Assembly: GCA_011525015.1 (NCBI GenBank)
Contig: WTJC01000020.1
Coordinates: forward strand, 1 to 64,000
Direction: 5' to 3'
Length of the DNA stretch: 64,000 bases
From: Flavobacteriales bacterium
Lineage (GTDB): Bacteria; Bacteroidota; Bacteroidia; Flavobacteriales; Flavobacteriaceae
This document shows, piece after piece, positions 1 through 64,000 of the stretch. The notes under the pieces were generated by a model. It did no database searches, had not been told where the DNA came from, and saw nothing but the letters and a program-made list of their open reading frames with translations. Position 1 is the first letter of the stretch; the number at the start of each line of letters is the position of its first letter. Made by a program: the position numbers and the translations under genes.

Positions 1-830
1 AAGCGAAGGATGCTGCAGGCAATGAATCAGGTGAAGGCACCACGAGCTTTACAACTACGCAAACGCAGAGCTGTCAAGATCAAGTCATCAACTCAGAAGA
101 CTTTGAATCTGGATGGGGTATTTGGAATGACGGTGGATCTGATGCAAGAAGAAGCAGCAGAGACAGTCAGTATGCGAATTCAGGTGTGTTCACTGTTCGA
201 TTAAGAGATGACACCTCTACTTCAGTCATGTTCACTGATAACTTAGACTTAAGCGGATTCGAGCAATTACAAGTTTCATTCACATATGTCGCGAGAAGTA
301 TGGACAATCCAAATGAAGATTTCTTCTTAGAAGTTTCTACTGATGGAGGTGCCAACTACAGCGTTGTCGAAGAGTGGAATCAAGGAGACGAATTTGTGAA
401 TGGCCCTAGGTACTTCGAGCAAGTTTCGTTCGCTGGAACATTCACATCGAATACACGCTTAAGATTCAGATGTGATGCCTCTGGTAACTCAGATTGGATT
501 TACATTGATGATGTAGAAATCAGCGGATGTGGACCATCTACAGCAGCTCCGATTCTGAATTCAAGTAGTGACTTTGATTTCTCAAGCACATTGGATGCAG
601 AAGATGAAGATGCAGAGATTGTATTATATCCAAATCCTGTTGTGGAGACCTTGAATATTTCAAATCTGCCAGCAGATGCGAGAGTTCAAATCTTCAACTT
701 CGGAGGTCAATTAATCATGGATAAGAAATCTCAAGATCAAATCAACTTAGGATCATTACAAGAAGGCTTGTACTTCGTGAGAATTATTCACGACGGAGAA
801 GTTAGTTCGTATACGATTTCTAAGAAATAA
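1..830 (+). CDS. T9SS-secreted protein, 3' end of gene (5' part outside window)
   Basis: The reading frame is open from position 3 to the TAA at 828-830, so only the last 275 residues are seen. They begin with the end of a fibronectin type III-like module (DAAGNES), followed by a Cys-bounded beta-sandwich of about 150 residues with the CUB/MAM-like pattern EDFESGW ... WIYIDDVEISGC. The last 75 residues form a type A T9SS C-terminal sorting domain: YPNPV, an IFNFGGQ turn, then GLYFVRI. T9SS cargo crosses the inner membrane by Sec and is released or anchored at the cell surface. The catalytic or binding part must lie upstream, so the function is unknown; an extracellular enzyme or adhesin is likely. 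An internal GTG at 186 is not the true start, because the domain continues upstream of it. Confidence 0.85.
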   Translation, partial: AKDAAGNESGEGTTSFTTTQTQSCQDQVINSEDFESGWGIWNDGGSDARRSSRDSQYANSGVFTVRLRDDTSTSVMFTDNLDLSGFEQLQVSFTYVARSMDNPNEDFFLEVSTDGGANYSVVEEWNQGDEFVNGPRYFEQVSFAGTFTSNTRLRFRCDASGNSDWIYIDDVEISGCGPSTAAPILNSSSDFDFSSTLDAEDEDAEIVLYPNPVVETLNISNLPADARVQIFNFGGQLIMDKKSQDQINLGSLQEGLYFVRIIHDGEVSSYTISKK

Positions 831-850
831 GAAACAACAGATTATATACT

Positions 851-880
851 AAAAGCCTCCTTTTTGGAGGCTTTTTTTTT
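851..880 (+). terminator. Rho-independent terminator after the T9SS cargo gene
   Basis: An AAAAGCCTCC arm, a TTTTT loop and a GGAGGCTTTT arm are followed by further T residues, 21 bases after the stop codon at 830. The uninterrupted T run supports termination on the plus strand, which separates this gene from the acylase at 934. Confidence 0.85.
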
Positions 881-933
881 GAAGAGACTTTAATTCATCT
901 GCTTTGCACTAACTTTAGTAAAAATTGCAGAAA

Positions 934-3003
934 ATGAAGAAAGTACAATTCAATACACTGTTGTGGATTGTTGTCTTTGGAGTCTTTTCTTTTTCCAATG
1001 CACAACAAAAAAACTATGAGATTGAAATCGTTCGAGACCAGTGGGGAGTTCCTCATATTTTCGGAGAGACAGATGCGGATGTCGCCTACGGTTTAGCTTG
1101 GGCGCATGCAGAGGATGATTTTAAAACCATACAAGAAGCTTACCTCGCCGGTAATGCCTTACTAAGCCGAAAAAGAGGTTTGAAAGGAGCAGTGGCTGAC
1201 TATGTAGCACAGCTTATAGGTTCAGAAGAAATCGTAAATGAGAAGTACGAATCAGATATCAGTCCTGCTTATAAAACCTTAACTCAAGCGTATGCAGAAG
1301 GGCTTAATCGATATGCGCTTAAGCATCCAAAAGAGGTTATAGACCAAAAGCTTTTTCCAATTACCCCTAAGAAAATGTTACGCTATCAGCAGTTGCAACT
1401 TTTCTTTTTTTCAAGAGGAGATTATTGGGCCTCTAAAATATTGAGCAATCAGCTCGAAGATCCAGAAGAGGTTGAAGACATGAGAGGTTCTAATACCTTC
1501 GCCTTTAACAGCGCTAAAACCAAAGACAATGCAACCTATTTAGCCATCAACACCCATCAACCATTAGACGGACCAGCTTCTTGGTACGAAGCGCATTTAG
1601 TAAGTGAAGAAGGCACCAACATCTTAGGAGCATTATTTGCCGGGTCTCCCAATATTTTAATCGGAGCCAATGAACATTTAGCTTGGTCGCATACCGTGAA
1701 TTATCCCGACAAATTTGATGTATTCAAATTGAAAATGGACCCAAAGAAAAAGCATACCTATTGGGTAGACGGTAAGGCTTATCCACTTGAAGTGCACAAG
1801 GCTAAAGTGTATTTAAGAGTACTGGGAATTCCAATTAAGGTTTCTCGTAAATATTACAAGAGTATGTATGGCCCTACTCTCAAAAATGACAATGGCTATT
1901 ATGCGATGCGCACTCCGGCCTTTTATAACATACAGGCACTTCAGCAGTGGTGGACTATGAACAAAGCCCAAAACTTCACGGCTTTTTACGATGCTCTAAA
2001 AATGAAGGCCATCCCTGGATTTAATATCGGATATGCCGATAAAAATGATACCATTTTTTATATCTCTAATGGACTCATCCCTAAGAGAGCGCCCGGTTAT
2101 AATTGGAAAGAGGTGGTTCCAGGAGACACCAAAAAAACCCTTTGGACAGGCACCTACGATATCGAAGAATTACCTCAGGTTGTGCAGCCCAAAAGTGGTT
2201 ATATCTACAACGCAAATCACAGTCCATTCTACTCCTCTTCTGAGAGCGATAATCCTGTAGCTGAAAACTTCAGCAAAGACATGAATTTCGAAACCTATCA
2301 CAACAATCGTTCGACCCGATTATACGATTTGATTAATGCCTTTGAAGCCATAGGAGATCAGGAATTCAAAACGATTAAATACGACAGGCAGTTTCCGAAA
2401 CCTTTTCAATTCAATTATGTCGATATAAACGCCATAGACTCCATTACAGCGGCGAATTATCCTGAATTGGCCACACTTATCAATGAAATTCAAAACTGGG
2501 ACAGAAAGGCAGATATTGACAGTTACGGGGCAGGAGCATTTGCTTCTTTGTATTTCGAATTACAGAAAATTTATTCGAGCCTGCCTGAGGATAAAAAAGT
2601 AACTGAAGATCAATTGATTACAGCCTTACGACAAGTCAAAGAAGATCTTCAAACGCATTTTGGTGCAGAGCGCATTCAATTAGGCGATTTACATCGTTTA
2701 ATACGAGGCGAAAAAGACATTCCTATTTGGGGTATGCCCGATGTAATTACCGCAATGGGTTCTGTCAAACTTGAAGACGGCCGCAGAAAGGTTGTCAGTG
2801 GAGAATCATACATCGAATTGGTAAAGTTTACTTCAGATGGTGTAGAAATCGAATCGGTGATATCATACGGTTCGAGTGATCATCCAGACTCCCCACATTA
2901 CAATGACCAAATGGAGTTGTATCGCGACTTTAAGACCAAAAAAATGACCTTAGACAAGGCAGAAGTCTATCGCAATGCCAAAAAAATATACCGTCCAGAC
3001 TAG
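934..3003 (+). CDS. Penicillin acylase family Ntn-hydrolase (acylase, AHL-acylase-like)
   Basis: The 689-residue protein starts with a Sec signal peptide ending near SNAQ. I chose the ATG at 934 over the TTG at 925 because MKK followed by a hydrophobic stretch is the normal pattern. Family members are made as one chain that self-cleaves before a Ser, which becomes the N-terminal nucleophile of the beta chain; here that is Ser186 in RGSNTFAF. The alpha part contains RDQWGVPHIFGETDADVAYG, typical of the family, and the C-terminal YNDQMELYRDF segment matches the usual SPHYxDQ motif. It should act in the periplasm on amide bonds of acylated small molecules; relatives cleave penicillins, cephalosporins or N-acyl-homoserine lactones. 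The substrate cannot be told from sequence. A weak TAnnTTTA -7 element lies at 910-917. The gene converges on the lipoprotein ending at 3005. Confidence 0.85.
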   Translation: MKKVQFNTLLWIVVFGVFSFSNAQQKNYEIEIVRDQWGVPHIFGETDADVAYGLAWAHAEDDFKTIQEAYLAGNALLSRKRGLKGAVADYVAQLIGSEEIVNEKYESDISPAYKTLTQAYAEGLNRYALKHPKEVIDQKLFPITPKKMLRYQQLQLFFFSRGDYWASKILSNQLEDPEEVEDMRGSNTFAFNSAKTKDNATYLAINTHQPLDGPASWYEAHLVSEEGTNILGALFAGSPNILIGANEHLAWSHTVNYPDKFDVFKLKMDPKKKHTYWVDGKAYPLEVHKAKVYLRVLGIPIKVSRKYYKSMYGPTLKNDNGYYAMRTPAFYNIQALQQWWTMNKAQNFTAFYDALKMKAIPGFNIGYADKNDTIFYISNGLIPKRAPGYNWKEVVPGDTKKTLWTGTYDIEELPQVVQPKSGYIYNANHSPFYSSSESDNPVAENFSKDMNFETYHNNRSTRLYDLINAFEAIGDQEFKTIKYDRQFPKPFQFNYVDINAIDSITAANYPELATLINEIQNWDRKADIDSYGAGAFASLYFELQKIYSSLPEDKKVTEDQLITALRQVKEDLQTHFGAERIQLGDLHRLIRGEKDIPIWGMPDVITAMGSVKLEDGRRKVVSGESYIELVKFTSDGVEIESVISYGSSDHPDSPHYNDQMELYRDFKTKKMTLDKAEVYRNAKKIYRPD

Positions 3004-3004
3004 A

Positions 3005-3922
3005 TTAGTTTAAGGTACGAAACCCATAAATAGGAGAAAAAGACGAGCTGTTGCCGTCAGAGGTGCGTACTTGCCAATAATAAATCGAATTTGGCTCTAC
3101 ACTCACACCTGCTCTATTTTCAGTTACACCGCCATAACCAGTCACCACAGTGAGATCATCTTTGGTCGGCCCAAAGTACAGGGTGTACAATAAGTCGTCA
3201 TCATCGAGATCGGTAGATTGCCATTCTAACTGCACTTGACCGTTGATAACATCAACAGCAGCTCCGTTTAGAGGCTCAATTGCTACTGCTGGAAAGGGAA
3301 CATGGTTTTCACGCCCATCACCCTCCAAATAAAACGAAAACGTCTCTGATGCTTTCACTAATCCATCTGTAGGGGAAACAGTTTCGACATACCACGAATA
3401 AAGAATATCATGGACCAAATCAACCTCGGTTTGTGTCGCATTTATTCCGTATATACTTTTAGTCTCCTGTTGTTCCTCGTTGGTAATAATTAAATTGTAA
3501 TTACCCACAGAGCCATTGGCATCCCATTCAAATCTTAGTCTACTGTTGAGTTCATCTATGGCCTCTCCTTCTTGACAAGAGGTTTGATTTTCAGGAAAAA
3601 CAAGACTCACTTCTTGCGGTAAGGCTCCAAAGTTTGCAGTGATTTCGTAATCTTTAAACATCACAATATTGATGGTTTCGCTTTGAGAGGAGAATCCATC
3701 CCAACTCACAAATCCATAATTGGAATTTGGGGTAGCAGTGACTTCCACCTGGGTTCCTTTTTCGTAAGTTCCCCCAGAGGTCGAAACAGTCCCTCCAGTT
3801 GAAGCATTAACGACTAGTTTGAATGTCTCCGTATCAGAAGAACCTCCTCCGCCTTCAGAGCTACAGCTTAGAATTAAGCCAAAGAAAAACAAAACAGTAA
3901 ATAACCTTAATGATGTTTTCAT
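3005..3922 (-). CDS. Lipoprotein with InlB B-repeat-like and fibronectin-like domains
   Basis: The 305-residue protein has a lipoprotein signal with lipobox LILSC (Cys20) followed by a Gly/Ser linker. Residues about 34-100 form a divergent InlB B-repeat module (GGTVSTSGGTYEKGTQVEVTA ... FVSWDG ... ITANF). The remainder looks like two beta-sandwich modules with LEWQSTDLDDDDLLYTLYFG and IYYWQVRTSDG, the fibronectin-like pattern common in Bacteroidota surface lipoproteins. There is no catalytic motif, so a structural or binding role at the outer membrane is most likely. Its ATG overlaps the stop of the DUF1501 gene by 4 bases (ATGA), which suggests translational coupling and a shared job with the DUF1501/DUF1800 pair. 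Confidence 0.8.
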   Translation of the reverse strand: MKTSLRLFTVLFFFGLILSCSSEGGGGSSDTETFKLVVNASTGGTVSTSGGTYEKGTQVEVTATPNSNYGFVSWDGFSSQSETINIVMFKDYEITANFGALPQEVSLVFPENQTSCQEGEAIDELNSRLRFEWDANGSVGNYNLIITNEEQQETKSIYGINATQTEVDLVHDILYSWYVETVSPTDGLVKASETFSFYLEGDGRENHVPFPAVAIEPLNGAAVDVINGQVQLEWQSTDLDDDDLLYTLYFGPTKDDLTVVTGYGGVTENRAGVSVEPNSIYYWQVRTSDGNSSSFSPIYGFRTLN

Positions 3923-6021
3923 GACTTCACAACTTTAATTGTTTTATTGACCTCTTGACTCTTGAGTTGTATGTAATACAAGCCGCGACTTTTGTTTGAC
4001 ATGGCCAGCTTACAGGTTCTGTTGTAGGGGATTTCTAAAAATCCTTCTTCGACAAAACCGCTTCCTGTTGAATTGAAAATTTTATATGACAATTGGCTGT
4101 CTTCTCCTGGTATGTACATAAACAATTCTTGGCCCACCGGGTTCGGATAGTATCGAACTTCTGCAGATACAAACACACTTTCTTCATAGATGCCTTGACA
4201 ATCTTGAGGCGTGTGAATTCGTATGTTATTCATTCCTGTTTCTAAGGGTAGCTCGATTTTTTGTTCATTGGTCGTAAACTGATTCCCGTTAACTTCAACA
4301 AAATAGAGATTTGAACCTGAGAGATTGGCTGTAAATAAACGCTCGTTCATGGAAACCGAAGACCGGGTTGTAAATACGGGCGGCTCATCGATATTCAATT
4401 CAAATTTCTGACTGTAGTCGTCTTCTCCTTCTACGGTGAACGTCAAGGTGTAGATTCCAACGCCCAGTTGACTTATAGCGAGTTGATGATCATTATCTGC
4501 GTTTAGGCTATAGTTTTGCGCTGTTTCGGCAATACTGAGATTGTAATTGATATCCTTTCGAACCACAGCAATATTGATTTGACCGTTTTGTTTTCCGGCG
4601 CAACTGTTACTGACGGTTTCAATGATATAATTGTCAACGGCAAGACCAAAAACTTCGCAGCCATCTAAATTGACTACTGCTCCAAGTGGGGTGTCTGGGC
4701 ATAAATCGAATTCATCAGGTACGCCGTCTTGATCGCTATCGGGAAGCTCTGTTTTGATAATTGCAACCTCGTCAAAATCTCTCTTTAATACCGTCTGTGC
4801 AGTACCGTCGTCTTCGTGAAGCCATTGATTGATTACTGACTTATAAATTTGTCTGAAGTCAAATTCTGAAGGCAGATTATCTTGATAGGTAAAGTTCGGA
4901 TCAATTTGCGGGTTACTCCCTAAAATATTTGAATTCACCTTGTTTCCAACAACAAAAAGAGGAGCAGCAGTTCCGTGATCTGTTCCATTGGCACCGTTTG
5001 CAATAATGGTTCTACCGAATTCAGAATAGGTCATTAAAAGCACATCATCACTTCGGTTACTGTAATCCATATTACGCATAAACGTATGAACGGCCTTGTC
5101 AATTTCACCGAGTAGATAGGCGTGCTGCCCTTGAGTGGTGTCATTGACATCAACCTGGTTGTCATGAGTATCGAAGCCTCCAAAGCTTACGAGATATACT
5201 CGGGTATTGAGTCCGCCATCAATCAGTTTGGTGATAATGTCAAATTGCCTTCCTAGGTAGTTGTTGTTGTACCCGTATCTGGTAAATCCACCTCGATGCG
5301 CGTCTTTGACAACATCCCCATAATCATTGGTTTGCCTTGTCATTAAATCGATATAACTCAATTTATCACCAGTGTGGGTCTCGGGATAGTTATCTTGAAA
5401 ATCTTCTAGAAGACGCTGAAAATCATCAGGGTTTTGGGCGATATAACTCGTAAAATAATTATCTCCTGTAAACAACAAGGAGTTACTTCCGCTAAGTTCA
5501 ATAGAGAGCGGATGCGGATACTGATCGTTGGGATATTGCTCAGGATATTGCGGATGGCGTTCTTCTAAATATCTACCCATCCAACCTGAGGTAAAATACT
5601 CATCTGAGTTCGATGCAGACTCCCAAATATCCATTGATCTAAAGTGAGAGAAGTCAGGGTTTGGATAGCCTACGTTTTGAACGATTTTCAGTCTACTCTC
5701 ATCGAAGAGATCTTTAAAACCTGTCATTGCCGTATGCAAACCTAAATCGTGATTTTGTAAATCGATTACTTTGTTTTCGGGCAGATAAATGTTAGAGCGT
5801 ACTGATGTAATTCCATCCATTTGGTCCAGCGGAATAACGGTATTTAGACCGTCATTTCCACCGTTCATTTTTAACAACACTAATATTCGTCCGGAATTAG
5901 AGGTGTCTGACAACCAACTGTCGAGCGCTCCAAATGGCTGAGAATCCCTCAAAAAAGAAGGTAGAAAGGCCGGCATTGCCATGGCGTGACTTAACTGATG
6001 TAAAAAGTTCCTTCTATCCAT
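3919..6021 (-). CDS. DUF1501 family protein with Tat-like signal and T9SS sorting domain
   Basis: I start this at the ATG at 6021 (700 residues), 7 bases after the DUF1800 stop, because it opens with MDRRNFLHQL, a twin-arginine-like signal typical of DUF1501 proteins. The upstream ATG at 6105 would overlap DUF1800 and bury the signal. The DUF1501 domain spans about residues 30-430 (LVLLKMNGGNDGLN, SFGGFDTHDNQ, TYSEFGRTI, NGTDHGTAAP), a fold related to alkaline phosphatases and sulfatases. Then come a thrombospondin type 3-like calcium segment (DSDQDGVPDEFDLCPDTP), a beta-sandwich, and a C-terminal T9SS sorting domain with YYPNPVGQE ... RGLYYIQLKS. It should be exported and attached outside the cell. 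Family function is unknown, though DUF1501 and DUF1800 genes are regularly paired. Confidence 0.85.
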   Translation of the reverse strand: MDRRNFLHQLSHAMAMPAFLPSFLRDSQPFGALDSWLSDTSNSGRILVLLKMNGGNDGLNTVIPLDQMDGITSVRSNIYLPENKVIDLQNHDLGLHTAMTGFKDLFDESRLKIVQNVGYPNPDFSHFRSMDIWESASNSDEYFTSGWMGRYLEERHPQYPEQYPNDQYPHPLSIELSGSNSLLFTGDNYFTSYIAQNPDDFQRLLEDFQDNYPETHTGDKLSYIDLMTRQTNDYGDVVKDAHRGGFTRYGYNNNYLGRQFDIITKLIDGGLNTRVYLVSFGGFDTHDNQVDVNDTTQGQHAYLLGEIDKAVHTFMRNMDYSNRSDDVLLMTYSEFGRTIIANGANGTDHGTAAPLFVVGNKVNSNILGSNPQIDPNFTYQDNLPSEFDFRQIYKSVINQWLHEDDGTAQTVLKRDFDEVAIIKTELPDSDQDGVPDEFDLCPDTPLGAVVNLDGCEVFGLAVDNYIIETVSNSCAGKQNGQINIAVVRKDINYNLSIAETAQNYSLNADNDHQLAISQLGVGIYTLTFTVEGEDDYSQKFELNIDEPPVFTTRSSVSMNERLFTANLSGSNLYFVEVNGNQFTTNEQKIELPLETGMNNIRIHTPQDCQGIYEESVFVSAEVRYYPNPVGQELFMYIPGEDSQLSYKIFNSTGSGFVEEGFLEIPYNRTCKLAMSNKSRGLYYIQLKSQEVNKTIKVVKS

Positions 6022-6028
6022 AGTAGAC

Positions 6029-7858
6029 CTAATAGAGTTGATATTCAGAGAGTTCAAAAAGCTGAGAAAACAATCGATCTGTTCGTTGTCTAATGGCGTT
6101 TCCATTCGAAATACTGGGGTCTTGTAAATAGGCGCCTACGTATTCTTGCCAGTGTTCAGGGCTGGCCCCCTCTAAGGTGTAATCGATGATGCGCTGTTTA
6201 GAGCTCGCCTCAATACTTGTAGTATAGTTACGCTCTAGAAATTCATCGACTAATGCGTTGATATCTGTTGGATTTTCAAAGGTGTTTAGGTAGTAATATA
6301 AATTTTTTCTAATGTGTACACCGTCTGCTAAGTAATGTCCCCATTGTGCCCTACTTTCAGTGTATTGCTTTCTGCTGACAAGCGAAGAGGTGTTGATCCA
6401 AAACCGGTCGTAAACAGGGGTTTGATAAAAGGCCGGCCAACCTGAAACACTTGGCGGATCGTTGATTCGCATTCCTTGATTACCCATGACCCATCCCAAA
6501 TAGTGAAAGTGGTAAAAAGATCGCGATAATTCTGTTTGCAACTTTGCAAAAGAAGGGTGTGCAGGGTTTTCAGAGAAATGAGTTTCTGTAGAACCGTCCC
6601 AGTGTACCATATCTCCATAAAAGAGGTTAAGCTCCTTTTGCATTCCCATGACATAATCTAAAGGTGGCTTTATTAATGAAGCTCTAAATACAGGATCAAA
6701 AAAGTGTTCACTGCTCAGCAGTACTTTAAGCGGTTCGATGATGGAGTAATTATTGTCCCTCATGATTTGTGCTAAGGGTCTAATAATTTGCGCTTCAACC
6801 GCCTCAGTTGTTTGAGGATAGACAAAGTATTGATATAATCTACGACACAAGTATATCGCTGCCTCTTCTGTATTGAAAAGCATGTCGATGGCCTCGTTTA
6901 ATTCTTGCCTTCCGTTCTGACCATTTCGACCCTGAATAAGGGTGTTATTGTAAAATTCAGAAAATTGCTTATCGCCTAAATCGTGGTTACCTGCATTGAA
7001 ATAAACCACAGGATCTGCACCAGGTTCAAACACCATTTCATTGTAATCGCAATACCAACCTACTAAGAGTCTAGCCATAGATCTCACATCCTCTTCGGTA
7101 TATTGAGCGAAAGGTCTTTTTCCTACGGTAAAAAGCTCCTGAACTTCTCGCGCATAATTCTCATCAGGAGTGTACTTGTCGCTGTATTGCAAATTCAAAT
7201 AGAAAAGCATGGCCGGTTCAAGGGTCATATCGTAAATGAACTGTTTGTAGCTGCCAAAACAGGAATCAAAGATGAGTTTGGTGTATGAATAGGTTCCTTT
7301 GTGACCTAGTGGGTCACCTGGTAGTGTAGGAACGAGTTGGTGCAAAAAGAACCAGAGCTTCCAGTGTATACTCGTATTTTGTATGTAGACTTTTCCGTAA
7401 AACCAAGATTCAATGGCATTGTTGCGCTCTCCTCCAAACTGCTCTCCGTTTGTAGTGCTATATCCTCTTTCTATGAAGGGTTCACCTGGAGCAACATCTT
7501 CACTTTCAAAGTAATTGTTGTAATCAGACTGACTTATTTCGTGAAAATAGTTGTTGACTGGTTGTGACCAAGTCTCAGGAGTAAATAACAAATCAATGAT
7601 TTCAGAAAGGGATTTGTTTTTTACTTCATTGACATGCTGATGTGAAATTCCTACAAGTGTTCGATTGAGCAAATGATTTTTAGCAGCTGAATCAAAATCT
7701 CCTGTAAATGGTGCTAAGCTGAAATTTTGAAGATCATTAATCCTATCCCTTCCTATCGTTTTAGCGCCAGAAGGAATCTTTTTTTGATCTTCAGCATAGG
7801 CCTTTTCGACATCGAGAATTTCTTCAGTATAACCTTTTGCTCTAAATGGAGGTTTCAT
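6029..7858 (-). CDS. DUF1800 family protein
   Basis: The 609-residue protein carries the DUF1800 signature PDENYAREVQELFTVGK near residues 230-250 and the later ISNGNAIRQRTDRL region near its C-terminus. No signal peptide is visible: the N-terminus MKPPFRAKGYTEEILDVEKA is charged. The frame upstream closes with an in-frame TAG a few codons before the ATG, so no longer start can supply a signal. Family function is unknown. It is the first gene of a three-gene operon with DUF1501 and an InlB-like lipoprotein. Since both partners are exported, this protein is either cytoplasmic or carried out as a complex with the Tat-type DUF1501 protein; the second option is inference. A perfect inverted repeat lies just upstream of the start. 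Confidence 0.85.
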   Translation of the reverse strand: MKPPFRAKGYTEEILDVEKAYAEDQKKIPSGAKTIGRDRINDLQNFSLAPFTGDFDSAAKNHLLNRTLVGISHQHVNEVKNKSLSEIIDLLFTPETWSQPVNNYFHEISQSDYNNYFESEDVAPGEPFIERGYSTTNGEQFGGERNNAIESWFYGKVYIQNTSIHWKLWFFLHQLVPTLPGDPLGHKGTYSYTKLIFDSCFGSYKQFIYDMTLEPAMLFYLNLQYSDKYTPDENYAREVQELFTVGKRPFAQYTEEDVRSMARLLVGWYCDYNEMVFEPGADPVVYFNAGNHDLGDKQFSEFYNNTLIQGRNGQNGRQELNEAIDMLFNTEEAAIYLCRRLYQYFVYPQTTEAVEAQIIRPLAQIMRDNNYSIIEPLKVLLSSEHFFDPVFRASLIKPPLDYVMGMQKELNLFYGDMVHWDGSTETHFSENPAHPSFAKLQTELSRSFYHFHYLGWVMGNQGMRINDPPSVSGWPAFYQTPVYDRFWINTSSLVSRKQYTESRAQWGHYLADGVHIRKNLYYYLNTFENPTDINALVDEFLERNYTTSIEASSKQRIIDYTLEGASPEHWQEYVGAYLQDPSISNGNAIRQRTDRLFSQLFELSEYQLY

Positions 7859-7878
7859 TATTATCGTATAACTTATGC

Positions 7879-7895
7879 TCTAGATTAAATCTAGA
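7879..7895. promoter_or_regulatory. Perfect 8-1-8 inverted repeat upstream of the DUF1800 operon
   Basis: TCTAGATT, one A, then AATCTAGA form a perfect palindrome 21-37 bases upstream of the DUF1800 start codon. On the minus strand it contains TAGATTTA, which resembles the Bacteroidota -7 element TAnnTTTG. It may be an operator over the promoter or a 5' leader hairpin. No clear -33 TTG is seen at the expected distance. Confidence 0.4.
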
Positions 7896-7986
7896 AAGGG
7901 GGTTTATTATTAGACACATGAAGATACTAAATCCCTATCAAAAGACCACTTTATTGTTGTGATTCGCAAAAAGCAAGTGGTCAGTT

Positions 7987-9303
7987 TTATGGTTTTGGGA
8001 GTTCAACAATGAATCGAGCTCCTTCATTAGGATTGCTTTCAACAGAAACATTTCCTTGGTATAAATCGACTATTTTTTTGACAATAGCCAGACCAACTCC
8101 AGTTGAGTCTTTTTCTTGTCTAAGGGTTTGAAATATTTCAAATATCTTTTTTTGGTATTTTTCTGCTATACCTTTACCGTTGTCTTGTACAGAAATTTTG
8201 ATTTTATCTACAGAAGTAGAGCCTTTAATTTTAACGATTCCTCTTTTTTGATCGGCATACTTAAAAGCATTTGACAATAAATTTTGCATCAATTGTTCAA
8301 AGTGGGTCTTGTTTCCTATAAGTTCAAGATCGGGTTCAATGGCTATTTTTAATGCGATATGCTCAGGAGTTTGATTATTCAAAATCACTTGGTCTACAAC
8401 TGATTGAAGTGTAAACTTGTCAAAGGAATTAAAACTGATATCAATACTTGAGAAATTCAAAATATTGGTAATCATATTTTCCATATACTCAATGGTATTC
8501 TCTATGAGTTCAATGTGATTAGCAGTTTCACTGTTGACCAAATCTTTGGTGTCTTCTTTAATCCAGTGAAAAAGTGCTGACATTGAACGCAGCGGAGATT
8601 TTAAATCATGAGATACCACATGTGCATACTGTTCTAACTCCTTGTTTCGTTGCACTAATTTTTTGTAGAGATCCTGTGTTTGCCGCTCTGCCCTAGTGAG
8701 TTTTCTCAAATAAATGGCATTGTCAAGTTGTGCAGCAATTAATTGCGCAATATTGTTTAAGGTATGCAGTTGATCTTGATTGAAATAACTTTTCGGCGGA
8801 GCCTCCGAGTCAATAATACCAATAACCTTACCTTCTACGACCACAGGCACTGTGATTTCTGAGAAGTTATTTTCAATATCTACGATGTATCTATCGTCTT
8901 TAGAAGTGTCGTGAATGAGTTCAGGCTCACCTGTTTTGGCTACGGTACCCACTATGCCATTACCTATAGGAATTGTCAATAAATTTACAATCTCACCGTC
9001 ATATATTTTTTCGCCATAAGCAGCAATTTGGGTAAGCACTTCATTTTCATGATCAACCAAATAAAAAATACAATCGTCACAGTTTAAATATTGGGCAATA
9101 CTATTAATAACATTCCAAGTAATCTCCTCATATTTAGTCAGGCCTAGAATCTTATTAGTAATCTCATTGTAGATGTTGATTTCATTGGAGTCACCTACAG
9201 CATTTTTCAGTATAGAAAGTTCTATTTCAGCACGCTTTCGCTTGAGGACCTCTCGGTTAAGTTCCTCTTGCAGATTTACATATGAAGATGTTTCACTCAT
9301 CAA
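7987..9303 (-). CDS. GAF-domain sensor histidine kinase
   Basis: The 438-residue protein has no membrane segment. Residues about 10-35 are a short coiled coil and 45-195 a GAF domain. A second helical linker at 200-225 leads to the HisKA domain with phospho-acceptor His232 in YAHVVSHDLKSPLRSM. The HATPase domain follows with its N box (QNLLSNAFKYA), G1 box (DNGKGIAEKY), F region (IFEIFQTL) and G2 box (STGVGLAIV). It should be a soluble kinase that senses a small ligand or redox state through GAF and autophosphorylates on His. No response regulator is adjacent, so its partner is elsewhere. It shares a 155-base intergenic region with the divergent gene at 9459 and lies 128 bases upstream of DUF1800 on the same strand, too far to infer co-transcription. 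Confidence 0.9.
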   Translation of the reverse strand: MMSETSSYVNLQEELNREVLKRKRAEIELSILKNAVGDSNEINIYNEITNKILGLTKYEEITWNVINSIAQYLNCDDCIFYLVDHENEVLTQIAAYGEKIYDGEIVNLLTIPIGNGIVGTVAKTGEPELIHDTSKDDRYIVDIENNFSEITVPVVVEGKVIGIIDSEAPPKSYFNQDQLHTLNNIAQLIAAQLDNAIYLRKLTRAERQTQDLYKKLVQRNKELEQYAHVVSHDLKSPLRSMSALFHWIKEDTKDLVNSETANHIELIENTIEYMENMITNILNFSSIDISFNSFDKFTLQSVVDQVILNNQTPEHIALKIAIEPDLELIGNKTHFEQLMQNLLSNAFKYADQKRGIVKIKGSTSVDKIKISVQDNGKGIAEKYQKKIFEIFQTLRQEKDSTGVGLAIVKKIVDLYQGNVSVESNPNEGARFIVELPKP

Positions 9304-9458
9304 AGCTGGAGTTCAGAACACAAGTAAATGAATCTGATGAGAGATATAATATACTTGTTTAGGTATTAGTTAGTCTGTAATTATACGCAATTTACGAAAA
9401 TTTCACCGGGCCGTTTATCGAATAAACTTTTGCTTATCTTGCGGCCAAATCAGCGCAT

Positions 9459-9983
9459 ATGAAGAATTACTTAACCTTACTTTTACTTTTAATTGGCTTA
9501 ATCACTTCACAAGCACAAGAGCTTGCAGATAAAGAGTATAGACTAAATGTATTAGAATTGGTTTCAGGGCCAGCTTTAGGCTTGAGTTATGAGAAATTTT
9601 GGAGTTCTCAATCCAGTTATGGAGTTTATACCTTCATCAATTTGAATGACGACAGTATAAGAGATGAGAATTTTGAAATTGCCCCTTATGTTCGATTTTA
9701 TTTCAAAGAAACAGAATACCTCTATGGCAAGAGTTTATTTTTAGAGCTCTTCACTGCTTATGTGTCAGGAGACACTTATGATTATTACTATTACGATGAT
9801 TACATCTATCCGCCCAATGGAGAAGACAATAAATTCAACAGATTTGCGCTGGGGGCTTTAGTAGGAAAGAAATGGGTTAATAAAAGCAATATCACCTTTG
9901 AAACCGGTATTGGTGTTGGGCGTTATCTTTCAGGAGATTCGGCCTACCCCAGACTTCATGTGAGTATCGGAAAGCAATTTTGA
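9459..9983 (+). CDS. Secreted small beta-barrel-like protein, unknown function
   Basis: The 174-residue product has a Sec signal peptide (MKNYLTLLLLLIGLITSQAQ) and alternating hydrophobic strands such as GVYTFINLNDD, APYVRFYF and LFLELFTAYV, ending in Phe (LHVSIGKQF). A C-terminal aromatic residue and this alternation fit a small outer-membrane barrel, though no family is recognised. A striking Tyr/Asp cluster (DYYYYDDYIYPP, about residues 107-118) sits in what would be an extracellular loop. A TTATCTTGC element at 9433-9441 could serve as a -7 box, giving a short leader. The stop codon TGA overlaps the TTG start of the DUF1643 gene, so the two are probably co-translated. Confidence 0.7.
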   Translation: MKNYLTLLLLLIGLITSQAQELADKEYRLNVLELVSGPALGLSYEKFWSSQSSYGVYTFINLNDDSIRDENFEIAPYVRFYFKETEYLYGKSLFLELFTAYVSGDTYDYYYYDDYIYPPNGEDNKFNRFALGALVGKKWVNKSNITFETGIGVGRYLSGDSAYPRLHVSIGKQF

Positions 9984-10537
9984 TACAGTCTTATCCCAGT
10001 TATCACTCAAAATTACGCTTTGAGTTAAGCAATGATCTTAAAGCCGAAAAGTCGATTTATTTCATTTGTTTAAATCCCAGTACTGCAGATTCCAATTCAT
10101 TTGACCCCACATCTCGAAGTTGCCATAAACTCAGTCATTTACTGGGAATAGACGCCTGGTCTATTCTAAATTTATATCCACAAAGAGCTGTATCGCCTAA
10201 TGCCCTGCACAAAAGAGTTAACACAAAGCTTTTTGAGGATAACCTTGCTTTTGTTCGAAAAAAGTTTATTCAAAAAAACGATGACACCAAGGTGGTTTTG
10301 AGTTGGGGTAATGCGGTGCGCACAAGGGGTTATTTGAAAAGAGCAGCCAGCCTACTTATAGATGAACTCTTAGAATATCAGTTCGATTGTTTGCACATGG
10401 GTTTAACTTCTAAGCAGCAACCTATTCATCCTTCACCTCAGGCCTTACTCCGAAAGTACCGCAGCTATTCGAAGGTAGAATTCATCCCCTTTAGTAATAG
10501 TGAATTAACTGAACTGAAATCTACCTTATTGATTTGA
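9980..10537 (+). CDS. DUF1643 family protein
   Basis: The 185-residue protein matches DUF1643: ICLNPSTADSNSFDPTSRSC near residue 30, then LNLYPQRAVSPNAL, VLSWGNA and a Pro-His-containing end (HPSPQALLRK). The function of the family is not established. The start is unusual: a TTG at 9980 that overlaps the TGA of the preceding gene, with no in-frame ATG until far inside the conserved domain. Reading from the TTG includes the full domain, so translational coupling from the upstream gene is likely. The 3' end overlaps the convergent DUF3089 gene by 12 bases. Confidence 0.75.
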   Translation: MIQSYPSYHSKLRFELSNDLKAEKSIYFICLNPSTADSNSFDPTSRSCHKLSHLLGIDAWSILNLYPQRAVSPNALHKRVNTKLFEDNLAFVRKKFIQKNDDTKVVLSWGNAVRTRGYLKRAASLLIDELLEYQFDCLHMGLTSKQQPIHPSPQALLRKYRSYSKVEFIPFSNSELTELKSTLLI

Positions 10538-11530
10538 ACTGAGCCAGGCTTTGGTTCTTTCGACAGCATTCACACTGATGTCTTTCCAAAATAAATTGAC
10601 GTCGGCAAAGTGATAATTACTGATTAAAGACATCCAAAAACGCTTCGGGATTTTGGGCACAGTAACCCATAACATGCCATCTATTTTTTGAAGGGATAAG
10701 CTTTTTGGGTACAGTTCGAGATCTGTGTATAACACACCTTTGTGTGCTGTGATTTGGGTTTGACTTTGATCATCCCAAGTGACGGGATTTGTGGTAATAC
10801 CTCCTTTATAACTCTTTTCGAAATAGTCAGGCAGTTTGTTTTTCTTATAGGAATTCCAACTCATCACACCACCAATCTGTTTGGATGAGGTGGCTTCAGG
10901 AATTTCGTCAAAGAAGTCGGGCTCAATCTTGGTGCCCACTAAGTAAGCTCCAATTAAGCGAGATTGAAGCTCAGTGCCGTCGAAATATTCTTTGACCAAT
11001 CTTTTCAAATGCATAGACCCTTGACTGTGGGCCGCAATGATTATGGGCTTATTCTCATTGTAGTGTTCCAAATAATAGTCAAATGCATTTTTAACATCTT
11101 GATAGGCGAGTTCCCAAGCCCCTTTTCCTTGACTTGTGAAGGGTTCTACAAAAATTCTGTAATGCGCTTGGCGATAATAGGGGGCATAGATATTTGCCGC
11201 TGCACCCCATGCTGATGCCTGAAATAAAATCGATCGGTTTACAACTTGATCTCGATGTGACGCAGAGAAGATATCAGCATTCCATGAGGGGTCTTTTTTG
11301 TCTGTAAAAAGTGTGGGATATACAAAAAACACGTCTGCCTTTTTCGCCTCGGTATCGCCGAGGAGTTCACTTAGTGTGTCAGGGTAATGATCAGGAAGAA
11401 CAGCCCAGCTATTCGATTCGGCATAATTGGGGGCTGCTGGATTATTAGCGGGATTATAAGCCGTGTTTTTATAAGTTCCACAAGAGTATAACAGCGACAC
11501 TCCTGCTAAGAACAACAAGAACTTCTTCAT
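10526..11530 (-). CDS. DUF3089 alpha/beta-hydrolase-like lipoprotein
   Basis: The 334-residue protein begins with a lipoprotein signal (lipobox LLYSC, Cys17). The remainder matches DUF3089: VFFVYPTLF, ASAWGAAANIYAPYYRQ and the nucleophile elbow AAHSQGS with Ser169. The fold is an alpha/beta hydrolase and the probable activity is esterase or lipase-like, acting in the periplasm or at the outer membrane; no substrate is known. It lies 28 bases downstream of purU on the same strand and may be the last gene of a PiT-purU-DUF3089 transcript. Confidence 0.85.
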   Translation of the reverse strand: MKKFLLFLAGVSLLYSCGTYKNTAYNPANNPAAPNYAESNSWAVLPDHYPDTLSELLGDTEAKKADVFFVYPTLFTDKKDPSWNADIFSASHRDQVVNRSILFQASAWGAAANIYAPYYRQAHYRIFVEPFTSQGKGAWELAYQDVKNAFDYYLEHYNENKPIIIAAHSQGSMHLKRLVKEYFDGTELQSRLIGAYLVGTKIEPDFFDEIPEATSSKQIGGVMSWNSYKKNKLPDYFEKSYKGGITTNPVTWDDQSQTQITAHKGVLYTDLELYPKSLSLQKIDGMLWVTVPKIPKRFWMSLISNYHFADVNLFWKDISVNAVERTKAWLSSNQ

Positions 11531-11558
11531 TTTTTCTTTTAAAGATATGAAATCTTGA

Positions 11559-12404
11559 CTAGTGAAAGACCACCGTGCGGTTGGCGTAGGACAAGACCTT
11601 TCGAGCCACGTGTTTCTTCACAGCTCTTGAGAGCACTACTTTTTCGAGTTCCTTACCAGAAGAAATCAAGTCTTTCACACTGTGCAAGTGACTGACCTGA
11701 GTAACGTCTTGAGCGATAATTGGCCCAGCATCTAAATCTTCTGTGACGTAATGCGAAGTCGCTCCTATGAGTTTAACCCCTCGTTCATAGGCTGAGTGAT
11801 ACGGCTTTGCTCCTGGAAATGCGGGAAGAAAAGAATGGTGAATATTGATGATTTTATTCGGATAAACGTCTATGAGGGCCGAAGAAACAATCTGCATATA
11901 GCGGGCAAGCACAATAAAATCAACTTGGTGTTTTTTCAATAATGCCAACTGCTCAGCTTCACCCTTTTCTCGAATGTCTTTTGTAAAAGGGACGTGATAA
12001 AACGGAATACCAAAACGCTCAGTAGCTTCTTTTAAATCTGCATGATTACTGAGTACAAAAGGGATATCAACACATAACTCTCCCGATTTATATTGACTCA
12101 GCAGGTCGTACAAGCAATGATCGTATTTTGAAACAAAGACGGCCATTCTCGGTCTGCGATTCGTTTCAAAGATTTCGCAATTCATTTCAAACCTATTTGA
12201 AATAGACTCCTCGAATTGCTCGTAAAACGAAGCGGATAATTCTTCAAAAGAGGCTTCTAGCCTCATAAAAAATAATAGGTTTTCTCGATCTACGTATTGA
12301 TCGATGTAAACGATGTTTCCTCCGTTTTCTTTGATAAAGTGAGTAACTCCTGCTATGATTCCGGGTTGATCAGGACATTTGATCACAAAGGTGAGCTTGG
12401 CCAT
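11559..12404 (-). CDS. purU: Formyltetrahydrofolate deformylase
   Basis: The 281-residue protein has an N-terminal ACT domain (residues about 3-80, KCPDQPGIIAGVTHF) and a C-terminal formyltransferase domain. Catalytic motifs are visible: NIHHSFLPAFPGAKPYHSAYERG with its Asn and His, and SHYVTEDLDAGPII with the Asp. It hydrolyses 10-formyltetrahydrofolate to formate and tetrahydrofolate, balancing one-carbon units and supplying formate for PurT. Length is normal for the family. It starts 6 bases after the stop of the phosphate transporter gene, an unusual neighbour that suggests co-transcription. Confidence 0.93.
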   Translation of the reverse strand: MAKLTFVIKCPDQPGIIAGVTHFIKENGGNIVYIDQYVDRENLLFFMRLEASFEELSASFYEQFEESISNRFEMNCEIFETNRRPRMAVFVSKYDHCLYDLLSQYKSGELCVDIPFVLSNHADLKEATERFGIPFYHVPFTKDIREKGEAEQLALLKKHQVDFIVLARYMQIVSSALIDVYPNKIINIHHSFLPAFPGAKPYHSAYERGVKLIGATSHYVTEDLDAGPIIAQDVTQVSHLHSVKDLISSGKELEKVVLSRAVKKHVARKVLSYANRTVVFH

Positions 12405-12410
12405 GTTGGT

Positions 12411-14696
12411 TTATTTCAGATAGGGTCTAACGTTGTTTTCGTAACAGTCAAAATAGGTTTCGAGCAAATCGGTTACAGCTTTTAGAAAATCCTTGGTCTC
12501 TACCAAAATTGAGAAGTACAGGGTTGAGTTTTTTGGACTCACTTCATCGGTTCTAATTCGCTTTACCTGAGCGTCAATTTTCTCATTGATAAAGTCAAAC
12601 AACTCATCTTTTGATTCTAAAATTTTAGCAATTTCATCAAACCTTTGATCCTGAAATAATGATCTCACGGGGTTGAATAAATCCTTTTCAAATTTTTCAT
12701 TAATCTCTTTGAGTTCTTTGAGTTGATTGTATCTCAACTTCAAATGATTGTTGTTTACGTGATCGTAACAAATCTGAGCAGTATAGGTCAAACTTTGAGC
12801 GATATTGTTCAAATAGTTGACCATAGAGATGTAAAAATTACTGATGTTAACACTCGATTCTTCGAGATTTTTAATAAAGTAATAAATATCATTGCGCAGC
12901 TCATCGACTTCTTTAGAGATCTTCTGCACTTGTTTCTTATTGGCTTTTAAACTGTCCAAATCATTTTTTGACAAGCCGGTGATACTATTGTTATAAATGA
13001 TTTTACCTCTTTTAATGACGTAAGCAATATTCGAAGCACTCTCTTCAATTACACCCAAAAAGGTGGTGCTTTCTGCTTTTTTTATTTTCTCTTCAATAGC
13101 TTCTGCTTGAGCTCTTTTATGGTAGGCGAGGTAATTTCGAATGATAACAACACTAGCGAAAAGCAATAATACGGCTATGGCAATTTCTTCTCCCATGAAG
13201 ATGAGCCATAACACGAGACCAGAAAAGGTAAATGCGATTAAAGCTGTTCCAAACCAGCCCGCTATCACATTTAATACTCCAGCGACACGATACACCGCTG
13301 TTTCTGAACCCCAAGCGCGATCGGCAAGTGAGGTTCCCATCGCAACCATAAAGGTTACATAGGTGGTAGATAGAGGTAATTTTAAGGAGGTTGCAATCGA
13401 AATTAAAATTCCAGCAACCGCTAAATTTACAGAGGCCCTTACATAGTCAAATGCCGCAGGAAGCTTTCCGTCTTTGATTTTTTTGACTTCGGTCCGGGTA
13501 AATTGTGCACTAATTTTTTTCTTTAAATTTTCAGGAAGAATGGCTGCAAAATAACTGTTGCAGGCAATTCCAATTCGAACGATAAATCTTGAGAGATTAT
13601 TAGGTTTAAAACGCTCCTTAGATTCTCCTTCACGGGCAAGGTTTATTCCAGTGTCTAATACGTAACGGGCCTTTTTTGAAAACACCATAGTGATAATCAT
13701 GATGATTCCTGAAATCAGTAAAAATTGAGTAGGGGCAGCAACCTTTGCCGCCAAAACATCCATGCTGAATTCAGAAGCAGCAATACCAGATACGCTCCAG
13801 GCTTCGTACGATTGATAAGCCGCGATAGGAACACCTATAAAGTTGACCAGGTCGTTGCCGGCGAATGCCAGTGCCAGCGAAAAAGTTCCAACACCAATGA
13901 TTAATTTGTAAATATCGGCCTTTAGAAATACTACAAGTAGAAGGCAACTTAAATACCAAAAAACAGTCAAGCAAACAATAGCCACCACAAGGTTGCTGTC
14001 AATAAAATCGACAATGGTTGTATTGTTGAGGAGTTCAAATTTTTTATCGATTAAAGAAGTGCCTTTAATTCCTTTGATGACAATGAAATAGGTAATCGAA
14101 GAAAGAGAAATCGCTCCGAATAGACTGTTCATTTGTGCTGCTTTCGATTTGAAATCAAAAGACAGCCAAAGACGAGTAAACCACTGCACTAAAGCACCTA
14201 TACTAAAGGCAATGAACACCGAGAGCAGTATTCCTATAATGATTTGACTTGCCTTTTCGGTATTGATATAATCAAAGAGGGCGATCAAACTTTGGTCGTC
14301 GTTAAAAATTTTGATCAAAGACATCGCTACTGCAGCTCCGAGTAATTCAAAAACGATTGAAACTGTGGTTGATGTCGGAATTCCTATGGTGTTGAAAAAA
14401 TCAAGCAAAAGAATATCGGTAATCATAACCGCCATAAAAATGAACATGATTTCATCGAAGTAGAACAGCGCCGGATTAAAAATCCCTTTTCGTGCAACTT
14501 CCATCATCCCACTTGAAAATATAGCTCCACAGGCAATACCAATAGACGCTACGATAAGAATAGTCTTATAGCTCAAGGCCTTTGAACCAACCGCAGAATT
14601 TAAAAAATTAACCGCATCATTACTCACCCCTACAACTAAATCGGCCATAGCCAAAACGGCCAAAGCGATGAGCATTACATAAAAGATATTCTCCAT
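12411..14696 (-). CDS. Inorganic phosphate transporter (PiT family) with C-terminal PhoU-like domain
   Basis: The transporter part, about residues 1-510, has many membrane helices and both halves of the PiT signature: DLVVGVSNDAVNFLNSAVGS at the N-terminus and LAFAGNDLVNFIGVPIAA in the middle. GIPTSTTVS and LPLSTTYVTFMVAMG are also typical. The last 210 or so residues are soluble and helical (SKNDLDSLKANKKQVQKISK ... YFDCYENNVRPYLK), resembling PhoU-type regulators, an arrangement common in Bacteroidota. It should bring phosphate in with a cation, with the tail gating or sensing. I prefer the ATG at 14696 (761 residues) because MENIFYVM leads straight into helix 1; the ATG at 14720 adds 8 residues. 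Confidence 0.88.
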   Translation of the reverse strand: MENIFYVMLIALAVLAMADLVVGVSNDAVNFLNSAVGSKALSYKTILIVASIGIACGAIFSSGMMEVARKGIFNPALFYFDEIMFIFMAVMITDILLLDFFNTIGIPTSTTVSIVFELLGAAVAMSLIKIFNDDQSLIALFDYINTEKASQIIIGILLSVFIAFSIGALVQWFTRLWLSFDFKSKAAQMNSLFGAISLSSITYFIVIKGIKGTSLIDKKFELLNNTTIVDFIDSNLVVAIVCLTVFWYLSCLLLVVFLKADIYKLIIGVGTFSLALAFAGNDLVNFIGVPIAAYQSYEAWSVSGIAASEFSMDVLAAKVAAPTQFLLISGIIMIITMVFSKKARYVLDTGINLAREGESKERFKPNNLSRFIVRIGIACNSYFAAILPENLKKKISAQFTRTEVKKIKDGKLPAAFDYVRASVNLAVAGILISIATSLKLPLSTTYVTFMVAMGTSLADRAWGSETAVYRVAGVLNVIAGWFGTALIAFTFSGLVLWLIFMGEEIAIAVLLLFASVVIIRNYLAYHKRAQAEAIEEKIKKAESTTFLGVIEESASNIAYVIKRGKIIYNNSITGLSKNDLDSLKANKKQVQKISKEVDELRNDIYYFIKNLEESSVNISNFYISMVNYLNNIAQSLTYTAQICYDHVNNNHLKLRYNQLKELKEINEKFEKDLFNPVRSLFQDQRFDEIAKILESKDELFDFINEKIDAQVKRIRTDEVSPKNSTLYFSILVETKDFLKAVTDLLETYFDCYENNVRPYLK

Positions 14697-14827
14697 TCCG
14701 TACAAATAACACGCAAACATAGAACCTTTAAGCGTGGTTGAGGTTTATTTTATGTTAAAAATAAGACACCTTTAGTTTTCATTTTAACTTTCAACTTTTA
14801 AATTGAATAAGCGTTAAAAATTCCAGC

Positions 14828-15385
14828 TTGAATTCTAGTAGTATTTCATATCAATTGGCAAGTAGAAGTGATTTGATTGACATCAGACTTCTTCAAGAGC
14901 AAAATCTCAAAAAAAATTTGAGTCCCGAAGAATTGAGAGAAGGTTTCGTAACGGCTGAATACACTGTAGATGAATTGGCGCAAATGCACGAATTAACCCC
15001 AGCTGTTATCGCAAAGCACCAAGAGCAGTTGGTAGGCTATGCACTTGCCGTTTCTCCAGAATTCAGAGGGAATCACCCCCTTATAGATAACCTCTTCACG
15101 CATATCGATAAGATCACTTACGGCAATAAACCCTTGAAAGGAAGCAATTACATCATGGTAGGCCAATTGTGTGTGCGCAAAAACTTCAGGAAATCTGGCG
15201 TTTCTTTAGGGTTATACCAAGCTTATAAAAAATGGTATAGCGACTCCTTTGATTACTTGATTACTGACATTGTCTTTGAAAATCAACCCTCTTTGAAAGC
15301 ACATCAAAAAGCAGGCTTTGAAATCGTAAGCGAGCTGAATTACGCGGGATCTCACTGGGCTGTTGTACTTTGGAATTGGAATTAA
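14828..15385 (+). CDS. GNAT family N-acetyltransferase
   Basis: The 185-residue protein fits the GNAT fold. It has a central VGYALAVSPEF strand, the acetyl-CoA-binding strand and loop IMVGQLCVRKNFRKSGVSLGLYQAY (the R/Q-x-x-G-x-G/A site here is RKSGVS), and the late ENQPSLKAHQKAGFEIV motif typical of the C-terminal half. The substrate is unknown. The start is probably the TTG at 14828, since the first in-frame ATG lies 53 codons later, inside the domain. An 11-base tandem repeat starts directly after the stop codon. Confidence 0.8.
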   Translation: MNSSSISYQLASRSDLIDIRLLQEQNLKKNLSPEELREGFVTAEYTVDELAQMHELTPAVIAKHQEQLVGYALAVSPEFRGNHPLIDNLFTHIDKITYGNKPLKGSNYIMVGQLCVRKNFRKSGVSLGLYQAYKKWYSDSFDYLITDIVFENQPSLKAHQKAGFEIVSELNYAGSHWAVVLWNWN

Positions 15386-15407
15386 TACTGCAGATTTACT
15401 GCAGATT
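15386..15407. repeat. Tandem 11-base direct repeat upstream of the acetate operon
   Basis: TACTGCAGATT occurs twice back to back (15386-15396 and 15397-15407). Each copy holds the palindrome CTGCAG, and the spacing equals one helical turn. It sits directly after the GNAT stop codon and about 60-80 bases upstream of the DUF4212 start, where an operator could be placed. Confidence 0.45.
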
Positions 15408-15464
15408 AGGTTCATCCCACAAAAATCTTGTACATTAGTTTTTAGCAATAAATAGACGACATCA

Positions 15465-15725
15465 ATGAAAACTCATGACAAAAACAAAGCGTACTGGAAA
15501 CAGAATCTTCGGTATTTAGCCATTTTATTATCCATATGGTTTTTAGTGTCATTTGGAGCGGGAATTCTATTTAAAGAGACACTTGATCACATACAACTCT
15601 TTGGATTTCCTCTTGGATTTTGGTTTGCCCAACAAGGCGCCATTGTAGTTTTTGTACTGTTGATATTTGTATATGTTCGATGGATGAACAAGCTCGACAA
15701 GGAGTATGACTTTGATGAAGACTAA
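15465..15725 (+). CDS. DUF4212 small subunit of sodium:solute symporter
   Basis: The 86-residue protein has two membrane helices (about residues 17-36 and 50-70) with the typical order RYLAILLSIWFLVSFGAGI then GFPLGFWFAQQGAI. The charged tail LDKEYDFDED is characteristic of DUF4212. The family is nearly always encoded directly before an ActP-like sodium:solute symporter and is thought to be an accessory subunit. Here it lies 23 bases upstream of that symporter, and acetyl-CoA synthetase follows, so an acetate or short-chain carboxylate uptake operon is likely. Confidence 0.9.
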   Translation: MKTHDKNKAYWKQNLRYLAILLSIWFLVSFGAGILFKETLDHIQLFGFPLGFWFAQQGAIVVFVLLIFVYVRWMNKLDKEYDFDED

Positions 15726-15748
15726 ACAACTAACTAAATCAAACAACT

Positions 15749-17464
15749 ATGAGTGTACAACTTTGGACCTACACCTTTGTAGGACTAACCTTTGCGCTAT
15801 ATATCGGAATTGCCATATGGTCTAGAGCAGGTTCGACCAAAGAATTTTATGTAGCCGGTTCTGGGGTTTCTCCACTGGCTAATGGAATGGCGACTGCTGC
15901 AGATTGGATGTCTGCCGCCTCATTTATTTCCATGGCGGGTCTTATTTCATTCATGGGTTATGACGGGGCCGTATATCTTATGGGCTGGACAGGAGGTTAC
16001 GTTTTACTCGCACTCTTGTTGGCACCTTACCTTCGAAAATTCGGAAAATTCACGGTTCCAGATTTTATCGGAGAGCGCTATTATTCCAAATCAGCACGCT
16101 TAGTGGCAGTTTTCGCGGCCCTTTTGGTTTCATTCACCTATGTAGCGGGTCAAATGCGTGGCGTAGGGGTAGTATTCTCAAGGTTTTTAGAGGTGGACAT
16201 CAATACGGGTGTAATTATAGGTATGCTCATCGTATTGTTTTATGCCGTTTTGGGAGGGATGAAAGGAATAACCTACACCCAGGTGGCTCAGTATTGTGTG
16301 CTCATCTTTGCCTTTATGGTCCCTGCCATATTTATCTCTTTTCAAATGACAGGAAACGTCATTCCACAATTAGGTATGGGGGCAAAAATCAATGACGGTT
16401 CTGGATTATACCTGCTTGAAAAATTAAATAATTTATCAGTTGAACTGGGGTTTGCAGAATACACAAAAGGAAGCAAATCAACAATAGACATATTCGCAAT
16501 AACTGCGGCTTTGATGGTTGGAACAGCAGGACTACCTCACGTTATTGTGAGATTCTTTACGGTCAAAAAGGTTAGAGATGCCAGAAAATCTGCCGGCTTA
16601 GCCCTTTTACTCATCGCTATTTTATACACCGCTGCACCTGCTGTTGCTGTTTTTGCGAGAACGAACTTAATCAATACCGTAAGTAACCAACCCTATGCCA
16701 ATATGCCTGAATGGTTTACCAATTGGGAAAAAACAGGACTATTGGGTTTTGAGGATAAAAATGGAGATGGACTCATTCAGTATACAGCCAATGCACAAAT
16801 TAACGAGCTCACTGTCGACAGAGACATCATGGTTCTAGCCAATCCCGAAATCGCAAATTTACCGGCTTGGGTTATTGCACTGGTTGCCGCAGGTGGATTA
16901 GCTGCAGCACTTTCAACGGCTGCGGGATTGCTATTGGTTATTTCCTCTTCGATTTCGCACGATGTGATTAAGAGCGTAATCAATCCGAGCATCACAGAAA
17001 AACAAGAGTTGATCGCTGCCAGGCTGTCTGCTGTAGTTGCTGTTGTGATTGCGGGTTATTTCGGAATTAACCCTCCTGGATTTGTAGCCGCAGTGGTGGC
17101 CCTTGCATTTGGATTAGCCGCTGCCTCAATATTCCCTGCCATTGTTTTGGGAATTTTCTACAAAAAAATGAATAAAGAAGGCGCTGTTAGTGGAATGGTA
17201 GTTGGACTGCTTTTAATGTTGTTCTATATGTTGAAATTCAAGTTTGGAATTTTTGACGGAGGCAAATCAGCTGTTGCGGGATTACAATCTGATTGGTGGT
17301 TTGGCATTTCGCCTGAAGGATTCGGAAGCATCGCGATGTTGGTCAATTTCGCAGTAGCTTATATCGTTTGTCGATTTACGGCTCCTCCTCCAAATGAGGT
17401 ACAAGAAATCGTAGAAAACATAAGAATTCCATCAGGGGCAGGCGACGCCCAACAAGCACACTAA
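15749..17464 (+). CDS. Sodium:solute symporter, ActP-like (acetate / short-chain carboxylate)
   Basis: The 571-residue protein has about 13 membrane helices. SSS-family segments are visible: the N-terminal FYVAGSGVSPLANGMATAAD with WMSAASFISMAG, the AVLGGMKGITYTQVAQY motif, and GGLAAALSTAAGLLLVISSS. This is the actP/VC_2705-type subfamily, which takes up acetate or other short carboxylates with sodium. A loop near residues 330-350 holds an EF-hand-like DKNGDG sequence. The gene lies between DUF4212 and acs (17-base gap), which supports acetate as the substrate. Confidence 0.9.
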   Translation: MSVQLWTYTFVGLTFALYIGIAIWSRAGSTKEFYVAGSGVSPLANGMATAADWMSAASFISMAGLISFMGYDGAVYLMGWTGGYVLLALLLAPYLRKFGKFTVPDFIGERYYSKSARLVAVFAALLVSFTYVAGQMRGVGVVFSRFLEVDINTGVIIGMLIVLFYAVLGGMKGITYTQVAQYCVLIFAFMVPAIFISFQMTGNVIPQLGMGAKINDGSGLYLLEKLNNLSVELGFAEYTKGSKSTIDIFAITAALMVGTAGLPHVIVRFFTVKKVRDARKSAGLALLLIAILYTAAPAVAVFARTNLINTVSNQPYANMPEWFTNWEKTGLLGFEDKNGDGLIQYTANAQINELTVDRDIMVLANPEIANLPAWVIALVAAGGLAAALSTAAGLLLVISSSISHDVIKSVINPSITEKQELIAARLSAVVAVVIAGYFGINPPGFVAAVVALAFGLAAASIFPAIVLGIFYKKMNKEGAVSGMVVGLLLMLFYMLKFKFGIFDGGKSAVAGLQSDWWFGISPEGFGSIAMLVNFAVAYIVCRFTAPPPNEVQEIVENIRIPSGAGDAQQAH

Positions 17465-17481
17465 CAGTCAAAACATCCATT

Positions 17482-19392
17482 ATGAATCATTATGAAATTC
17501 AAGATTTAGAGTCTTATTTTAAAGCGTACAGAGCCTCCATAGATGATCCCGAATCATTTTGGGAATCCATCGCCAAAGAGCATTTTATATGGAAAAAACC
17601 ATGGAATAATGTACTTTCTTGGGATTTCCAAAAGCCTGAAATTCGATGGTTTGACGGTGCTGAATTGAATATTACTGAAAATTGCATCGATCGGCATTTG
17701 AATAGCAAGGCATCGCAAACGGCTATACTTTTTGAGCCTAACGATCCTAATGAACAGGCCCAACACATAAGTTATGCCGAACTAAGTGAGCAGGTAAACA
17801 AGATGTCGAATGTCTTGAAATCACAAGGAGTAGGCAAAGGCGACCGCGTTTGTATTTATCTTCCAATGATTCCTGAATTGGCTTATACAGTATTGGCCTG
17901 TGCACGTATCGGAGCGATACATTCCGTAGTTTTTGCTGGATTTTCTGCCTCGGCCTTATCATCAAGAATTAACGACTGTGATGCTAAAATCGTGGTGACT
18001 GCAGACGGTTCTTTTAGAGGAGCGAAAACCATTGACCTAAAAGCAATTGTAGACAAAGCATTAGAAGAGAGCCCACAAGTCGAAACGGTATTGGTCGCTG
18101 AGCGAATTCACAATGGAGCCCCTCTTAAAGAAGGTCGCGACCAATATTTAAAACCCTTAGTAGACTCAGCTTCAGCAGACTGCGAGGCAGAAAGCATGCA
18201 AGCTGAAGACCCTTTGTTTATTCTCTACACCTCAGGGTCTACAGGCAAGCCTAAGGGAATGGTACATTCTTGCGGAGGTTATATGGTGTATACGGCGCAC
18301 ACCTTTAAAAACATATTTCAATATCAAGAGGGAGAAGTGTATTGGTGCACAGCCGATATTGGATGGATCACAGGTCATTCATACATTCTGTATGGACCCT
18401 TAGCCAATGGGGCAACTACCCTAATGTTTGAAGGAGTTCCTTCTTACCCCGATTTTGGGAGGTTTTGGCAAATTGTAGAAAAGCACAAAGTCAATCAATT
18501 TTATACTGCTCCAACTGCAATTAGAGCATTAGCGAAGGAATCCATCGAACACGTAAACGCTTCTGATTTAAGCAGTCTAAAAGTTTTGGGTTCTGTAGGG
18601 GAGCCTATTAACGAAGAAGCTTGGAATTGGTACAACGAGCAAATTGGAAAAAAGAAGAGCCCTATAGTCGACACCTGGTGGCAAACAGAAACCGGTGGAA
18701 TCTTGATTTCTCCAATTCCCTATGTAACGCCCACCACACCTACCTATGCTACACTGCCTTTTTTAGGGGTTCAGCCGGCACTAATGGATGCTGATTCCAA
18801 CGAAATTTCAGGCAATAGTGTCGAGGGAAGTCTTTGTATAAAATTCCCTTGGCCATCTATAGCGCGCACCATATGGGGAGACCATAAACGCTATAAGGAA
18901 ACCTATTTTACGGCCTTTCCGGGATGTTATTTTACAGGAGACGGAGCCTCGCGAAATGAGGTGGGTTACTACAGAATTACTGGTAGAGTAGACGATGTCA
19001 TTATTGTCTCCGGACACAACCTGGGAACTGCACCCATAGAAGATGCCATAAACGAGCACGATGAGGTCGCTGAGTCGGCTATTGTCGGTGTACCTCATCC
19101 CATCAAAGGAAATGCCTTGTTTGGTTATGTGATTTTAAAAAATCAAACTCAAGATGCCGACTTTGATTTTCTACAAAAAGACATCAACAGGCTGATTACA
19201 GAGAAGATTGGGCCTATTGCCAAATTAGACACCATTGTGTTTGTACCGGGCTTACCCAAAACCAGATCGGGTAAAATCATGCGGCGTATTCTGCGCAAAA
19301 TAGCTGCAAAAGACGTTTCAAACTTGGGAGACACCTCAACGCTTCTCAACCCTGAAATCGTCGCTCAAATCAGAACGATTGTTGGGGTTTAG
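17482..19392 (+). CDS. acs: Acetyl-CoA synthetase
   Basis: The 636-residue length is standard for AMP-forming acetyl-CoA synthetase. Visible motifs are the P-loop YTSGSTGKPKGMVH, the acetate-pocket region YWCTADIGWITGHSYILYGPL, the adenine-binding WWQTETGG, the hinge region GRVDDVIIVSGHNLGT and the catalytic-lysine motif TRSGKIMRRILRK with Lys598, which is the residue acetylated in relatives. It activates acetate to acetyl-CoA in the cytoplasm. Together with the preceding symporter it forms an acetate-use operon. Its stop overlaps the convergent lipoprotein gene by 4 bases. Confidence 0.95.
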   Translation: MNHYEIQDLESYFKAYRASIDDPESFWESIAKEHFIWKKPWNNVLSWDFQKPEIRWFDGAELNITENCIDRHLNSKASQTAILFEPNDPNEQAQHISYAELSEQVNKMSNVLKSQGVGKGDRVCIYLPMIPELAYTVLACARIGAIHSVVFAGFSASALSSRINDCDAKIVVTADGSFRGAKTIDLKAIVDKALEESPQVETVLVAERIHNGAPLKEGRDQYLKPLVDSASADCEAESMQAEDPLFILYTSGSTGKPKGMVHSCGGYMVYTAHTFKNIFQYQEGEVYWCTADIGWITGHSYILYGPLANGATTLMFEGVPSYPDFGRFWQIVEKHKVNQFYTAPTAIRALAKESIEHVNASDLSSLKVLGSVGEPINEEAWNWYNEQIGKKKSPIVDTWWQTETGGILISPIPYVTPTTPTYATLPFLGVQPALMDADSNEISGNSVEGSLCIKFPWPSIARTIWGDHKRYKETYFTAFPGCYFTGDGASRNEVGYYRITGRVDDVIIVSGHNLGTAPIEDAINEHDEVAESAIVGVPHPIKGNALFGYVILKNQTQDADFDFLQKDINRLITEKIGPIAKLDTIVFVPGLPKTRSGKIMRRILRKIAAKDVSNLGDTSTLLNPEIVAQIRTIVGV

Positions 19393-20834
19393 TCTTTAGC
19401 TGTACCTAAAGGAGCCTCACTCACATAGGCCTGGTGTTTGTAGGTGTCAGGCACAATCTGACTACCAGTGGTAAGGGTTAAAGGATTTTCACCTTGAAAA
19501 CGCACCTCGACAAAAGCAGCAGTAAACCCTTGCTCTGGCGCTTGCAATGCAATAGAGTAGCTGTGGCTTTCATTTGGTTCGATGGGTGTTTCGACCCAAT
19601 TCTTGCCATTTTTAAAAATCCTGAAATCTCTTTCTTCAGGATTGTTGTTGGTGTATAATGAAATTTCGTAATCCTGCCCCTCAGTAATATCCACTTGAAA
19701 ACCGCTTGCATTTGTCTCCCAAGACCAATCTGGTCGAGCCTCTTCGGTGTTGAGACGATTGAAAAAAGACAAGATGTTTTCTTGTATGTAGGTTCCAGTG
19801 AGTCCGTGATTCCCGTTGGGTACATACTGCAAATGTTTTTCGCCCATGAGATCGTCGTAATAGAATTGCCATGAATCAACAGCAAAAAACTCGTCGATAC
19901 TTCCGTTGATGATCAGTTTAGGCATTTGCAATACCTCTTTGTAAGAGTAAGGCTCTACTTTATCCAGTAGACGATCAAATTCTTGAGAGTTCATGTAATC
20001 CATGATTTCATAATCGACATAATCTTTAACTGCGATTGACCACTCTCCATAACTTTTGTAATGATGCTCAAAAGAAGGAACGATGTTCAACAAATCGATG
20101 ACCAAGGGTGCAATAGCAGAAACTCTTTGGTCTGTAGCTGCAATAGTCCAAGTAGTCCATCCTCTTTTTGAGGCTCCAGAAACAAGAAAATCATTGACTT
20201 CAACTCCTTGTTTGTCTTCGGTAACTTCTTCAACAACATCCATAGCTCTAGCCACGGCGCGGGTCATGGGATATCGAGCCAACCAATGACTGTCTTCGTC
20301 TTTTGCACCTCCGTCTAAGAAGTATTTCCATCCTCGCGCAATTAAGGCATCTTCATAAAAATCAACCTCTTCTTCGTCTTCGAGGAATTTTAATGGTTGA
20401 AATGGAATGTTGGTGACTTGAGCCAATACGGCTTTAGAAGCTATGGCTTTTTCAAAAACCGCTTCGGGCAATTGAAATCCGGTATCATTATTTGTTCCAC
20501 CTCCTATGAAGAGAAGTGCGCTGTCAAAGGCCACATCTTCAGGAATGATGATGTCTACATAATGCCACCATTCTGGCTGATCTACTGTTTGAGCATCGAG
20601 CCAGGTTCCTGATATCATTTTGGTGTGGTATCCACGCGCACCTTCTACAATAATAGAATCTAAAATTTCAAAGGAATATCCGCTGTTGTCCTGTACATAG
20701 GTTTTTAGGTCGTAAGCTGAAGATTCATCAGTAGATTCTGTTGCAGATTTTGGTCCACAAGCAATAAATAAAAGACCCATAAGGATAAAACAATGCTTAG
20801 CAAGAGTCTCAAAGCGTAAATTTTTCATAGTCAT
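19389..20834 (-). CDS. PhoPQ-activated pathogenicity-related (PqaA-like) lipoprotein hydrolase
   Basis: The 481-residue protein has a lipoprotein signal (lipobox LFIAC, Cys26 from the first Met) and then the PhoPQ_related domain. Family patterns include PEWWHYVDIIIPEDV, LLFIGGGTNND, the nucleophile-type turn VSGASKRGWTTW, LIINGSIDEFFAVDSWQFYYDD and VPNGNHG. The fold is an alpha/beta hydrolase of unknown substrate; the Salmonella relative PqaA affects resistance to antimicrobial peptides. A C-terminal immunoglobulin-like domain of about 110 residues follows. An ATG two codons inside the chosen start is equally possible. A 169-base region separates it from the divergent DUF1080 operon. Confidence 0.85.
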   Translation of the reverse strand: MTMKNLRFETLAKHCFILMGLLFIACGPKSATESTDESSAYDLKTYVQDNSGYSFEILDSIIVEGARGYHTKMISGTWLDAQTVDQPEWWHYVDIIIPEDVAFDSALLFIGGGTNNDTGFQLPEAVFEKAIASKAVLAQVTNIPFQPLKFLEDEEEVDFYEDALIARGWKYFLDGGAKDEDSHWLARYPMTRAVARAMDVVEEVTEDKQGVEVNDFLVSGASKRGWTTWTIAATDQRVSAIAPLVIDLLNIVPSFEHHYKSYGEWSIAVKDYVDYEIMDYMNSQEFDRLLDKVEPYSYKEVLQMPKLIINGSIDEFFAVDSWQFYYDDLMGEKHLQYVPNGNHGLTGTYIQENILSFFNRLNTEEARPDWSWETNASGFQVDITEGQDYEISLYTNNNPEERDFRIFKNGKNWVETPIEPNESHSYSIALQAPEQGFTAAFVEVRFQGENPLTLTTGSQIVPDTYKHQAYVSEAPLGTAKD

Positions 20835-21003
20835 ATGGTGAATTAATGCGCCCTAATGCCATAGAGAGCAATTGATTTTTTGTAATTTAAGCACACTAAA
20901 ACTAACAATATTTAAACAGATAGAACGAAGACTTTCCAATTTCTCAAGCTTTGTTGTAGAAATTTAAGATGTCCTTATCTGCTAAGAATTAAAACAAAAA
21001 CCG

Positions 21004-21594
21004 ATGAAAAAAAATGTTTTGTGGGCTTGTGTTGCACTCTTCGCACTGAATGCCTACGGTCAAAAATCACTGTTTAACGGAGAAAACCTAGAGGGTTGGA
21101 CCATAAACGGTACTGAAAAGTGGTATGTCGAAGACGGATTACTGATTTGTGAAAGCGGACCAGACCAAGAATATGGTTACCTCAGCACAGATGAATTTTA
21201 CAAAGATTTTGTATTGACTCTCGAATTTAAACAAGAGGCCGACGGTAACAGTGGTGTTTTCTTTAGATCAACAGTCGATGGTACTATTGTAAGTGGATGG
21301 CAGGTTGAGGTGGCTCCTCCAAATTTACACACAGGTGGGGTCTACGAATCTTACGGTAGGGGATGGCTTATTAAACCCGACCCTAAAAAAGACAAGCACC
21401 TCAAGATGGGCGACTGGAACAGCATGAAAATCAAGGTAAAAGGAAACAAAGTAACCACTTACCTCAATGGACATAAAATGATACACCTCGACGATGAAAA
21501 AATCGGAAAAGGAGAAGGAGGAATAGCCCTTCAAATCCATTCCGGAGGTGGGATTAAAGTAAAATGGAGAAATATAGAACTCAAAGAATTATAG
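21004..21594 (+). CDS. DUF1080 domain protein (3-keto-disaccharide hydrolase/lyase-like), secreted
   Basis: The 196-residue protein has a Sec signal peptide (MKKNVLWACVALFALNAYGQ) and one concanavalin-like DUF1080 domain: LFNGENLEGWTINGTEKWYVEDG, EFKQEADGNSGVFFRS, GWQVEVAPP and the closing GIALQIHSGGGIKVKWRNIELKEL. DUF1080 proteins include enzymes that cleave 3-keto-glycosides after a Gfo/Idh/MocA oxidoreductase has oxidised the sugar at C3. A second DUF1080 gene and a Gfo/Idh gene follow immediately, so a role in that route is likely. The protein should be periplasmic. Confidence 0.85.
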   Translation: MKKNVLWACVALFALNAYGQKSLFNGENLEGWTINGTEKWYVEDGLLICESGPDQEYGYLSTDEFYKDFVLTLEFKQEADGNSGVFFRSTVDGTIVSGWQVEVAPPNLHTGGVYESYGRGWLIKPDPKKDKHLKMGDWNSMKIKVKGNKVTTYLNGHKMIHLDDEKIGKGEGGIALQIHSGGGIKVKWRNIELKEL

Positions 21595-21596
21595 AC

Positions 21597-22382
21597 ATGA
21601 GATTACGTTTGACCTTAGGATTGGCTGTAATTTTTGCACTTAGCGCTTGTAATCAAAGTGCAGAACAAAAAGCCGCCCCTGCTGAAGAAGCCTCAGCCTG
21701 GATCACCTTATTTGACGGTTCAAGTATGGAGGGTTGGAGAGCTTACAACGGAGAGTCTCTTCCTCCCGGATGGGCTATTGTAGACAGTGTAATGACTTTT
21801 AGTACAGAAATGATTCTCGAACAGGATTACGATTACAAGGGAAGTCGCGATATCATTTACGGTGCAAAAGAGTTTGAAAATTTTGAATTATACGTAGAGT
21901 GGAAAATTCCTCCAGGTGGTAATAGTGGTATTTTTTACCATATTGCTGAGGGTTATGCAGGAATTCCAGAAGTAGCGCCAGAGTACCAGCTCATCGATGA
22001 TTTGGGGTACACTGATTTTCACGACATCACCGATTACAACAAGAGTATAGGAATCGAAGATAATCCACAAGATTTGCAACCGTTGCAGTCTACAGCAGCA
22101 GATTATGCCATGCACATTCCAGATGCATCAAAAAAACAGCTCAATCCTGCAGGAGAATGGAATTCCTCAACTATTGTTTTTACTCCTGAAAAAGTAGAGC
22201 ATTATCTTAATGGTGTATTGCTTTTAGATTTTGTGCCTTGGTCTGAAGAGTGGCAAGCCAAAAGAAACGATGGTAAATGGAAATTAGCGCCGGATTACGG
22301 AAAATTTAAAAAAGGATTTATCGGATTTCAAGATCACGGGAGCTCCCTTTGGTTTAGAAATGTTAAAATAAAAGAACTATAA
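21597..22382 (+). CDS. DUF1080 domain lipoprotein (3-keto-glycoside hydrolase/lyase-like)
   Basis: I start at the ATG at 21597, 2 bases after the preceding stop, which gives a lipoprotein signal (MRLRLTLGLAVIFALSAC, Cys18) and 261 residues. The ATG at 21564 would overlap the first gene and mask the signal. The DUF1080 domain covers about residues 35-261 with ITLFDGSSMEGWRAYNGESL, VEWKIPPGGNSGIFYH, EYQLIDD and GFIGFQDHGSSLWFRNVKIKEL. It is longer than its neighbour (inserted loops around LGYTDFHDITDY), so the two are not simple duplicates and may act on different 3-keto substrates or steps. Confidence 0.85.
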   Translation: MRLRLTLGLAVIFALSACNQSAEQKAAPAEEASAWITLFDGSSMEGWRAYNGESLPPGWAIVDSVMTFSTEMILEQDYDYKGSRDIIYGAKEFENFELYVEWKIPPGGNSGIFYHIAEGYAGIPEVAPEYQLIDDLGYTDFHDITDYNKSIGIEDNPQDLQPLQSTAADYAMHIPDASKKQLNPAGEWNSSTIVFTPEKVEHYLNGVLLLDFVPWSEEWQAKRNDGKWKLAPDYGKFKKGFIGFQDHGSSLWFRNVKIKEL

Positions 22383-22383
22383 A

Positions 22384-23730
22384 ATGAACAAAAGAGAATT
22401 TTTAAAAAAGACCTCCTTGGCTATAGGAGCAACAATTTTGCCGTTGCCTAATTTGTCTTGTGAGTCTTCAACAGAAGGAATGATAAGAACAGCACATATA
22501 GGTGTGGGTAATATGGGGCTTGAAGATTTAAAAGCCATTGCCTCTCACCCTAACGTCATCGTGACCGCACTTTGCGATGTAGACGAAAACAATTTAAATG
22601 CAGCCCACGAACTTTTTCCTGGGGCCAAATTATTTCGAGATTACAGAAGCTTATTTAATTCTATTTCAGATGAAATAGACGCTGTTGTGGTTTCTACGCC
22701 TGATCATACGCATGCTCCAGCCTCTTTAATGGCAATGGAAAACAACAAGAACGTTTATTGTCAAAAGCCGCTTACGCATTATGTCTCAGAGTCTCGAGAA
22801 ATGCGCAGAGTAGCTAATGAAAAAGGATTGGTTACTCAAATGGGAATTCAGGTTCATTCCTTTTACGACTACAAACTCGCGACTTATCTCATTCGAGGAG
22901 GAATCATCGGCAAAGTGAGTAAGGTGATCGCTTGGTCAAATAAAAACTGGGGCTATGATGGAGAAGTTCCTCAAGGGGCCGACCCAGTACCTGCACATTT
23001 AGATTGGAATTTGTGGCTTGGAACCTCCGCAGAACGAGAATACAAAGAAGGGTATTACCATCCAGGAAATTGGAGAAAATTAATGGATTACGGTTGCGCC
23101 ACATTAGGTGATATGGGAGTTCATATTTTTGATACCCCGTACAATGCCTTGGAATTAGATGTGCCAAATACCATCACCAATGATTGCAGACCTTCTAACG
23201 GATACGCCTATCCTGAGCGCAACATTGTTCGATATACTTTTGACGGTACCGCCTACACCACAGATGCTTTTGAGTGGCTTTGGTACGACGGAGTAGAGGG
23301 TCCTGAACTCTCAGAAGAGCTCAGTTTACCTAATGAGGACGAATTGCCAGGGCAAGGTGCCATGTTTATTGGAGAAGACGGTCGCAGAATGTTACTGCCG
23401 CACTTTATGGAACTGCCTCGATTGATAGAAAACGGAGCCTATAGTGACTACGATATCGCTGAATATGACAAAGAGAATGTATTGGGGGAGCCTGTTCGTG
23501 ATTATGCAGGAGAATCTCCAAAACACTATCACGAATTCATAGATACTTGTTTGGGGACATCCACTTGTTCTGCCCCTTTTGAATATGCATCAAGACTAAC
23601 AGAGACGATATTGCTTGGAGTAATTGCTGGAAGATTTCCAGGGCAAACCTTGAATTACGACAAACAGAACTCCGCTTTTGTAGAAGAAGAGGCCAATCAA
23701 TATTTAACAGGCGACTACAGGTCGTTTTAA
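22384..23730 (+). CDS. Gfo/Idh/MocA family oxidoreductase, exported
   Basis: The 448-residue protein opens with a Tat-like signal (MNKREFLKKTSLAIGA) and a possible lipobox (LPNLSC, Cys26). The Rossmann domain starts with HIGVGNMGLEDL and VTALCDVDENNL. The conserved Lys lies in the YCQKPLTH version of the EKP motif that is usual for exported Bacteroidota members. The C-terminal sugar-binding domain includes GDMGVHIFDTPYNAL. The start is 1 base after the DUF1080 lipoprotein stop, so the three genes form an operon. Gfo/Idh enzymes of this kind oxidise the C3 hydroxyl of glycosides, which fits the two DUF1080 partners. Confidence 0.88.
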   Translation: MNKREFLKKTSLAIGATILPLPNLSCESSTEGMIRTAHIGVGNMGLEDLKAIASHPNVIVTALCDVDENNLNAAHELFPGAKLFRDYRSLFNSISDEIDAVVVSTPDHTHAPASLMAMENNKNVYCQKPLTHYVSESREMRRVANEKGLVTQMGIQVHSFYDYKLATYLIRGGIIGKVSKVIAWSNKNWGYDGEVPQGADPVPAHLDWNLWLGTSAEREYKEGYYHPGNWRKLMDYGCATLGDMGVHIFDTPYNALELDVPNTITNDCRPSNGYAYPERNIVRYTFDGTAYTTDAFEWLWYDGVEGPELSEELSLPNEDELPGQGAMFIGEDGRRMLLPHFMELPRLIENGAYSDYDIAEYDKENVLGEPVRDYAGESPKHYHEFIDTCLGTSTCSAPFEYASRLTETILLGVIAGRFPGQTLNYDKQNSAFVEEEANQYLTGDYRSF

Positions 23731-23736
23731 AAGAAA

Positions 23737-23769
23737 ATGAGCTTCTCGTCTTTTCGACTTGAAGCTCAT
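23737..23769. terminator. Hairpin terminator between the DUF1080 operon and the IDO-like gene
   Basis: ATGAGCTTC (23737-23745) pairs with GAAGCTCAT (23761-23769), with a small inner hairpin in the loop. T-rich DNA follows on the minus strand and a shorter one on the plus strand, so it can serve both convergent genes. Confidence 0.6.
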
Positions 23770-23772
23770 ATT

Positions 23773-25161
23773 TTAGGCGTCATTTAGACCTAAAGCTGCG
23801 TTTAATTTGAAGACATCCTCAGGATTAAAACTCGGAACTTGAACGATTTCGAGCTGTTTATTCAAGAGTTGAACTTTCTTTTCAAATCTGACTTTCCATT
23901 CCTTCTTGTCAAACCCATGTGCGCCGTCTTCAGTCAGTTGATCTACGGTGGTCATCGCACTCAAAACGGCTTTGATTTGATTTGGAATCCATGAGGTAAT
24001 TGGAGTACCTCCCGTTGCTTTGGGATAGGCCGTGTTCGACATGATGTATTTCTGAACAAATTGCCAGTGGCCATTTCTGAACAAATAAATCTCTTCTAAA
24101 ATCTTTAAGAGTAGTTGCAATCCTTTTTGATTATTACTTGCCTTGAGTCGGGCAATAGTTCCTGCAGAACCCGTAGAAGATTCCTTTAAATCTTTTAGAA
24201 AATCTTGAACACATACCGGTCGGTATTGTCTCAGATCCATCAGGTATTGGGTCAGTTGATTTTCAGGATAGAAATCGACCACGCCACTGATGATATCTGC
24301 GGTAGGAATAATATTATCTTGAGCGCCGGTTTGACCTCTAAAGGCCTTAGGTTCATCCCAAACACCTTCGTAAATCAAGCCCTCGTCAAAAATGTCGGTA
24401 TTTCCTTTTACGCCCATGATAAACACTCTAAAGTCGTTGTAGTGTTTCCAACGTGAGGCCTCCCACATTAATCTTCTTCTTGCATTCATGTGCTTGAGAG
24501 CAGTTCCGACCAGCTCCAGATGGTGATTCATTTCTTCATCGTCTTGTGCGTGTACAATACCCATGCTGCCCTCAATAAGCTGAGGAGAATATTGATTGAT
24601 ATCTACGTGAAGCATAATAAAACCGCGCTCGTCAGACATCCCAGAAAATTTAGCAGCCATTCCTAGGTTTTCCCAATTGAATCCACCGTCAGGATTGATT
24701 TTGTAGTAGTTGCCTAAAGAATAGCTGTAATGGTAATCTAAGAATGGAAATTGACCAAGTTGATCAGCGACTTCTGCGAAAGGTTGTGCGATATTTTTCG
24801 GAACTGTTCGATGTGCTTTCCCATAGGTTCCGTTAGCGATAAAGTGATGATGAGCAGGTGCTAATGTATAGGCTGAGCACACAAAGCTGTAGGCTCTAAA
24901 CAAAGCTGCTCTAACAAAAGGGTCTTTCTCTGATTTTACTTGTTCTAGATGATTTTCGATTTGCAGTACAGCTTTTTCAAAAGCTCCTTCAGTATGCAAA
25001 AGCCCCTTGGATCCGTCCTCCCGTTCTATGGGCATCTGATCTATAAGTGTTTGTAGATCAGTATAGGCCTCCGGAAGTTGTCGCAGCGGTTCAGCCAGCG
25101 GTAAAAATCCATTTTCTTTATCAATAGAAAAAAACCCGTCGGAATATTTAGATTTTAACAT
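23773..25161 (-). CDS. Indoleamine 2,3-dioxygenase-like heme dioxygenase
   Basis: The 462-residue protein is related to the IDO family. The first block reads NGFLPLAEPLRQLPEAY, the central one FRGQTGAQDNIIPTADIISG (family pattern GQSxxQS...FD..LG), and the C-terminal one FRNGHWQFVQKYI, where His365 aligns with the proximal heme ligand of human IDO1. KATGGTPITSWIPNQ matches the conserved GTGG loop. IDO enzymes open the indole ring of tryptophan to N-formylkynurenine; substrate specificity of bacterial members is less certain. It faces away from a saccharopine-dehydrogenase-like gene across a 47-base gap. It is not near recognisable kynurenine genes. Confidence 0.82.
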   Translation of the reverse strand: MLKSKYSDGFFSIDKENGFLPLAEPLRQLPEAYTDLQTLIDQMPIEREDGSKGLLHTEGAFEKAVLQIENHLEQVKSEKDPFVRAALFRAYSFVCSAYTLAPAHHHFIANGTYGKAHRTVPKNIAQPFAEVADQLGQFPFLDYHYSYSLGNYYKINPDGGFNWENLGMAAKFSGMSDERGFIMLHVDINQYSPQLIEGSMGIVHAQDDEEMNHHLELVGTALKHMNARRRLMWEASRWKHYNDFRVFIMGVKGNTDIFDEGLIYEGVWDEPKAFRGQTGAQDNIIPTADIISGVVDFYPENQLTQYLMDLRQYRPVCVQDFLKDLKESSTGSAGTIARLKASNNQKGLQLLLKILEEIYLFRNGHWQFVQKYIMSNTAYPKATGGTPITSWIPNQIKAVLSAMTTVDQLTEDGAHGFDKKEWKVRFEKKVQLLNKQLEIVQVPSFNPEDVFKLNAALGLNDA

Positions 25162-25208
25162 TGGTTTAGATTGTAATTTTGTTAAATTTAAAACAAAAAT
25201 CAGGCATA

Positions 25209-26279
25209 ATGTTAAAAATTGAAAAAATACTTGTTCTTGGAATGGGAAAAGTAGGCTCCTTGGTAGCCACCCTACTTAGTGATCAATTTGAAGTGGTAGG
25301 TGCAGATGTGAACAAACCCCATTACGATCACGAGGTAGATTATAAAACCATTTCATTAGATGTTTCTAACGAAGATGAATTCACCAAGGTTTTAAAGAAT
25401 TTTGATGCAGTAGTTTCGGCTTTGCCCTATTTTTTAAACAAAGAGGTAGCGCGAATCGCCTGTGCTTTAGACAAGCATTATTTTGATTTAACTGAAGATG
25501 TTGAAACCACAAATTACATTAGAGACCTGGCCAATTCTGCGAATGCGGTAATGATACCTCAATGTGGCCTGGCACCAGGGTATATCGGAATTCTTGGTTT
25601 TGATATGACCACAGAGTACGATAAGGTAAGAGATATCGAATTAAGAGTAGGGGCGTTACCTCGCTACCCCAACGGTCTATTGGCTTATTCCTTTACCTGG
25701 TCTTCTTATGGAGTTTTGAACGAGTACATCAAAGATTCAGAAGTCATTCACAATGGAGTTCGTAAAATGGTGCCCTCTCTGGAAGGTATCGAATACATTT
25801 CTATTGAAGGACAAGAATTCGAAGCCTTTTCGACTTCAGGGGGTCTTGGTACATTATGTGAGACCTTCGAGGGTAAGGTGGACACCTTGAATTATAAAAC
25901 AATGCGATATCCTGGTCACGGAAAACTCATGCGTTTTTTAATGTATGAATTGATCATGAAAGAAGACATGGAAACCTTAGAGCGCGTCTTGACACAGGCC
26001 AAACCACCGGTAGAAGAAGATGTTGTTTATGTGTATGCTGTTGTAGAGGGATGGAAGAAAGATAAAATCGCGAGAAGTGAATACTGGAAGGCATTTTACA
26101 CCAAAAACATCAAAGGTCACAAATGGAGAGCCATTTCTTGGACTACTGCCGCAGCTATAGCCGCAACTGTTGAAATGGTTGCCGATGGTCAACTGCCTCA
26201 TAAAGGATTTGTAAAACAAGAAGACATACCCTTTGATGAGTTTCTCAAAACAAAATCAGGAAGTTTATACGTAGATTGA
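25209..26279 (+). CDS. Saccharopine dehydrogenase family protein
   Basis: I start at the ATG at 25209 (356 residues); a TTG at 25179 would add a basic leader that does not fit. The Rossmann motif VLGMGKVGSLVATLLSD is followed by DVSNEDEFTKVLKNFDAVVSALPY, where saccharopine dehydrogenases bind the nucleotide. The substrate domain has CGLAPGYIGILGFDM and GGLGTLCETF. Family reactions are oxidative cleavage of saccharopine to alpha-aminoadipate semialdehyde plus glutamate, or related steps of lysine or polyamine metabolism. The exact substrate is unclear. TAATTTTG at 25174-25181 is a good match to the TAnnTTTG -7 element, though no -33 TTG lies at the right distance. Confidence 0.85.
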   Translation: MLKIEKILVLGMGKVGSLVATLLSDQFEVVGADVNKPHYDHEVDYKTISLDVSNEDEFTKVLKNFDAVVSALPYFLNKEVARIACALDKHYFDLTEDVETTNYIRDLANSANAVMIPQCGLAPGYIGILGFDMTTEYDKVRDIELRVGALPRYPNGLLAYSFTWSSYGVLNEYIKDSEVIHNGVRKMVPSLEGIEYISIEGQEFEAFSTSGGLGTLCETFEGKVDTLNYKTMRYPGHGKLMRFLMYELIMKEDMETLERVLTQAKPPVEEDVVYVYAVVEGWKKDKIARSEYWKAFYTKNIKGHKWRAISWTTAAAIAATVEMVADGQLPHKGFVKQEDIPFDEFLKTKSGSLYVD

Positions 26280-26296
26280 TAGTTAATGTAAATAAA

Positions 26297-26322
26297 AATG
26301 GGAGTGCGAAAGCACTCCCATT
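26297..26322. terminator. Bidirectional hairpin terminator between katG and the saccharopine dehydrogenase gene
   Basis: AATGGGAGTGC and GCACTCCCATT are perfectly paired 11-base arms around a GAAA tetraloop. On the minus strand the hairpin is followed by TTTATTTAC, which suits termination of katG; the plus strand has only a weak T tract. Confidence 0.75.
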
Positions 26323-26345
26323 GTAATAGTATGTAACCCCTATTA

Positions 26346-28568
<2,223 letters not shown>

Positions 28569-28577
28569 TTAGCTAAA

Positions 28578-28646
28578 CAAAAATAAAAAAGCAGGCGCAA
28601 TAATTTTTATCTATAATATGTATATTATGATCAGTTTTATCTATAA
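28578..28646 (-). promoter_or_regulatory. katG promoter/operator region with duplicated 12-base element
   Basis: On the minus strand the region contains TATTTTTG (28578-28585), matching the Bacteroidota -7 consensus TAnnTTTG. Farther upstream TTTTATCTATAA (plus-strand sense) occurs twice, at 28605-28616 and 28635-28646, exactly 30 bases apart (about three helical turns). Between them lies a perfect 7-2-7 inverted repeat (ATAATAT / ATATTAT, 28613-28628). Repeats on one helix face next to an imperfect promoter suggest binding sites for an activator such as OxyR; the identity of the regulator is inference. Confidence 0.5.
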
Positions 28647-28683
28647 ACGAATTAATAAATTGATTTTCAGATAGATATATTTT

Positions 28684-29313
28684 TTATTTCCTTTTGAAAA
28701 TCAAAAATGAATAGGCCATTGGCACAATTACTAAGATTCCGATAATGATGAAAAAGCTGGTCATAAACCATGCCTTAGGAACAATGAAAAAAGACGCCAT
28801 AATAGCTAAACCGCCAATAATCCACAGATATCCTCCCATTTTATGAGTTTTATACCAGTTGGTATCGTCTTCGAGTGTCCAAGGGGTTCTGATACCGATA
28901 AAGTAATTCGGTTTCAAGTTTCTAAAATAGAGGCCCAGACAAGAAAAGAGTAAGCCAATAAGTACAAATATGTATTCTACCGAAATGAGATCGGCTTTGG
29001 CAGAAGACAATAAGATGAATATGCAGACTGCGCTCATAAACAATTGTAGAACCAATCTTAGGTTGAAAATCAATTTGGCGCTCACCTTCTTTTTGGGATC
29101 GATATAGGGAACGGCGAGCAATATTAAATAGACTGGAATATTGACCATAAGACAAACGTGAATCAATTCCATTTTTGATCCAACCCTATCGATTTCACCA
29201 GCAGAATTCCAATGCAGCGGCACTTCATTTGGAATATCGTTCCAATGAATACCAAGAAAAGCAAATGGGATGGCTAAAATAAATAGTATAATGAGTTCTT
29301 TAAGCATTTTCAT
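28684..29313 (-). CDS. SdpI / DUF1648 family membrane protein
   Basis: The 209-residue protein has about six membrane helices. The N-terminal DUF1648 part carries IPNEVPLHWNSAGEIDRVGSK and the C-terminal half the SdpI-type NYFIGIRTPWTLEDDTNWYKTHKMGG motif. SdpI of Bacillus gives immunity to the SdpC toxin, but most homologues have no known toxin partner, and none is seen here. It stands alone on the minus strand upstream of katG, with 121 bases between them. The function stays open. Confidence 0.85.
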   Translation of the reverse strand: MKMLKELIILFILAIPFAFLGIHWNDIPNEVPLHWNSAGEIDRVGSKMELIHVCLMVNIPVYLILLAVPYIDPKKKVSAKLIFNLRLVLQLFMSAVCIFILLSSAKADLISVEYIFVLIGLLFSCLGLYFRNLKPNYFIGIRTPWTLEDDTNWYKTHKMGGYLWIIGGLAIMASFFIVPKAWFMTSFFIIIGILVIVPMAYSFLIFKRK

Positions 29314-29395
29314 AAACGACTACTTTAAAGCAAGATAGAATTTTATCTACATTTATAGCTAGAACTTTTTCAACTTAACCTCATTATTTGACAAG

Positions 29396-30382
29396 ATGAG
29401 TAGATACGACAAAATGCACTACAATAGGTGTGGACTTAGCGGACTTTTGCTTCCAACTTTTTCATTAGGGCTCTGGCATAACTTTGGCGAAATTGACGAT
29501 TATCAAAATGCCAAAGAATTGGTCCATCTGAGTTTTGATCAGGGAATAACCCATTTTGATCTGGCCAACAATTACGGACCTCCTCCAGGTTCAGCCGAAA
29601 TCACTTTCGGTAAAATTCTCAAAGAAGGCTTGATGAATTATAGAGATGAGCTCATCATTTCGAGCAAGGCAGGATGGCCCATGTGGGATGGTCCTTATGG
29701 AGATTGGGGATCTAAAAAACACCTTATGGCCAGTCTCGAACAAAGTTTAAAACGCATGCAAATCGATTACGTTGATATTTTCTATCACCACCGACCAGAC
29801 CCCAATACTCCTTTAGAAGAAAGTATGCGCACCTTAGATTTAATGGTTCGTCAAGGAAAAGCGCTGTACGTGGGAATATCGAGTTACTATGCAGCTGAAA
29901 CTAAAAAGGCTATTGCTATACTCAATGACTTAGGAACTCCTTGCTTGATTCATCAGCCAAAGTATTCAATGCTCGATAGATGGGTCGAAGACGGGCTTCT
30001 CAATGTTTTAGATGAAGAAGGCGTGGGCTGTATCACCTTTTCATCATTAGCACAAGGACTTCTAACCAATCGGTATATTAATGGAATTCCAAAAGATTCC
30101 CGAGCAGCTTCTGGACGAGGTAATGGCGCAATTGAATCCGGTCAAATCCAGCCAAATGAAATTGCACTTGCAAATGCTTTAAATGAAATGGCCCAGCAAA
30201 GAGGGCAAAGTTTGGCTCAAATGGCTTTGGCCTGGGTTTTAAGAGACAAGAGAATCACTTCGGTGCTATTAGGTGTCAGTCGAAAAGAACAGTTGTTAGA
30301 CTCTTTAAAAGCATTAGAAGCTGGACCTTTTTCTCAAGAAGAACTCACTCAAATAGATCAACTTCTCCAAACACATTCTTAA
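29396..30382 (+). CDS. Aldo/keto reductase, YghZ/Mgr-like
   Basis: The 328-residue NADPH-dependent aldo/keto reductase has the catalytic tetrad region ITHFDLANNYGPPPGSAE (Asp and Tyr), Lys in IISSKAGWP, and His in DIFYHHRPDPNTPLEE. The MWDGPYGDWGSKKHL insert is typical of the YghZ (L-glyceraldehyde-3-phosphate reductase) group. It reduces small aldehydes such as methylglyoxal or glyceraldehyde phosphate. Its stop abuts the ATG of an SDR gene, so both are in one operon. Confidence 0.9.
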   Translation: MSRYDKMHYNRCGLSGLLLPTFSLGLWHNFGEIDDYQNAKELVHLSFDQGITHFDLANNYGPPPGSAEITFGKILKEGLMNYRDELIISSKAGWPMWDGPYGDWGSKKHLMASLEQSLKRMQIDYVDIFYHHRPDPNTPLEESMRTLDLMVRQGKALYVGISSYYAAETKKAIAILNDLGTPCLIHQPKYSMLDRWVEDGLLNVLDEEGVGCITFSSLAQGLLTNRYINGIPKDSRAASGRGNGAIESGQIQPNEIALANALNEMAQQRGQSLAQMALAWVLRDKRITSVLLGVSRKEQLLDSLKALEAGPFSQEELTQIDQLLQTHS

Positions 30383-31165
30383 ATGCAGCACTATTTTGAA
30401 GGTAAAAAGGTATTGATTACGGGAGCCTCTTCAGGTATTGGAAAAGCTTTGGCCATAGCGCTCTCTAAATTCAACACTGTACTTGTTTTGGCCTCGCGCA
30501 ATACTAATGCCCTTGAGCAGGTTGCAGCGCAATGCCATTCTAAAGCCCAGGTGACAATTGCTGAGCTCGATCTCAGCGACAGAGCAAACCACCAAGCCTT
30601 TGTGCATAAATTCGAAGGTTTTGATCTGGTATTTCACAACGCAGGTATTTCACAACGATCTCTAGTGGCCGAAACGATTTTCGATGTCGATCATAAACTG
30701 ATGGAGGTCAACTATTTGGGAACAGTGCATCTCACCAAACTCTTACTGCCTGCGATGCTGCAAAAAGGCGGCGGACACTTTATCGTGGTTACAAGTCTTA
30801 CAGGTCTTATTCCCACACCTTACAGGTCTTCATATGCAGCCTCCAAACACGCCTTACACGGCTTTTTTGATTCGATGAGAGCAGAATTAGAATCACAAGG
30901 AATACATATTACCCTGGCAGCTCCTGGCTTTGTACAAACCAATGTGTCGGTCAATGCACTCATCGGTGACGGAAGCGCCCTTGGAAAAATGGATCACGCC
31001 CAAGCCAATGGGATTACTGCAGAGCACTGTGCTAATAAAATTCTCATAGCCACTGCCAAAAAGAAGCGCCTTCAATTGATAGGACGAGAGTCTTATGCCG
31101 TTTGGGTTCGAAGATTTTTTCCTTCGCTCTTTGCTCGACTGATCAAAAAAGCAAAAGTGAGATAG
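30383..31165 (+). CDS. SDR family oxidoreductase, DhrS7-like
   Basis: The 260-residue short-chain dehydrogenase has the cofactor motif TGASSGIGKAL, FHNAGISQRS for the NNAG motif, the catalytic Ser in VVTSLTG and the full YAASK motif in RSSYAASKHAL. The end is basic and hydrophobic (RRFFPSLFARLIKKAKVR), suggesting peripheral membrane attachment as in DHRS7-type enzymes. The substrate is unknown. It starts directly after the aldo/keto reductase stop, which suggests a joint carbonyl-reduction role. Confidence 0.87.
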   Translation: MQHYFEGKKVLITGASSGIGKALAIALSKFNTVLVLASRNTNALEQVAAQCHSKAQVTIAELDLSDRANHQAFVHKFEGFDLVFHNAGISQRSLVAETIFDVDHKLMEVNYLGTVHLTKLLLPAMLQKGGGHFIVVTSLTGLIPTPYRSSYAASKHALHGFFDSMRAELESQGIHITLAAPGFVQTNVSVNALIGDGSALGKMDHAQANGITAEHCANKILIATAKKKRLQLIGRESYAVWVRRFFPSLFARLIKKAKVR

Positions 31166-31169
31166 AAAA

Positions 31170-31190
31170 AAAGGCCCTCAACGGGCCTTT
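31170..31190. terminator. Hairpin terminator between the SDR gene and the fucose operon
   Basis: AAAGGCCC, loop TCAAC, GGGCCTTT. Read on the minus strand it is followed by a run of T, so it mainly ends the fucose operon; on the plus strand it may also end the SDR transcript. Confidence 0.8.
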
Positions 31191-31192
31191 AC

Positions 31193-32788
31193 TTATTCTT
31201 TGATTATTGTAGGATATTCAATCCCCAATTGCTCGAGATAGGTGTCGTATTTCGTTTCATCAAAATAAAACTCAGAGAGCTGAGGCTTGAACTTTTCCAT
31301 GATTGCAGTGTTTAACTCCACAGGCGGCGGATCATTTTCTGTAATCATAGGCTTATAGGTGGTTTCTTTACTTTGCACATTGGTAAAGTAGTCTTTAGCC
31401 TGGTCAACTAAAGTTGGATTCAACAAAAAGTCGACCAAAGTCATGGCCACAACTTTTGCTCCAGCGGTCACTCCTTTGTGTGCGATAGGAGTTGCCATAG
31501 CAATGGCATTTGACCAGTGATGACCTTGAAGACCAGGAATATTTGACGGAAATCTCATGGTTACCGTAGGCACCTTCCACGAGACATCTCCGATATCGTC
31601 TGATCCACCACTAACTAAAATAGGAGAGGGCTTACCAAGTGAACTGAGTTCTGTAGACAGTCCAGAAGTTCTATTCGAATTAACTTCCTTTTGAACGGCT
31701 TTAGCTAGAGTTTGATCAGCTTCTGACCACTCTGGTAATCCAACATCTTGAATATTTTCATACATGGTCTCAGCGATAACCTTATTGAAATGCCGGGGCC
31801 AGGCTGTTCCAACAACTCTTGAACTCACTTCAGTATCGGTCATTTTAGCAGCACCTTCGGCAATGTTATTTGCGTCATTGTACATTTTCATGATCCCTTC
31901 GTAGGTGATATCCCTCAAATAATACCAAATAGACGCTTTGGATGGCACTACATTGGGCTGGTCACCAGCATCGGTAAATATTGAATGTGATCTTTTGAGT
32001 GGATGTAGGTGTTCTCTCTTATAGTTCCAACCGATATTCATGAGTTCGGCTGCGTCCAAAGCAGAACGTCCTCTCCAAGGGGCTCCCGCAGAATGTGCTG
32101 CTTCACCTTCAAAAGTGTATTCTACAGAAATTAAACCTGTTCCTCGAGCTTGTCCCCATGAAACACTGAGATTACTACTCACGTGGGTGAAAATACACAT
32201 GTCGATATCATCAAAATATCCGTCTCGTACAAACCAGGCTTTAGAAGCTACGAGTTCTTCAGCAATTCCGGGCCAAACCACTAGGGTTCCTGGGATATCG
32301 TGTTCTTTCATCATTTGCTTAACCCCGATAGCCGCTGTCACATTTAAAGGGATTCCTGCATTGTGACCTTCACCGTGACCAGGTGCACCTTCTACCATAG
32401 GCTTGTGATAGGCTACACCGGGATATTGAGAAGCCTTGGGAATACAATCCACGTCACTTCCTAAGGCAATGACAGGGCCGTCTCCGTTTTTCCATCTCGC
32501 AAACCAAGCAGTTGGAATATCTGAAACTCCGTATTCTATGTCAAAGCCCGCTTTTTCTAGAATGGAGGTGAGATAGGCCGAAGATTCTACTTCGTGAAAA
32601 CCGAGCTCGGCAAAACTGAAAATTTTGTCGACCATAATCTGGCTGTTTTTGTGTTCAGATTCAACCCATTGCTTGATTTCTTGTTTTTGTTTCTTGACAA
32701 AAGACTTGGAGTATTTCTTTTGTGCATTGAGGCTAAAGACCATTAAGATCGCCCCGAGACTTAAAATTTTTACGCTTATTTTTTTCAT
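31193..32788 (-). CDS. Secreted M20 family amidohydrolase, AbgB-like
   Basis: The 531-residue protein begins with a Sec signal peptide (MKKISVKILSLGAILMVFSLNAQ). The M20 core matches AbgB-type amidohydrolases: IFSFAELGFHEVES, GSDVDCIPKASQYPG, PGHGEGHNAG for the metal centre, GIAEELVASKAW with its catalytic Glu, and the dimerisation-domain stretch EGEAAHSAGAPWRGRSALDA. It should hydrolyse an amide or peptide-like bond with two metal ions in the periplasm. It lies 31 bases after the mutarotase gene, as the last member of the fucose operon, although no fucose step needs it. Candidate substrates such as an amide-linked sugar derivative or a p-aminobenzoyl-glutamate type compound are guesses. Confidence 0.87.
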   Translation of the reverse strand: MKKISVKILSLGAILMVFSLNAQKKYSKSFVKKQKQEIKQWVESEHKNSQIMVDKIFSFAELGFHEVESSAYLTSILEKAGFDIEYGVSDIPTAWFARWKNGDGPVIALGSDVDCIPKASQYPGVAYHKPMVEGAPGHGEGHNAGIPLNVTAAIGVKQMMKEHDIPGTLVVWPGIAEELVASKAWFVRDGYFDDIDMCIFTHVSSNLSVSWGQARGTGLISVEYTFEGEAAHSAGAPWRGRSALDAAELMNIGWNYKREHLHPLKRSHSIFTDAGDQPNVVPSKASIWYYLRDITYEGIMKMYNDANNIAEGAAKMTDTEVSSRVVGTAWPRHFNKVIAETMYENIQDVGLPEWSEADQTLAKAVQKEVNSNRTSGLSTELSSLGKPSPILVSGGSDDIGDVSWKVPTVTMRFPSNIPGLQGHHWSNAIAMATPIAHKGVTAGAKVVAMTLVDFLLNPTLVDQAKDYFTNVQSKETTYKPMITENDPPPVELNTAIMEKFKPQLSEFYFDETKYDTYLEQLGIEYPTIIKE

Positions 32789-32819
32789 GATTTATAGGAG
32801 TAAATTAGTGTTCACTTCT

Positions 32820-33158
32820 TCAGGTTAAGGTATATATTTTTTCCATCATTCGCCATTTTTCTCCTTCTTTTGAGTTTGGTAAGGCTTGCTGAAATGTCCA
32901 CATCAATTCTTCCCACTCTTGAACTTTCGGATTATTTTGATCTGCCATTTCTTTTTTCTCCCAACTGAAGGCTTCATTGGTCTCTACAATCATAAAAAGC
33001 CGGTTTTCTACGCGGTAGATGTCCAAGGCGGTTATTCCAGAAGATTTTAGACTCAATTGAATTTCGGGCCACACGTTTTTATGATGTTTCAGATAAGCAC
33101 TGATAAGTGCTTCATCGTTCTTTAAATCAAGGGCAAGACAATATCTATGATGCTTCAT
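32820..33158 (-). CDS. RhaM-type sugar mutarotase, probably for L-fucose
   Basis: The 112-residue protein belongs to the L-rhamnose mutarotase family (DUF718): RYCLALDLKNDEALISAYLKHHKNVWPEI, GITALDIYRVENRLFMIVET and the Trp-rich EWEELMWTFQQALP. The fold is a dimeric ferredoxin-like barrel that interconverts sugar anomers. The gene overlaps fucP by 14 bases, and all its neighbours handle L-fucose, so it probably supplies the anomer used by the dehydrogenase. The usual fucose mutarotase FucU belongs to a different family and is absent here. Confidence 0.85.
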   Translation of the reverse strand: MKHHRYCLALDLKNDEALISAYLKHHKNVWPEIQLSLKSSGITALDIYRVENRLFMIVETNEAFSWEKKEMADQNNPKVQEWEELMWTFQQALPNSKEGEKWRMMEKIYTLT

Positions 33159-34443
33159 TTTCTTTTAAAATAAATCGTCCAAAAGCGAGAATATACACAA
33201 AACAAAGTGCGGGTAAAACAAATGAGAAGTTTACTTCGGAGACCCCGAGCACTTTTATATCATTGACAGCGCGCCCCCCAAAATCTATGATCCTACCTTG
33301 TAATTGAGGCATTAGGGCTCCACCGACAATGGCCATCACCAAACCGGCTGCGCCTATTTTCGATAGATCTTGATCTAATTTTTTTAGGGAAATTCCGTAA
33401 ATCGTAGGGAACATGAGCGACATAAAAAACGAAATCCCAATAAGGCAATACATGCCTAAAAGAGACTCGTTCATCATGGTCATTACCGAACAAAGAAATC
33501 CTCCGATGGCAAAGTAGCTAAGCAATCGAGCAGAAGGAATAAATTTCATCAAATACGTACAAAGGGCCCTTCCGCTAAAAAAGAGCAGAAAGGCTATGAA
33601 TTGATAGTTAGCTGCAGTCGTGTTGCTGATTCCTATGTTTTCGGCGTATTGATAGATGTAGGTCCAACACATGATTTGGGCGCCAACATAGAAAACTTGA
33701 GCACCTACACCAAAACGATATCTCTTGTTTTTGATGAGTTCAGAAAACCCTTTTTTTAATTCTAAACGGTCTTGTTCTGACTGAATTACAGGCATTTTAG
33801 TTACCAGAATTAAGATAAAAAACAGGGCAATCACCAATCCAATGGCCACATATGGATCTCTTATTACCATTAAATCAGCAGATCGAATTAAGGCTTTTTG
33901 AGCGATATCTAATGAAGCGTAGTTTTCAATATTATCCGATTGCAAATTCTTAAGCACAAATTGTTGGGCGATGACCAAACCTAAAATGAGGCCAACCGGA
34001 TTAAAGAGTTGCGCAAAATTTAAGCGTCTGGTCGCCGTAGTCTTTGAGCCCATCGCAAGAATATAGGGGTTAGCGGTAGTTTCTAAAAAGGCCAGACCAA
34101 AGGTCAAGACATAAAGGCCTAAACAGAAGAACCAAAACGCCTCGTATTGAGCTGCAGGAATAAATAAATTAGCCCCGATAAAATAGAGTGCTAATCCCAA
34201 CAAGACTCCTTTTTTATAGCCTTGCTTTCGGACAAAAAGCGCCGCGGGAAGCGCCATACAAAAGTATCCGCCATAAAAAGCCATTTGAACCCAAGACGCC
34301 TGAGCGTTAGAGAGTTCAAGCACGGTTTTAAAGGCTTGAACCATGGGGTCTGTTACCGCATTGGCAAATCCCCAAAGGGCAAATAAACAGGTGATTAAAA
34401 TAAAAGGAAGGGTGTATTTTTTTTCGATTAACTGATCTTTCAT
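33145..34443 (-). CDS. fucP: L-fucose:H+ symporter
   Basis: The 432-residue major facilitator protein has 12 membrane helices and matches FucP. Evidence includes LPFILITCLFALWGFANAVTD in helix 1, AQASWVQMAFYGGYF, FLETTANPYILAMG with the conserved Glu, and RRLNFAQLFNPVG. FucP brings L-fucose in with a proton; close relatives also carry galactose or arabinose. The position inside an L-fucose catabolic operon makes L-fucose most likely. There is a 10-base gap to the preceding dehydrogenase gene. Confidence 0.92.
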   Translation of the reverse strand: MKDQLIEKKYTLPFILITCLFALWGFANAVTDPMVQAFKTVLELSNAQASWVQMAFYGGYFCMALPAALFVRKQGYKKGVLLGLALYFIGANLFIPAAQYEAFWFFCLGLYVLTFGLAFLETTANPYILAMGSKTTATRRLNFAQLFNPVGLILGLVIAQQFVLKNLQSDNIENYASLDIAQKALIRSADLMVIRDPYVAIGLVIALFFILILVTKMPVIQSEQDRLELKKGFSELIKNKRYRFGVGAQVFYVGAQIMCWTYIYQYAENIGISNTTAANYQFIAFLLFFSGRALCTYLMKFIPSARLLSYFAIGGFLCSVMTMMNESLLGMYCLIGISFFMSLMFPTIYGISLKKLDQDLSKIGAAGLVMAIVGGALMPQLQGRIIDFGGRAVNDIKVLGVSEVNFSFVLPALCFVYILAFGRFILKENEAS

Positions 34444-34453
34444 GTTCCGGGTT

Positions 34454-35233
34454 TTAAATGCTTCGGTCTAAATGTGTATATCCTCCATCGACGTGTATGA
34501 TTTGACCTGTGGTATGGCTTGATCGTGAAGAAAGTAAAAAGCAAACAGTTGAAGCGATTTCTTCAGGGGTAGTCATTCGCTGACCCAATGGAATTTTTGA
34601 TTCAATTTCATTTTTTTTGAGCTCTGGATTTTCAAAACTCTCAATCCATCTTTGGTATAATGGGGTGTACGATTCGGCAACCACCACGGCGTTTACGCGA
34701 ATGTCGTCTTGCAATAAATCTACAGCCCATTCTCTGGTAAGTGCATTTCGTGCACCGTTGGCGGCGGCATAACCTGAGGTTCCTCCTTGCCCAGTTTTAG
34801 CTACTTTAGAGCTGATATTTACGATAGCTCCTTTGCTTGTTTTAAGGCCTTCGAGGCAGAGTTGTACCATATTGAAATAATGCCCGACGTTCTTTTCAAT
34901 TGAGCTCAAAAATTCTGTGTAGCTGCCATGCTTTAAGCTCACGCCATCATTTACGCCCGCATTGTTCACAACACCGTCTATTCTTCCATAACGTTGCATA
35001 AGCTTTTCAATAGCATCTTTGCACTGGCTGAGATCCGTTAGTTCAGCGATCGCATAGTCTGCTCGGCCTCCTTCACTTTCGATTGCGGCTATACAACTTT
35101 GACAATCTTTTTCTTTTCTGCTGATGATAAAGGGCAGGGCTCCTTCTTGAGCAAGAACTTGAGCAATGGCTCTGCCAATTCCTTTGTCTCCTCCTGTGAC
35201 CACAATGACTTTATCTGTGAGCTGTAAATCCAT
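34454..35233 (-). CDS. SDR oxidoreductase, probable L-fucose dehydrogenase, atypical active site
   Basis: The 259-residue SDR has the cofactor motif TGGDKGIG (residues 13-20), NNAG (90-93) and active-site Ser142. The catalytic YxxxK is replaced by YAAAN: Tyr155 is kept but position 159 is Asn (codon AAC on the minus strand). The context, between fucosidase and fucP genes and next to fuconolactone and diketofuconate enzymes, assigns it to the first step, NAD(P)-dependent oxidation of L-fucose to L-fucono-1,5-lactone. Without the Lys, the proton relay must differ from standard SDRs or the activity must differ. The other two SDRs in the window keep YxxxK. The sequence is otherwise intact, with no frameshift. 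Confidence 0.8.
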   Translation of the reverse strand: MDLQLTDKVIVVTGGDKGIGRAIAQVLAQEGALPFIISRKEKDCQSCIAAIESEGGRADYAIAELTDLSQCKDAIEKLMQRYGRIDGVVNNAGVNDGVSLKHGSYTEFLSSIEKNVGHYFNMVQLCLEGLKTSKGAIVNISSKVAKTGQGGTSGYAAANGARNALTREWAVDLLQDDIRVNAVVVAESYTPLYQRWIESFENPELKKNEIESKIPLGQRMTTPEEIASTVCFLLSSRSSHTTGQIIHVDGGYTHLDRSI

Positions 35234-35236
35234 GAT

Positions 35237-37288
35237 TTATTCTGTTATGATATTGATTTCAGCAAAACTTACAAACTCTTGGGTGTCGATGATGCGCTCT
35301 GCCTTTATTCTAAAATACCTGGTTCGTTGTGATTTCTCAAATGAAACCTTCTTTACTTTTCGGTCGTTGGTAATATTGGCAAATTCTCCTGTTTGTACCA
35401 GTTTCCATTTTCGACCATTATTTGATTTCCAAACACTATAGCTCGAAATGACTCCTTTGGGATACCTCCTCTGGTCGGGTAGAAATTCAAATCCCTTTAG
35501 GTTTTGTTTTTTGCCAAAATCAATACGCAGATCCCTTGAATTAGATTCGAATACCGTTGTAGGATTTTCATCAAATGCAGCTGAAGCCTTTTGGTCTTCG
35601 TTCAGCGTTTTCCAAGGAGATTTATACACGTCAAAATACACCTGAGTAGGTTCACTTTGTGTATTGGTTTTCGCATCGTACGCCACGGCATTGACCACTG
35701 TTCTCTCAGGTAATTTTATCGCCTCGCTGAATACTTGAGAAGTTGAAGAAGGGGTGTCTTGATTTAAACTGTAATAAATAGTCGCATCTGCATCGGCGGC
35801 TTTTATTTCAACAAGACCTGAGACCGTTCTATTAATTTTTGGTGGCTCCAACAAAATTGGGGCGCGATAAAGCCCAAGTTCAGAGAGTACAATACTTCCC
35901 TTAGATTTTGATACTTTCAGTTTAAAATGACTTGAAGAGGTGTTTTTAAAAGAAAGTATTCTTTTGTTGCCAATGGTGGTTTGCTGAACCAAGGTGTCCC
36001 AAATACCCTGTTCATTTTTTGCTAAAAACGAAAAAGCTTGAACTCGTTGACCGAGTGGTATATATTCTCTTAACACAAGTCTATTTAATTCTTCAGGGGC
36101 ATCAAATTGGATTTCTATTTCAGCAGAATTCACTTCTTCTGCTGTTGCCCAATAAGATGCTTTTTCTCGATCTTTTAATCGGTCTACACCATAATTATTT
36201 CCCCTTTCATTGGATGCCTTTAAAGTTGCCTTCTGAATGAGGTCTTCTTTAAAGTCTAGTTTTATTTGTTGACTCAATTGCATCATAGCAGCACTGTCTG
36301 CTTCGTGAATTAGCCCTCGATGGTCTACCGGAATATTGAGCAAAAAGTTTCCGTTTCGCCCAATACTCTCATAGTAGGTTTGAACCAATCTGCTTTTTGA
36401 TTTTACCTGATGATCTTCTCTGGGGTGGTAGTACCAACCTGGCCTGATAGAGGTGTTTACTTCTGCGGGAAGCCAGTGCGTTCCATCTTGGTGTCCGTAA
36501 CGCAATTCAACATATTTTGGCCAACCGGGGTAAATCTCGTCTCTACGCATCGTACTCCAATTGGTTTCTCCGGCCCATCCTTCTTCGGTGCCCACCCAGC
36601 GAACATCTGGTCCACCATCGCTAAAAATGACAGCATCAGGCTGAAATTCTCTAACCATTTCGGTGGTTTTATCCCACTGGTAGTAGGTTTTATTGTCGAT
36701 TTTTCTGGTTTCATTAGCCCCTCCATAATAGCCAAAACCTCCGTTTGCGCCATCAAACCATATTTCAAAAAGTTCACCGTATTCAGTCAGCAGCTCGCGC
36801 AATTGTTCGTGAAAAATGGAGACATAGGTGTCTGTACCGTAGTGTTCGTTGTTTCGATCCCAAGGAGAGAGGTAAAGCCCCAATTTAAGTCCGTATTTAT
36901 CACAGGAATTTCGAAGGTCTCTCAACACATCTCCTTGTCCATTTCTCCAAGCACTTGACTTTACGCTGTGCGCAGTTGTTTTTGTTGGCCATAAACAAAA
37001 TCCATCGTGATGTTTGGCGGTTAGAATAAGGCCTTTCATCCCTGCTTCTTTGGCAATTCTCGCCCATTGATCTGTATCGAGTTGCACTGGATTAAAGGTG
37101 TCGGCCGTTTCTCCTCCTGTACCCCATTCGAGGTCGGTGAAGGTGTTCATATTGAAATGAATAAAACCGTAGTACTCCAACTCTTGCCATTTTAATTGCC
37201 GATCAGAAGGCAGTGGTCCTATTGGACTAGGAGCTGGTGGTGCACAACAAAAAACAAGCAGTAGTAAGAGGAAACTTAACTTTTTCAT
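35237..37288 (-). CDS. Alpha-L-fucosidase (GH29) lipoprotein with C-terminal accessory domains
   Basis: The 683-residue protein starts with a lipoprotein signal (LVFCC, about Cys14/15). The GH29 catalytic barrel covers about residues 30-340, with YYGFIHFNMNTFTD, ILTAKHHDGFCLW and the nucleophile motif EIWFDGANGG (Asp179). Next comes a galactose-binding-like domain, then an immunoglobulin/chitobiase-type segment (ATIYYSLNQDTPSS) and a C-terminal F5/8C-like module (RYPKGVISSYSVWKSNNGRKWKLV). This is the domain order of GH29 subfamily B enzymes, which prefer 1,3- and 1,4-linked fucose. The outer-membrane or periplasmic lipoprotein would release L-fucose for FucP. It overlaps the lactonase gene by 4 bases. 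Confidence 0.9.
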   Translation of the reverse strand: MKKLSFLLLLLVFCCAPPAPSPIGPLPSDRQLKWQELEYYGFIHFNMNTFTDLEWGTGGETADTFNPVQLDTDQWARIAKEAGMKGLILTAKHHDGFCLWPTKTTAHSVKSSAWRNGQGDVLRDLRNSCDKYGLKLGLYLSPWDRNNEHYGTDTYVSIFHEQLRELLTEYGELFEIWFDGANGGFGYYGGANETRKIDNKTYYQWDKTTEMVREFQPDAVIFSDGGPDVRWVGTEEGWAGETNWSTMRRDEIYPGWPKYVELRYGHQDGTHWLPAEVNTSIRPGWYYHPREDHQVKSKSRLVQTYYESIGRNGNFLLNIPVDHRGLIHEADSAAMMQLSQQIKLDFKEDLIQKATLKASNERGNNYGVDRLKDREKASYWATAEEVNSAEIEIQFDAPEELNRLVLREYIPLGQRVQAFSFLAKNEQGIWDTLVQQTTIGNKRILSFKNTSSSHFKLKVSKSKGSIVLSELGLYRAPILLEPPKINRTVSGLVEIKAADADATIYYSLNQDTPSSTSQVFSEAIKLPERTVVNAVAYDAKTNTQSEPTQVYFDVYKSPWKTLNEDQKASAAFDENPTTVFESNSRDLRIDFGKKQNLKGFEFLPDQRRYPKGVISSYSVWKSNNGRKWKLVQTGEFANITNDRKVKKVSFEKSQRTRYFRIKAERIIDTQEFVSFAEINIITE

Positions 37289-38112
37289 AAATCATAAAAG
37301 TGAATACAGTTCGTAGCAAAAACTTTTTCAATATCCTTTTGGTCGCTCAGTGAAAAATAGGATTTCAATAAATCTAAGTGATCCTTAAAGTTTGATGCCA
37401 ATAAACAAACCGGCCAGTCTGAGCCGTAAAGCAGCCTATCCATGCCAAAACAGCGAACAACATGATCTAAATAGGGTAGAATCTGCTCTACCTGCCAGGG
37501 TTTTGTTTGGATTTCAGTAAAAATTCCAGAGAGTTTACAGTAAACTTTGGGCTGGTCTGCAAGTTGCTCAATTTGTTCTGCCCAATGCATATCCATCGGA
37601 AGATTGTATTGGGGTTTTCCCAAGTGGTCAAGTACAAAATACTGATCTGGAAAGTTTTGGGTCAGTGCTATGGCAGCTTCGAATTGTTTGGGATAAATCA
37701 AGATGTCATAAGTGAGGTCAAACTTTTGCAACTGTGAAATGCCCTGCTGAAAATCATCCCTCAACATAAAGAAATCGTCTTCTTCGTCTTGAACGATATG
37801 TCTCAGGCCTTTAAAAAAATCATTTTGGGTGTAGTGCTCAAGCTTGTCGTTTATATCATTTGTACAGAGGTCTAACCAGCCTACAACGCCTTTTATAATG
37901 TCGTACTGTTGAGCGTAATGCAAAAGCATTACAGTTTCTTGTTCGGTCTGTGCCGCTTGCACAGCAACGCATCCCTCAACCTCAGATTGCGCATAGACCT
38001 GCTCTAAATCAGCGGGTTTGAAATCTCTTGCTATTGCAGCCATACTCGAGTCGATCCAGGCATGAGTGCTAGGGTGATAGTTCCAAAAGTGCTGATGGCT
38101 GTCAATGATCAT
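37285..38112 (-). CDS. Amidohydrolase family protein, probable L-fucono-lactonase
   Basis: The 275-residue TIM-barrel amidohydrolase has metal-binding IIDSHQHFW at the N-terminus, GLRHIVQDE in the middle, FVLDHLGKPQ, and the final LLYGSDWPVC Asp motif. This is the COG3618 pattern shared by L-fuconolactonases and related lactonases, which act on the lactone released by a sugar dehydrogenase. It should hydrolyse L-fucono-1,5-lactone to L-fuconate in the cytoplasm. Four-base overlaps with both neighbours indicate coupled translation. Confidence 0.88.
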   Translation of the reverse strand: MIIDSHQHFWNYHPSTHAWIDSSMAAIARDFKPADLEQVYAQSEVEGCVAVQAAQTEQETVMLLHYAQQYDIIKGVVGWLDLCTNDINDKLEHYTQNDFFKGLRHIVQDEEDDFFMLRDDFQQGISQLQKFDLTYDILIYPKQFEAAIALTQNFPDQYFVLDHLGKPQYNLPMDMHWAEQIEQLADQPKVYCKLSGIFTEIQTKPWQVEQILPYLDHVVRCFGMDRLLYGSDWPVCLLASNFKDHLDLLKSYFSLSDQKDIEKVFATNCIHFYDL

Positions 38113-38966
38113 TCAGGGTAGTTTATAATTTCTTGTCGCGCTTCTCCCAATCCCTCAATACCTAACTCAACTAGGTCTCCTGCCTTTAAGTATCTGGGTG
38201 GATCAAATCCTAGTCCAACACCAGATGGGGTCCCTGTAGAAATGATATCTCCGGGAAGTAAGGTCATAAATGAACTGATATAACTCACCAATTCGTCAAT
38301 TTTAAAAACCAAATCAGAAGTGTTGCTGTCTTGAACTCGTTCACCATTTACCTTTAACCAAAGATCTAGTTTGTGCGGGTCTGCAATTTCATCTCGTCCG
38401 ACTAAATAAGGTCCAAGTGGAGCGAAAGTGTCGTGACTTTTTCCCTTTACCCACTGGCCTTCGCGTTCTAACTGAAAGGCTCTTTCACTGTAATCATTGT
38501 GTAAAACATATCCAGCAATATGAGAGAAGGCGTCAGCTTTAGAAACATAGGTGGCCTTTTTGCCAATAACTACGCCGAGTTCAACTTCCCAATCGAGTTT
38601 AGTCGCCTTTTTAGGTATGGTGATTTGGTCATTAGGACCACAAATGGCTGAGCTTGCTTTAAAAAAAAGGACAGGCTCTTTCGGCAACGTCATTCCGCTT
38701 TCAGAGGCGTGCTTGGAATAGTTGAGTCCAACGCATATGATTTTAGAAACCTGACTCAGAGGAGCAGCTAGTCGCTGATCAGGAGAGACTTTAGGGCAGC
38801 TTTGTTCATGCTCAGACAACCATTGTTTTAGGTTGTGCATTCCGTCCTGTTCAAAAAAATCAGAATCGAAGTCAGATGTGAATGCGCTGACGTCAATGAG
38901 GTCTCCGTTTTTTGTGAGTACAGCTGGTTTTTCTTGCCCTTGGGCTCCGTATCGTGCGAGTTTCAT
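38109..38966 (-). CDS. FAH-family hydrolase, probable 2,4-diketo-3-deoxy-L-fuconate hydrolase
   Basis: The 285-residue fumarylacetoacetate hydrolase-family protein has the divalent-metal site LDWEVELGVVIGKKA with paired Glu residues, HNDYSERAFQLEREGQWVKGKSHDTFAPLGPYLV, and GDIISTGTPSGVGLGFDPP. In the oxidative fucose route this family cleaves 2,4-diketo-3-deoxy-L-fuconate to pyruvate and L-lactate. Similar proteins are often mislabelled ureidoglycolate lyase; the fucose neighbours argue against that here. It starts directly after the stop of the SDR gene at 38967. Confidence 0.88.
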   Translation of the reverse strand: MKLARYGAQGQEKPAVLTKNGDLIDVSAFTSDFDSDFFEQDGMHNLKQWLSEHEQSCPKVSPDQRLAAPLSQVSKIICVGLNYSKHASESGMTLPKEPVLFFKASSAICGPNDQITIPKKATKLDWEVELGVVIGKKATYVSKADAFSHIAGYVLHNDYSERAFQLEREGQWVKGKSHDTFAPLGPYLVGRDEIADPHKLDLWLKVNGERVQDSNTSDLVFKIDELVSYISSFMTLLPGDIISTGTPSGVGLGFDPPRYLKAGDLVELGIEGLGEARQEIINYPE

Positions 38967-39734
38967 TTAACTGTTTAATTTTATAAATCCACCATCTATG
39001 GGGTAATCTGTTCCGGTAATAAAGGCGGCGTCATCTGAACAGAGAAAGAGCGCAAACTTTGCGATTTCTTCAGGGGAAGCCATACGGCCTATAGGTTGAG
39101 TTTTTGAGAGTTGAGCGAACATTTGCTCTTGCTTTTCAGGATAGTTTTCTCTGATAAAACCATCGACAAAAGGGGTGTGAACCCGTGCTGGCGAAATGCT
39201 ATTGCAGCGAATGCCGTGTTCAACATAATCTTTGGCTACAGAATAGGTCATGGTCAGTACAGCTCCTTTGGTCATAGAATACGCAAAGCGATCACTTATA
39301 CCCACGCTCGAGGCTATTGAAGCCATATTTAGAATTACCCCTTTTTTACGTTGTTTCATGTGTAAAATAAAGGCGTGCATTCCATTGTAGACCCCCTTAA
39401 TATTGACCTCGTACAATCGGTTTAAATCGTCTACATCTGTTTTTTCAAGTGATCCCACGTGAGCGATTCCTGCATTATTGATGAGAATATCTACCGGATG
39501 TTCCCCTTCAATTTTGGTCGCAAGCTGATGAAAATCTGCGTTTTTACTGATATCGCAGTATAAAAATTTAACTTTTTCTGAACCGATGGATTCGACCACT
39601 TGTTCTGCTTGATTCGAATTGGTGTCGATGAGGTAAACTCGGGCTCCAGCTTGCGCAAAAGTGCGAACCAAGGCCTCTCCAATTCCACTTGCGCCTCCGG
39701 TGATGACAACGGTTTTATGTTGAAGGTCTTGCAT
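38967..39734 (-). CDS. SDR oxidoreductase, probable 2-keto-3-deoxy-L-fuconate dehydrogenase
   Basis: The 255-residue SDR carries VVITGGASGIGEAL, NNAGIAHVG, the catalytic Ser in NMASIASSVG and an intact YSMTK motif, then PIGRMASPEEIAKFALFL near the end. It matches the 2-keto-3-deoxy-L-fuconate dehydrogenase group, which oxidises the C4 hydroxyl to give the 2,4-diketo compound cleaved by the FAH-family enzyme encoded next. The pair sits between the two fucosidase genes. The step before it, dehydration of fuconate, has no gene here. Confidence 0.87.
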   Translation of the reverse strand: MQDLQHKTVVITGGASGIGEALVRTFAQAGARVYLIDTNSNQAEQVVESIGSEKVKFLYCDISKNADFHQLATKIEGEHPVDILINNAGIAHVGSLEKTDVDDLNRLYEVNIKGVYNGMHAFILHMKQRKKGVILNMASIASSVGISDRFAYSMTKGAVLTMTYSVAKDYVEHGIRCNSISPARVHTPFVDGFIRENYPEKQEQMFAQLSKTQPIGRMASPEEIAKFALFLCSDDAAFITGTDYPIDGGFIKLNS

Positions 39735-39739
39735 CAGGA

Positions 39740-41077
39740 CTATTTGAGTTCTAACTCAATAATGGTATTAATAGGATTCATTTCAGCTTTTGGAATAGCG
39801 ATTGTCAATCCCAAGTCGTTTTGTTCGTATCTCACCTTTTTTGAGGTTCCATAAAGTTTGGCCGATTTGATTTTTTCAGGAACATCTCTTAAAAAGATGA
39901 CATTGTGTTCTGGGTCGAGTACGTGAAGGTAAACTTTGCGGTCTTTTCGGGTAGAAGCCAATTGATTATCGGGTTCTAAAATACCAGCCTTTGTGCCGTA
40001 TACCGTTTCACCGTATTGATCGAGCCACAATCCAATTTCTGAAAGTGATTTGAGGTGTTCCGTTTGAATTTTTCCATTGGGCATTGGCCCCACGTTTAAT
40101 AAAAGGTTACTGCCGTAAGAAGCAGATTTAACCAATAAGTGAATAAGTTCTTTAGACGATTTATGTTTGTCGTCTTGAAGGTTGAATCCCCAAGACCCGT
40201 TTATGGTCTCACAAACCTCTAAGGGCAATTGACCGATATCTGAAGCTGAAGTTCCCCAGCCTGTGGTGTTTTGTCCGGGAAGGTCTTTCTCAAACATTTG
40301 AAAGTCCTCTCCTGAAATGGGAGCAATATGATGGTTGTTTCCGATCAAAGCATGAGGTTGTAAATCGTGAATTAACTGATACAATTCGCGATAGTGCCAA
40401 TCAACATTGAGTTTGCCGAATTTTTTTCCGTCCCATTGTTTTTGGTCCCAATGCCCGTCAAACCATATGCCTCCAATTTCTCCGTAGTTCGTTAAAAGCT
40501 CGGTGAGCTGCTGCTTCATAAAGGCGATATACGCATTCCAATCTCCGTTTTCACGACCTTTTATACCTAAACCTGTACGACCACGAGGATAGTAATCATC
40601 ACTTCTCCAATCCAGCAGAGAATAATAGAAAAACAACTTAATGTCAGCCTTTTTACAGGCCGCGGCCAACTCTTTTAAGACATCTCGTTTAAAAGGGGTG
40701 GCATCTACAATGTCATAGTCTTCTGCGGCGGTATCAAACATTGAAAAACCATCGTGATGTCTACTGGTGATGGTGATGTATTTCATACCGGCATTTTTGG
40801 CCATTGCCACCCACTCTTCTGCATCGAAGTCAATGGGATTAAAAAAGGAAGGTAATTTTTCATAGGTGTCAACGGCAATATTCTGATTGTTCATCACCCA
40901 TTCGCCATCTCCTAAAAGACTGTACACTCCCCAGTGAATGAAGAGTCCAAAACGGGCTTCTTGAAACCACTCACGTGCGTTTAAATTTTCTTCAGAGGGC
41001 TGATAATTCGGAATTCCTTGTTGCGCGAAATTGAGGCTTACTGCAAAGAGTAAGACCAGAGACCATTGTTTTTTCAT
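39740..41077 (-). CDS. Alpha-L-fucosidase (GH29), secreted
   Basis: The 445-residue protein has a Sec signal (MKKQWSLVLLFAVSLNFAQQ), no accessory modules and a GH29 barrel: RFGLFIHWGVYSLLG near residue 42, ITSRHHDGFSMFD near 104 and the nucleophile Asp207 in GGIWFDGHWD. The short beta-sandwich end and conserved features suggest the broad-specificity A-type group, complementing the B-type enzyme at 35237. It would release terminal L-fucose in the periplasm. As the first gene of the nine-gene minus-strand run it is followed by genes with gaps of 5 bases or less for the next several genes. Confidence 0.92.
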   Translation of the reverse strand: MKKQWSLVLLFAVSLNFAQQGIPNYQPSEENLNAREWFQEARFGLFIHWGVYSLLGDGEWVMNNQNIAVDTYEKLPSFFNPIDFDAEEWVAMAKNAGMKYITITSRHHDGFSMFDTAAEDYDIVDATPFKRDVLKELAAACKKADIKLFFYYSLLDWRSDDYYPRGRTGLGIKGRENGDWNAYIAFMKQQLTELLTNYGEIGGIWFDGHWDQKQWDGKKFGKLNVDWHYRELYQLIHDLQPHALIGNNHHIAPISGEDFQMFEKDLPGQNTTGWGTSASDIGQLPLEVCETINGSWGFNLQDDKHKSSKELIHLLVKSASYGSNLLLNVGPMPNGKIQTEHLKSLSEIGLWLDQYGETVYGTKAGILEPDNQLASTRKDRKVYLHVLDPEHNVIFLRDVPEKIKSAKLYGTSKKVRYEQNDLGLTIAIPKAEMNPINTIIELELK

Positions 41078-41243
41078 TAGTTAGTTCAGTTAGTGCACCT
41101 AAAATTTAAGACCATTTTTTGTGGGAAGCAAATACCCTTATCCCATCAAAATCAATGCAGTAAATCTCAAGGTGTTTCATAAATTTACTATTATTGGTTT
41201 AATAATGACATTCTAACTGCAGACAATTCAAAAGTTATTTATT

Positions 41244-42818
41244 ATGCTTAGCACACAGCATTTGTTTAAAAGTGTACCGGTAATCCTTATGGCAATCTTT
41301 GGATTAAATTCTTGCACTCCTTCAAAGACATTAAAAGAAACAAGACCTAACATCATCTACATTTTAGCAGATGACTTAGGATATGGTGAGCTTGGAGCTT
41401 ATGGACAACTAAAGATAGAAACGCCCAACATAGATGCTTTAGCTGCCTCTGGCATGAAGTTTACACAGCATTATTCAAGTGCACCTGTTTGTGCTCCAGC
41501 TCGATATATGTTGTTAACAGGACAACATTCTGGCCATGCTTTCATCAGAGGAAATGATGAGATGAGATCAAGAGGAAAGGTTTGGGATTACCATGAAATG
41601 GTCAAAGACTCAACCTTAGAGGGTCAACGACCTATGCCCGAAAACACTAAAACCCTTGCGCACTATTTAAAGTCAGCAGGTTATCAAACAGCAATGGTCG
41701 GTAAGTGGGGGTTAGGCTCGCCAGACTCTCATTCTGTTCCAACCAAAATGGGTTTTGATTACTTCTACGGTTATAATTGTCAACGCATCGCTCACACTTT
41801 TTATCCCACGCATTTATACGAAAATCTCAATCGAGTTTACCTCAACAATGAGGCGATTGCACCTCATACAAAACTCGAAGAAGGGGCCGACCCATACGAT
41901 GAGAAGAGCTACAGTAATTTTAAACTCAATGATTTTGCACCGGATTTGATGTACGATAAAATGAGTGCTTTTGTCGAAGAGGCCTCCAATGAAGAACCCT
42001 TCTTTTTGTATTGGGCCTCACCAATTCCGCACAACCCTTTACAGGCACCGCAGCGATGGGTAGATCATTACATTCAAAAATTTGGAGAAGAAGAACCCTA
42101 TTTGGGAGACAAAGGATACTTTCCCAATCAAACCCCCAGAGCTACTTACGCGGCAATGATTTCCTACTTTGACGAAAACGTTGGCCGACTCGTTCAAAAA
42201 CTAAAAGAAAAGGGAGTGTACGAAAACACGCTAATCTTGTTTAGCTCTGACAACGGCGTTACTTTTTCTGGAGGTACCGATGGAGGGTTTTTTAATTCCT
42301 CAGGTCCTTTTGGTGAAGAGCGTGGACGCGGAAAAGGCTTTGTTTATGAAGGAGGTATTCGCGTACCTATGATTGCCTCATGGCCGAATAAAATTAGCGC
42401 CGGATCTGAAACTGACCACATCTCAATACAATACGATTTATTGGCAACTCTATCTGAGTTAGCCTCTTTTGAAATCACCTCTGAGCAGGATGGGATTAGT
42501 TTTTTGCCCACTTTACTCGGGCAGGACAATCAGAAGCAGCACGACTATTTATATTGGGAGTTTCCTGAATATGGAGGACAGTTAGCACTGCGTTTTGGCG
42601 ACTACAAATTCGTTTGGGCTCATCTGAAAGATAAACTGCCGCCGAGTCTTGAGCTTTATAATTTGAAAGAAGATCCGGCAGAAGAGAACAATATTGCTGA
42701 ACAGCATCCACAGCTCATTGAGCAGGCAGACGCGTATTTTCGCCAAGCGCACCAGCGCTCTGAAATTGAGCGTTTTCAAATTCCTTTACTCGAAGAGGGC
42801 TTTTTGAAGGCTAATTGA
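41244..42818 (+). CDS. Family S1 sulfatase, CAPAR active site, lipoprotein
   Basis: The 524-residue formylglycine sulfatase has an N-terminal signal with probable lipid-anchor Cys24 (FGLNSC). The catalytic motif is VCAPARYMLLTG with Cys83 in the canonical CxPxR context for conversion to formylglycine. Metal-binding residues are in YILADDLGYG and in FSSDNGVTF, with the Lys of MVGKWGLGS. It removes sulfate esters from polysaccharides in the periplasm or at the surface. It diverges from the fucose operon across a 166-base gap and may desulfate fucose-containing glycans before fucosidase action. The substrate cannot be assigned. It overlaps the next minus-strand gene by 8 bases. Confidence 0.92.
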   Translation: MLSTQHLFKSVPVILMAIFGLNSCTPSKTLKETRPNIIYILADDLGYGELGAYGQLKIETPNIDALAASGMKFTQHYSSAPVCAPARYMLLTGQHSGHAFIRGNDEMRSRGKVWDYHEMVKDSTLEGQRPMPENTKTLAHYLKSAGYQTAMVGKWGLGSPDSHSVPTKMGFDYFYGYNCQRIAHTFYPTHLYENLNRVYLNNEAIAPHTKLEEGADPYDEKSYSNFKLNDFAPDLMYDKMSAFVEEASNEEPFFLYWASPIPHNPLQAPQRWVDHYIQKFGEEEPYLGDKGYFPNQTPRATYAAMISYFDENVGRLVQKLKEKGVYENTLILFSSDNGVTFSGGTDGGFFNSSGPFGEERGRGKGFVYEGGIRVPMIASWPNKISAGSETDHISIQYDLLATLSELASFEITSEQDGISFLPTLLGQDNQKQHDYLYWEFPEYGGQLALRFGDYKFVWAHLKDKLPPSLELYNLKEDPAEENNIAEQHPQLIEQADAYFRQAHQRSEIERFQIPLLEEGFLKAN

Positions 42819-44106
42819 TCCCCGTTTGGCTCAGGGTCAGTAGCAAAAGCATTTGAATAGAAAGATGGCCATTGTCATTGGTCCACCACTCATCAAGAGA
42901 ATGCGCTTTACCACCTCTGCCACCAATACCAATAGTAACCGCTGGAATATTTTTTGAAATGGGAATGTTTGAATTGGTCGACCCAATGGTGAGTTGAGGT
43001 TCCGCCCCAAAAGATTGTGATGCAGCCAAAGCCGATTGAATCAAAGGCAGGCTTTCTGACAGTTTTCCCGATGGTCGATTGCCAATCTTGTCGATTCTCA
43101 AGCTCAAGTCAGGTCCTCTGCGTTTAATGCTGTTTTGATAGATCAAAGCTTCGTTAGCGGCCTGTTTCAAAAGCTCTTCCATATCGTCTAAGCGCGAAGG
43201 TTCAATGGATCTAATGTCCACCTCCATGACAGATTCGAAAGGAATGGAGTTTACAGAGGTTCCACCGCGAATCGTTCCAATATTATAGGAGGTTTTAGGG
43301 CCAGATTTTGTGTAAGCATCTGCATATTGAACGAATTTGCTGATCATTCCACCTAAGGCGTGATGAGGATTGGCAAGACCAAAAGCCCCCCACGAGTGTC
43401 CTCCAGGACCGTCAAAGTGAACTCGATATCGATAAGAACCCAGTCCTTGATTATTAACCCTTGCCAAAGAGCCTCCGTCAACTGAAATCCATTTGTCAAT
43501 TTTAGGGCCATCCTTTCTAAAGAGATGTTTAACACCTCTGAGATCTCCAAGCCCTTCTTCACCTACAGAAGCGATTAATAGAAGGTTGTGTTCTGGCTGT
43601 ATCCCGGTGGTTCTCAAGGTTTCTAACAGCGTTAAAAGCATACTCAGTCCTCTTGTGTCGTCGGCAATTCCAGGGGCGTAAAGGGTGTCGTTTTGAATTC
43701 GAACCCTAACGTCGGTACCTTCTGGAAACACCGTATCCAAATGCGCATCTACGGCAATATTTAAATTTCCTTTACTTCCCTCGACTAAGGCTAGAACGTT
43801 GCCTACCTCATCTATCCAGACAAAATCCGCCCCAAGCGAAGTGAAATATTCTTGCATTGCTACAGCTCTCTTTTGTTCTTTAAAAGGAGGTGCAGGAATT
43901 TCAGTAAGCGCAATATGACGCTCTAGCGTCTTGTCTTCTAAGGCTAAGATCTCTTGAAAAGCACGTTTGACTTCTTTTGATTTTTTGAGCTTGGCAATAC
44001 TCTTTACGTATTTCGATTCAATACTCGGGCTCGATTGCCCCTGAGCAAAGAATAGTCCAAAGCCCAATAAAAAAAGTCCGAGGTATGCGAATGCGCGAAG
44101 TTTCAT
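42811..44106 (-). CDS. Secreted M20/M25/M40 family metallopeptidase (PepT-like)
   Basis: The 431-residue protein has a Sec signal (LGFGLFFAQGQ) and a zinc-peptidase core: VDAHLDTVFPEG with the first ligands, APGIADDTRGLS, and VGEEGLGDLRG with the catalytic Glu. The dimerisation segment HFDGPGGHSWGAFG and the C-terminal GRGGKAHSLDEWW are typical. It probably cleaves di- or tripeptides in the periplasm. The gene shares one base with the TIM-barrel gene before it (TAATG), so both are co-translated. Confidence 0.87.
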   Translation of the reverse strand: MKLRAFAYLGLFLLGFGLFFAQGQSSPSIESKYVKSIAKLKKSKEVKRAFQEILALEDKTLERHIALTEIPAPPFKEQKRAVAMQEYFTSLGADFVWIDEVGNVLALVEGSKGNLNIAVDAHLDTVFPEGTDVRVRIQNDTLYAPGIADDTRGLSMLLTLLETLRTTGIQPEHNLLLIASVGEEGLGDLRGVKHLFRKDGPKIDKWISVDGGSLARVNNQGLGSYRYRVHFDGPGGHSWGAFGLANPHHALGGMISKFVQYADAYTKSGPKTSYNIGTIRGGTSVNSIPFESVMEVDIRSIEPSRLDDMEELLKQAANEALIYQNSIKRRGPDLSLRIDKIGNRPSGKLSESLPLIQSALAASQSFGAEPQLTIGSTNSNIPISKNIPAVTIGIGGRGGKAHSLDEWWTNDNGHLSIQMLLLLTLSQTGIN

Positions 44107-45053
44107 TACAGGTTTTTTAAGTAATCAAAACTCTCTTTGAGTGCAACTTCAGGCTGCATGACCATATCCTGCTCGACAAAGAAATGTTCAACACCAATTG
44201 CTTTGCTCTTTTTAATAATCCCTTCTAAATCGATATCTCCTTTTCCGCAAGAGGTCATATTCGGAAACAAGCCAAACCACTCCTGCGGGCTCGATCCATC
44301 TCCTTCAAACTCTTTAATAGGCTTCATGTCTTTGATGTGAAGCATTTTGTATCGGTTGGGATGTTTGTCTAATAATTCTATGGGATTGATGCCTCCTGCA
44401 GTGGTCCAAAACAAATCCATTTCAAAAAACACCAAGTCAGGATCAGTTTGATCGAGTATAAGGTCTATAGGTCTCTCTGTCCCCCACGGTTTTAGACCGT
44501 ATCCGTGATTGTGATAGCCAAAGCGAATACCCTCTTCACGTGCATTTTTACCAATCTCATTGAAGAGTTCTGCACTTCGCTTGTAGTCGTCCATATTTTT
44601 TCTATAGGGTTCTGGCAAGGCGGGTAAAACCACATAGGTGGCACCGATTTTTCGTGCCGCTTCTCCGAGTGCAGACATATTGTGTTGTAAGGTTTCTATG
44701 TCTGTGTGCATGGAGGGAATGCTCATTCCTCTGTCTTTTACTTTTGCGCCAAAATCTTCAGGAGTGTGACCGTAGAACCCACTTGCGCTAAAGCCCAGCA
44801 TTTGAGAAGTGGCAGCCCATTCTTGTTTTGTTTTCTCATCGCTAAAGGTATAAGGCCCAAAAACTTCAAGTTCTTTAAAACCAATAGAGGCGAGCATATC
44901 AAGGGTTCCTTCAAGATCGTCATTCAATCCTTTGGGAACTGAAAACAAACCGAGCCCCAAGGCATAATTTTTAGCGTTCATCATAAAAGAGGGGGTTAAC
45001 AGGCTAGCCGTAGCCAGCGCTGAATAATTCAAAAATTTCTTTCTTGTCATCAT
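44106..45053 (-). CDS. Exported TIM-barrel sugar isomerase/epimerase-like protein
   Basis: The 315-residue protein begins with a Tat/Sec-like signal (MMTRKKFLNYSALATASLL) and continues with an AP-endonuclease-type TIM barrel. Metal ligand motifs are IPSMHTDIETLQHN, YHNHGYGLKPWG, FFEMDLFWTTAGG and MLHIKDM, with VEQD at the end. The family includes xylose isomerase-like and 3-keto-sugar-handling enzymes. Exported members often occur with DUF1080 and Gfo/Idh genes, which are present at 21004-23730 but not adjacent. The function is not assigned. A second Met directly after the first is an alternative start. Confidence 0.83.
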   Translation of the reverse strand: MMTRKKFLNYSALATASLLTPSFMMNAKNYALGLGLFSVPKGLNDDLEGTLDMLASIGFKELEVFGPYTFSDEKTKQEWAATSQMLGFSASGFYGHTPEDFGAKVKDRGMSIPSMHTDIETLQHNMSALGEAARKIGATYVVLPALPEPYRKNMDDYKRSAELFNEIGKNAREEGIRFGYHNHGYGLKPWGTERPIDLILDQTDPDLVFFEMDLFWTTAGGINPIELLDKHPNRYKMLHIKDMKPIKEFEGDGSSPQEWFGLFPNMTSCGKGDIDLEGIIKKSKAIGVEHFFVEQDMVMQPEVALKESFDYLKNL

Positions 45054-45116
45054 ATAGTTAGTCGTTTGATTCTTTGATTAAAGCCAAATCAAAAGGTTTA
45101 ATCAGCTTTGAGAAAA

Positions 45117-45509
45117 TTATTTTTTTCTCCTGAGCTTATCGACACTAAAGGTGCCGGCACCACTTAAGATTAAACCGACAAAATAAGCCAAGAATAAAAG
45201 GGGTTTTTCAGATCCTGCAAAGCCATCTCTTGCCAGGTGCCCAGAAAATGCAACAAGCATAGTAAAGGCCAAAAAGGATGCGCTTATTCTAGTGTACAAT
45301 CCGATTAAAATCAGTAGCCCCCCGAGTGTTTCCGCCATCATGGCCATAAACCCAAAGAAAATATTGACGCCTTCAATTCCCAGAGAACCGGTCAATGAAC
45401 TTCCCAGTCTTTGCCATCTCTCAGGGCCTCCCATAAGTTTTGGAATACCGTGTAAGTAAACGATTAAAAAGCCGAAAACGGCGCGTGTAAGTAGTAATGC
45501 TCTATTCAT
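45117..45509 (-). CDS. DoxX family membrane protein
   Basis: The 130-residue protein has four membrane helices and the DoxX pattern LLLTRAVFGFLIVYLHGIPKL, GFMAMMAETLGGLLILIGLYTR and the terminal GAGTFSVDKLRRKK. DoxX-like proteins are quinone-linked or redox-related membrane proteins; some work with oxidoreductases or in thiosulfate oxidation, but most are uncharacterised. It lies 17 bases downstream of an M20 peptidase gene, so co-transcription is likely. Confidence 0.85.
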   Translation of the reverse strand: MNRALLLTRAVFGFLIVYLHGIPKLMGGPERWQRLGSSLTGSLGIEGVNIFFGFMAMMAETLGGLLILIGLYTRISASFLAFTMLVAFSGHLARDGFAGSEKPLLFLAYFVGLILSGAGTFSVDKLRRKK

Positions 45510-45526
45510 TTTTGCAATATTTTTAG

Positions 45527-47032
45527 TTAAAAAGGTTCGGTTAAGATAGCCAATATTGTCTTTATTCCTTCGACATAATTGCCCAGTCTAATATTTTCAT
45601 TTGGACTGTGTTGGTTGTTGTCTCTATTCACAGTGGGAACAGTAACCGCAGGAACATTCAAGGCATTGACAAAAGGAGCGATAGGAATAGACCCTCCACT
45701 CATACGTTGTAAAATGGGGTTCTCATCGAAGCCTCTGATCAAGGCCGATTGTAGCCATTTACCCGTAGGTCCATTTAAATCGGTTCTAAAAGATTGGTAA
45801 GAAATTTCAGAAGTCATGGTAGCGATGTTCTTATGAGTTTTTCGCTCTTCTTTTGTAGGCTCTCTATCCAGCACCAGAAAGCCCTGATCTTCGACGTGTT
45901 TTTGAATCAATCCGATTAAGCGCTCTGCACTAATTTCTTTGACCAATCGCACATCGATTTCAGCTCTTGCCCATGCGGGAACAATAGTTCGAACTTCTTC
46001 GTTAATCCATCCCGACTGCATACCTCTGATATTGAGTGAAGGATATTGAATGGCTTCTTGATAGTTGTCGGCAACTTTATCAAAAACGGCCAATTGTAAA
46101 ACCTCTTTGAGTAGCTCGTCGTCTTGAGGAGTTTGGGCTAATATTTTTTTGGTTTCCTCATCTAAAACCACACCCTCGTAATAGCCTTCAATCAACACCC
46201 TACCCTCTTCGTCTTTCATGCTCGAGAGCAATCTGGCCAATTTAAAGGCAGGGTTTGGCGCGTAATTCCCAAAATGACCACTGTGCTGAGGTACAATTGG
46301 GCCATAGGTAGTGAGTTGAATCGTAGAAATTCCCCTTGCCCCGAAAGTCAGCGTTGGCTTGTTCAGACGGTGCCTTGGGCCATCGAAAATCACAAGTCTA
46401 TCGGCTTTTAGGAGCTCTTTATTTTGAAGCACTGCTGCAGGAAGGTTGGGAGAACCCAGTTCTTCTTCAAAATCTAAAATGACCTTGAGGTTAAAATCTG
46501 GAATCATTTTTAGGCGCTCTAGTGCATCTACAGCACTTAAAAACATGGTAATAGGTCCTTTGGCGTCACTGGCAGAACGCGCAAATATTCTCCATTCGGG
46601 GTCGTAGTTTTTTATGTTTTCCCACGGCATTTCACTCCAGCTTCCATCACTGTTTTGAGCTTTTAAAGCCACCTTATAAGGGTTTTCTTGAAACCATCGA
46701 CTCGAATCAACAGGCTGTCCGTCAACCTGCAAGTACACCAAAAGAGTAGAGGCTTTTTTGTGAAAATTGCGTTGAGCCAATACAAGTGGAGCGCCCTCAG
46801 TTTCGATTTGTACAGTTGAAAATCCTCTTGCTTCAAAAGCAGATTCTATCCAATTGATGTTTTGTGCGATATCCTCGGGATAATTGGCATCATTAGGGAT
46901 GCTTAGTAAAGCTTTGAACTGCTCAAAACTGGATTGAACTTCTTGCATAACGACCTGCTCGAGTTCTTTTTGATTTTGAGCCCATATCGAATTGCATACC
47001 ATCAAACTGAAAACAAATGCTAGCTTTTTCAT
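45527..47032 (-). CDS. Secreted M20/M28-type dipeptidase-like metallopeptidase
   Basis: The 501-residue protein has a Sec signal (MKKLAFVFSLMVCNSIWAQ). The M20 core has VYLQVDGQPVD in place of the usual HxD, RSASDAKGPITMFLSAVD, FEEELGSPN with its catalytic Glu, and IPIAPFVNALNVPAVTVPTV near the end. Such proteins cleave small peptides or N-acyl amino acids. The first metal-site His is replaced in VDGQP, so metal binding may be unusual; this comes from reading the motif, not from an alignment. It is followed by DoxX and faces away from the M28 peptidase gene at 47103. Confidence 0.82.
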   Translation of the reverse strand: MKKLAFVFSLMVCNSIWAQNQKELEQVVMQEVQSSFEQFKALLSIPNDANYPEDIAQNINWIESAFEARGFSTVQIETEGAPLVLAQRNFHKKASTLLVYLQVDGQPVDSSRWFQENPYKVALKAQNSDGSWSEMPWENIKNYDPEWRIFARSASDAKGPITMFLSAVDALERLKMIPDFNLKVILDFEEELGSPNLPAAVLQNKELLKADRLVIFDGPRHRLNKPTLTFGARGISTIQLTTYGPIVPQHSGHFGNYAPNPAFKLARLLSSMKDEEGRVLIEGYYEGVVLDEETKKILAQTPQDDELLKEVLQLAVFDKVADNYQEAIQYPSLNIRGMQSGWINEEVRTIVPAWARAEIDVRLVKEISAERLIGLIQKHVEDQGFLVLDREPTKEERKTHKNIATMTSEISYQSFRTDLNGPTGKWLQSALIRGFDENPILQRMSGGSIPIAPFVNALNVPAVTVPTVNRDNNQHSPNENIRLGNYVEGIKTILAILTEPF

Positions 47033-47044
47033 GAAATTAAAATA

Positions 47045-47073
47045 TTGAATACCTCTAAAAATAGTTACATTTA
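47045..47073 (+). promoter_or_regulatory. Candidate Bacteroidota promoter for the M28 peptidase gene
   Basis: TTG at 47045-47047 and TACATTTA at 47066-47073 are 18 bases apart, close to the Bacteroidota -33 TTG / -7 TAnnTTTG arrangement. The start codon is at 47103, leaving a leader of about 24 bases. Confidence 0.4.
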
Positions 47074-47102
47074 GTGGATTGCGAATTCAAAAGTTCTGAA
47101 TT

Positions 47103-49181
47103 ATGAAAAAATGTGTTTTACTACTTTGCTTAACAAGTCTAAGTGCTGTTGCACAAACAGGATTTACAGCCTCAGACTGGAAAAATCAACTCGCCACCGA
47201 AGAGGTCTTCACTAGTTTGATTGACGATACACGGTTTAAAATACACCTCAAAGAATTGACTAAAAAACCGCATGTCGCGGGTAGTAAGGCCAATAATGAT
47301 GTCATTGATTATATCGCCAAAAGCATGAACAATGCAGGCTTGGCAGTCAAGAAGTATCCCTATGATATCTATATGTCTAAAGCTCCTGGTGAATCTTACC
47401 TCGAAATCGTGCAACCTAAAAGGCAACCCTTATCAATGAAGGAAGATATCGTTGAAGGCGATCCTTTTTCTGAGGATGAAGATTTATGGAAAGGATGGAA
47501 TGCCTATTCAGGTTCTGGCGAGGTAACCGCAGAGGTTGTTTACGCGAACTACGGGAGAAAAGAAGACTTTGAAAAGCTCAAAGAAATGGGAGTCGATGTC
47601 AGGGGTAAAATCGTCATTGCGCGTTACGGAGGAAACTTTAGAGGTTACAAGGCTAAATTCGCTGAGGCTGCTGGAGCAGCTGGTCTTATCATTTACACAG
47701 ACCCTATAGATAGTGGATATTTTAAAGGCCTGGTGTATCCAGAAGGCCCCTACTATTCTGAAAGCACCATACAGAGGGGATCTTTATTGACTGAAGATTT
47801 TACAGGCGACCCGCTTACTCCTTATGAACCGGCCTTGCCTTTAGATGGGGATATTAAAATAAAACGCAAAAAACCAGAAGATGCACAATTGCATAGCATT
47901 CCGGTTACCCCTATTGGTTATGGCGCGGCCAAAGAAATCTTAGGTCAGATGAATGGAGATGCAGTGCCAAGCGGATGGCAAGGAGGTCTTCCGTTTACCT
48001 ATAGACTTCAAGGAGGATCTGCTTTAAAAGTATTCCTCAAAGTAGAACAGCCTAGAGAATTTGTTCGAGTACATAATGTAATAGGAACTGTAAAAGGTAG
48101 CGTCTATCCAGATGAATGGATCATTTTAGGTTGTCACCTCGACGCTTGGGGTTTTGGAGCTACAGATCCCAATAGTGGAACGGCCATGCTACTTAGTTTA
48201 AGCGAGACTTTAGGAAAATTGGTAAACGAAGGCAAAGGACCAAAAAGGTCGATTTTAATCGGACATTGGGATGCTGAAGAGCACGGGGTTATTGGCTCTG
48301 CAGAATGGGTAGAAGAGATGCGAGATGAACTCAATGCGAAGGCTGTGGCCTATATGAATTTTGATGGTGGAGTATCAGGAAAACGATTTGGAGCCTCTTC
48401 TTCGCCTAGTTTAAAAGAGTTAGTGTTGGCTTCTGCCAAACAAGTTGATTATCCCTACTCAGATTTGTCCTTGTACGATCAGTGGAGGGGTGCTAAAGAA
48501 ACGCCTTCAATCGGAAATTTAGGAGGGGGTTCTGACCACATCGGATTTTACATGCACGTCGGGGTACCTTCAATGAGCGGTGGAGCAGGAGGTACTACCG
48601 TTTACCATTCGAACTATGACTCCTTTCGTTATTACGAGCGCTATGTTGACCCTGAATTTCAAATGGGTCCGACCATAGAAAAGTTTGCAGGTATTATGAG
48701 TTTGAGATTGGCTAATGCCACGCTGATTCCATATGATCTCAATAGATATCCCAATGATTTAAAGATGCATTTCGATCGAGCTGAAGAAAAAGTACGACAA
48801 TTAAAATCCGATTTTAAAGGTTTTGAAAAAACCCGTCAAGCGATAGCGGATTTAAGCGCGGCTGCAGCATCTGCCACAGAAAACTTGTCGAATAGGGTAA
48901 ATGATAGGGGTTTAAGCGCAGTAGAAATTCAATTCTTAAATCGACAATTGATCGCATTAGAAAAAAGCTTTATCGACCAAAAAGGAATGTATTATGGCGA
49001 TTGGTTTAAATCCATTTACGCCTCATCAGATCCATTTTCGGGATACGCTTCTTGGATTTTACCGGGAATCGAATACGAGCTCGCCATTCAAAGAACCAAA
49101 AAACTTAAAGAATGGGACAATAGGTATGCCAAGGCCATCACAGACTTAGCTCAAAAGATGCGCAAGATGAGCGCGAATTAG
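47103..49181 (+). CDS. M28 family peptidase, glutamate carboxypeptidase II-like
   Basis: The 692-residue protein has a Sec signal ending near AVAQT. Its order matches glutamate carboxypeptidase II: a PA domain in about residues 130-300 (VRGKIVIARYGGNFRGYKA, GAAGLIIYTDP), then the di-zinc M28 domain with HLDAWGFGATDPNSGTA, DAEEHGVIGSAEW and SDHIGFYMHVGVPS. A C-terminal transferrin-receptor-like dimerisation domain (YDLNRYPNDLKMHFDRAE) completes it. It trims C-terminal glutamate or similar residues from peptides in the periplasm. The family length is normal (about 700). Confidence 0.93.
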   Translation: MKKCVLLLCLTSLSAVAQTGFTASDWKNQLATEEVFTSLIDDTRFKIHLKELTKKPHVAGSKANNDVIDYIAKSMNNAGLAVKKYPYDIYMSKAPGESYLEIVQPKRQPLSMKEDIVEGDPFSEDEDLWKGWNAYSGSGEVTAEVVYANYGRKEDFEKLKEMGVDVRGKIVIARYGGNFRGYKAKFAEAAGAAGLIIYTDPIDSGYFKGLVYPEGPYYSESTIQRGSLLTEDFTGDPLTPYEPALPLDGDIKIKRKKPEDAQLHSIPVTPIGYGAAKEILGQMNGDAVPSGWQGGLPFTYRLQGGSALKVFLKVEQPREFVRVHNVIGTVKGSVYPDEWIILGCHLDAWGFGATDPNSGTAMLLSLSETLGKLVNEGKGPKRSILIGHWDAEEHGVIGSAEWVEEMRDELNAKAVAYMNFDGGVSGKRFGASSSPSLKELVLASAKQVDYPYSDLSLYDQWRGAKETPSIGNLGGGSDHIGFYMHVGVPSMSGGAGGTTVYHSNYDSFRYYERYVDPEFQMGPTIEKFAGIMSLRLANATLIPYDLNRYPNDLKMHFDRAEEKVRQLKSDFKGFEKTRQAIADLSAAAASATENLSNRVNDRGLSAVEIQFLNRQLIALEKSFIDQKGMYYGDWFKSIYASSDPFSGYASWILPGIEYELAIQRTKKLKEWDNRYAKAITDLAQKMRKMSAN

Positions 49182-49185
49182 GCAC

Positions 49186-50412
49186 TTAAGGTAAAGCTAT
49201 ACTCAATTCGACCAGCTTAGAGCGAATCCCAAGTTGATACAAACCTCTTTGGGAACGACTGGGGTAAACACGATTGGTTAAAAAAACAATAAAGGTTTCA
49301 TACACCGGATCTACCCAAACAAAAGTACCTGTAAAGCCAGTGTGGCCATAACTTTGGGGTGATAGGCTCTTAGAAGGATAGGTCTGCTCAAGTAAAAAAT
49401 CAGGTTTGTCAAAGCCCAAACCTCTTCGATTGGTTTGATTGGGATACGCCTTTTGAGTGAAAAGATCAATGGTAGATTTTTTCAAATAAGATCGGTTCTG
49501 GTAGGTTCCCCCGTTGAACAACATTTCTAAAACTTTTGCAATGGATTCTGCATTTCCAAAAAGACCAGCATTTCCAGAAACACCTCCCATAAGTGCAGCA
49601 GCTTCGTCATGCACCCATCCCTGTACCAGATCATTTCTAAAAAACGCATCGACTTCAGTAGGAACAATTTCTTCTTTTGAAAATGTTTTTAAGGGTAAAA
49701 AGCCCAATCGATCTGCCCCCAAAGGGGTGTAAAATGAATCCGATAAAAAGGAAGAAAAAGGCTGCCCAGTGCGCTTTTCTATCCACTCTGGAAGCAGAAA
49801 AAACCAAAGGCCTGAGTAAAGGTATTCTCCTTTTTTTCTCAGCTTTGTTTTTGCAATGCGCTTGTAAATTAATTTTTTGTAGTCTTTATGTGCATAAAGA
49901 TTATCGTAAACGGCTGTTGGATATTTGGCAGATTGCTCCAAGGAGACTCCTCTTTTTTTATAGCGGCCACTTTTGCGTTTAAGCGTCGTTTGATGTGCTA
50001 TATAAGGCTGCCATCCTGCACTATGACTTAGGATTTCTTTTAAAGTTGAGTTTTGTTTATTGGTGTTTTTAAGACGTTCAAAATAGGTTTTGACCGGAGT
50101 GTTGAGATCAATGCCGCCCTGCTCATAAACTTTCATAAACGAAAGTGTACCTGCGAGAATTTTGGTTACCGAAGCCAAATCGTACAAATGATGGTCTTTA
50201 ACTTGAACCAAAGAATCGTAGGTGTGGTAGCCATAAGATTTGTGATGAACGACCTGTCCTTTTTTAAAAACCAAGAGCTGAGCTCCTGGATAGGCTTGAG
50301 CTTGAATACCTGCGTTTACAATAGAATCAGCCTTAGCGGCATTAAACTCTTGCGCCTGAAGTACCCCAGTAAAAAGGGCCAGGATTACGAAATAAAACTT
50401 AGGGAATTTCAT
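49186..50412 (-). CDS. Serine hydrolase, beta-lactamase/class C type
   Basis: The 408-residue protein has a Sec signal (FVILALFTGVLQAQ). The SxxK motif is LASVTKILAG with Ser81 and Lys84, and the Tyr motif is EYLYSGLWF (YSG). A third-motif equivalent lies near YGHTGFTGTFVWVD. The domain is the beta-lactamase/D-aminopeptidase/esterase fold. It could cleave peptidoglycan peptides or esters; antibiotic resistance should not be assumed. It overlaps the SGNH gene by 14 bases. Confidence 0.87.
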   Translation of the reverse strand: MKFPKFYFVILALFTGVLQAQEFNAAKADSIVNAGIQAQAYPGAQLLVFKKGQVVHHKSYGYHTYDSLVQVKDHHLYDLASVTKILAGTLSFMKVYEQGGIDLNTPVKTYFERLKNTNKQNSTLKEILSHSAGWQPYIAHQTTLKRKSGRYKKRGVSLEQSAKYPTAVYDNLYAHKDYKKLIYKRIAKTKLRKKGEYLYSGLWFFLLPEWIEKRTGQPFSSFLSDSFYTPLGADRLGFLPLKTFSKEEIVPTEVDAFFRNDLVQGWVHDEAAALMGGVSGNAGLFGNAESIAKVLEMLFNGGTYQNRSYLKKSTIDLFTQKAYPNQTNRRGLGFDKPDFLLEQTYPSKSLSPQSYGHTGFTGTFVWVDPVYETFIVFLTNRVYPSRSQRGLYQLGIRSKLVELSIALP

Positions 50413-51109
50413 TCGAAAGGAGTTTATCGGCTATGGCCGAACTAAAATGCTCTACCCATTGACGATACATTTCAGCCGAAGGATGTAAGCCGTCTTCTGC
50501 GATTAGATCAGCTTCATTCGCGGCTACTCTTGAAATGGGAGTAATATTGTAAAATGGAACGCCATATTGAATGCAAATCTGTTCTGCTGCCTTGTTAAAT
50601 GAATCTAATTCTAAGGCAATCTGTTCGGGGTCTCGATTTGAATTTTGCACAAAAGGAGTTACCCCGTAATCGGGTATAGAAACTACAAAAACAGCACTGT
50701 TTTCATCCCTTTTAAAAGCTATGGCTCTTTTTAATAAGGATTCGAATTCTGGTTTGTATTCTTCGAGCGATCGCCCACGATATTGATTATTTACTCCAAT
50801 CAAAAGCGAAATCAAATCATAGTTACTGTCTAAAGAGGCTTCATTTATGCCCTGATCTAATTCATCAGTAGTCCATCCAGTTCTAGCCACTATAGTCGTG
50901 TGTATCGACCGCTTAATTGAGGGTTCTATGGCCTTGGCCAATTGAAGAGGCCAGCGTCCTGCTTCAGCCACAGATTCTCCGATGGTATAACTGTCACCCA
51001 GCGCTAAGTAGGTTAAGGGTTTTAGCTCTTGAGGTGTTTCTGCTTTTTTTAGTTTACATGAAACCAATGCCAACAGCGTTAGGCTCAGTAGATAAGAATA
51101 GATTTTCAT
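50399..51109 (-). CDS. SGNH/GDSL-hydrolase lipoprotein
   Basis: The 236-residue lipoprotein (lipobox ALVSC, Cys18) has the four SGNH blocks: LALGDSYTIGES with Ser40, Gly in VARTGWTTDEL, Asn in SLLIGVNNQYRG and the DGLHPS pair Asp206/His209. It should deacylate or de-esterify a polysaccharide or lipid in the periplasm or at the outer membrane. It is translationally coupled to the serine hydrolase and diverges from the sulfatase at 51207. Confidence 0.9.
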   Translation of the reverse strand: MKIYSYLLSLTLLALVSCKLKKAETPQELKPLTYLALGDSYTIGESVAEAGRWPLQLAKAIEPSIKRSIHTTIVARTGWTTDELDQGINEASLDSNYDLISLLIGVNNQYRGRSLEEYKPEFESLLKRAIAFKRDENSAVFVVSIPDYGVTPFVQNSNRDPEQIALELDSFNKAAEQICIQYGVPFYNITPISRVAANEADLIAEDGLHPSAEMYRQWVEHFSSAIADKLLSNEIP

Positions 51110-51206
51110 CGAGATGTAATTTCATTTTAAAGATATTAAATGCTGAATAAATTTTTGGGAGATGAATTCGTAACTTCAGCTAGCAATTTGACCAAACTTA
51201 AAGGCC

Positions 51207-52631
51207 ATGAGAACATACGCTTTCGTTTTTGTTTTGTGTTTATTGTCTTGTTCAGAGGCGACACTTGAACAGACTCCACCCAATGTTATTTTTATTCTCA
51301 CCGACGATCAAGGATACGGCGATTTGGGAATTTATGGAGCAAAAGATTTCAGTACTCCCAACCTCGATAAATTGGCGAGAGAAGGAGTCTATTTTACTTC
51401 TTATTACGCGACTCAGCCCGTTTGCTCCGCCTCGAGAGCTTCTATTTTGACGGGATGTTACCCCAATCGAATAGGCATTCACAACGCCTTTATGCCCAAT
51501 GCAAAAATCGGCTTGAATCCTGCTGAAACGACAATAGCAGAACTATTAAAAGAAGAGGGCTATGCCACCGGAATCTTTGGAAAATGGCATCTTGGGGATG
51601 CGGCTCCTTTCTTACCTACCAAGCAAGGATTTGATGAATTCTACGGTATTCTGTACTCCAATGATATGTGGCCTTATCATCCACAACAAGGAAGCTGGTT
51701 CAATTTTGACGATATTTTTCTCTATAAAAATGAAGAGCCCATTCGAAAATTGACCGATCAATCGACCTTAACTCGAGAATTTACCGAAGAAGCTATAAAT
51801 TTTATCAGCACTCATAAAGACCAACCATTTTTCGTTTACCTGCCACACCCACAACCTCATGTGCCACTTTTTGCCCATGAAGATTTTGAAGGAACCCAAG
51901 ATCGAGGGCTATACGGAGATGTTATTCACGAAATAGACCATGAGGTTGGACGTCTTGTTCAACATCTCGAAGATTTAGACCTTTTAGAGAATACTATTAT
52001 CGTATTTACCTCAGACAATGGCCCCTGGCTATCATACGGCGGACATTCAGGTTCATCTGGCATTTACAGAGAAGGCAAAGGCACCAATTGGGAGGGAGGT
52101 CATAGGGTTCCGGCCATCGTGTCTTATCCCAAATCGATAAAATCTCCAAAAATCATTGACCAGCCTGCCATGGGAATAGATTGGCTACCCACAATTGCCG
52201 AATGGACTAAGGCTAAAATGCCTGAGCTCAAGATTGACGGTAAGTCCTTGGTTCCACTGATGACCAATGCTTCAGCAGTAAGTCCGCACAAGAACTTCTT
52301 TTTTTATTATCGCGTTAATGAACTTCACGCCATTCGCCATGAAGACTACAAATTGTATTTGCCCCATACTTATAGGTCTTTAAATGGTCGTGTAGGAACA
52401 GATGACGGCCTTCCCATCAATTATGAAATGAACAAAATTGAAGCCCCAGAATTATACCATCTGATTGACGATCCAACGGAGTCTGTTAATATTGCCGACA
52501 AGCATCCTGAAAAAACTCGAGAAATATTGAAAATCGCAGATTCAATACGAATGGTATTGGGCGATGCACTTACCGAACAGATCGGAAATGAAGTGCGTGA
52601 AGCGGGTAAAATAAAAGCGGAGGATAAATAA
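51207..52631 (+). CDS. Family S1 sulfatase, CSASR active site, lipoprotein
   Basis: The 474-residue formylglycine sulfatase has a lipoprotein signal (LCLLSC, Cys15). The active-site motif is VCSASRASILTG with Cys73; the CxAxR form is a recognised substrate of formylglycine-generating enzyme, as is CxPxR. Metal ligands appear in FILTDDQGYGDLG and FTSDNGPWLSYGG, and IFGKWHLGD holds the Lys/His pair. It has lower similarity to the 41244 sulfatase, so it probably removes sulfate from a different position or sugar. No fucose-cluster gene is adjacent. Confidence 0.92.
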   Translation: MRTYAFVFVLCLLSCSEATLEQTPPNVIFILTDDQGYGDLGIYGAKDFSTPNLDKLAREGVYFTSYYATQPVCSASRASILTGCYPNRIGIHNAFMPNAKIGLNPAETTIAELLKEEGYATGIFGKWHLGDAAPFLPTKQGFDEFYGILYSNDMWPYHPQQGSWFNFDDIFLYKNEEPIRKLTDQSTLTREFTEEAINFISTHKDQPFFVYLPHPQPHVPLFAHEDFEGTQDRGLYGDVIHEIDHEVGRLVQHLEDLDLLENTIIVFTSDNGPWLSYGGHSGSSGIYREGKGTNWEGGHRVPAIVSYPKSIKSPKIIDQPAMGIDWLPTIAEWTKAKMPELKIDGKSLVPLMTNASAVSPHKNFFFYYRVNELHAIRHEDYKLYLPHTYRSLNGRVGTDDGLPINYEMNKIEAPELYHLIDDPTESVNIADKHPEKTREILKIADSIRMVLGDALTEQIGNEVREAGKIKAEDK

Positions 52632-52633
52632 AA

Positions 52634-52656
52634 AAACGCCAGTAGAACCGGCGTTT
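52634..52656 (+). terminator. Weak hairpin after the sulfatase gene
   Basis: AAACGCC (52634-52640) pairs with GGCGTTT (52650-52656) around a 9-base loop, just after the stop at 52631. There is no long T run after it. The arm sequence AACGCCAGTA recurs in the hairpin at 53031. Confidence 0.5.
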
Positions 52657-52751
52657 AAAGACTAATTAAAGAAGCAAGAATTGCTATTCAATACGCTTCT
52701 AAGATATAAAATTATTTCAACTAAATAGTATATTGCAATTTAAACATGATA

Positions 52752-52964
52752 TTAAAATTCTCGGTTTAGATTTTTGAGTTCTAAATCTAATTCATCGAGA
52801 TGATTAATGGCTTGTCTTATAGTGATTTGATCTTTGTGAGCGCTATTGGCCACATCATCAATATATTCGGATTTTATTTTGTGAACGATTTGCCGCAATT
52901 CGTTGAGCCGCTCTTCTTCAGTTAAAAAATGATTTTTCTTTTTCAATTTATACCAGTTCTTCAT
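52752..52964 (-). CDS. Small basic/acidic helical protein, hypothetical
   Basis: The 70-residue ORF is charged, likely all helical, and has no signal or membrane segment. Its C-terminal half looks like a coiled coil (NHLDELDLELKNLNREF). No family is recognised. Support for it being a gene is its amphipathic composition, its ATG start and its position between two terminator-like hairpins; no other convincing ORF occupies this interval. Against it are its small size and the lack of a clear promoter. It could also be an artefact of AT-rich intergenic DNA. Confidence 0.45.
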   Translation of the reverse strand: MKNWYKLKKKNHFLTEEERLNELRQIVHKIKSEYIDDVANSAHKDQITIRQAINHLDELDLELKNLNREF

Positions 52965-53227
52965 TTGCTGTATTCCATGTGTACTAAGGCTATAACGCGA
53001 AATACTTTTTAATATTTAAAAAATTCGATGAATGAACGCCAGTAAAATCCTGGCGTTCATTTTTGGTTATGTATTCACTATGCTATGAAAGCGTTTTAAA
53101 AATATAGCTTTCAAGAGGTTAGCATAGAAATATTAGATGAAAATCAAAAAAGCACGTTTAGTTGTTTCTTGCAAGTTGTCCCTTCGAATATTCGATGAAA
53201 GGAAGTTTCTTTTTGAGTTTAAAAAGG
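52965..53227. other. Intergenic region with hairpin, no convincing gene
   Basis: This 263-base stretch lies between the small ORF and the DUF4153-like gene. It holds the strong hairpin at 53031-53061. A 43-codon plus-strand ORF from 53137 overlaps the end of the DUF4153-like gene and is not convincing. Nothing else was recognised. Confidence 0.6.
53031..53061 (+). terminator. Strong hairpin with perfect 12-base stem
   Basis: AATGAACGCCAG and CTGGCGTTCATT pair perfectly around a 7-base loop and are followed by TTTGG. This would be a good plus-strand terminator, but no plus-strand gene lies just upstream. On the minus strand it may mark the end of the DUF4153-like transcript. It shares the AACGCCAGTA arm with the hairpin at 52634. 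Confidence 0.6.
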
Positions 53228-54301
53228 CTAAAACCAAAAAGGAACCACCACAAAAAGTATGGCGATAGACCACCATAAATAGATGTTGAGATACCTTCCA
53301 GAAACACTTTTTGTAGCATGCGCCATGGAATCTTTTGAGAAGGTCTTATACAATTGTTTGTTGAGCAATAGTAGCTGAATAAAGAGCATTAAGTTGATTC
53401 CAATCAAAGTAAATCGATTTGGAGTTAAACCGTTTTCAAAAATGCGATAACCTATGGCGAGCAAGGCAATTAAATTATCAAGAGCTGTTATGTAGCTCAG
53501 CAAACGAATAATTTTCCACTGTCTTTGATTTAAATTTTTGTCACTGACTGAAAATAAGATAAGCGCGCACACCGCAAGCAAAATCAGATTAAAAAGCAAT
53601 AACAATTCGCGATCTTCAAAGATGTTGTTGGGAGCAAAGACCAGCGCAATGCTAAATAATACAAGCGCCACAAAGGCAAGGGGACTGAAGATTTTAGACA
53701 GAAGAGGAGTGACTTTTTCAACCACATCGGGATGATTTAAAACCAGATAGCTGGCGACAATTGGAATCGCAGGTAACCCCCATACCACTACATTTTCAAA
53801 ATAAAAGCTTTCAATATCTAATGCTGTTAGGGTAAAAAGCTCAATGGTTATGCCAGAAAAAACAACACCACTAATGAGCAGCAATCCAGAAACCACTGCG
53901 GTATCAATCAAAAATTTGAGGTAGCGCATCCGCTCTTCAGGGTTGTTCCATTTGGATCCTAAAAAAGCGAAACCAATGCAAAACAGAAATATGATAACTG
54001 AATGAATCAATGCAATACCAAAGGAATCTCCCTCTGTAAAACCAAAGAAAAACTTTAAAAAGAAGGCGACCAGTAGCGCTACTGATCCACTGATAAGCGG
54101 ATATTTCAGCGCATTATTTCGTTTATAAGCGATGTAGTAAGACCATGTTGGTACCAGAATAACTCCTATAAAATGGGCGTAAAATGAATCCTCAGGATAA
54201 TCGATTAAAAAAGGAATTTTAGCAATACAGCCTGAAATAAATAGGAGTAGGCCAAGCGTTAAAAGCTCTTTGTTTTGTCCTTTAGAAATAGTTAAACTCA
54301 T
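53228..54301 (-). CDS. DUF4153-like multi-pass membrane protein
   Basis: The 357-residue protein has about ten membrane helices and almost no soluble parts. The GLTPNRFTLIGINLMLFIQLLL segment resembles DUF4153 proteins, whose function is unknown. Conserved features near the end include NIYLWWSIAILFVVVPFWF. No enzyme or transporter signature is visible. It is a single gene diverging from the TspO-like gene across 124 bases. Confidence 0.7.
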   Translation of the reverse strand: MSLTISKGQNKELLTLGLLLFISGCIAKIPFLIDYPEDSFYAHFIGVILVPTWSYYIAYKRNNALKYPLISGSVALLVAFFLKFFFGFTEGDSFGIALIHSVIIFLFCIGFAFLGSKWNNPEERMRYLKFLIDTAVVSGLLLISGVVFSGITIELFTLTALDIESFYFENVVVWGLPAIPIVASYLVLNHPDVVEKVTPLLSKIFSPLAFVALVLFSIALVFAPNNIFEDRELLLLFNLILLAVCALILFSVSDKNLNQRQWKIIRLLSYITALDNLIALLAIGYRIFENGLTPNRFTLIGINLMLFIQLLLLNKQLYKTFSKDSMAHATKSVSGRYLNIYLWWSIAILFVVVPFWF

Positions 54302-54425
54302 TAGTTAAATTGTTTGGTTACTTAGACGTGAAAAAATCCATTTTGTTTAACGAAGAAAAAACAAAAAAAACAGAGGATTCTTATTTATTTGTTAAATTGT
54401 AAAGAAGGATTTTTAAACTGGTTTT

Positions 54426-55202
54426 ATGAAAGGCGTTGTACTTAAAACGATTGTACTCATTGGGTTTATTCAAATGGTAACCGTAAACGCCTTAGCCAAT
54501 ATTCTTCCTATAAACAACAAAACCACAGGTGAAATTTCTGATCAGTATGCCAATTTGTTTACTCCATCAGGTTCAACCTTTGCCATTTGGGGATTGATAT
54601 ACACTCTTTTACTGGGCTTTAGTTTGGCTGTTTTATTTCAAAAAAATTTTGACAAACTGCCTAAATCTGTTTTGACTTTATTTATCGCTAATAGTGTTTT
54701 AAACAGCTGCTGGATTTTTGTATGGCATTACGAATTAATAGTTCTTTCCTTAGGGATAATGCTCTTATTACTCTTGACTTTGATTCGGCTGAACATCCTT
54801 TTAAATCCGCTTAAATTATCTTTTGCCCAAGCTGTTTTTTTAAGACTGCCTTTCACTGTTTATTTTGGATGGATTACTGTGGCGACCATAGCCAATTTTA
54901 CCGCTTATTTTTCAACCTTTGAGACGCCTTTTTTCGGAATCACAGCCTCTTTGTGGACCATAGTAATACTAAGCGTTGGTATGGCTATCGGGCTCTCTCA
55001 ATTGTTGATTTTTAAGAGAGGCGCCTACGCCTTGGTTTTGATTTGGGCCTATTACGGCATCTACAGCAAGCATCTCGCTGCGGGTGGATTTAACGCGAAC
55101 TATCCAGAAATTATACTGACCACTCAAATTGCCATGGGACTATTTGGTATAGCCTTCCTCAGTATTTTACTAAAAAACTACACTAACATTTCAAAACTAT
55201 AA
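54426..55202 (+). CDS. TspO-like tryptophan-rich membrane protein (distant)
   Basis: The 258-residue protein has about seven membrane helices. [25 protein letters not shown] and [14 protein letters not shown] resemble the loop and helix found in TspO/MBR-like proteins of Bacteroidota, but the protein is longer than classical TspO (about 160 residues), so the assignment is loose. Relatives bind porphyrins or respond to light and oxygen. It is followed 2 bases later by a CocE/NonD hydrolase gene, so they share a transcript. Confidence 0.65.
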
Positions 55203-55204
55203 TT

Positions 55205-57109
55205 ATGAAAGCATCGTATTCATTTTTCACATTTTGCTTTTCAATGGCGTTGTCTTTAAACTTCGCCTATGGACAAATTCACGGACTACCGAAGGACGAC
55301 CCGACTGTTGCAGCATTAGAAGCTATTGCTCATATCGATCAAAAAATAATGATGCCCATGCGCGATGGTATTCGACTGGCTACAGATATCTATAGACCCA
55401 AAACAGATGAGCAAGTACCTGTCATCTTTTCAAGAACACCATATAATTTTAATTCTTGGCAAAACGGAGAATTTAGAGATCGACATGTTAAGGCAGCCTT
55501 AGAAGCGGTAAAGCGCGGATATGCTTACGTCATTCAAAATGAAAGAGGTCGCTATTATTCTGAAGGGCAGTGGGATATACTGGGAATGCCGCTCACCGAC
55601 GGTTATGACGCCTTTACTTGGCTCAAAAATCAGAGCTGGTCTAATGGAAAAATTGGAACCATAGGATGTTCTTCAACGGCAGAATGGCAAATGGCTGTAG
55701 CCGCTCTTGACCATCCTTCACATGCCGCTATGGTACCTCAAGGATTTGGAGCAGGGGTTGGTGAAGTAGGATCCTTCGTAGAGCAAGGAAACTGGTATAG
55801 AGGAGGTGCTGAGCAATTGTTGTTTTTTGCTTGGTTATACGGAGTTGAACACGACAAATACAAACCTCGAATTCCACTTGGGGCCAGTCAAGAAGACCTT
55901 ATTCGAATTTCGAGATTTTACGATTTGTCTCCCGAGAATCCAAGGGTAGACATGTCTGAAGCACTTCAGCATTTACCCATTACAGACATTCTTCAAAACG
56001 TTAGCGGAAAGCGAGAAATTTTTGACCGTATGGTCAATAGAAAACCCAAAGACCCTCAATGGTATCAAGGAGGATTATACCACGATTCTATGGATTTTGG
56101 AGTCCCCAGTTTTTGGTTTGCGTCTTGGTATGATGTTTCTATCAGTCCTAATCTCGCACTTTTTAATCACGTTCGAAAAAACGCATCAGACCCTACAGTC
56201 AGAGACAATCAATATTTGGTTATAGCCCCTACATTGCATTGTGGCTACAAAAGAGCAACAGAAAATACGGTAGTTGGAGAGCTTTCGGTAGGTGACGCCA
56301 GATTGAATTACGACGAACAAATCTATGGCTGGTTTGACATGTGGCTCAAAGGAGAACAAAATGATTTTAAAGAAAAGACGCCTCGCGTTCAGTATTACAC
56401 TATGGGAATGAACAAATGGCAGTCTTCAGAAACCTGGCCTCCTCAAGGGGTCAAAGATGTGACCTATTACTTGCATTCTGAAGGATCGGCAAACACTTTA
56501 AATGGAGATGGAGTACTATCGAGAAAAAGACCGTCTTCGGTAGACAAGCCCGATGCATTTACTTATGACCCTATGAATCCAGTAGAGTCTTATGGAGGAA
56601 ATGTGTGTTGCACCGGAAACGCAGTTAAAGGTGGAGCCTTTGACCAACAAATCATGGAAGAACGCGAAGATATTTTGGTGTATACTACTCCTGTTTTAGA
56701 GAAAGGTGTTGAGGTCAGTGGTGAGATCAAAACGACCTTGTACATTTCTTCAGATGTTTTAGACACGGATTTTACTGTGAAACTAATCGATGTGCATCCT
56801 GACGGAAGTGCCTACAACTTGGATGAGACCATACAACGCGTTCGATATAGAGAAGGGTACGACAAGGAGGTTTTCTTGACCAAAGGAGAAGTAGTAAAAT
56901 TAGAATTATCCGCCTTATCGACCTCAAACTATTTCAAAAAAGGACATCGTATACGCATTGAAGTCAGCAGCAGTAACTTCCCAAGGTTTGCACGGAATCT
57001 AAATACCGGAGGAAATAATTACGACGAGTCAGAAGGTGTGGTGGCTCGCAACAAAGTTCATCACAGCAGAAAGTATCCTTCTAAAGTGGTCTTGCCTATG
57101 ATGCAGTAA
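55205..57109 (+). CDS. CocE/NonD family acyl hydrolase (X-Pro dipeptidyl-peptidase fold)
   Basis: The 634-residue protein has a Sec signal ([11 protein letters not shown]). The alpha/beta-hydrolase domain opens with [17 protein letters not shown] and has the nucleophile turn [13 protein letters not shown] with Ser156 (GxSxxA in place of the usual GxSxxG). The His-bearing region is [11 protein letters not shown]. The C-terminal jelly-roll carries [28 protein letters not shown], typical of CocE/NonD enzymes. These hydrolyse esters or amides such as cocaine or peptide bonds after proline; the substrate is unknown. It ends with 0 bases between its stop and that of the TauE-like gene. Confidence 0.88.
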
Positions 57110-57835
57110 TTACAAGAGAATGACCAGCCCGCTCAGTGCGGTGAATAGCAAAATTAGTTTGCGATAGTGCCTTTCGCTGATCAGAGAAACCAGTTTAATT
57201 CCAGCAAAAAATCCGATCAGCACGAAGGGAATGAGTTTTAGGCTGATGCTAAAAGAGCTGACATTGATGGTTTTCCAATAAAATACATGGAAAGGAACCT
57301 TAAAAAGATTGGTTAAAAAAAACAACCAGGCAGCCGTTCCTATGAACACGTTTTTGGGCACCCTCATGGCTAAAAAATAGAGGTTTGAAAAAGCGCCTGC
57401 CAAATTACCGACCATGGTGGTAAAACCTGTGCTCAAGCCCATTATTCCTGCAAAACTCCAATGAGTAGGAACTGTTTTTGAGGTGATGCGATCCATAAAT
57501 CCCATAATAATAGCGCTGATAATCACAATAGATGCCATAACTATTTTAAAGGATTCTTGGTCGATTTGCTGTCCGTAGAATACGCCGATGAGAATTCCCA
57601 AAACGATGGTTGGAGCCAATTTTTTAATGTAGGACCAGTGGGCGTGTTTTTGGTAGTACCAGACCGCTACGATATCTGCACTAATCAACAATGGCATAAG
57701 AATTCCAGTAGAAGCCTTGGCTCCAAAAACAAAGGCCATTGCAGCGACAAAAACAGAGGAGATTCCTTTGATACCGGCTTTAGAAACGCCTAAAAGCATT
57801 GCAGCACCAGCAGCAATCCAAAAATTTTCAAACAT
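57110..57835 (-). CDS. TauE/SafE family sulfite or sulfonate exporter
   Basis: The 241-residue protein has about seven to eight membrane helices. The N-terminal GAAMLLGVSKAGIKGISSVFVAAMAFVFGA is the TauE/SafE-type repeat with conserved GxxKxG, and the second half repeats it as GIMGLSTGFTTMVGNLAGAFSNLYFLAM. The family exports sulfite, sulfoacetate or other organosulfur anions. It lies away from the sulfatase genes, and whether it handles sulfur from them is not known. Confidence 0.87.
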   Translation of the reverse strand: MFENFWIAAGAAMLLGVSKAGIKGISSVFVAAMAFVFGAKASTGILMPLLISADIVAVWYYQKHAHWSYIKKLAPTIVLGILIGVFYGQQIDQESFKIVMASIVIISAIIMGFMDRITSKTVPTHWSFAGIMGLSTGFTTMVGNLAGAFSNLYFLAMRVPKNVFIGTAAWLFFLTNLFKVPFHVFYWKTINVSSFSISLKLIPFVLIGFFAGIKLVSLISERHYRKLILLFTALSGLVILL

Positions 57836-57876
57836 AGTTTTGAAATATCAAACAATAATACAAAAAGACAAAGTCG

Positions 57877-57903
57877 TTGTTCAAGGCATTCGTATTATTT
57901 TTG
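57877..57903 (+). promoter_or_regulatory. Candidate promoter for the GroES-like gene
   Basis: TTG at 57877-57879 and TATTTTTG at 57896-57903 are 16 bases apart, near the Bacteroidota spacing for -33 TTG / -7 TAnnTTTG. The start codon at 57929 gives a short leader. Confidence 0.4.
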
Positions 57904-57928
57904 CTTTTCTATCAAAGCCTTTCAATTT

Positions 57929-58300
57929 ATGATGAATCAAATTCATTCGTTTGACAATCTGCATGTTATTGGCGATCGTGTTTTAATCAAGCCTTTATCA
58001 GAATCTGAGCGAACAGATAGCGGGTTGATTTTACCCCCTGGTGTTCGTGAAAAAGAAAAAATCCAACAGGGATTTGTGGTCAAAGTCGGGCCTGGTTATG
58101 CGCTTCCTAATCCCGTTGAACCAGATGAACTTTGGAAGAATGAACACGAAGAAGTTCAGTATCTCCCCTTGCAAATTGAAGAAGGAGATTTGGCCATATT
58201 TTTAAAAAACAGCTCCTTTGAAGTGAGCTTCAAAAAAGAGAAGTATTTCATTGTACCCCAGTCAGCTATCCTACTTGTAGAAAGAGAATCACAGGAATAA
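57929..58300 (+). CDS. Stand-alone GroES-like co-chaperonin
   Basis: The 123-residue protein aligns with GroES/Cpn10: HVIGDRVLIKPLSESERTDSGLILPPGVREKEKIQQGFVV holds the first strands and the mobile-loop region, and YFIVPQSAILLVE the C-terminal strands. It is longer than GroES (about 95 residues) because of an insert around NPVEPDELWKNEHEEVQYLP. No groEL is nearby, so it is a paralogue rather than the housekeeping groES. It may cap a specific chaperonin or have another role. A second Met directly after the first is an alternative start. Confidence 0.82.
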   Translation: MMNQIHSFDNLHVIGDRVLIKPLSESERTDSGLILPPGVREKEKIQQGFVVKVGPGYALPNPVEPDELWKNEHEEVQYLPLQIEEGDLAIFLKNSSFEVSFKKEKYFIVPQSAILLVERESQE

Positions 58301-58315
58301 TTCTTATATTCAAGT

Positions 58316-58474
58316 ATGATTAAACAACCTTTAACTATAACTTTTTTTGCCTTGGCTGTACTTTTTATGTTCAGTTCTTGTGCATCAACAAAAGACCTTT
58401 CGTCTAAAGTGACCAATAAAATCGAGCTGCCACCTAATGTAGGCTCAAACAAATACGCAAAAGTTCGAAATTAA
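58316..58474 (+). CDS. Small lipoprotein, hypothetical
   Basis: A 52-residue ORF starts 15 bases after the GroES-like stop. It has MIKQPLTITFFALAVLFM, a lipobox (FSSC, Cys22) and a short Ser/Lys/Asn tail ending VGSNKYAKVRN. Such tiny lipoproteins are common in Bacteroidota and are easily missed. It may be co-transcribed with the co-chaperonin. No function can be given. Confidence 0.6.
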   Translation: MIKQPLTITFFALAVLFMFSSCASTKDLSSKVTNKIELPPNVGSNKYAKVRN

Positions 58475-58478
58475 TAGA

Positions 58479-59516
58479 CTAAGCCTTTGGAAGACGCTTA
58501 TTCATTAGTCCAAACCAAAGTGGAGGGACCAATGAAATCAGTATTGAGGTCGGATATCCATAAGGTAGCTGCGGACTCTCAGGCTTATTTTCGAGTATTT
58601 GGTATTTCTTAGACGCGATGAAATGATGATCACTGTGTCTGGTTAGTTCATATAAGACGATACGACCAATAAGGTGATTTGAATTCCAGGAATGGTGCGG
58701 CTGTACCCTTTCGTATCGTCCATTGGCTTGCTTTTTTCGCTCCAACCCATAGTGTTCGATGTAGTTGATGGTCTCTAAAAATATAAAGGAGAGCACACCT
58801 ACTCCTATGGCAAAATACAGCCCGGTCAGCCCAAAGAAATAGGTAACCACTAACAAATAGGTAAGTTGAAAGAAGTGGTACCAAATCATGTCATTGTATA
58901 CCGATAGAAAAGAGCGCTTATTGTTTTTGAGAAGTCGAAGTTGCAGCTTCCATGCATTGATGTATTGCCCAATGACAGAGCTGAACCAAAAATGATAAAC
59001 ACTCTGATTTTTTTTCGAAGTAGCAGGGTCTTCTGGGGTTGCTACATGAGTGTGATGTCCAAAGTTGTGTTCCAAATAAAAGTGCATATAAAGACAAGGC
59101 AGAAGAAGAAGTTTTCCTAAACTTCGCTCAAACAAGTCTTTACGGTGCCCCAGTTCATGAGCTACATTGATGGCATTAGTCGCCAGTAATATACCGAGAG
59201 ACAGCACTAGGCCAATATATTCAGATAGGGTATAGGCTTCAACAGAAAGTTTATTTAGTCCGATAAAAAGAAGCACAAAAACAAAGGGAATGTTGAGGTA
59301 TAAAAGCAAATCAAAAAATCGATCGAGTTTTCTCGAGCTGAGTTCTTCTTCGCTAAAATCGTCATGTCGCTCTTTGATAATGAGTTCTAAAACAGGAATT
59401 ACAATGAAAGCGTAAATGGGGGTAGCAAAAGTAAATACCCCTTGAGCATGTATACTTATAGCGGTCACCAAGGGTATAGTGTAGGCGAACAAATACTTTA
59501 AGTCTTTCATAATCAA
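58479..59516 (-). CDS. AlkB-type alkane 1-monooxygenase
   Basis: The 345-residue membrane di-iron enzyme has the four His motifs of the alkane hydroxylase group: NVAHELGHRKD (His120 and His124), EHNFGHHTHVATP (149-161), the NYIEHYGL motif and LTRHSDHHF near residue 300. About six membrane helices precede and separate them. Relatives oxidise terminal methyl groups of alkanes or fatty acids using a rubredoxin electron donor; no rubredoxin gene is in this window. The activity may be on fatty acids rather than alkanes. Two alternative Met starts lie within the first three codons. Confidence 0.85.
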   Translation of the reverse strand: MIMKDLKYLFAYTIPLVTAISIHAQGVFTFATPIYAFIVIPVLELIIKERHDDFSEEELSSRKLDRFFDLLLYLNIPFVFVLLFIGLNKLSVEAYTLSEYIGLVLSLGILLATNAINVAHELGHRKDLFERSLGKLLLLPCLYMHFYLEHNFGHHTHVATPEDPATSKKNQSVYHFWFSSVIGQYINAWKLQLRLLKNNKRSFLSVYNDMIWYHFFQLTYLLVVTYFFGLTGLYFAIGVGVLSFIFLETINYIEHYGLERKKQANGRYERVQPHHSWNSNHLIGRIVLYELTRHSDHHFIASKKYQILENKPESPQLPYGYPTSILISLVPPLWFGLMNKRLPKA

Positions 59517-59590
59517 ACTTTAAGAGCACTGAATATACAAATAAGTTTGAAATGCTTTAATTTGTGTTTAATTCTTAAAAAGTTCAAACA

Positions 59591-60190
59591 TTGATTTTTG
59601 ATTGGTTAGATATGGGTACGAGATTTATTATTAATCTCGTTTTTATCGCTTCACTAATTCTCATGATTAGAAAGCAAGCCATACTTAAAGTGCTTTCTTT
59701 TACATTTCTAATCATCAGTTTGGTGATTTATTTCTTGTGCTACACGCTTAAAAACTTAGACCTAAACTTGGGAATGGCCCTGGGTCTATTCGCCATTTTT
59801 GGAATTATTCGATTTCGAACCGAACCGCTGCACAACGACCAAATGACCTATCTTTTTGTCACTATAGGTATGACTGTCATCAATTCACTCTCAGAAGGAT
59901 TTTTAAACACAGTGGAACTTTTAGTCGTTAATATCATCGTTTTAGTTGCCATATTTATAGGCGAGAAATTTTTAAAAAAGCCACCTTCTACCAAAAGTCA
60001 AAACAGAACACCCAGTGTTGCAGATCAAAAGCTGCAGCTAATGATTCCTTATGACATGGAGAATCTTGAAGAAAATGTTGCCAGAGAAGTTGAACTTCAA
60101 GAACAAAAACTGGGTTGTGTAATCAAGTATCACAAGGTTGCCAAGGTCGATAAAGTGTTAAATCAAATCACAGTTCATCTGTTCTACTAA
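59591..60190 (+). CDS. DUF4956 membrane protein
   Basis: The 199-residue protein has four membrane helices in its first 125 residues, with NLGMALGLFAIFGIIRFRTEPL and MTYLFVTIGMTVINSLSEG, the DUF4956 core. A soluble end of about 75 residues follows (EENVAREVELQEQKLGCVIKYHKVAKVDK). The start is most likely the TTG at 59591, because DWLD residues upstream of the ATG at 59612 fit the family; the ATG would remove them. DUF4956 genes often sit next to VTC-type polyphosphate polymerase genes in bacteria, but none is present here. Its stop overlaps the next start by 1 base. Confidence 0.85.
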   Translation: MIFDWLDMGTRFIINLVFIASLILMIRKQAILKVLSFTFLIISLVIYFLCYTLKNLDLNLGMALGLFAIFGIIRFRTEPLHNDQMTYLFVTIGMTVINSLSEGFLNTVELLVVNIIVLVAIFIGEKFLKKPPSTKSQNRTPSVADQKLQLMIPYDMENLEENVAREVELQEQKLGCVIKYHKVAKVDKVLNQITVHLFY

Positions 60191-60861
60191 TGAAAGCGAA
60201 CAAAATCATTTTTTTCTCTTTTTGTTTGGCGGTATTCAATCTCCAAGCCCAACAAAGCAGTAATAAATTGTGGACCGAAATAGGGGTAGACATTCCAATT
60301 GCACGCCAATGGGAATTGGGCCTAAGCCAAAATTTAAGATTAAAAGAGAATTACGAGACTATAGACAATTTCTTTACTGAGGCTGATGTTCATTTTAAAC
60401 CTTCTAAAAAGATTGATTTATCCGCTCAGTTTCGCTTTCTGAGAAAAAATGACAACAGCGGTGCGATTCAAGGGTATCAAAGCTTTTTTAGGTATAGGCT
60501 GGCTGCAGAATTCAAGCATAAAATCAAGCTCGGTAAGTTGGCTTTTCGCTCTGCCTATCAAAAAAGAAATTCACTTCAGGGTTTAGACAAAGACAAACAA
60601 GCCATCCGCTTTAAACCTTCTTTTGAATTGAATATCAAGAATTGGTCATACGACCCTGTCTTTTTTGTAGAATACATCAAAGAGGTGGAAGGAGACCTTG
60701 AGAAATCATATCGTTATGGCCTCTCTACGAGCATTAAAGTTGCTAAAAATCAAAAATTAGGGGTGAGGTATTTCTTAGAAACCTCAAAAGACGTGACACA
60801 AATCAGTCAAAAGTATCACGTCTTGCGATTGAAGTATAATTTTGAATGGAACCGAAATTAA
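60190..60861 (+). CDS. DUF2490 outer-membrane beta-barrel-like protein
   Basis: The 223-residue protein has a Sec signal (FFSFCLAVFNLQAQ). Alternating strands follow, such as LWTEIGVDIPIARQWELGLSQNLRLKEN, FRYRLAAEF and YRYGLSTSIKV, ending in an aromatic-rich LRLKYNFEWNRN. The pattern matches DUF2490, a predicted outer-membrane barrel of unknown function. It is translationally coupled to DUF4956 (TAATG), so the two probably work together across the envelope. Confidence 0.83.
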   Translation: MKANKIIFFSFCLAVFNLQAQQSSNKLWTEIGVDIPIARQWELGLSQNLRLKENYETIDNFFTEADVHFKPSKKIDLSAQFRFLRKNDNSGAIQGYQSFFRYRLAAEFKHKIKLGKLAFRSAYQKRNSLQGLDKDKQAIRFKPSFELNIKNWSYDPVFFVEYIKEVEGDLEKSYRYGLSTSIKVAKNQKLGVRYFLETSKDVTQISQKYHVLRLKYNFEWNRN

Positions 60862-61169
60862 TCTTCTTCGGTTTTAACCATAACTCTTATTTTTTTCTCG
60901 CCGTCAGCAGCAGTAGAGTCAACAAAGATCTCGACAGCGCTTTGCTCACTTAGTTTAGATACTTCTCCTTCGTCGCTCTTCCAAATAAAGACATTCTCTC
61001 CATCAGCGCCCATCATGTGTTTTTTGTGAATTTCCATGTGCATCGGGCTGTCACCTTCATGCATTTTACAAGAGTGGTTCGTGTTTCGAGAGCCCAATAA
61101 ATAGCCAAGCACTCCAAAGATCGCGGCAATTAAAGTAACTACGAACCAATTTTCATTTAAAGACTTCAT
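60858..61169 (-). CDS. Membrane-anchored His/Met-rich small protein
   Basis: The 103-residue protein has one N-terminal membrane helix (VTLIAAIFGVLGYLLGS), so its body faces the periplasm. Residues about 30-52 hold a cluster of potential metal ligands: HSCKMHEGDSPMHMEIHKKHMM, with four His or more, Cys and several Met. The rest is acidic with a beta-rich look. Clusters like this bind copper or other soft metals in many periplasmic proteins. No family is recognised. It overlaps the DUF2490 gene by 4 bases on the opposite strand. Confidence 0.65.
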   Translation of the reverse strand: MKSLNENWFVVTLIAAIFGVLGYLLGSRNTNHSCKMHEGDSPMHMEIHKKHMMGADGENVFIWKSDEGEVSKLSEQSAVEIFVDSTAADGEKKIRVMVKTEED

Positions 61170-61288
61170 AATTCATATATTAGTTAAGTCCCTAAATGTA
61201 CAGCATTTCCAATCTTTAAAAAATACCTGGCACACCTAATCAAAGCTTAAAATGCCCTAAACATTCATGTGCTATTTTTTTTCTATTT

Positions 61289-61303
61289 TGTTTGCAACAA
61301 ACA
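61289..61303. promoter_or_regulatory. Perfect 6-3-6 palindrome upstream of glpK
   Basis: TGTTTG, CAA, CAAACA form a perfect inverted repeat 17-31 bases upstream of the glpK start codon, in a T-rich stretch that could hold the -7 region. It may be the operator of the glycerol operon; no regulator gene is in the window. Confidence 0.4.
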
Positions 61304-61319
61304 CGACTAAATAAACAGT

Positions 61320-62795
61320 ATGAAATCGTATATACTTGCTATTGATGCTGGAACCACAAGTTCAAGAGCCATAATTTTTGATAAAAAAGGGACAAAAATA
61401 GCCACTGCTCAACAAGAATTTCAGCAGTACTTTCCTCAAAATGGATGGGTTGAACACGACGCAGAAGAAATATGGAATACCCAGCTCAAGGTGATTAAGG
61501 AGGTAGTTCAAAAAGCCAATACCAGTCTAGAAGAAATCGCTGCAATCGGAATTACCAACCAAAGAGAGACTACGGTAGTTTGGAACAAGAAAACAGGCAT
61601 TCCGGTGGGTAAGGCTATTGTGTGGCAAGATCGTCGTACGAGTGCTACTTGCGAAACATTAAAACAAGAAGGCAAGGCAGATTTGTTCGTTCAAAAAACA
61701 GGACTGGTATTAGACGCCTATTTTTCGGGTACAAAAATCAAATGGATTCTCGATCAATCGAGTGAATTACGTCAGCAGGCAAAAGAAGGTGACCTCGCTT
61801 TTGGCACCATTGACAGTTGGTTGATTTATAAATTAACCGCAGGTTCAAAGCATATCACTGATGTGACCAATGCCAGTAGAACGCTTCTGTTTAATATACA
61901 CGAGCTTAAGTGGGATAATGAACTCATGACATTACTGGATGTTCCTGAAAAAATGATGCCTGAGGTAGTGTCTTCCTCAGAAATAGTCGCCCATACAGAC
62001 ACAGAAGTTTTGGGTGCCGCCATACCCATTAGTGGTATTGCAGGAGATCAGCAATCGGCTTTATTCGGTCAACTTTGTTGGAATGAAGGCGAGGTAAAAA
62101 ACACTTATGGAACCGGATGCTTTTGCATCATGAATACAGGTACAAAGGCCGTACAATCTAAAAATAAAATGTTAACCACAATTGCTTGGAAAATTGGAGA
62201 CCAGGTAGAATACGCCATTGAAGGAAGTATTTTCGTCGCTGGGGCTTTAGTGCAATGGCTAAGGGATCAGTTACGTCTCATAGACAGTGCTCCTGAAGTC
62301 GAGGCACTGGCTTCAAGTGTTGCAGACAATGGTGGAGTAACATTCATTCCAGCCCTAACAGGTTTGGGTGCCCCCTATTGGAATCCAAATGCAACTGGAG
62401 CAATCATTGGACTCACAAGAGGTACTACAGATGCGCATATCGCTAGAGCAGCTCTTGAAGCGATTGCCTTAAGGTCGATGGAAATCATTGTAGAAATGCA
62501 AAAAGACGCTGGCGTTGAGTTTTCAAGTTTAAAAGTAGATGGAGGAGCGAGTAATAACAACTTACTCATGCAGATCCAGGCTGATTTACTTAATGCAGAT
62601 GTGGTCAGGCCAAAAGAAACAGAAACTACTGCAATGGGGGCCGCATTCTTAGCAGGCCTAGCGGTCGGGTTCTGGTCTTCAAAAGACGAAATTAAAACCA
62701 TGTGGCAAGAGGATAAAATCTTTCAACCCTCAGCAGATAACGACGCCAAAAAGATTATTGAAATGTGGAATAATCGAATAGAAAAGGTACACTGA
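61320..62795 (+). CDS. glpK: Glycerol kinase
   Basis: The 491-residue protein is a standard FGGY kinase. It has DAGTTSSRAIIFDKKG at the N-terminus for phosphate binding, EFQQYFPQNGWVEHDAEEIW, the glycerol-binding WQDRRTSATCE, SGIAGDQQSALFGQLCW and the C-terminal DGGASNNNLLMQIQADLL. It converts glycerol to glycerol-3-phosphate with ATP. It is followed 4 bases later by the glpD-like gene, so the two form a glycerol-use operon. Confidence 0.96.
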   Translation: MKSYILAIDAGTTSSRAIIFDKKGTKIATAQQEFQQYFPQNGWVEHDAEEIWNTQLKVIKEVVQKANTSLEEIAAIGITNQRETTVVWNKKTGIPVGKAIVWQDRRTSATCETLKQEGKADLFVQKTGLVLDAYFSGTKIKWILDQSSELRQQAKEGDLAFGTIDSWLIYKLTAGSKHITDVTNASRTLLFNIHELKWDNELMTLLDVPEKMMPEVVSSSEIVAHTDTEVLGAAIPISGIAGDQQSALFGQLCWNEGEVKNTYGTGCFCIMNTGTKAVQSKNKMLTTIAWKIGDQVEYAIEGSIFVAGALVQWLRDQLRLIDSAPEVEALASSVADNGGVTFIPALTGLGAPYWNPNATGAIIGLTRGTTDAHIARAALEAIALRSMEIIVEMQKDAGVEFSSLKVDGGASNNNLLMQIQADLLNADVVRPKETETTAMGAAFLAGLAVGFWSSKDEIKTMWQEDKIFQPSADNDAKKIIEMWNNRIEKVH

Positions 62796-62799
62796 TTTC

Positions 62800-64000
62800 A
62801 TGAATAGAAAACAACAGTTAAGTCAACTTACATCCACAGAGCAGTGGGATGTGGTTATCGTTGGAGGAGGCGCAAGTGGTTTGGGAATAGCTGTTGATGC
62901 CGCACAACGAGGTTATAAAACCCTCTTGGTAGAAAAGTATGATTTTGCCAAGGGAACCTCTTCAAGAAGCACAAAACTCGTTCATGGTGGCGTGCGCTAC
63001 TTGCAAAACGGTGACGTTTCATTGGTCATTGAAGCCCTCAAAGAAAGAGGACTGATGAAGCTCAATGCACCACACTTGGTACAAGACATGAGTTTTATTA
63101 TTCCAACCTACCATTGGTGGGCCGGATTATACTACGGCTTAGGGCTCAAAATCTACGATATGATGGCGGGCAAACTTGGTTTAAAAGCCTCTTCATGGAT
63201 CAGTAAAGAAGAAACCCTCGACCTCTTAGACAACTTGAACGAAGAGGAGTTACACGGAGGGGTTATTTATCATGACGGGCAGTTTGACGATGCCAGAATG
63301 GCCGTTACTTTAGCCCAAACCGCAATTGATTTAGGAGGATGTCTTTTAAACTATATGGAGCTCGTTGAGATCAGTAAAACAAAAGGAAAAATATCAGGAG
63401 CAACCATAAGAGATAACGAAAGCGGTGAAGTACATCAGGTTAAAACCAAGGTGTTGATCAACGCCACTGGAGTTTTTGCCGACGGTATATTGCAGCTCGA
63501 TGAGCCGAACAAACCAAAAATGCTTACCGCAAGTCAAGGCGTGCATTTGGTTTTGGATTCCTCTTTTTTAGAAGGGGAACACGCTTTTATGATTCCCAAT
63601 ACAACAGACGGCAGAGTGTTGTTTGCTGTTCCTTGGCATGACCACGTGGTTGTTGGAACAACAGATACTCCACTCGATGATATTGCAGTAGAACCTCAGG
63701 CACTTGAAGAAGAAATTGACTTTATCTTGAACAATGCTGCATTGTATATGAAAAACAAGCCCACAAGAGCGGATGTCAAAAGTATTTTTGCGGGACTACG
63801 TCCCTTGGTTTCAGTGAATGATCCCAATGTAAAATCCAAAGAGATTTCTCGGCACCACAAGGTAAATGTCAGTGAAAGCGGTCTAGTCAGTATCCTCGGC
63901 GGAAAATGGACAACCTATCGCAAAATGGCTGAAGACACCTTAGATACAGCCACTTTAGTGGGAGACTTAGAAATGGTTCCTTGCAATACGGAGAAGCTCA
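62800..64000 (+). CDS. glpD: Glycerol-3-phosphate dehydrogenase (FAD), 5' part, gene continues beyond window
   Basis: The frame from the ATG at 62800 is open to the window end: 400 codons of an expected 520 or more. It begins with the FAD-binding motif DVVIVGGGASGLGIAVDAAQ, then SSRSTKLVHGGVRYLQNGDV, which is characteristic of GlpD. Later stretches are INATGVFADGI and the FAGLRPLVS segment. It oxidises glycerol-3-phosphate to dihydroxyacetone phosphate and passes electrons to quinone. The C-terminal domain lies outside the window. Confidence 0.94.
   Translation, partial: MNRKQQLSQLTSTEQWDVVIVGGGASGLGIAVDAAQRGYKTLLVEKYDFAKGTSSRSTKLVHGGVRYLQNGDVSLVIEALKERGLMKLNAPHLVQDMSFIIPTYHWWAGLYYGLGLKIYDMMAGKLGLKASSWISKEETLDLLDNLNEEELHGGVIYHDGQFDDARMAVTLAQTAIDLGGCLLNYMELVEISKTKGKISGATIRDNESGEVHQVKTKVLINATGVFADGILQLDEPNKPKMLTASQGVHLVLDSSFLEGEHAFMIPNTTDGRVLFAVPWHDHVVVGTTDTPLDDIAVEPQALEEEIDFILNNAALYMKNKPTRADVKSIFAGLRPLVSVNDPNVKSKEISRHHKVNVSESGLVSILGGKWTTYRKMAEDTLDTATLVGDLEMVPCNTEKL

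Follow-up and report, generated by a model that had tools for sequence, protein, structure and literature searches.

The window (the whole stretch of 64,000 nucleotides analysed here) encodes an SDR in which the catalytic lysine of the YxxxK motif is replaced by an asparagine, Asn159. The substitution is genuine and clade-wide, neither an error nor a quirk of one genome, and the comparisons below show a real and conserved variant, probably functional, within a known family of enzymes, the L-fucose dehydrogenases. In its clade the lost lysine is accompanied by a new arginine, Arg162, which suggests that these enzymes may have arrived at a different way of catalysing the same reaction.

Table 1. 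Positions of the dehydrogenase gene, of its key codons and of the surrounding fucose genes in the window
Feature	Position	Strand	Evidence
Asn-type L-fucose dehydrogenase (SDR), 259 aa	34454..35233	-	ORF; NF052481; fold match to 4gkb/4glo and 6drr/6ds1
Asn115, tetrad Asn	34889..34891	-	51/54 clade rows; Ser in three (L097, L116, L123)
Ser142, kept	34808..34810	-	54/54 clade rows
Tyr155, catalytic base, kept	34769..34771	-	53/54 clade rows; unread in L002 (N base)
Asn159, codon AAC, replaces SDR catalytic Lys	34757..34759	-	Codon reading; 4gkb alignment
Arg162, codon CGA, linked to loss of Lys159	34748..34750	-	54/54 clade rows vs 0/85 Lys-type rows
Val185	34679..34681	-	54/54 clade rows; Lys-type column Pro 60, Ile 23, Val 2 of 85
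L-fucose:H+ symporter FucP	33145..34443	-	TIGR00885, 482.5 bits (cut-off 280.4)
Alpha-L-fucosidase	35237..37288	-	Alpha_L_fucos domain and F5/8 type C
Putative L-fuconolactonase (Amidohydro_2)	37285..38112	-	NF052480 the sole model matched, 245.2 bits, below cut-off 400; Pfam
FAH-type hydrolase	38109..38966	-	NF053535, 360.2 bits, below cut-off 500; PF01557
SDR (YSMTK), best model the broad PRK07231 subfamily	38967..39734	-	
Second alpha-L-fucosidase	39740..41077	-	PF01120, 332.2 bits

Asparagine in place of the catalytic lysine

The lysine of YxxxK is a textbook element of SDR catalysis. The window protein departs from the classical tetrad Asn-Ser-Tyr-Lys at this last residue: its motif reads Y155-A-A-A-N159, the YxxxN form of polyketide ketoreductases, and Asn115, Ser142 and Tyr155 are all present. 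The sequence-only reading had noticed the asparagine, encoded by AAC, together with the retained Tyr155 and Ser142, and the codon reads the same here; it had also observed correctly that the two other SDRs of the window retain YxxxK (YAASK at 30383-31165, and YSMTK).

A sequencing error at codon 159 was rejected: the two closest relatives, from separate MAGs and with 94% and 92% identity (among the best 80 of 113 relatives), likewise have AAC, and across the 52 Asn-type genes other than the query, a set that contains these two, the codon is AAC in 29 and AAT in 23. A lysine in another register was rejected as well. Near the motif the alignment with the solved structures 4gkb and 6drr is free of gaps and places the lysine of each opposite Asn159, and an alternative register is excluded because the predicted helix 153-172, which contains both Tyr155 and Asn159, has no lysine in its sequence (AlphaFold2 model with pLDDT 96.1 and pTM 0.93). 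Nor is the gene a pseudogene: the ORF is intact and dN/dS is low. The three closest genes are under purifying selection with dN/dS values of about 0.08-0.15: NG86 gives about 0.15 for the query and L001, about 0.09 for the query and L002 and about 0.09 for L001 and L002 (pairs with L002 use 251 codons, L002 having unread bases), and YN00 gives 0.08 to 0.15 for the same three genes.

Residues 1-259 match positions 1-257 of the 257 of the curated NCBIfam L-fucose dehydrogenase model NF052481 with 398.7 bits (cut-off 300), and the protein also matches PF13561 and PF00106. The glycine-rich TGxxxGxG of classical SDRs is present (T13-G-G-D-K-G-I-G20) and the Rossmann fold matches. A phmmer search against solved structures gave 224 bits for 6drr and 109 for the next sequence (best 60 of 674 matches). 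Both family sequences with structures (4gkb and 6drr) are Lys-type, so that the Asn type has no representative among these 60. From the model match, the low dN/dS and the fucose gene context described below, the window protein is very probably an active dehydrogenase of L-fucose or of a very similar aldose.

A clade without the catalytic lysine in Bacteroidota

Members of the family were found in 20 of 98 near genomes (E <= 1e-60) and in 55 of 395 genomes of the phylum (six candidates scored per genome). Two duplicates were removed from the 115 family hits, as was one copy of the query; with the query itself the set has 113 rows. A search of genome contigs confirmed 113 relatives, of which the best 80 were kept; about 45 of the 80 are distant SDRs that stayed outside the family set, save a few that served as outgroup or in the structure alignment. 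In searches of other groups, with six to nine candidates scored per genome, the family was present in 14 of 398 genomes from the phylum of a Pantoea, in 10 of 288 from that of a Verrucomicrobiales MAG and in 4 of 294 from that of a Planctomycetaceae MAG. These searches yielded 31 sequences (30 Lys-type, one Asn-type; three from seed genomes already seen), of which 27 were added after removal of duplicates, resulting in 140 rows. The sampled genomes are related to each other and unevenly sampled.

Whether the asparagine is conserved, a question raised by the sequence-only reading, is answered by this family alignment: position 159 is lysine in 85, asparagine in 54 and cysteine in one of the 140 rows including the query (59, 53 and one in the 113-row alignment). 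When positions 159 and 162 are read together, 53 rows have Asn159 and Arg162, one has Cys159 and Arg162, 85 have Lys159 without Arg162 and one has Asn159 and Ile162. The Lys-type members are about 47-58% identical to the window protein.

In the tree of the 113 rows, the 54 rows with asparagine or cysteine lie on one side of a branch with support of 99/95. The 54 Arg162 rows also stay one clade (SH-aLRT 99) when columns 159, 162, 163 and 185 are removed and the 140 family rows are analysed together with six outgroup SDRs, in a quick search with no bootstrap and with long outgroup branches. The clade was sampled only from Bacteroidota: the named members belong to Flavobacteriaceae, Cytophagaceae, Chitinophagaceae, Hymenobacteraceae and Saprospiraceae, and the remaining rows come from the searches of the window's own relatives and of its own phylum. 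Lysine at position 159 is likely the older state, because it is carried by 85 of the 140 family rows and by five of the six outgroup rows; the sixth (L051) has neither Tyr155 nor Lys159.

Asn159 arose at least twice on the tree. The second occurrence is a sequence from a MAG of the Verrucomicrobiota search (L230, at L246:1559-2368), which has YAASN (codon AAT) and Ile162 and branches apart from the clade, among the Lys-type rows. Its cluster encodes a UxaA-like dehydratase, an MFS permease, an Amidohydro_2 lactonase, a DHDPS-type aldolase, a BMC shell protein and a sulfatase. If this protein works, Asn159 would need no arginine, and the sequence thus argues against an obligate role of Arg162.

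Arg162 accompanies the loss of lysine

All 54 members of the clade have Arg162 and Val185, and 52 have Asn163. Among the 85 Lys-type rows, position 162 is Gln (30), Val (29), Ile (15), Met (6), Leu (4) or Ser (1) and never Arg, and Asn163 is found in 18. In the 52 Asn-type genes the arginine is encoded by CGC (22), AGA (14), CGA (8), CGT (7) and AGG (1); since both CGN and AGR codons are used, it is retained at the level of the residue and not of the codon. One member of the clade (L099 of genome G030; wide stretch L178) has Cys159 (TGT) and retains Arg162; its gene adjoins those of a fucosidase and FucP. The conservation of Arg162 over deep divergence and in this Cys159 row argues that the residue may be needed, but as the Arg162 clade is a single event in the tree, the link between Arg162 and Asn159 may also be one of shared history.

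No lysine is exclusive to the clade in the 140 rows, and Arg162 is the sole clade-exclusive residue among the positions that are basic in more than 85% of the 53 Asn-type rows. Lys143 is found in 140 of 140 rows, a basic residue at position 114 in 51/54 clade rows vs 36/85 Lys-type rows, and Arg39 in 53/54 vs 58/85. A replacement lysine elsewhere in the protein was therefore rejected: Lys17 of the glycine-rich loop is enriched in the clade (50/54), yet it is common in Lys-type rows too (22/85).

Whether arginine could reach the site was examined by placing standard rotamers on an ideal helix and discarding those that clash with the backbone; the targets were the positions of the lysine amine that are compatible with a catalytic Tyr-Lys pair. 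Of nine positions, arginine at 162 came closest to the amine positions of Lys159, with a median distance of 2.6 Å; the medians of the other eight range from 3.5 Å (156 and 163) to 10.8 Å. The test considers the helix by itself, outside the protein and with no cofactor, and within these bounds shows that Arg162 is a possible stand-in.

Genomic context

In the window, the gene is part of a minus-strand run that reads, from 41077 to 33145, alpha-L-fucosidase, SDR (YSMTK), FAH-type hydrolase, Amidohydro_2 lactonase, alpha-L-fucosidase, Asn-type dehydrogenase and FucP. The roles of the lactonase and the FAH-type hydrolase lean on their position, because their best NCBIfam matches are below the cut-offs. 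No fuconate dehydratase was seen beside the window's fucose genes; a UxaA-like dehydratase elsewhere in the genome (L214) has 49-55% identity to 22 UxaA-like dehydratases of the family stretches. After fucP there is a gene for an amidohydrolase-like protein of 531 aa (31193-32788; TIGR01891), with an ORF of the same length at this place in L001 and L002, and this gene possibly also belongs to the operon in the genus. Two sulfatases are encoded near the fucose genes (41244-42818 and 51207-52631), which suggests use of a sulfated, fucose-rich polysaccharide.

For a comparison across genomes, five of 110 stretches had no called fucose dehydrogenase (L036-L039, which are distant SDRs, and L160) and were removed, leaving 105: 47 Asn/Cys-type loci (seven of the 54 rows have no wide stretch) and 58 Lys-type loci. 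FAH-type hydrolase (FAH), putative KDF dehydrogenase, FucP and lactonase were scored as the four core genes of the fucose pathway. At the 47 Asn/Cys-type loci, FAH was found 32 times, KDF dehydrogenase 29, FucP 28, lactonase 27 and L-lactate dehydrogenase 8 times; at least one core gene is present at 44 and at least two at 37. FAH and KDF dehydrogenase, which together mark the deoxy-fuconate route, co-occur at 28 of these loci. The fetched stretches of three of the 47 loci (L007, L177 and L188) contain none of the four, and a missing neighbour is weak evidence as the stretches vary in length from about 5 to 20 kb. The 58 Lys-type loci have FAH (33), KDF dehydrogenase (27), FucP (36) and lactonase (45), with at least one core gene at 53 and at least two at 43. 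Thus, the Asn/Cys and the Lys types both occur in sugar-acid pathways of the same kind, and because Lys-type loci carry the core genes about as often, the gene context backs the pathway and not a role of Arg162.

UxaA-like dehydratase genes are found in 13 of the 47 Asn/Cys-type stretches (L008, L011, L180, L181, L189-L192, L195, L198, L199, L201 and L212) and in 9 of the 58 Lys-type stretches, and an enolase-type dehydratase in 5 of the 47; the UxaA-like type is possibly a non-orthologous replacement of fuconate dehydratase. Tagaturonate reductase is encoded at 0 of 47 Asn/Cys-type vs 8 of 58 Lys-type loci. One group of Lys-type loci (L204-L210 and L158) adjoins a Zn-ADH (best model PRK10083, below cut-off), tagaturonate reductase and often a UxaA-like dehydratase. 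This set resembles the L-galactonate route, and by this analogy L-galactose may be the substrate for part of the Lys-type group.

In 36 of the 43 whole genomes with an Asn/Cys type, the search found no other member of the family (E <= 1e-60; the phylum search scored six candidates per genome), and seven of the 43 have the Lys type in addition. In genomes G021 and G011, the neighbours of the Asn type are KDF dehydrogenase, FAH hydrolase, FucP and an MLE-type dehydratase; those of the Lys type are FucP, Zn-ADH and tagaturonate reductase, to which G011 adds lactonase and a UxaA-like dehydratase. In G121, G264, G314 and G407, a UxaA-like dehydratase joins FAH and KDF dehydrogenase beside the Asn type, and lactonase and Zn-ADH adjoin the Lys type, in three of these genomes together with FAH. 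The arrangement is reversed in G415: here none of the scored genes lies near the Asn type, and FAH, KDF dehydrogenase, lactonase and Zn-ADH accompany the Lys type.

Proposed mechanism and alternatives

According to the available text of a 2026 review (PMC13406643), L-fucose dehydrogenase converts L-fucose to the 1,5-lactone in step one of the pathway. We propose that the window gene encodes a working L-fucose 1-dehydrogenase of this kind, whose reaction would open the non-phosphorylative fucose pathway. A single replacement in the Bacteroidota clade would have exchanged the catalytic lysine for Asn159 along with Arg162, one helix turn further. Tyr155, together with Ser142 and the ribose of the cofactor, would deprotonate L-fucopyranose at its C1 hydroxyl as the hydride passes to NAD(P)+. 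Asn159 would form a hydrogen bond to the nicotinamide ribose; Arg162 would extend its guanidinium back along the helix, supplying the positive charge that normally comes from lysine. We infer the activity, the substrate and the roles of Asn159 and Arg162 from sequence comparisons. For the explanation as a whole we see the balance as even; for Arg162 as a functional stand-in for lysine it is even at best. The broader claim, a lysine-free SDR centre of Asn-Ser-Tyr-Asn plus Arg that arose by one ancestral replacement in Bacteroidota, involved no ketoreductase-like swap and serves as L-fucose dehydrogenase in many members of the phylum, is more tentative, and we lean somewhat against it.

The sequence-only reading had offered two options, a subgroup with another proton relay or a protein with a function other than fucose oxidation. 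The first, with chemistry that we infer, fits because the clade is clean and Arg162 is strictly linked to it; the second is disfavoured by the match above the cut-off of NF052481, by the fucose genes around and by the 36 of 43 genomes in which the search turned up no other family member. The extreme form of the second, a clade that is catalytically dead or has an unrelated function, is extremely improbable: the lysine is held essential in most SDRs, but dN/dS is low, Tyr, Ser and the fold are conserved, the loci lie in fucose-type clusters and in most of the genomes the search found no other family member. An oxidation of another aldose of the same shape (L-galactose or D-arabinose) or a preference for NADP+, and hence a shift in substrate or cofactor rather than in chemistry, is improbable too. 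Residues such as Lys17 and Arg39 favour NADP+, and by these rules the enrichment of both in the clade suggests that NADP+ may be the cofactor. Against a new substrate stand the pairing of FAH with KDF dehydrogenase and the absence from all Asn/Cys-type loci of the tagaturonate reductase that is expected for L-galactonate.

The most serious competitor, which we still regard as unlikely, is that Asn159 alone suffices: it would hold the ribose, and Arg162 would serve either the fold or cofactor binding. In a sugar hemiacetal, the hydroxyl at C1 exceeds a plain alcohol in acidity and is more readily oxidised, and for this reason the enzyme could dispense with lysine. L230, with Asn159 and Ile162 of separate origin and within a fucose-type cluster, fits this explanation but is a single MAG sequence, and the entry 6h0m, titled as the K158A mutant of human HSD17B14 with NAD, indicates that cofactor binding can survive the loss of the lysine; the invariance of Arg162 in the clade, even next to Cys159, suggests a necessary role instead. 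A swap of lysine and asparagine like that of modular polyketide ketoreductases, in which the lysine would now occupy the site of the tetrad Asn, is very improbable. In the accessible passages of the literature, YxxxN is the usual motif of polyketide ketoreductase domains (PMC7159223, PMC5132015), and TylKR1 and EryKR1 have Lys and Asn placed opposite to those of another ketoreductase of the usual SDR kind (PMC4046962). However, position 115 of the clade is Asn in 51, Ser in three and Lys in none of the 54 rows, and no lysine is exclusive to the clade. The swap was therefore rejected.

Comparison with known systems

No report of a fucose dehydrogenase variant without the lysine was found in the open-licence literature searched. 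A conserved and probably working clade without the YxxxK lysine beside Lys-type relatives would be a natural experiment on the need for this residue, and NG[GA]R may serve as a sequence marker for the fucose route in Bacteroidota. Annotators should be warned not to call such proteins inactive; a missing expected motif is often read as loss of function, as in the text available for a ketoreductase domain (PMC5132015).

Among the closest known systems is the protein of Burkholderia multivorans (4gkb/4glo), which is about 53% identical along its entire length and superposes with Z 40.5 and an rmsd of 1.3 Å over 257 residues, with Asn115, Ser142 and Tyr155 aligned; it differs by having YCASK and Gln at position 162, where the window protein has YAAAN and Arg162. 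4gkb/4glo have the same sequence as 4gvx, which is called L-fucose dehydrogenase in the accessible part of the 2026 review (PMC13406643). Cj0485 of Campylobacter jejuni (6drr; 6ds1 with NADP+) has the same fold, belongs to the same family and is 43% identical, but it keeps the lysine (YASAK) and has Gln at 162. Human HSD17B14 shares the SDR fold and, according to the same part of the review (PMC13406643), is an L-fucose dehydrogenase catalysing the same reaction; it is only about 30% identical and its wild-type residue is Lys158, as judged from the title of 6h0m (K158A). The polyketide ketoreductase domains resemble the window protein in having asparagine in place of the motif lysine, and the excerpted text of PMC10864336 likewise mentions YxxxN as one of the SDR motifs. 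The modular ketoreductases, however, swap Lys and Asn, as far as the excerpts of PMC4046962 describe them, whereas the clade of the window protein keeps Asn115 and has no lysine instead.
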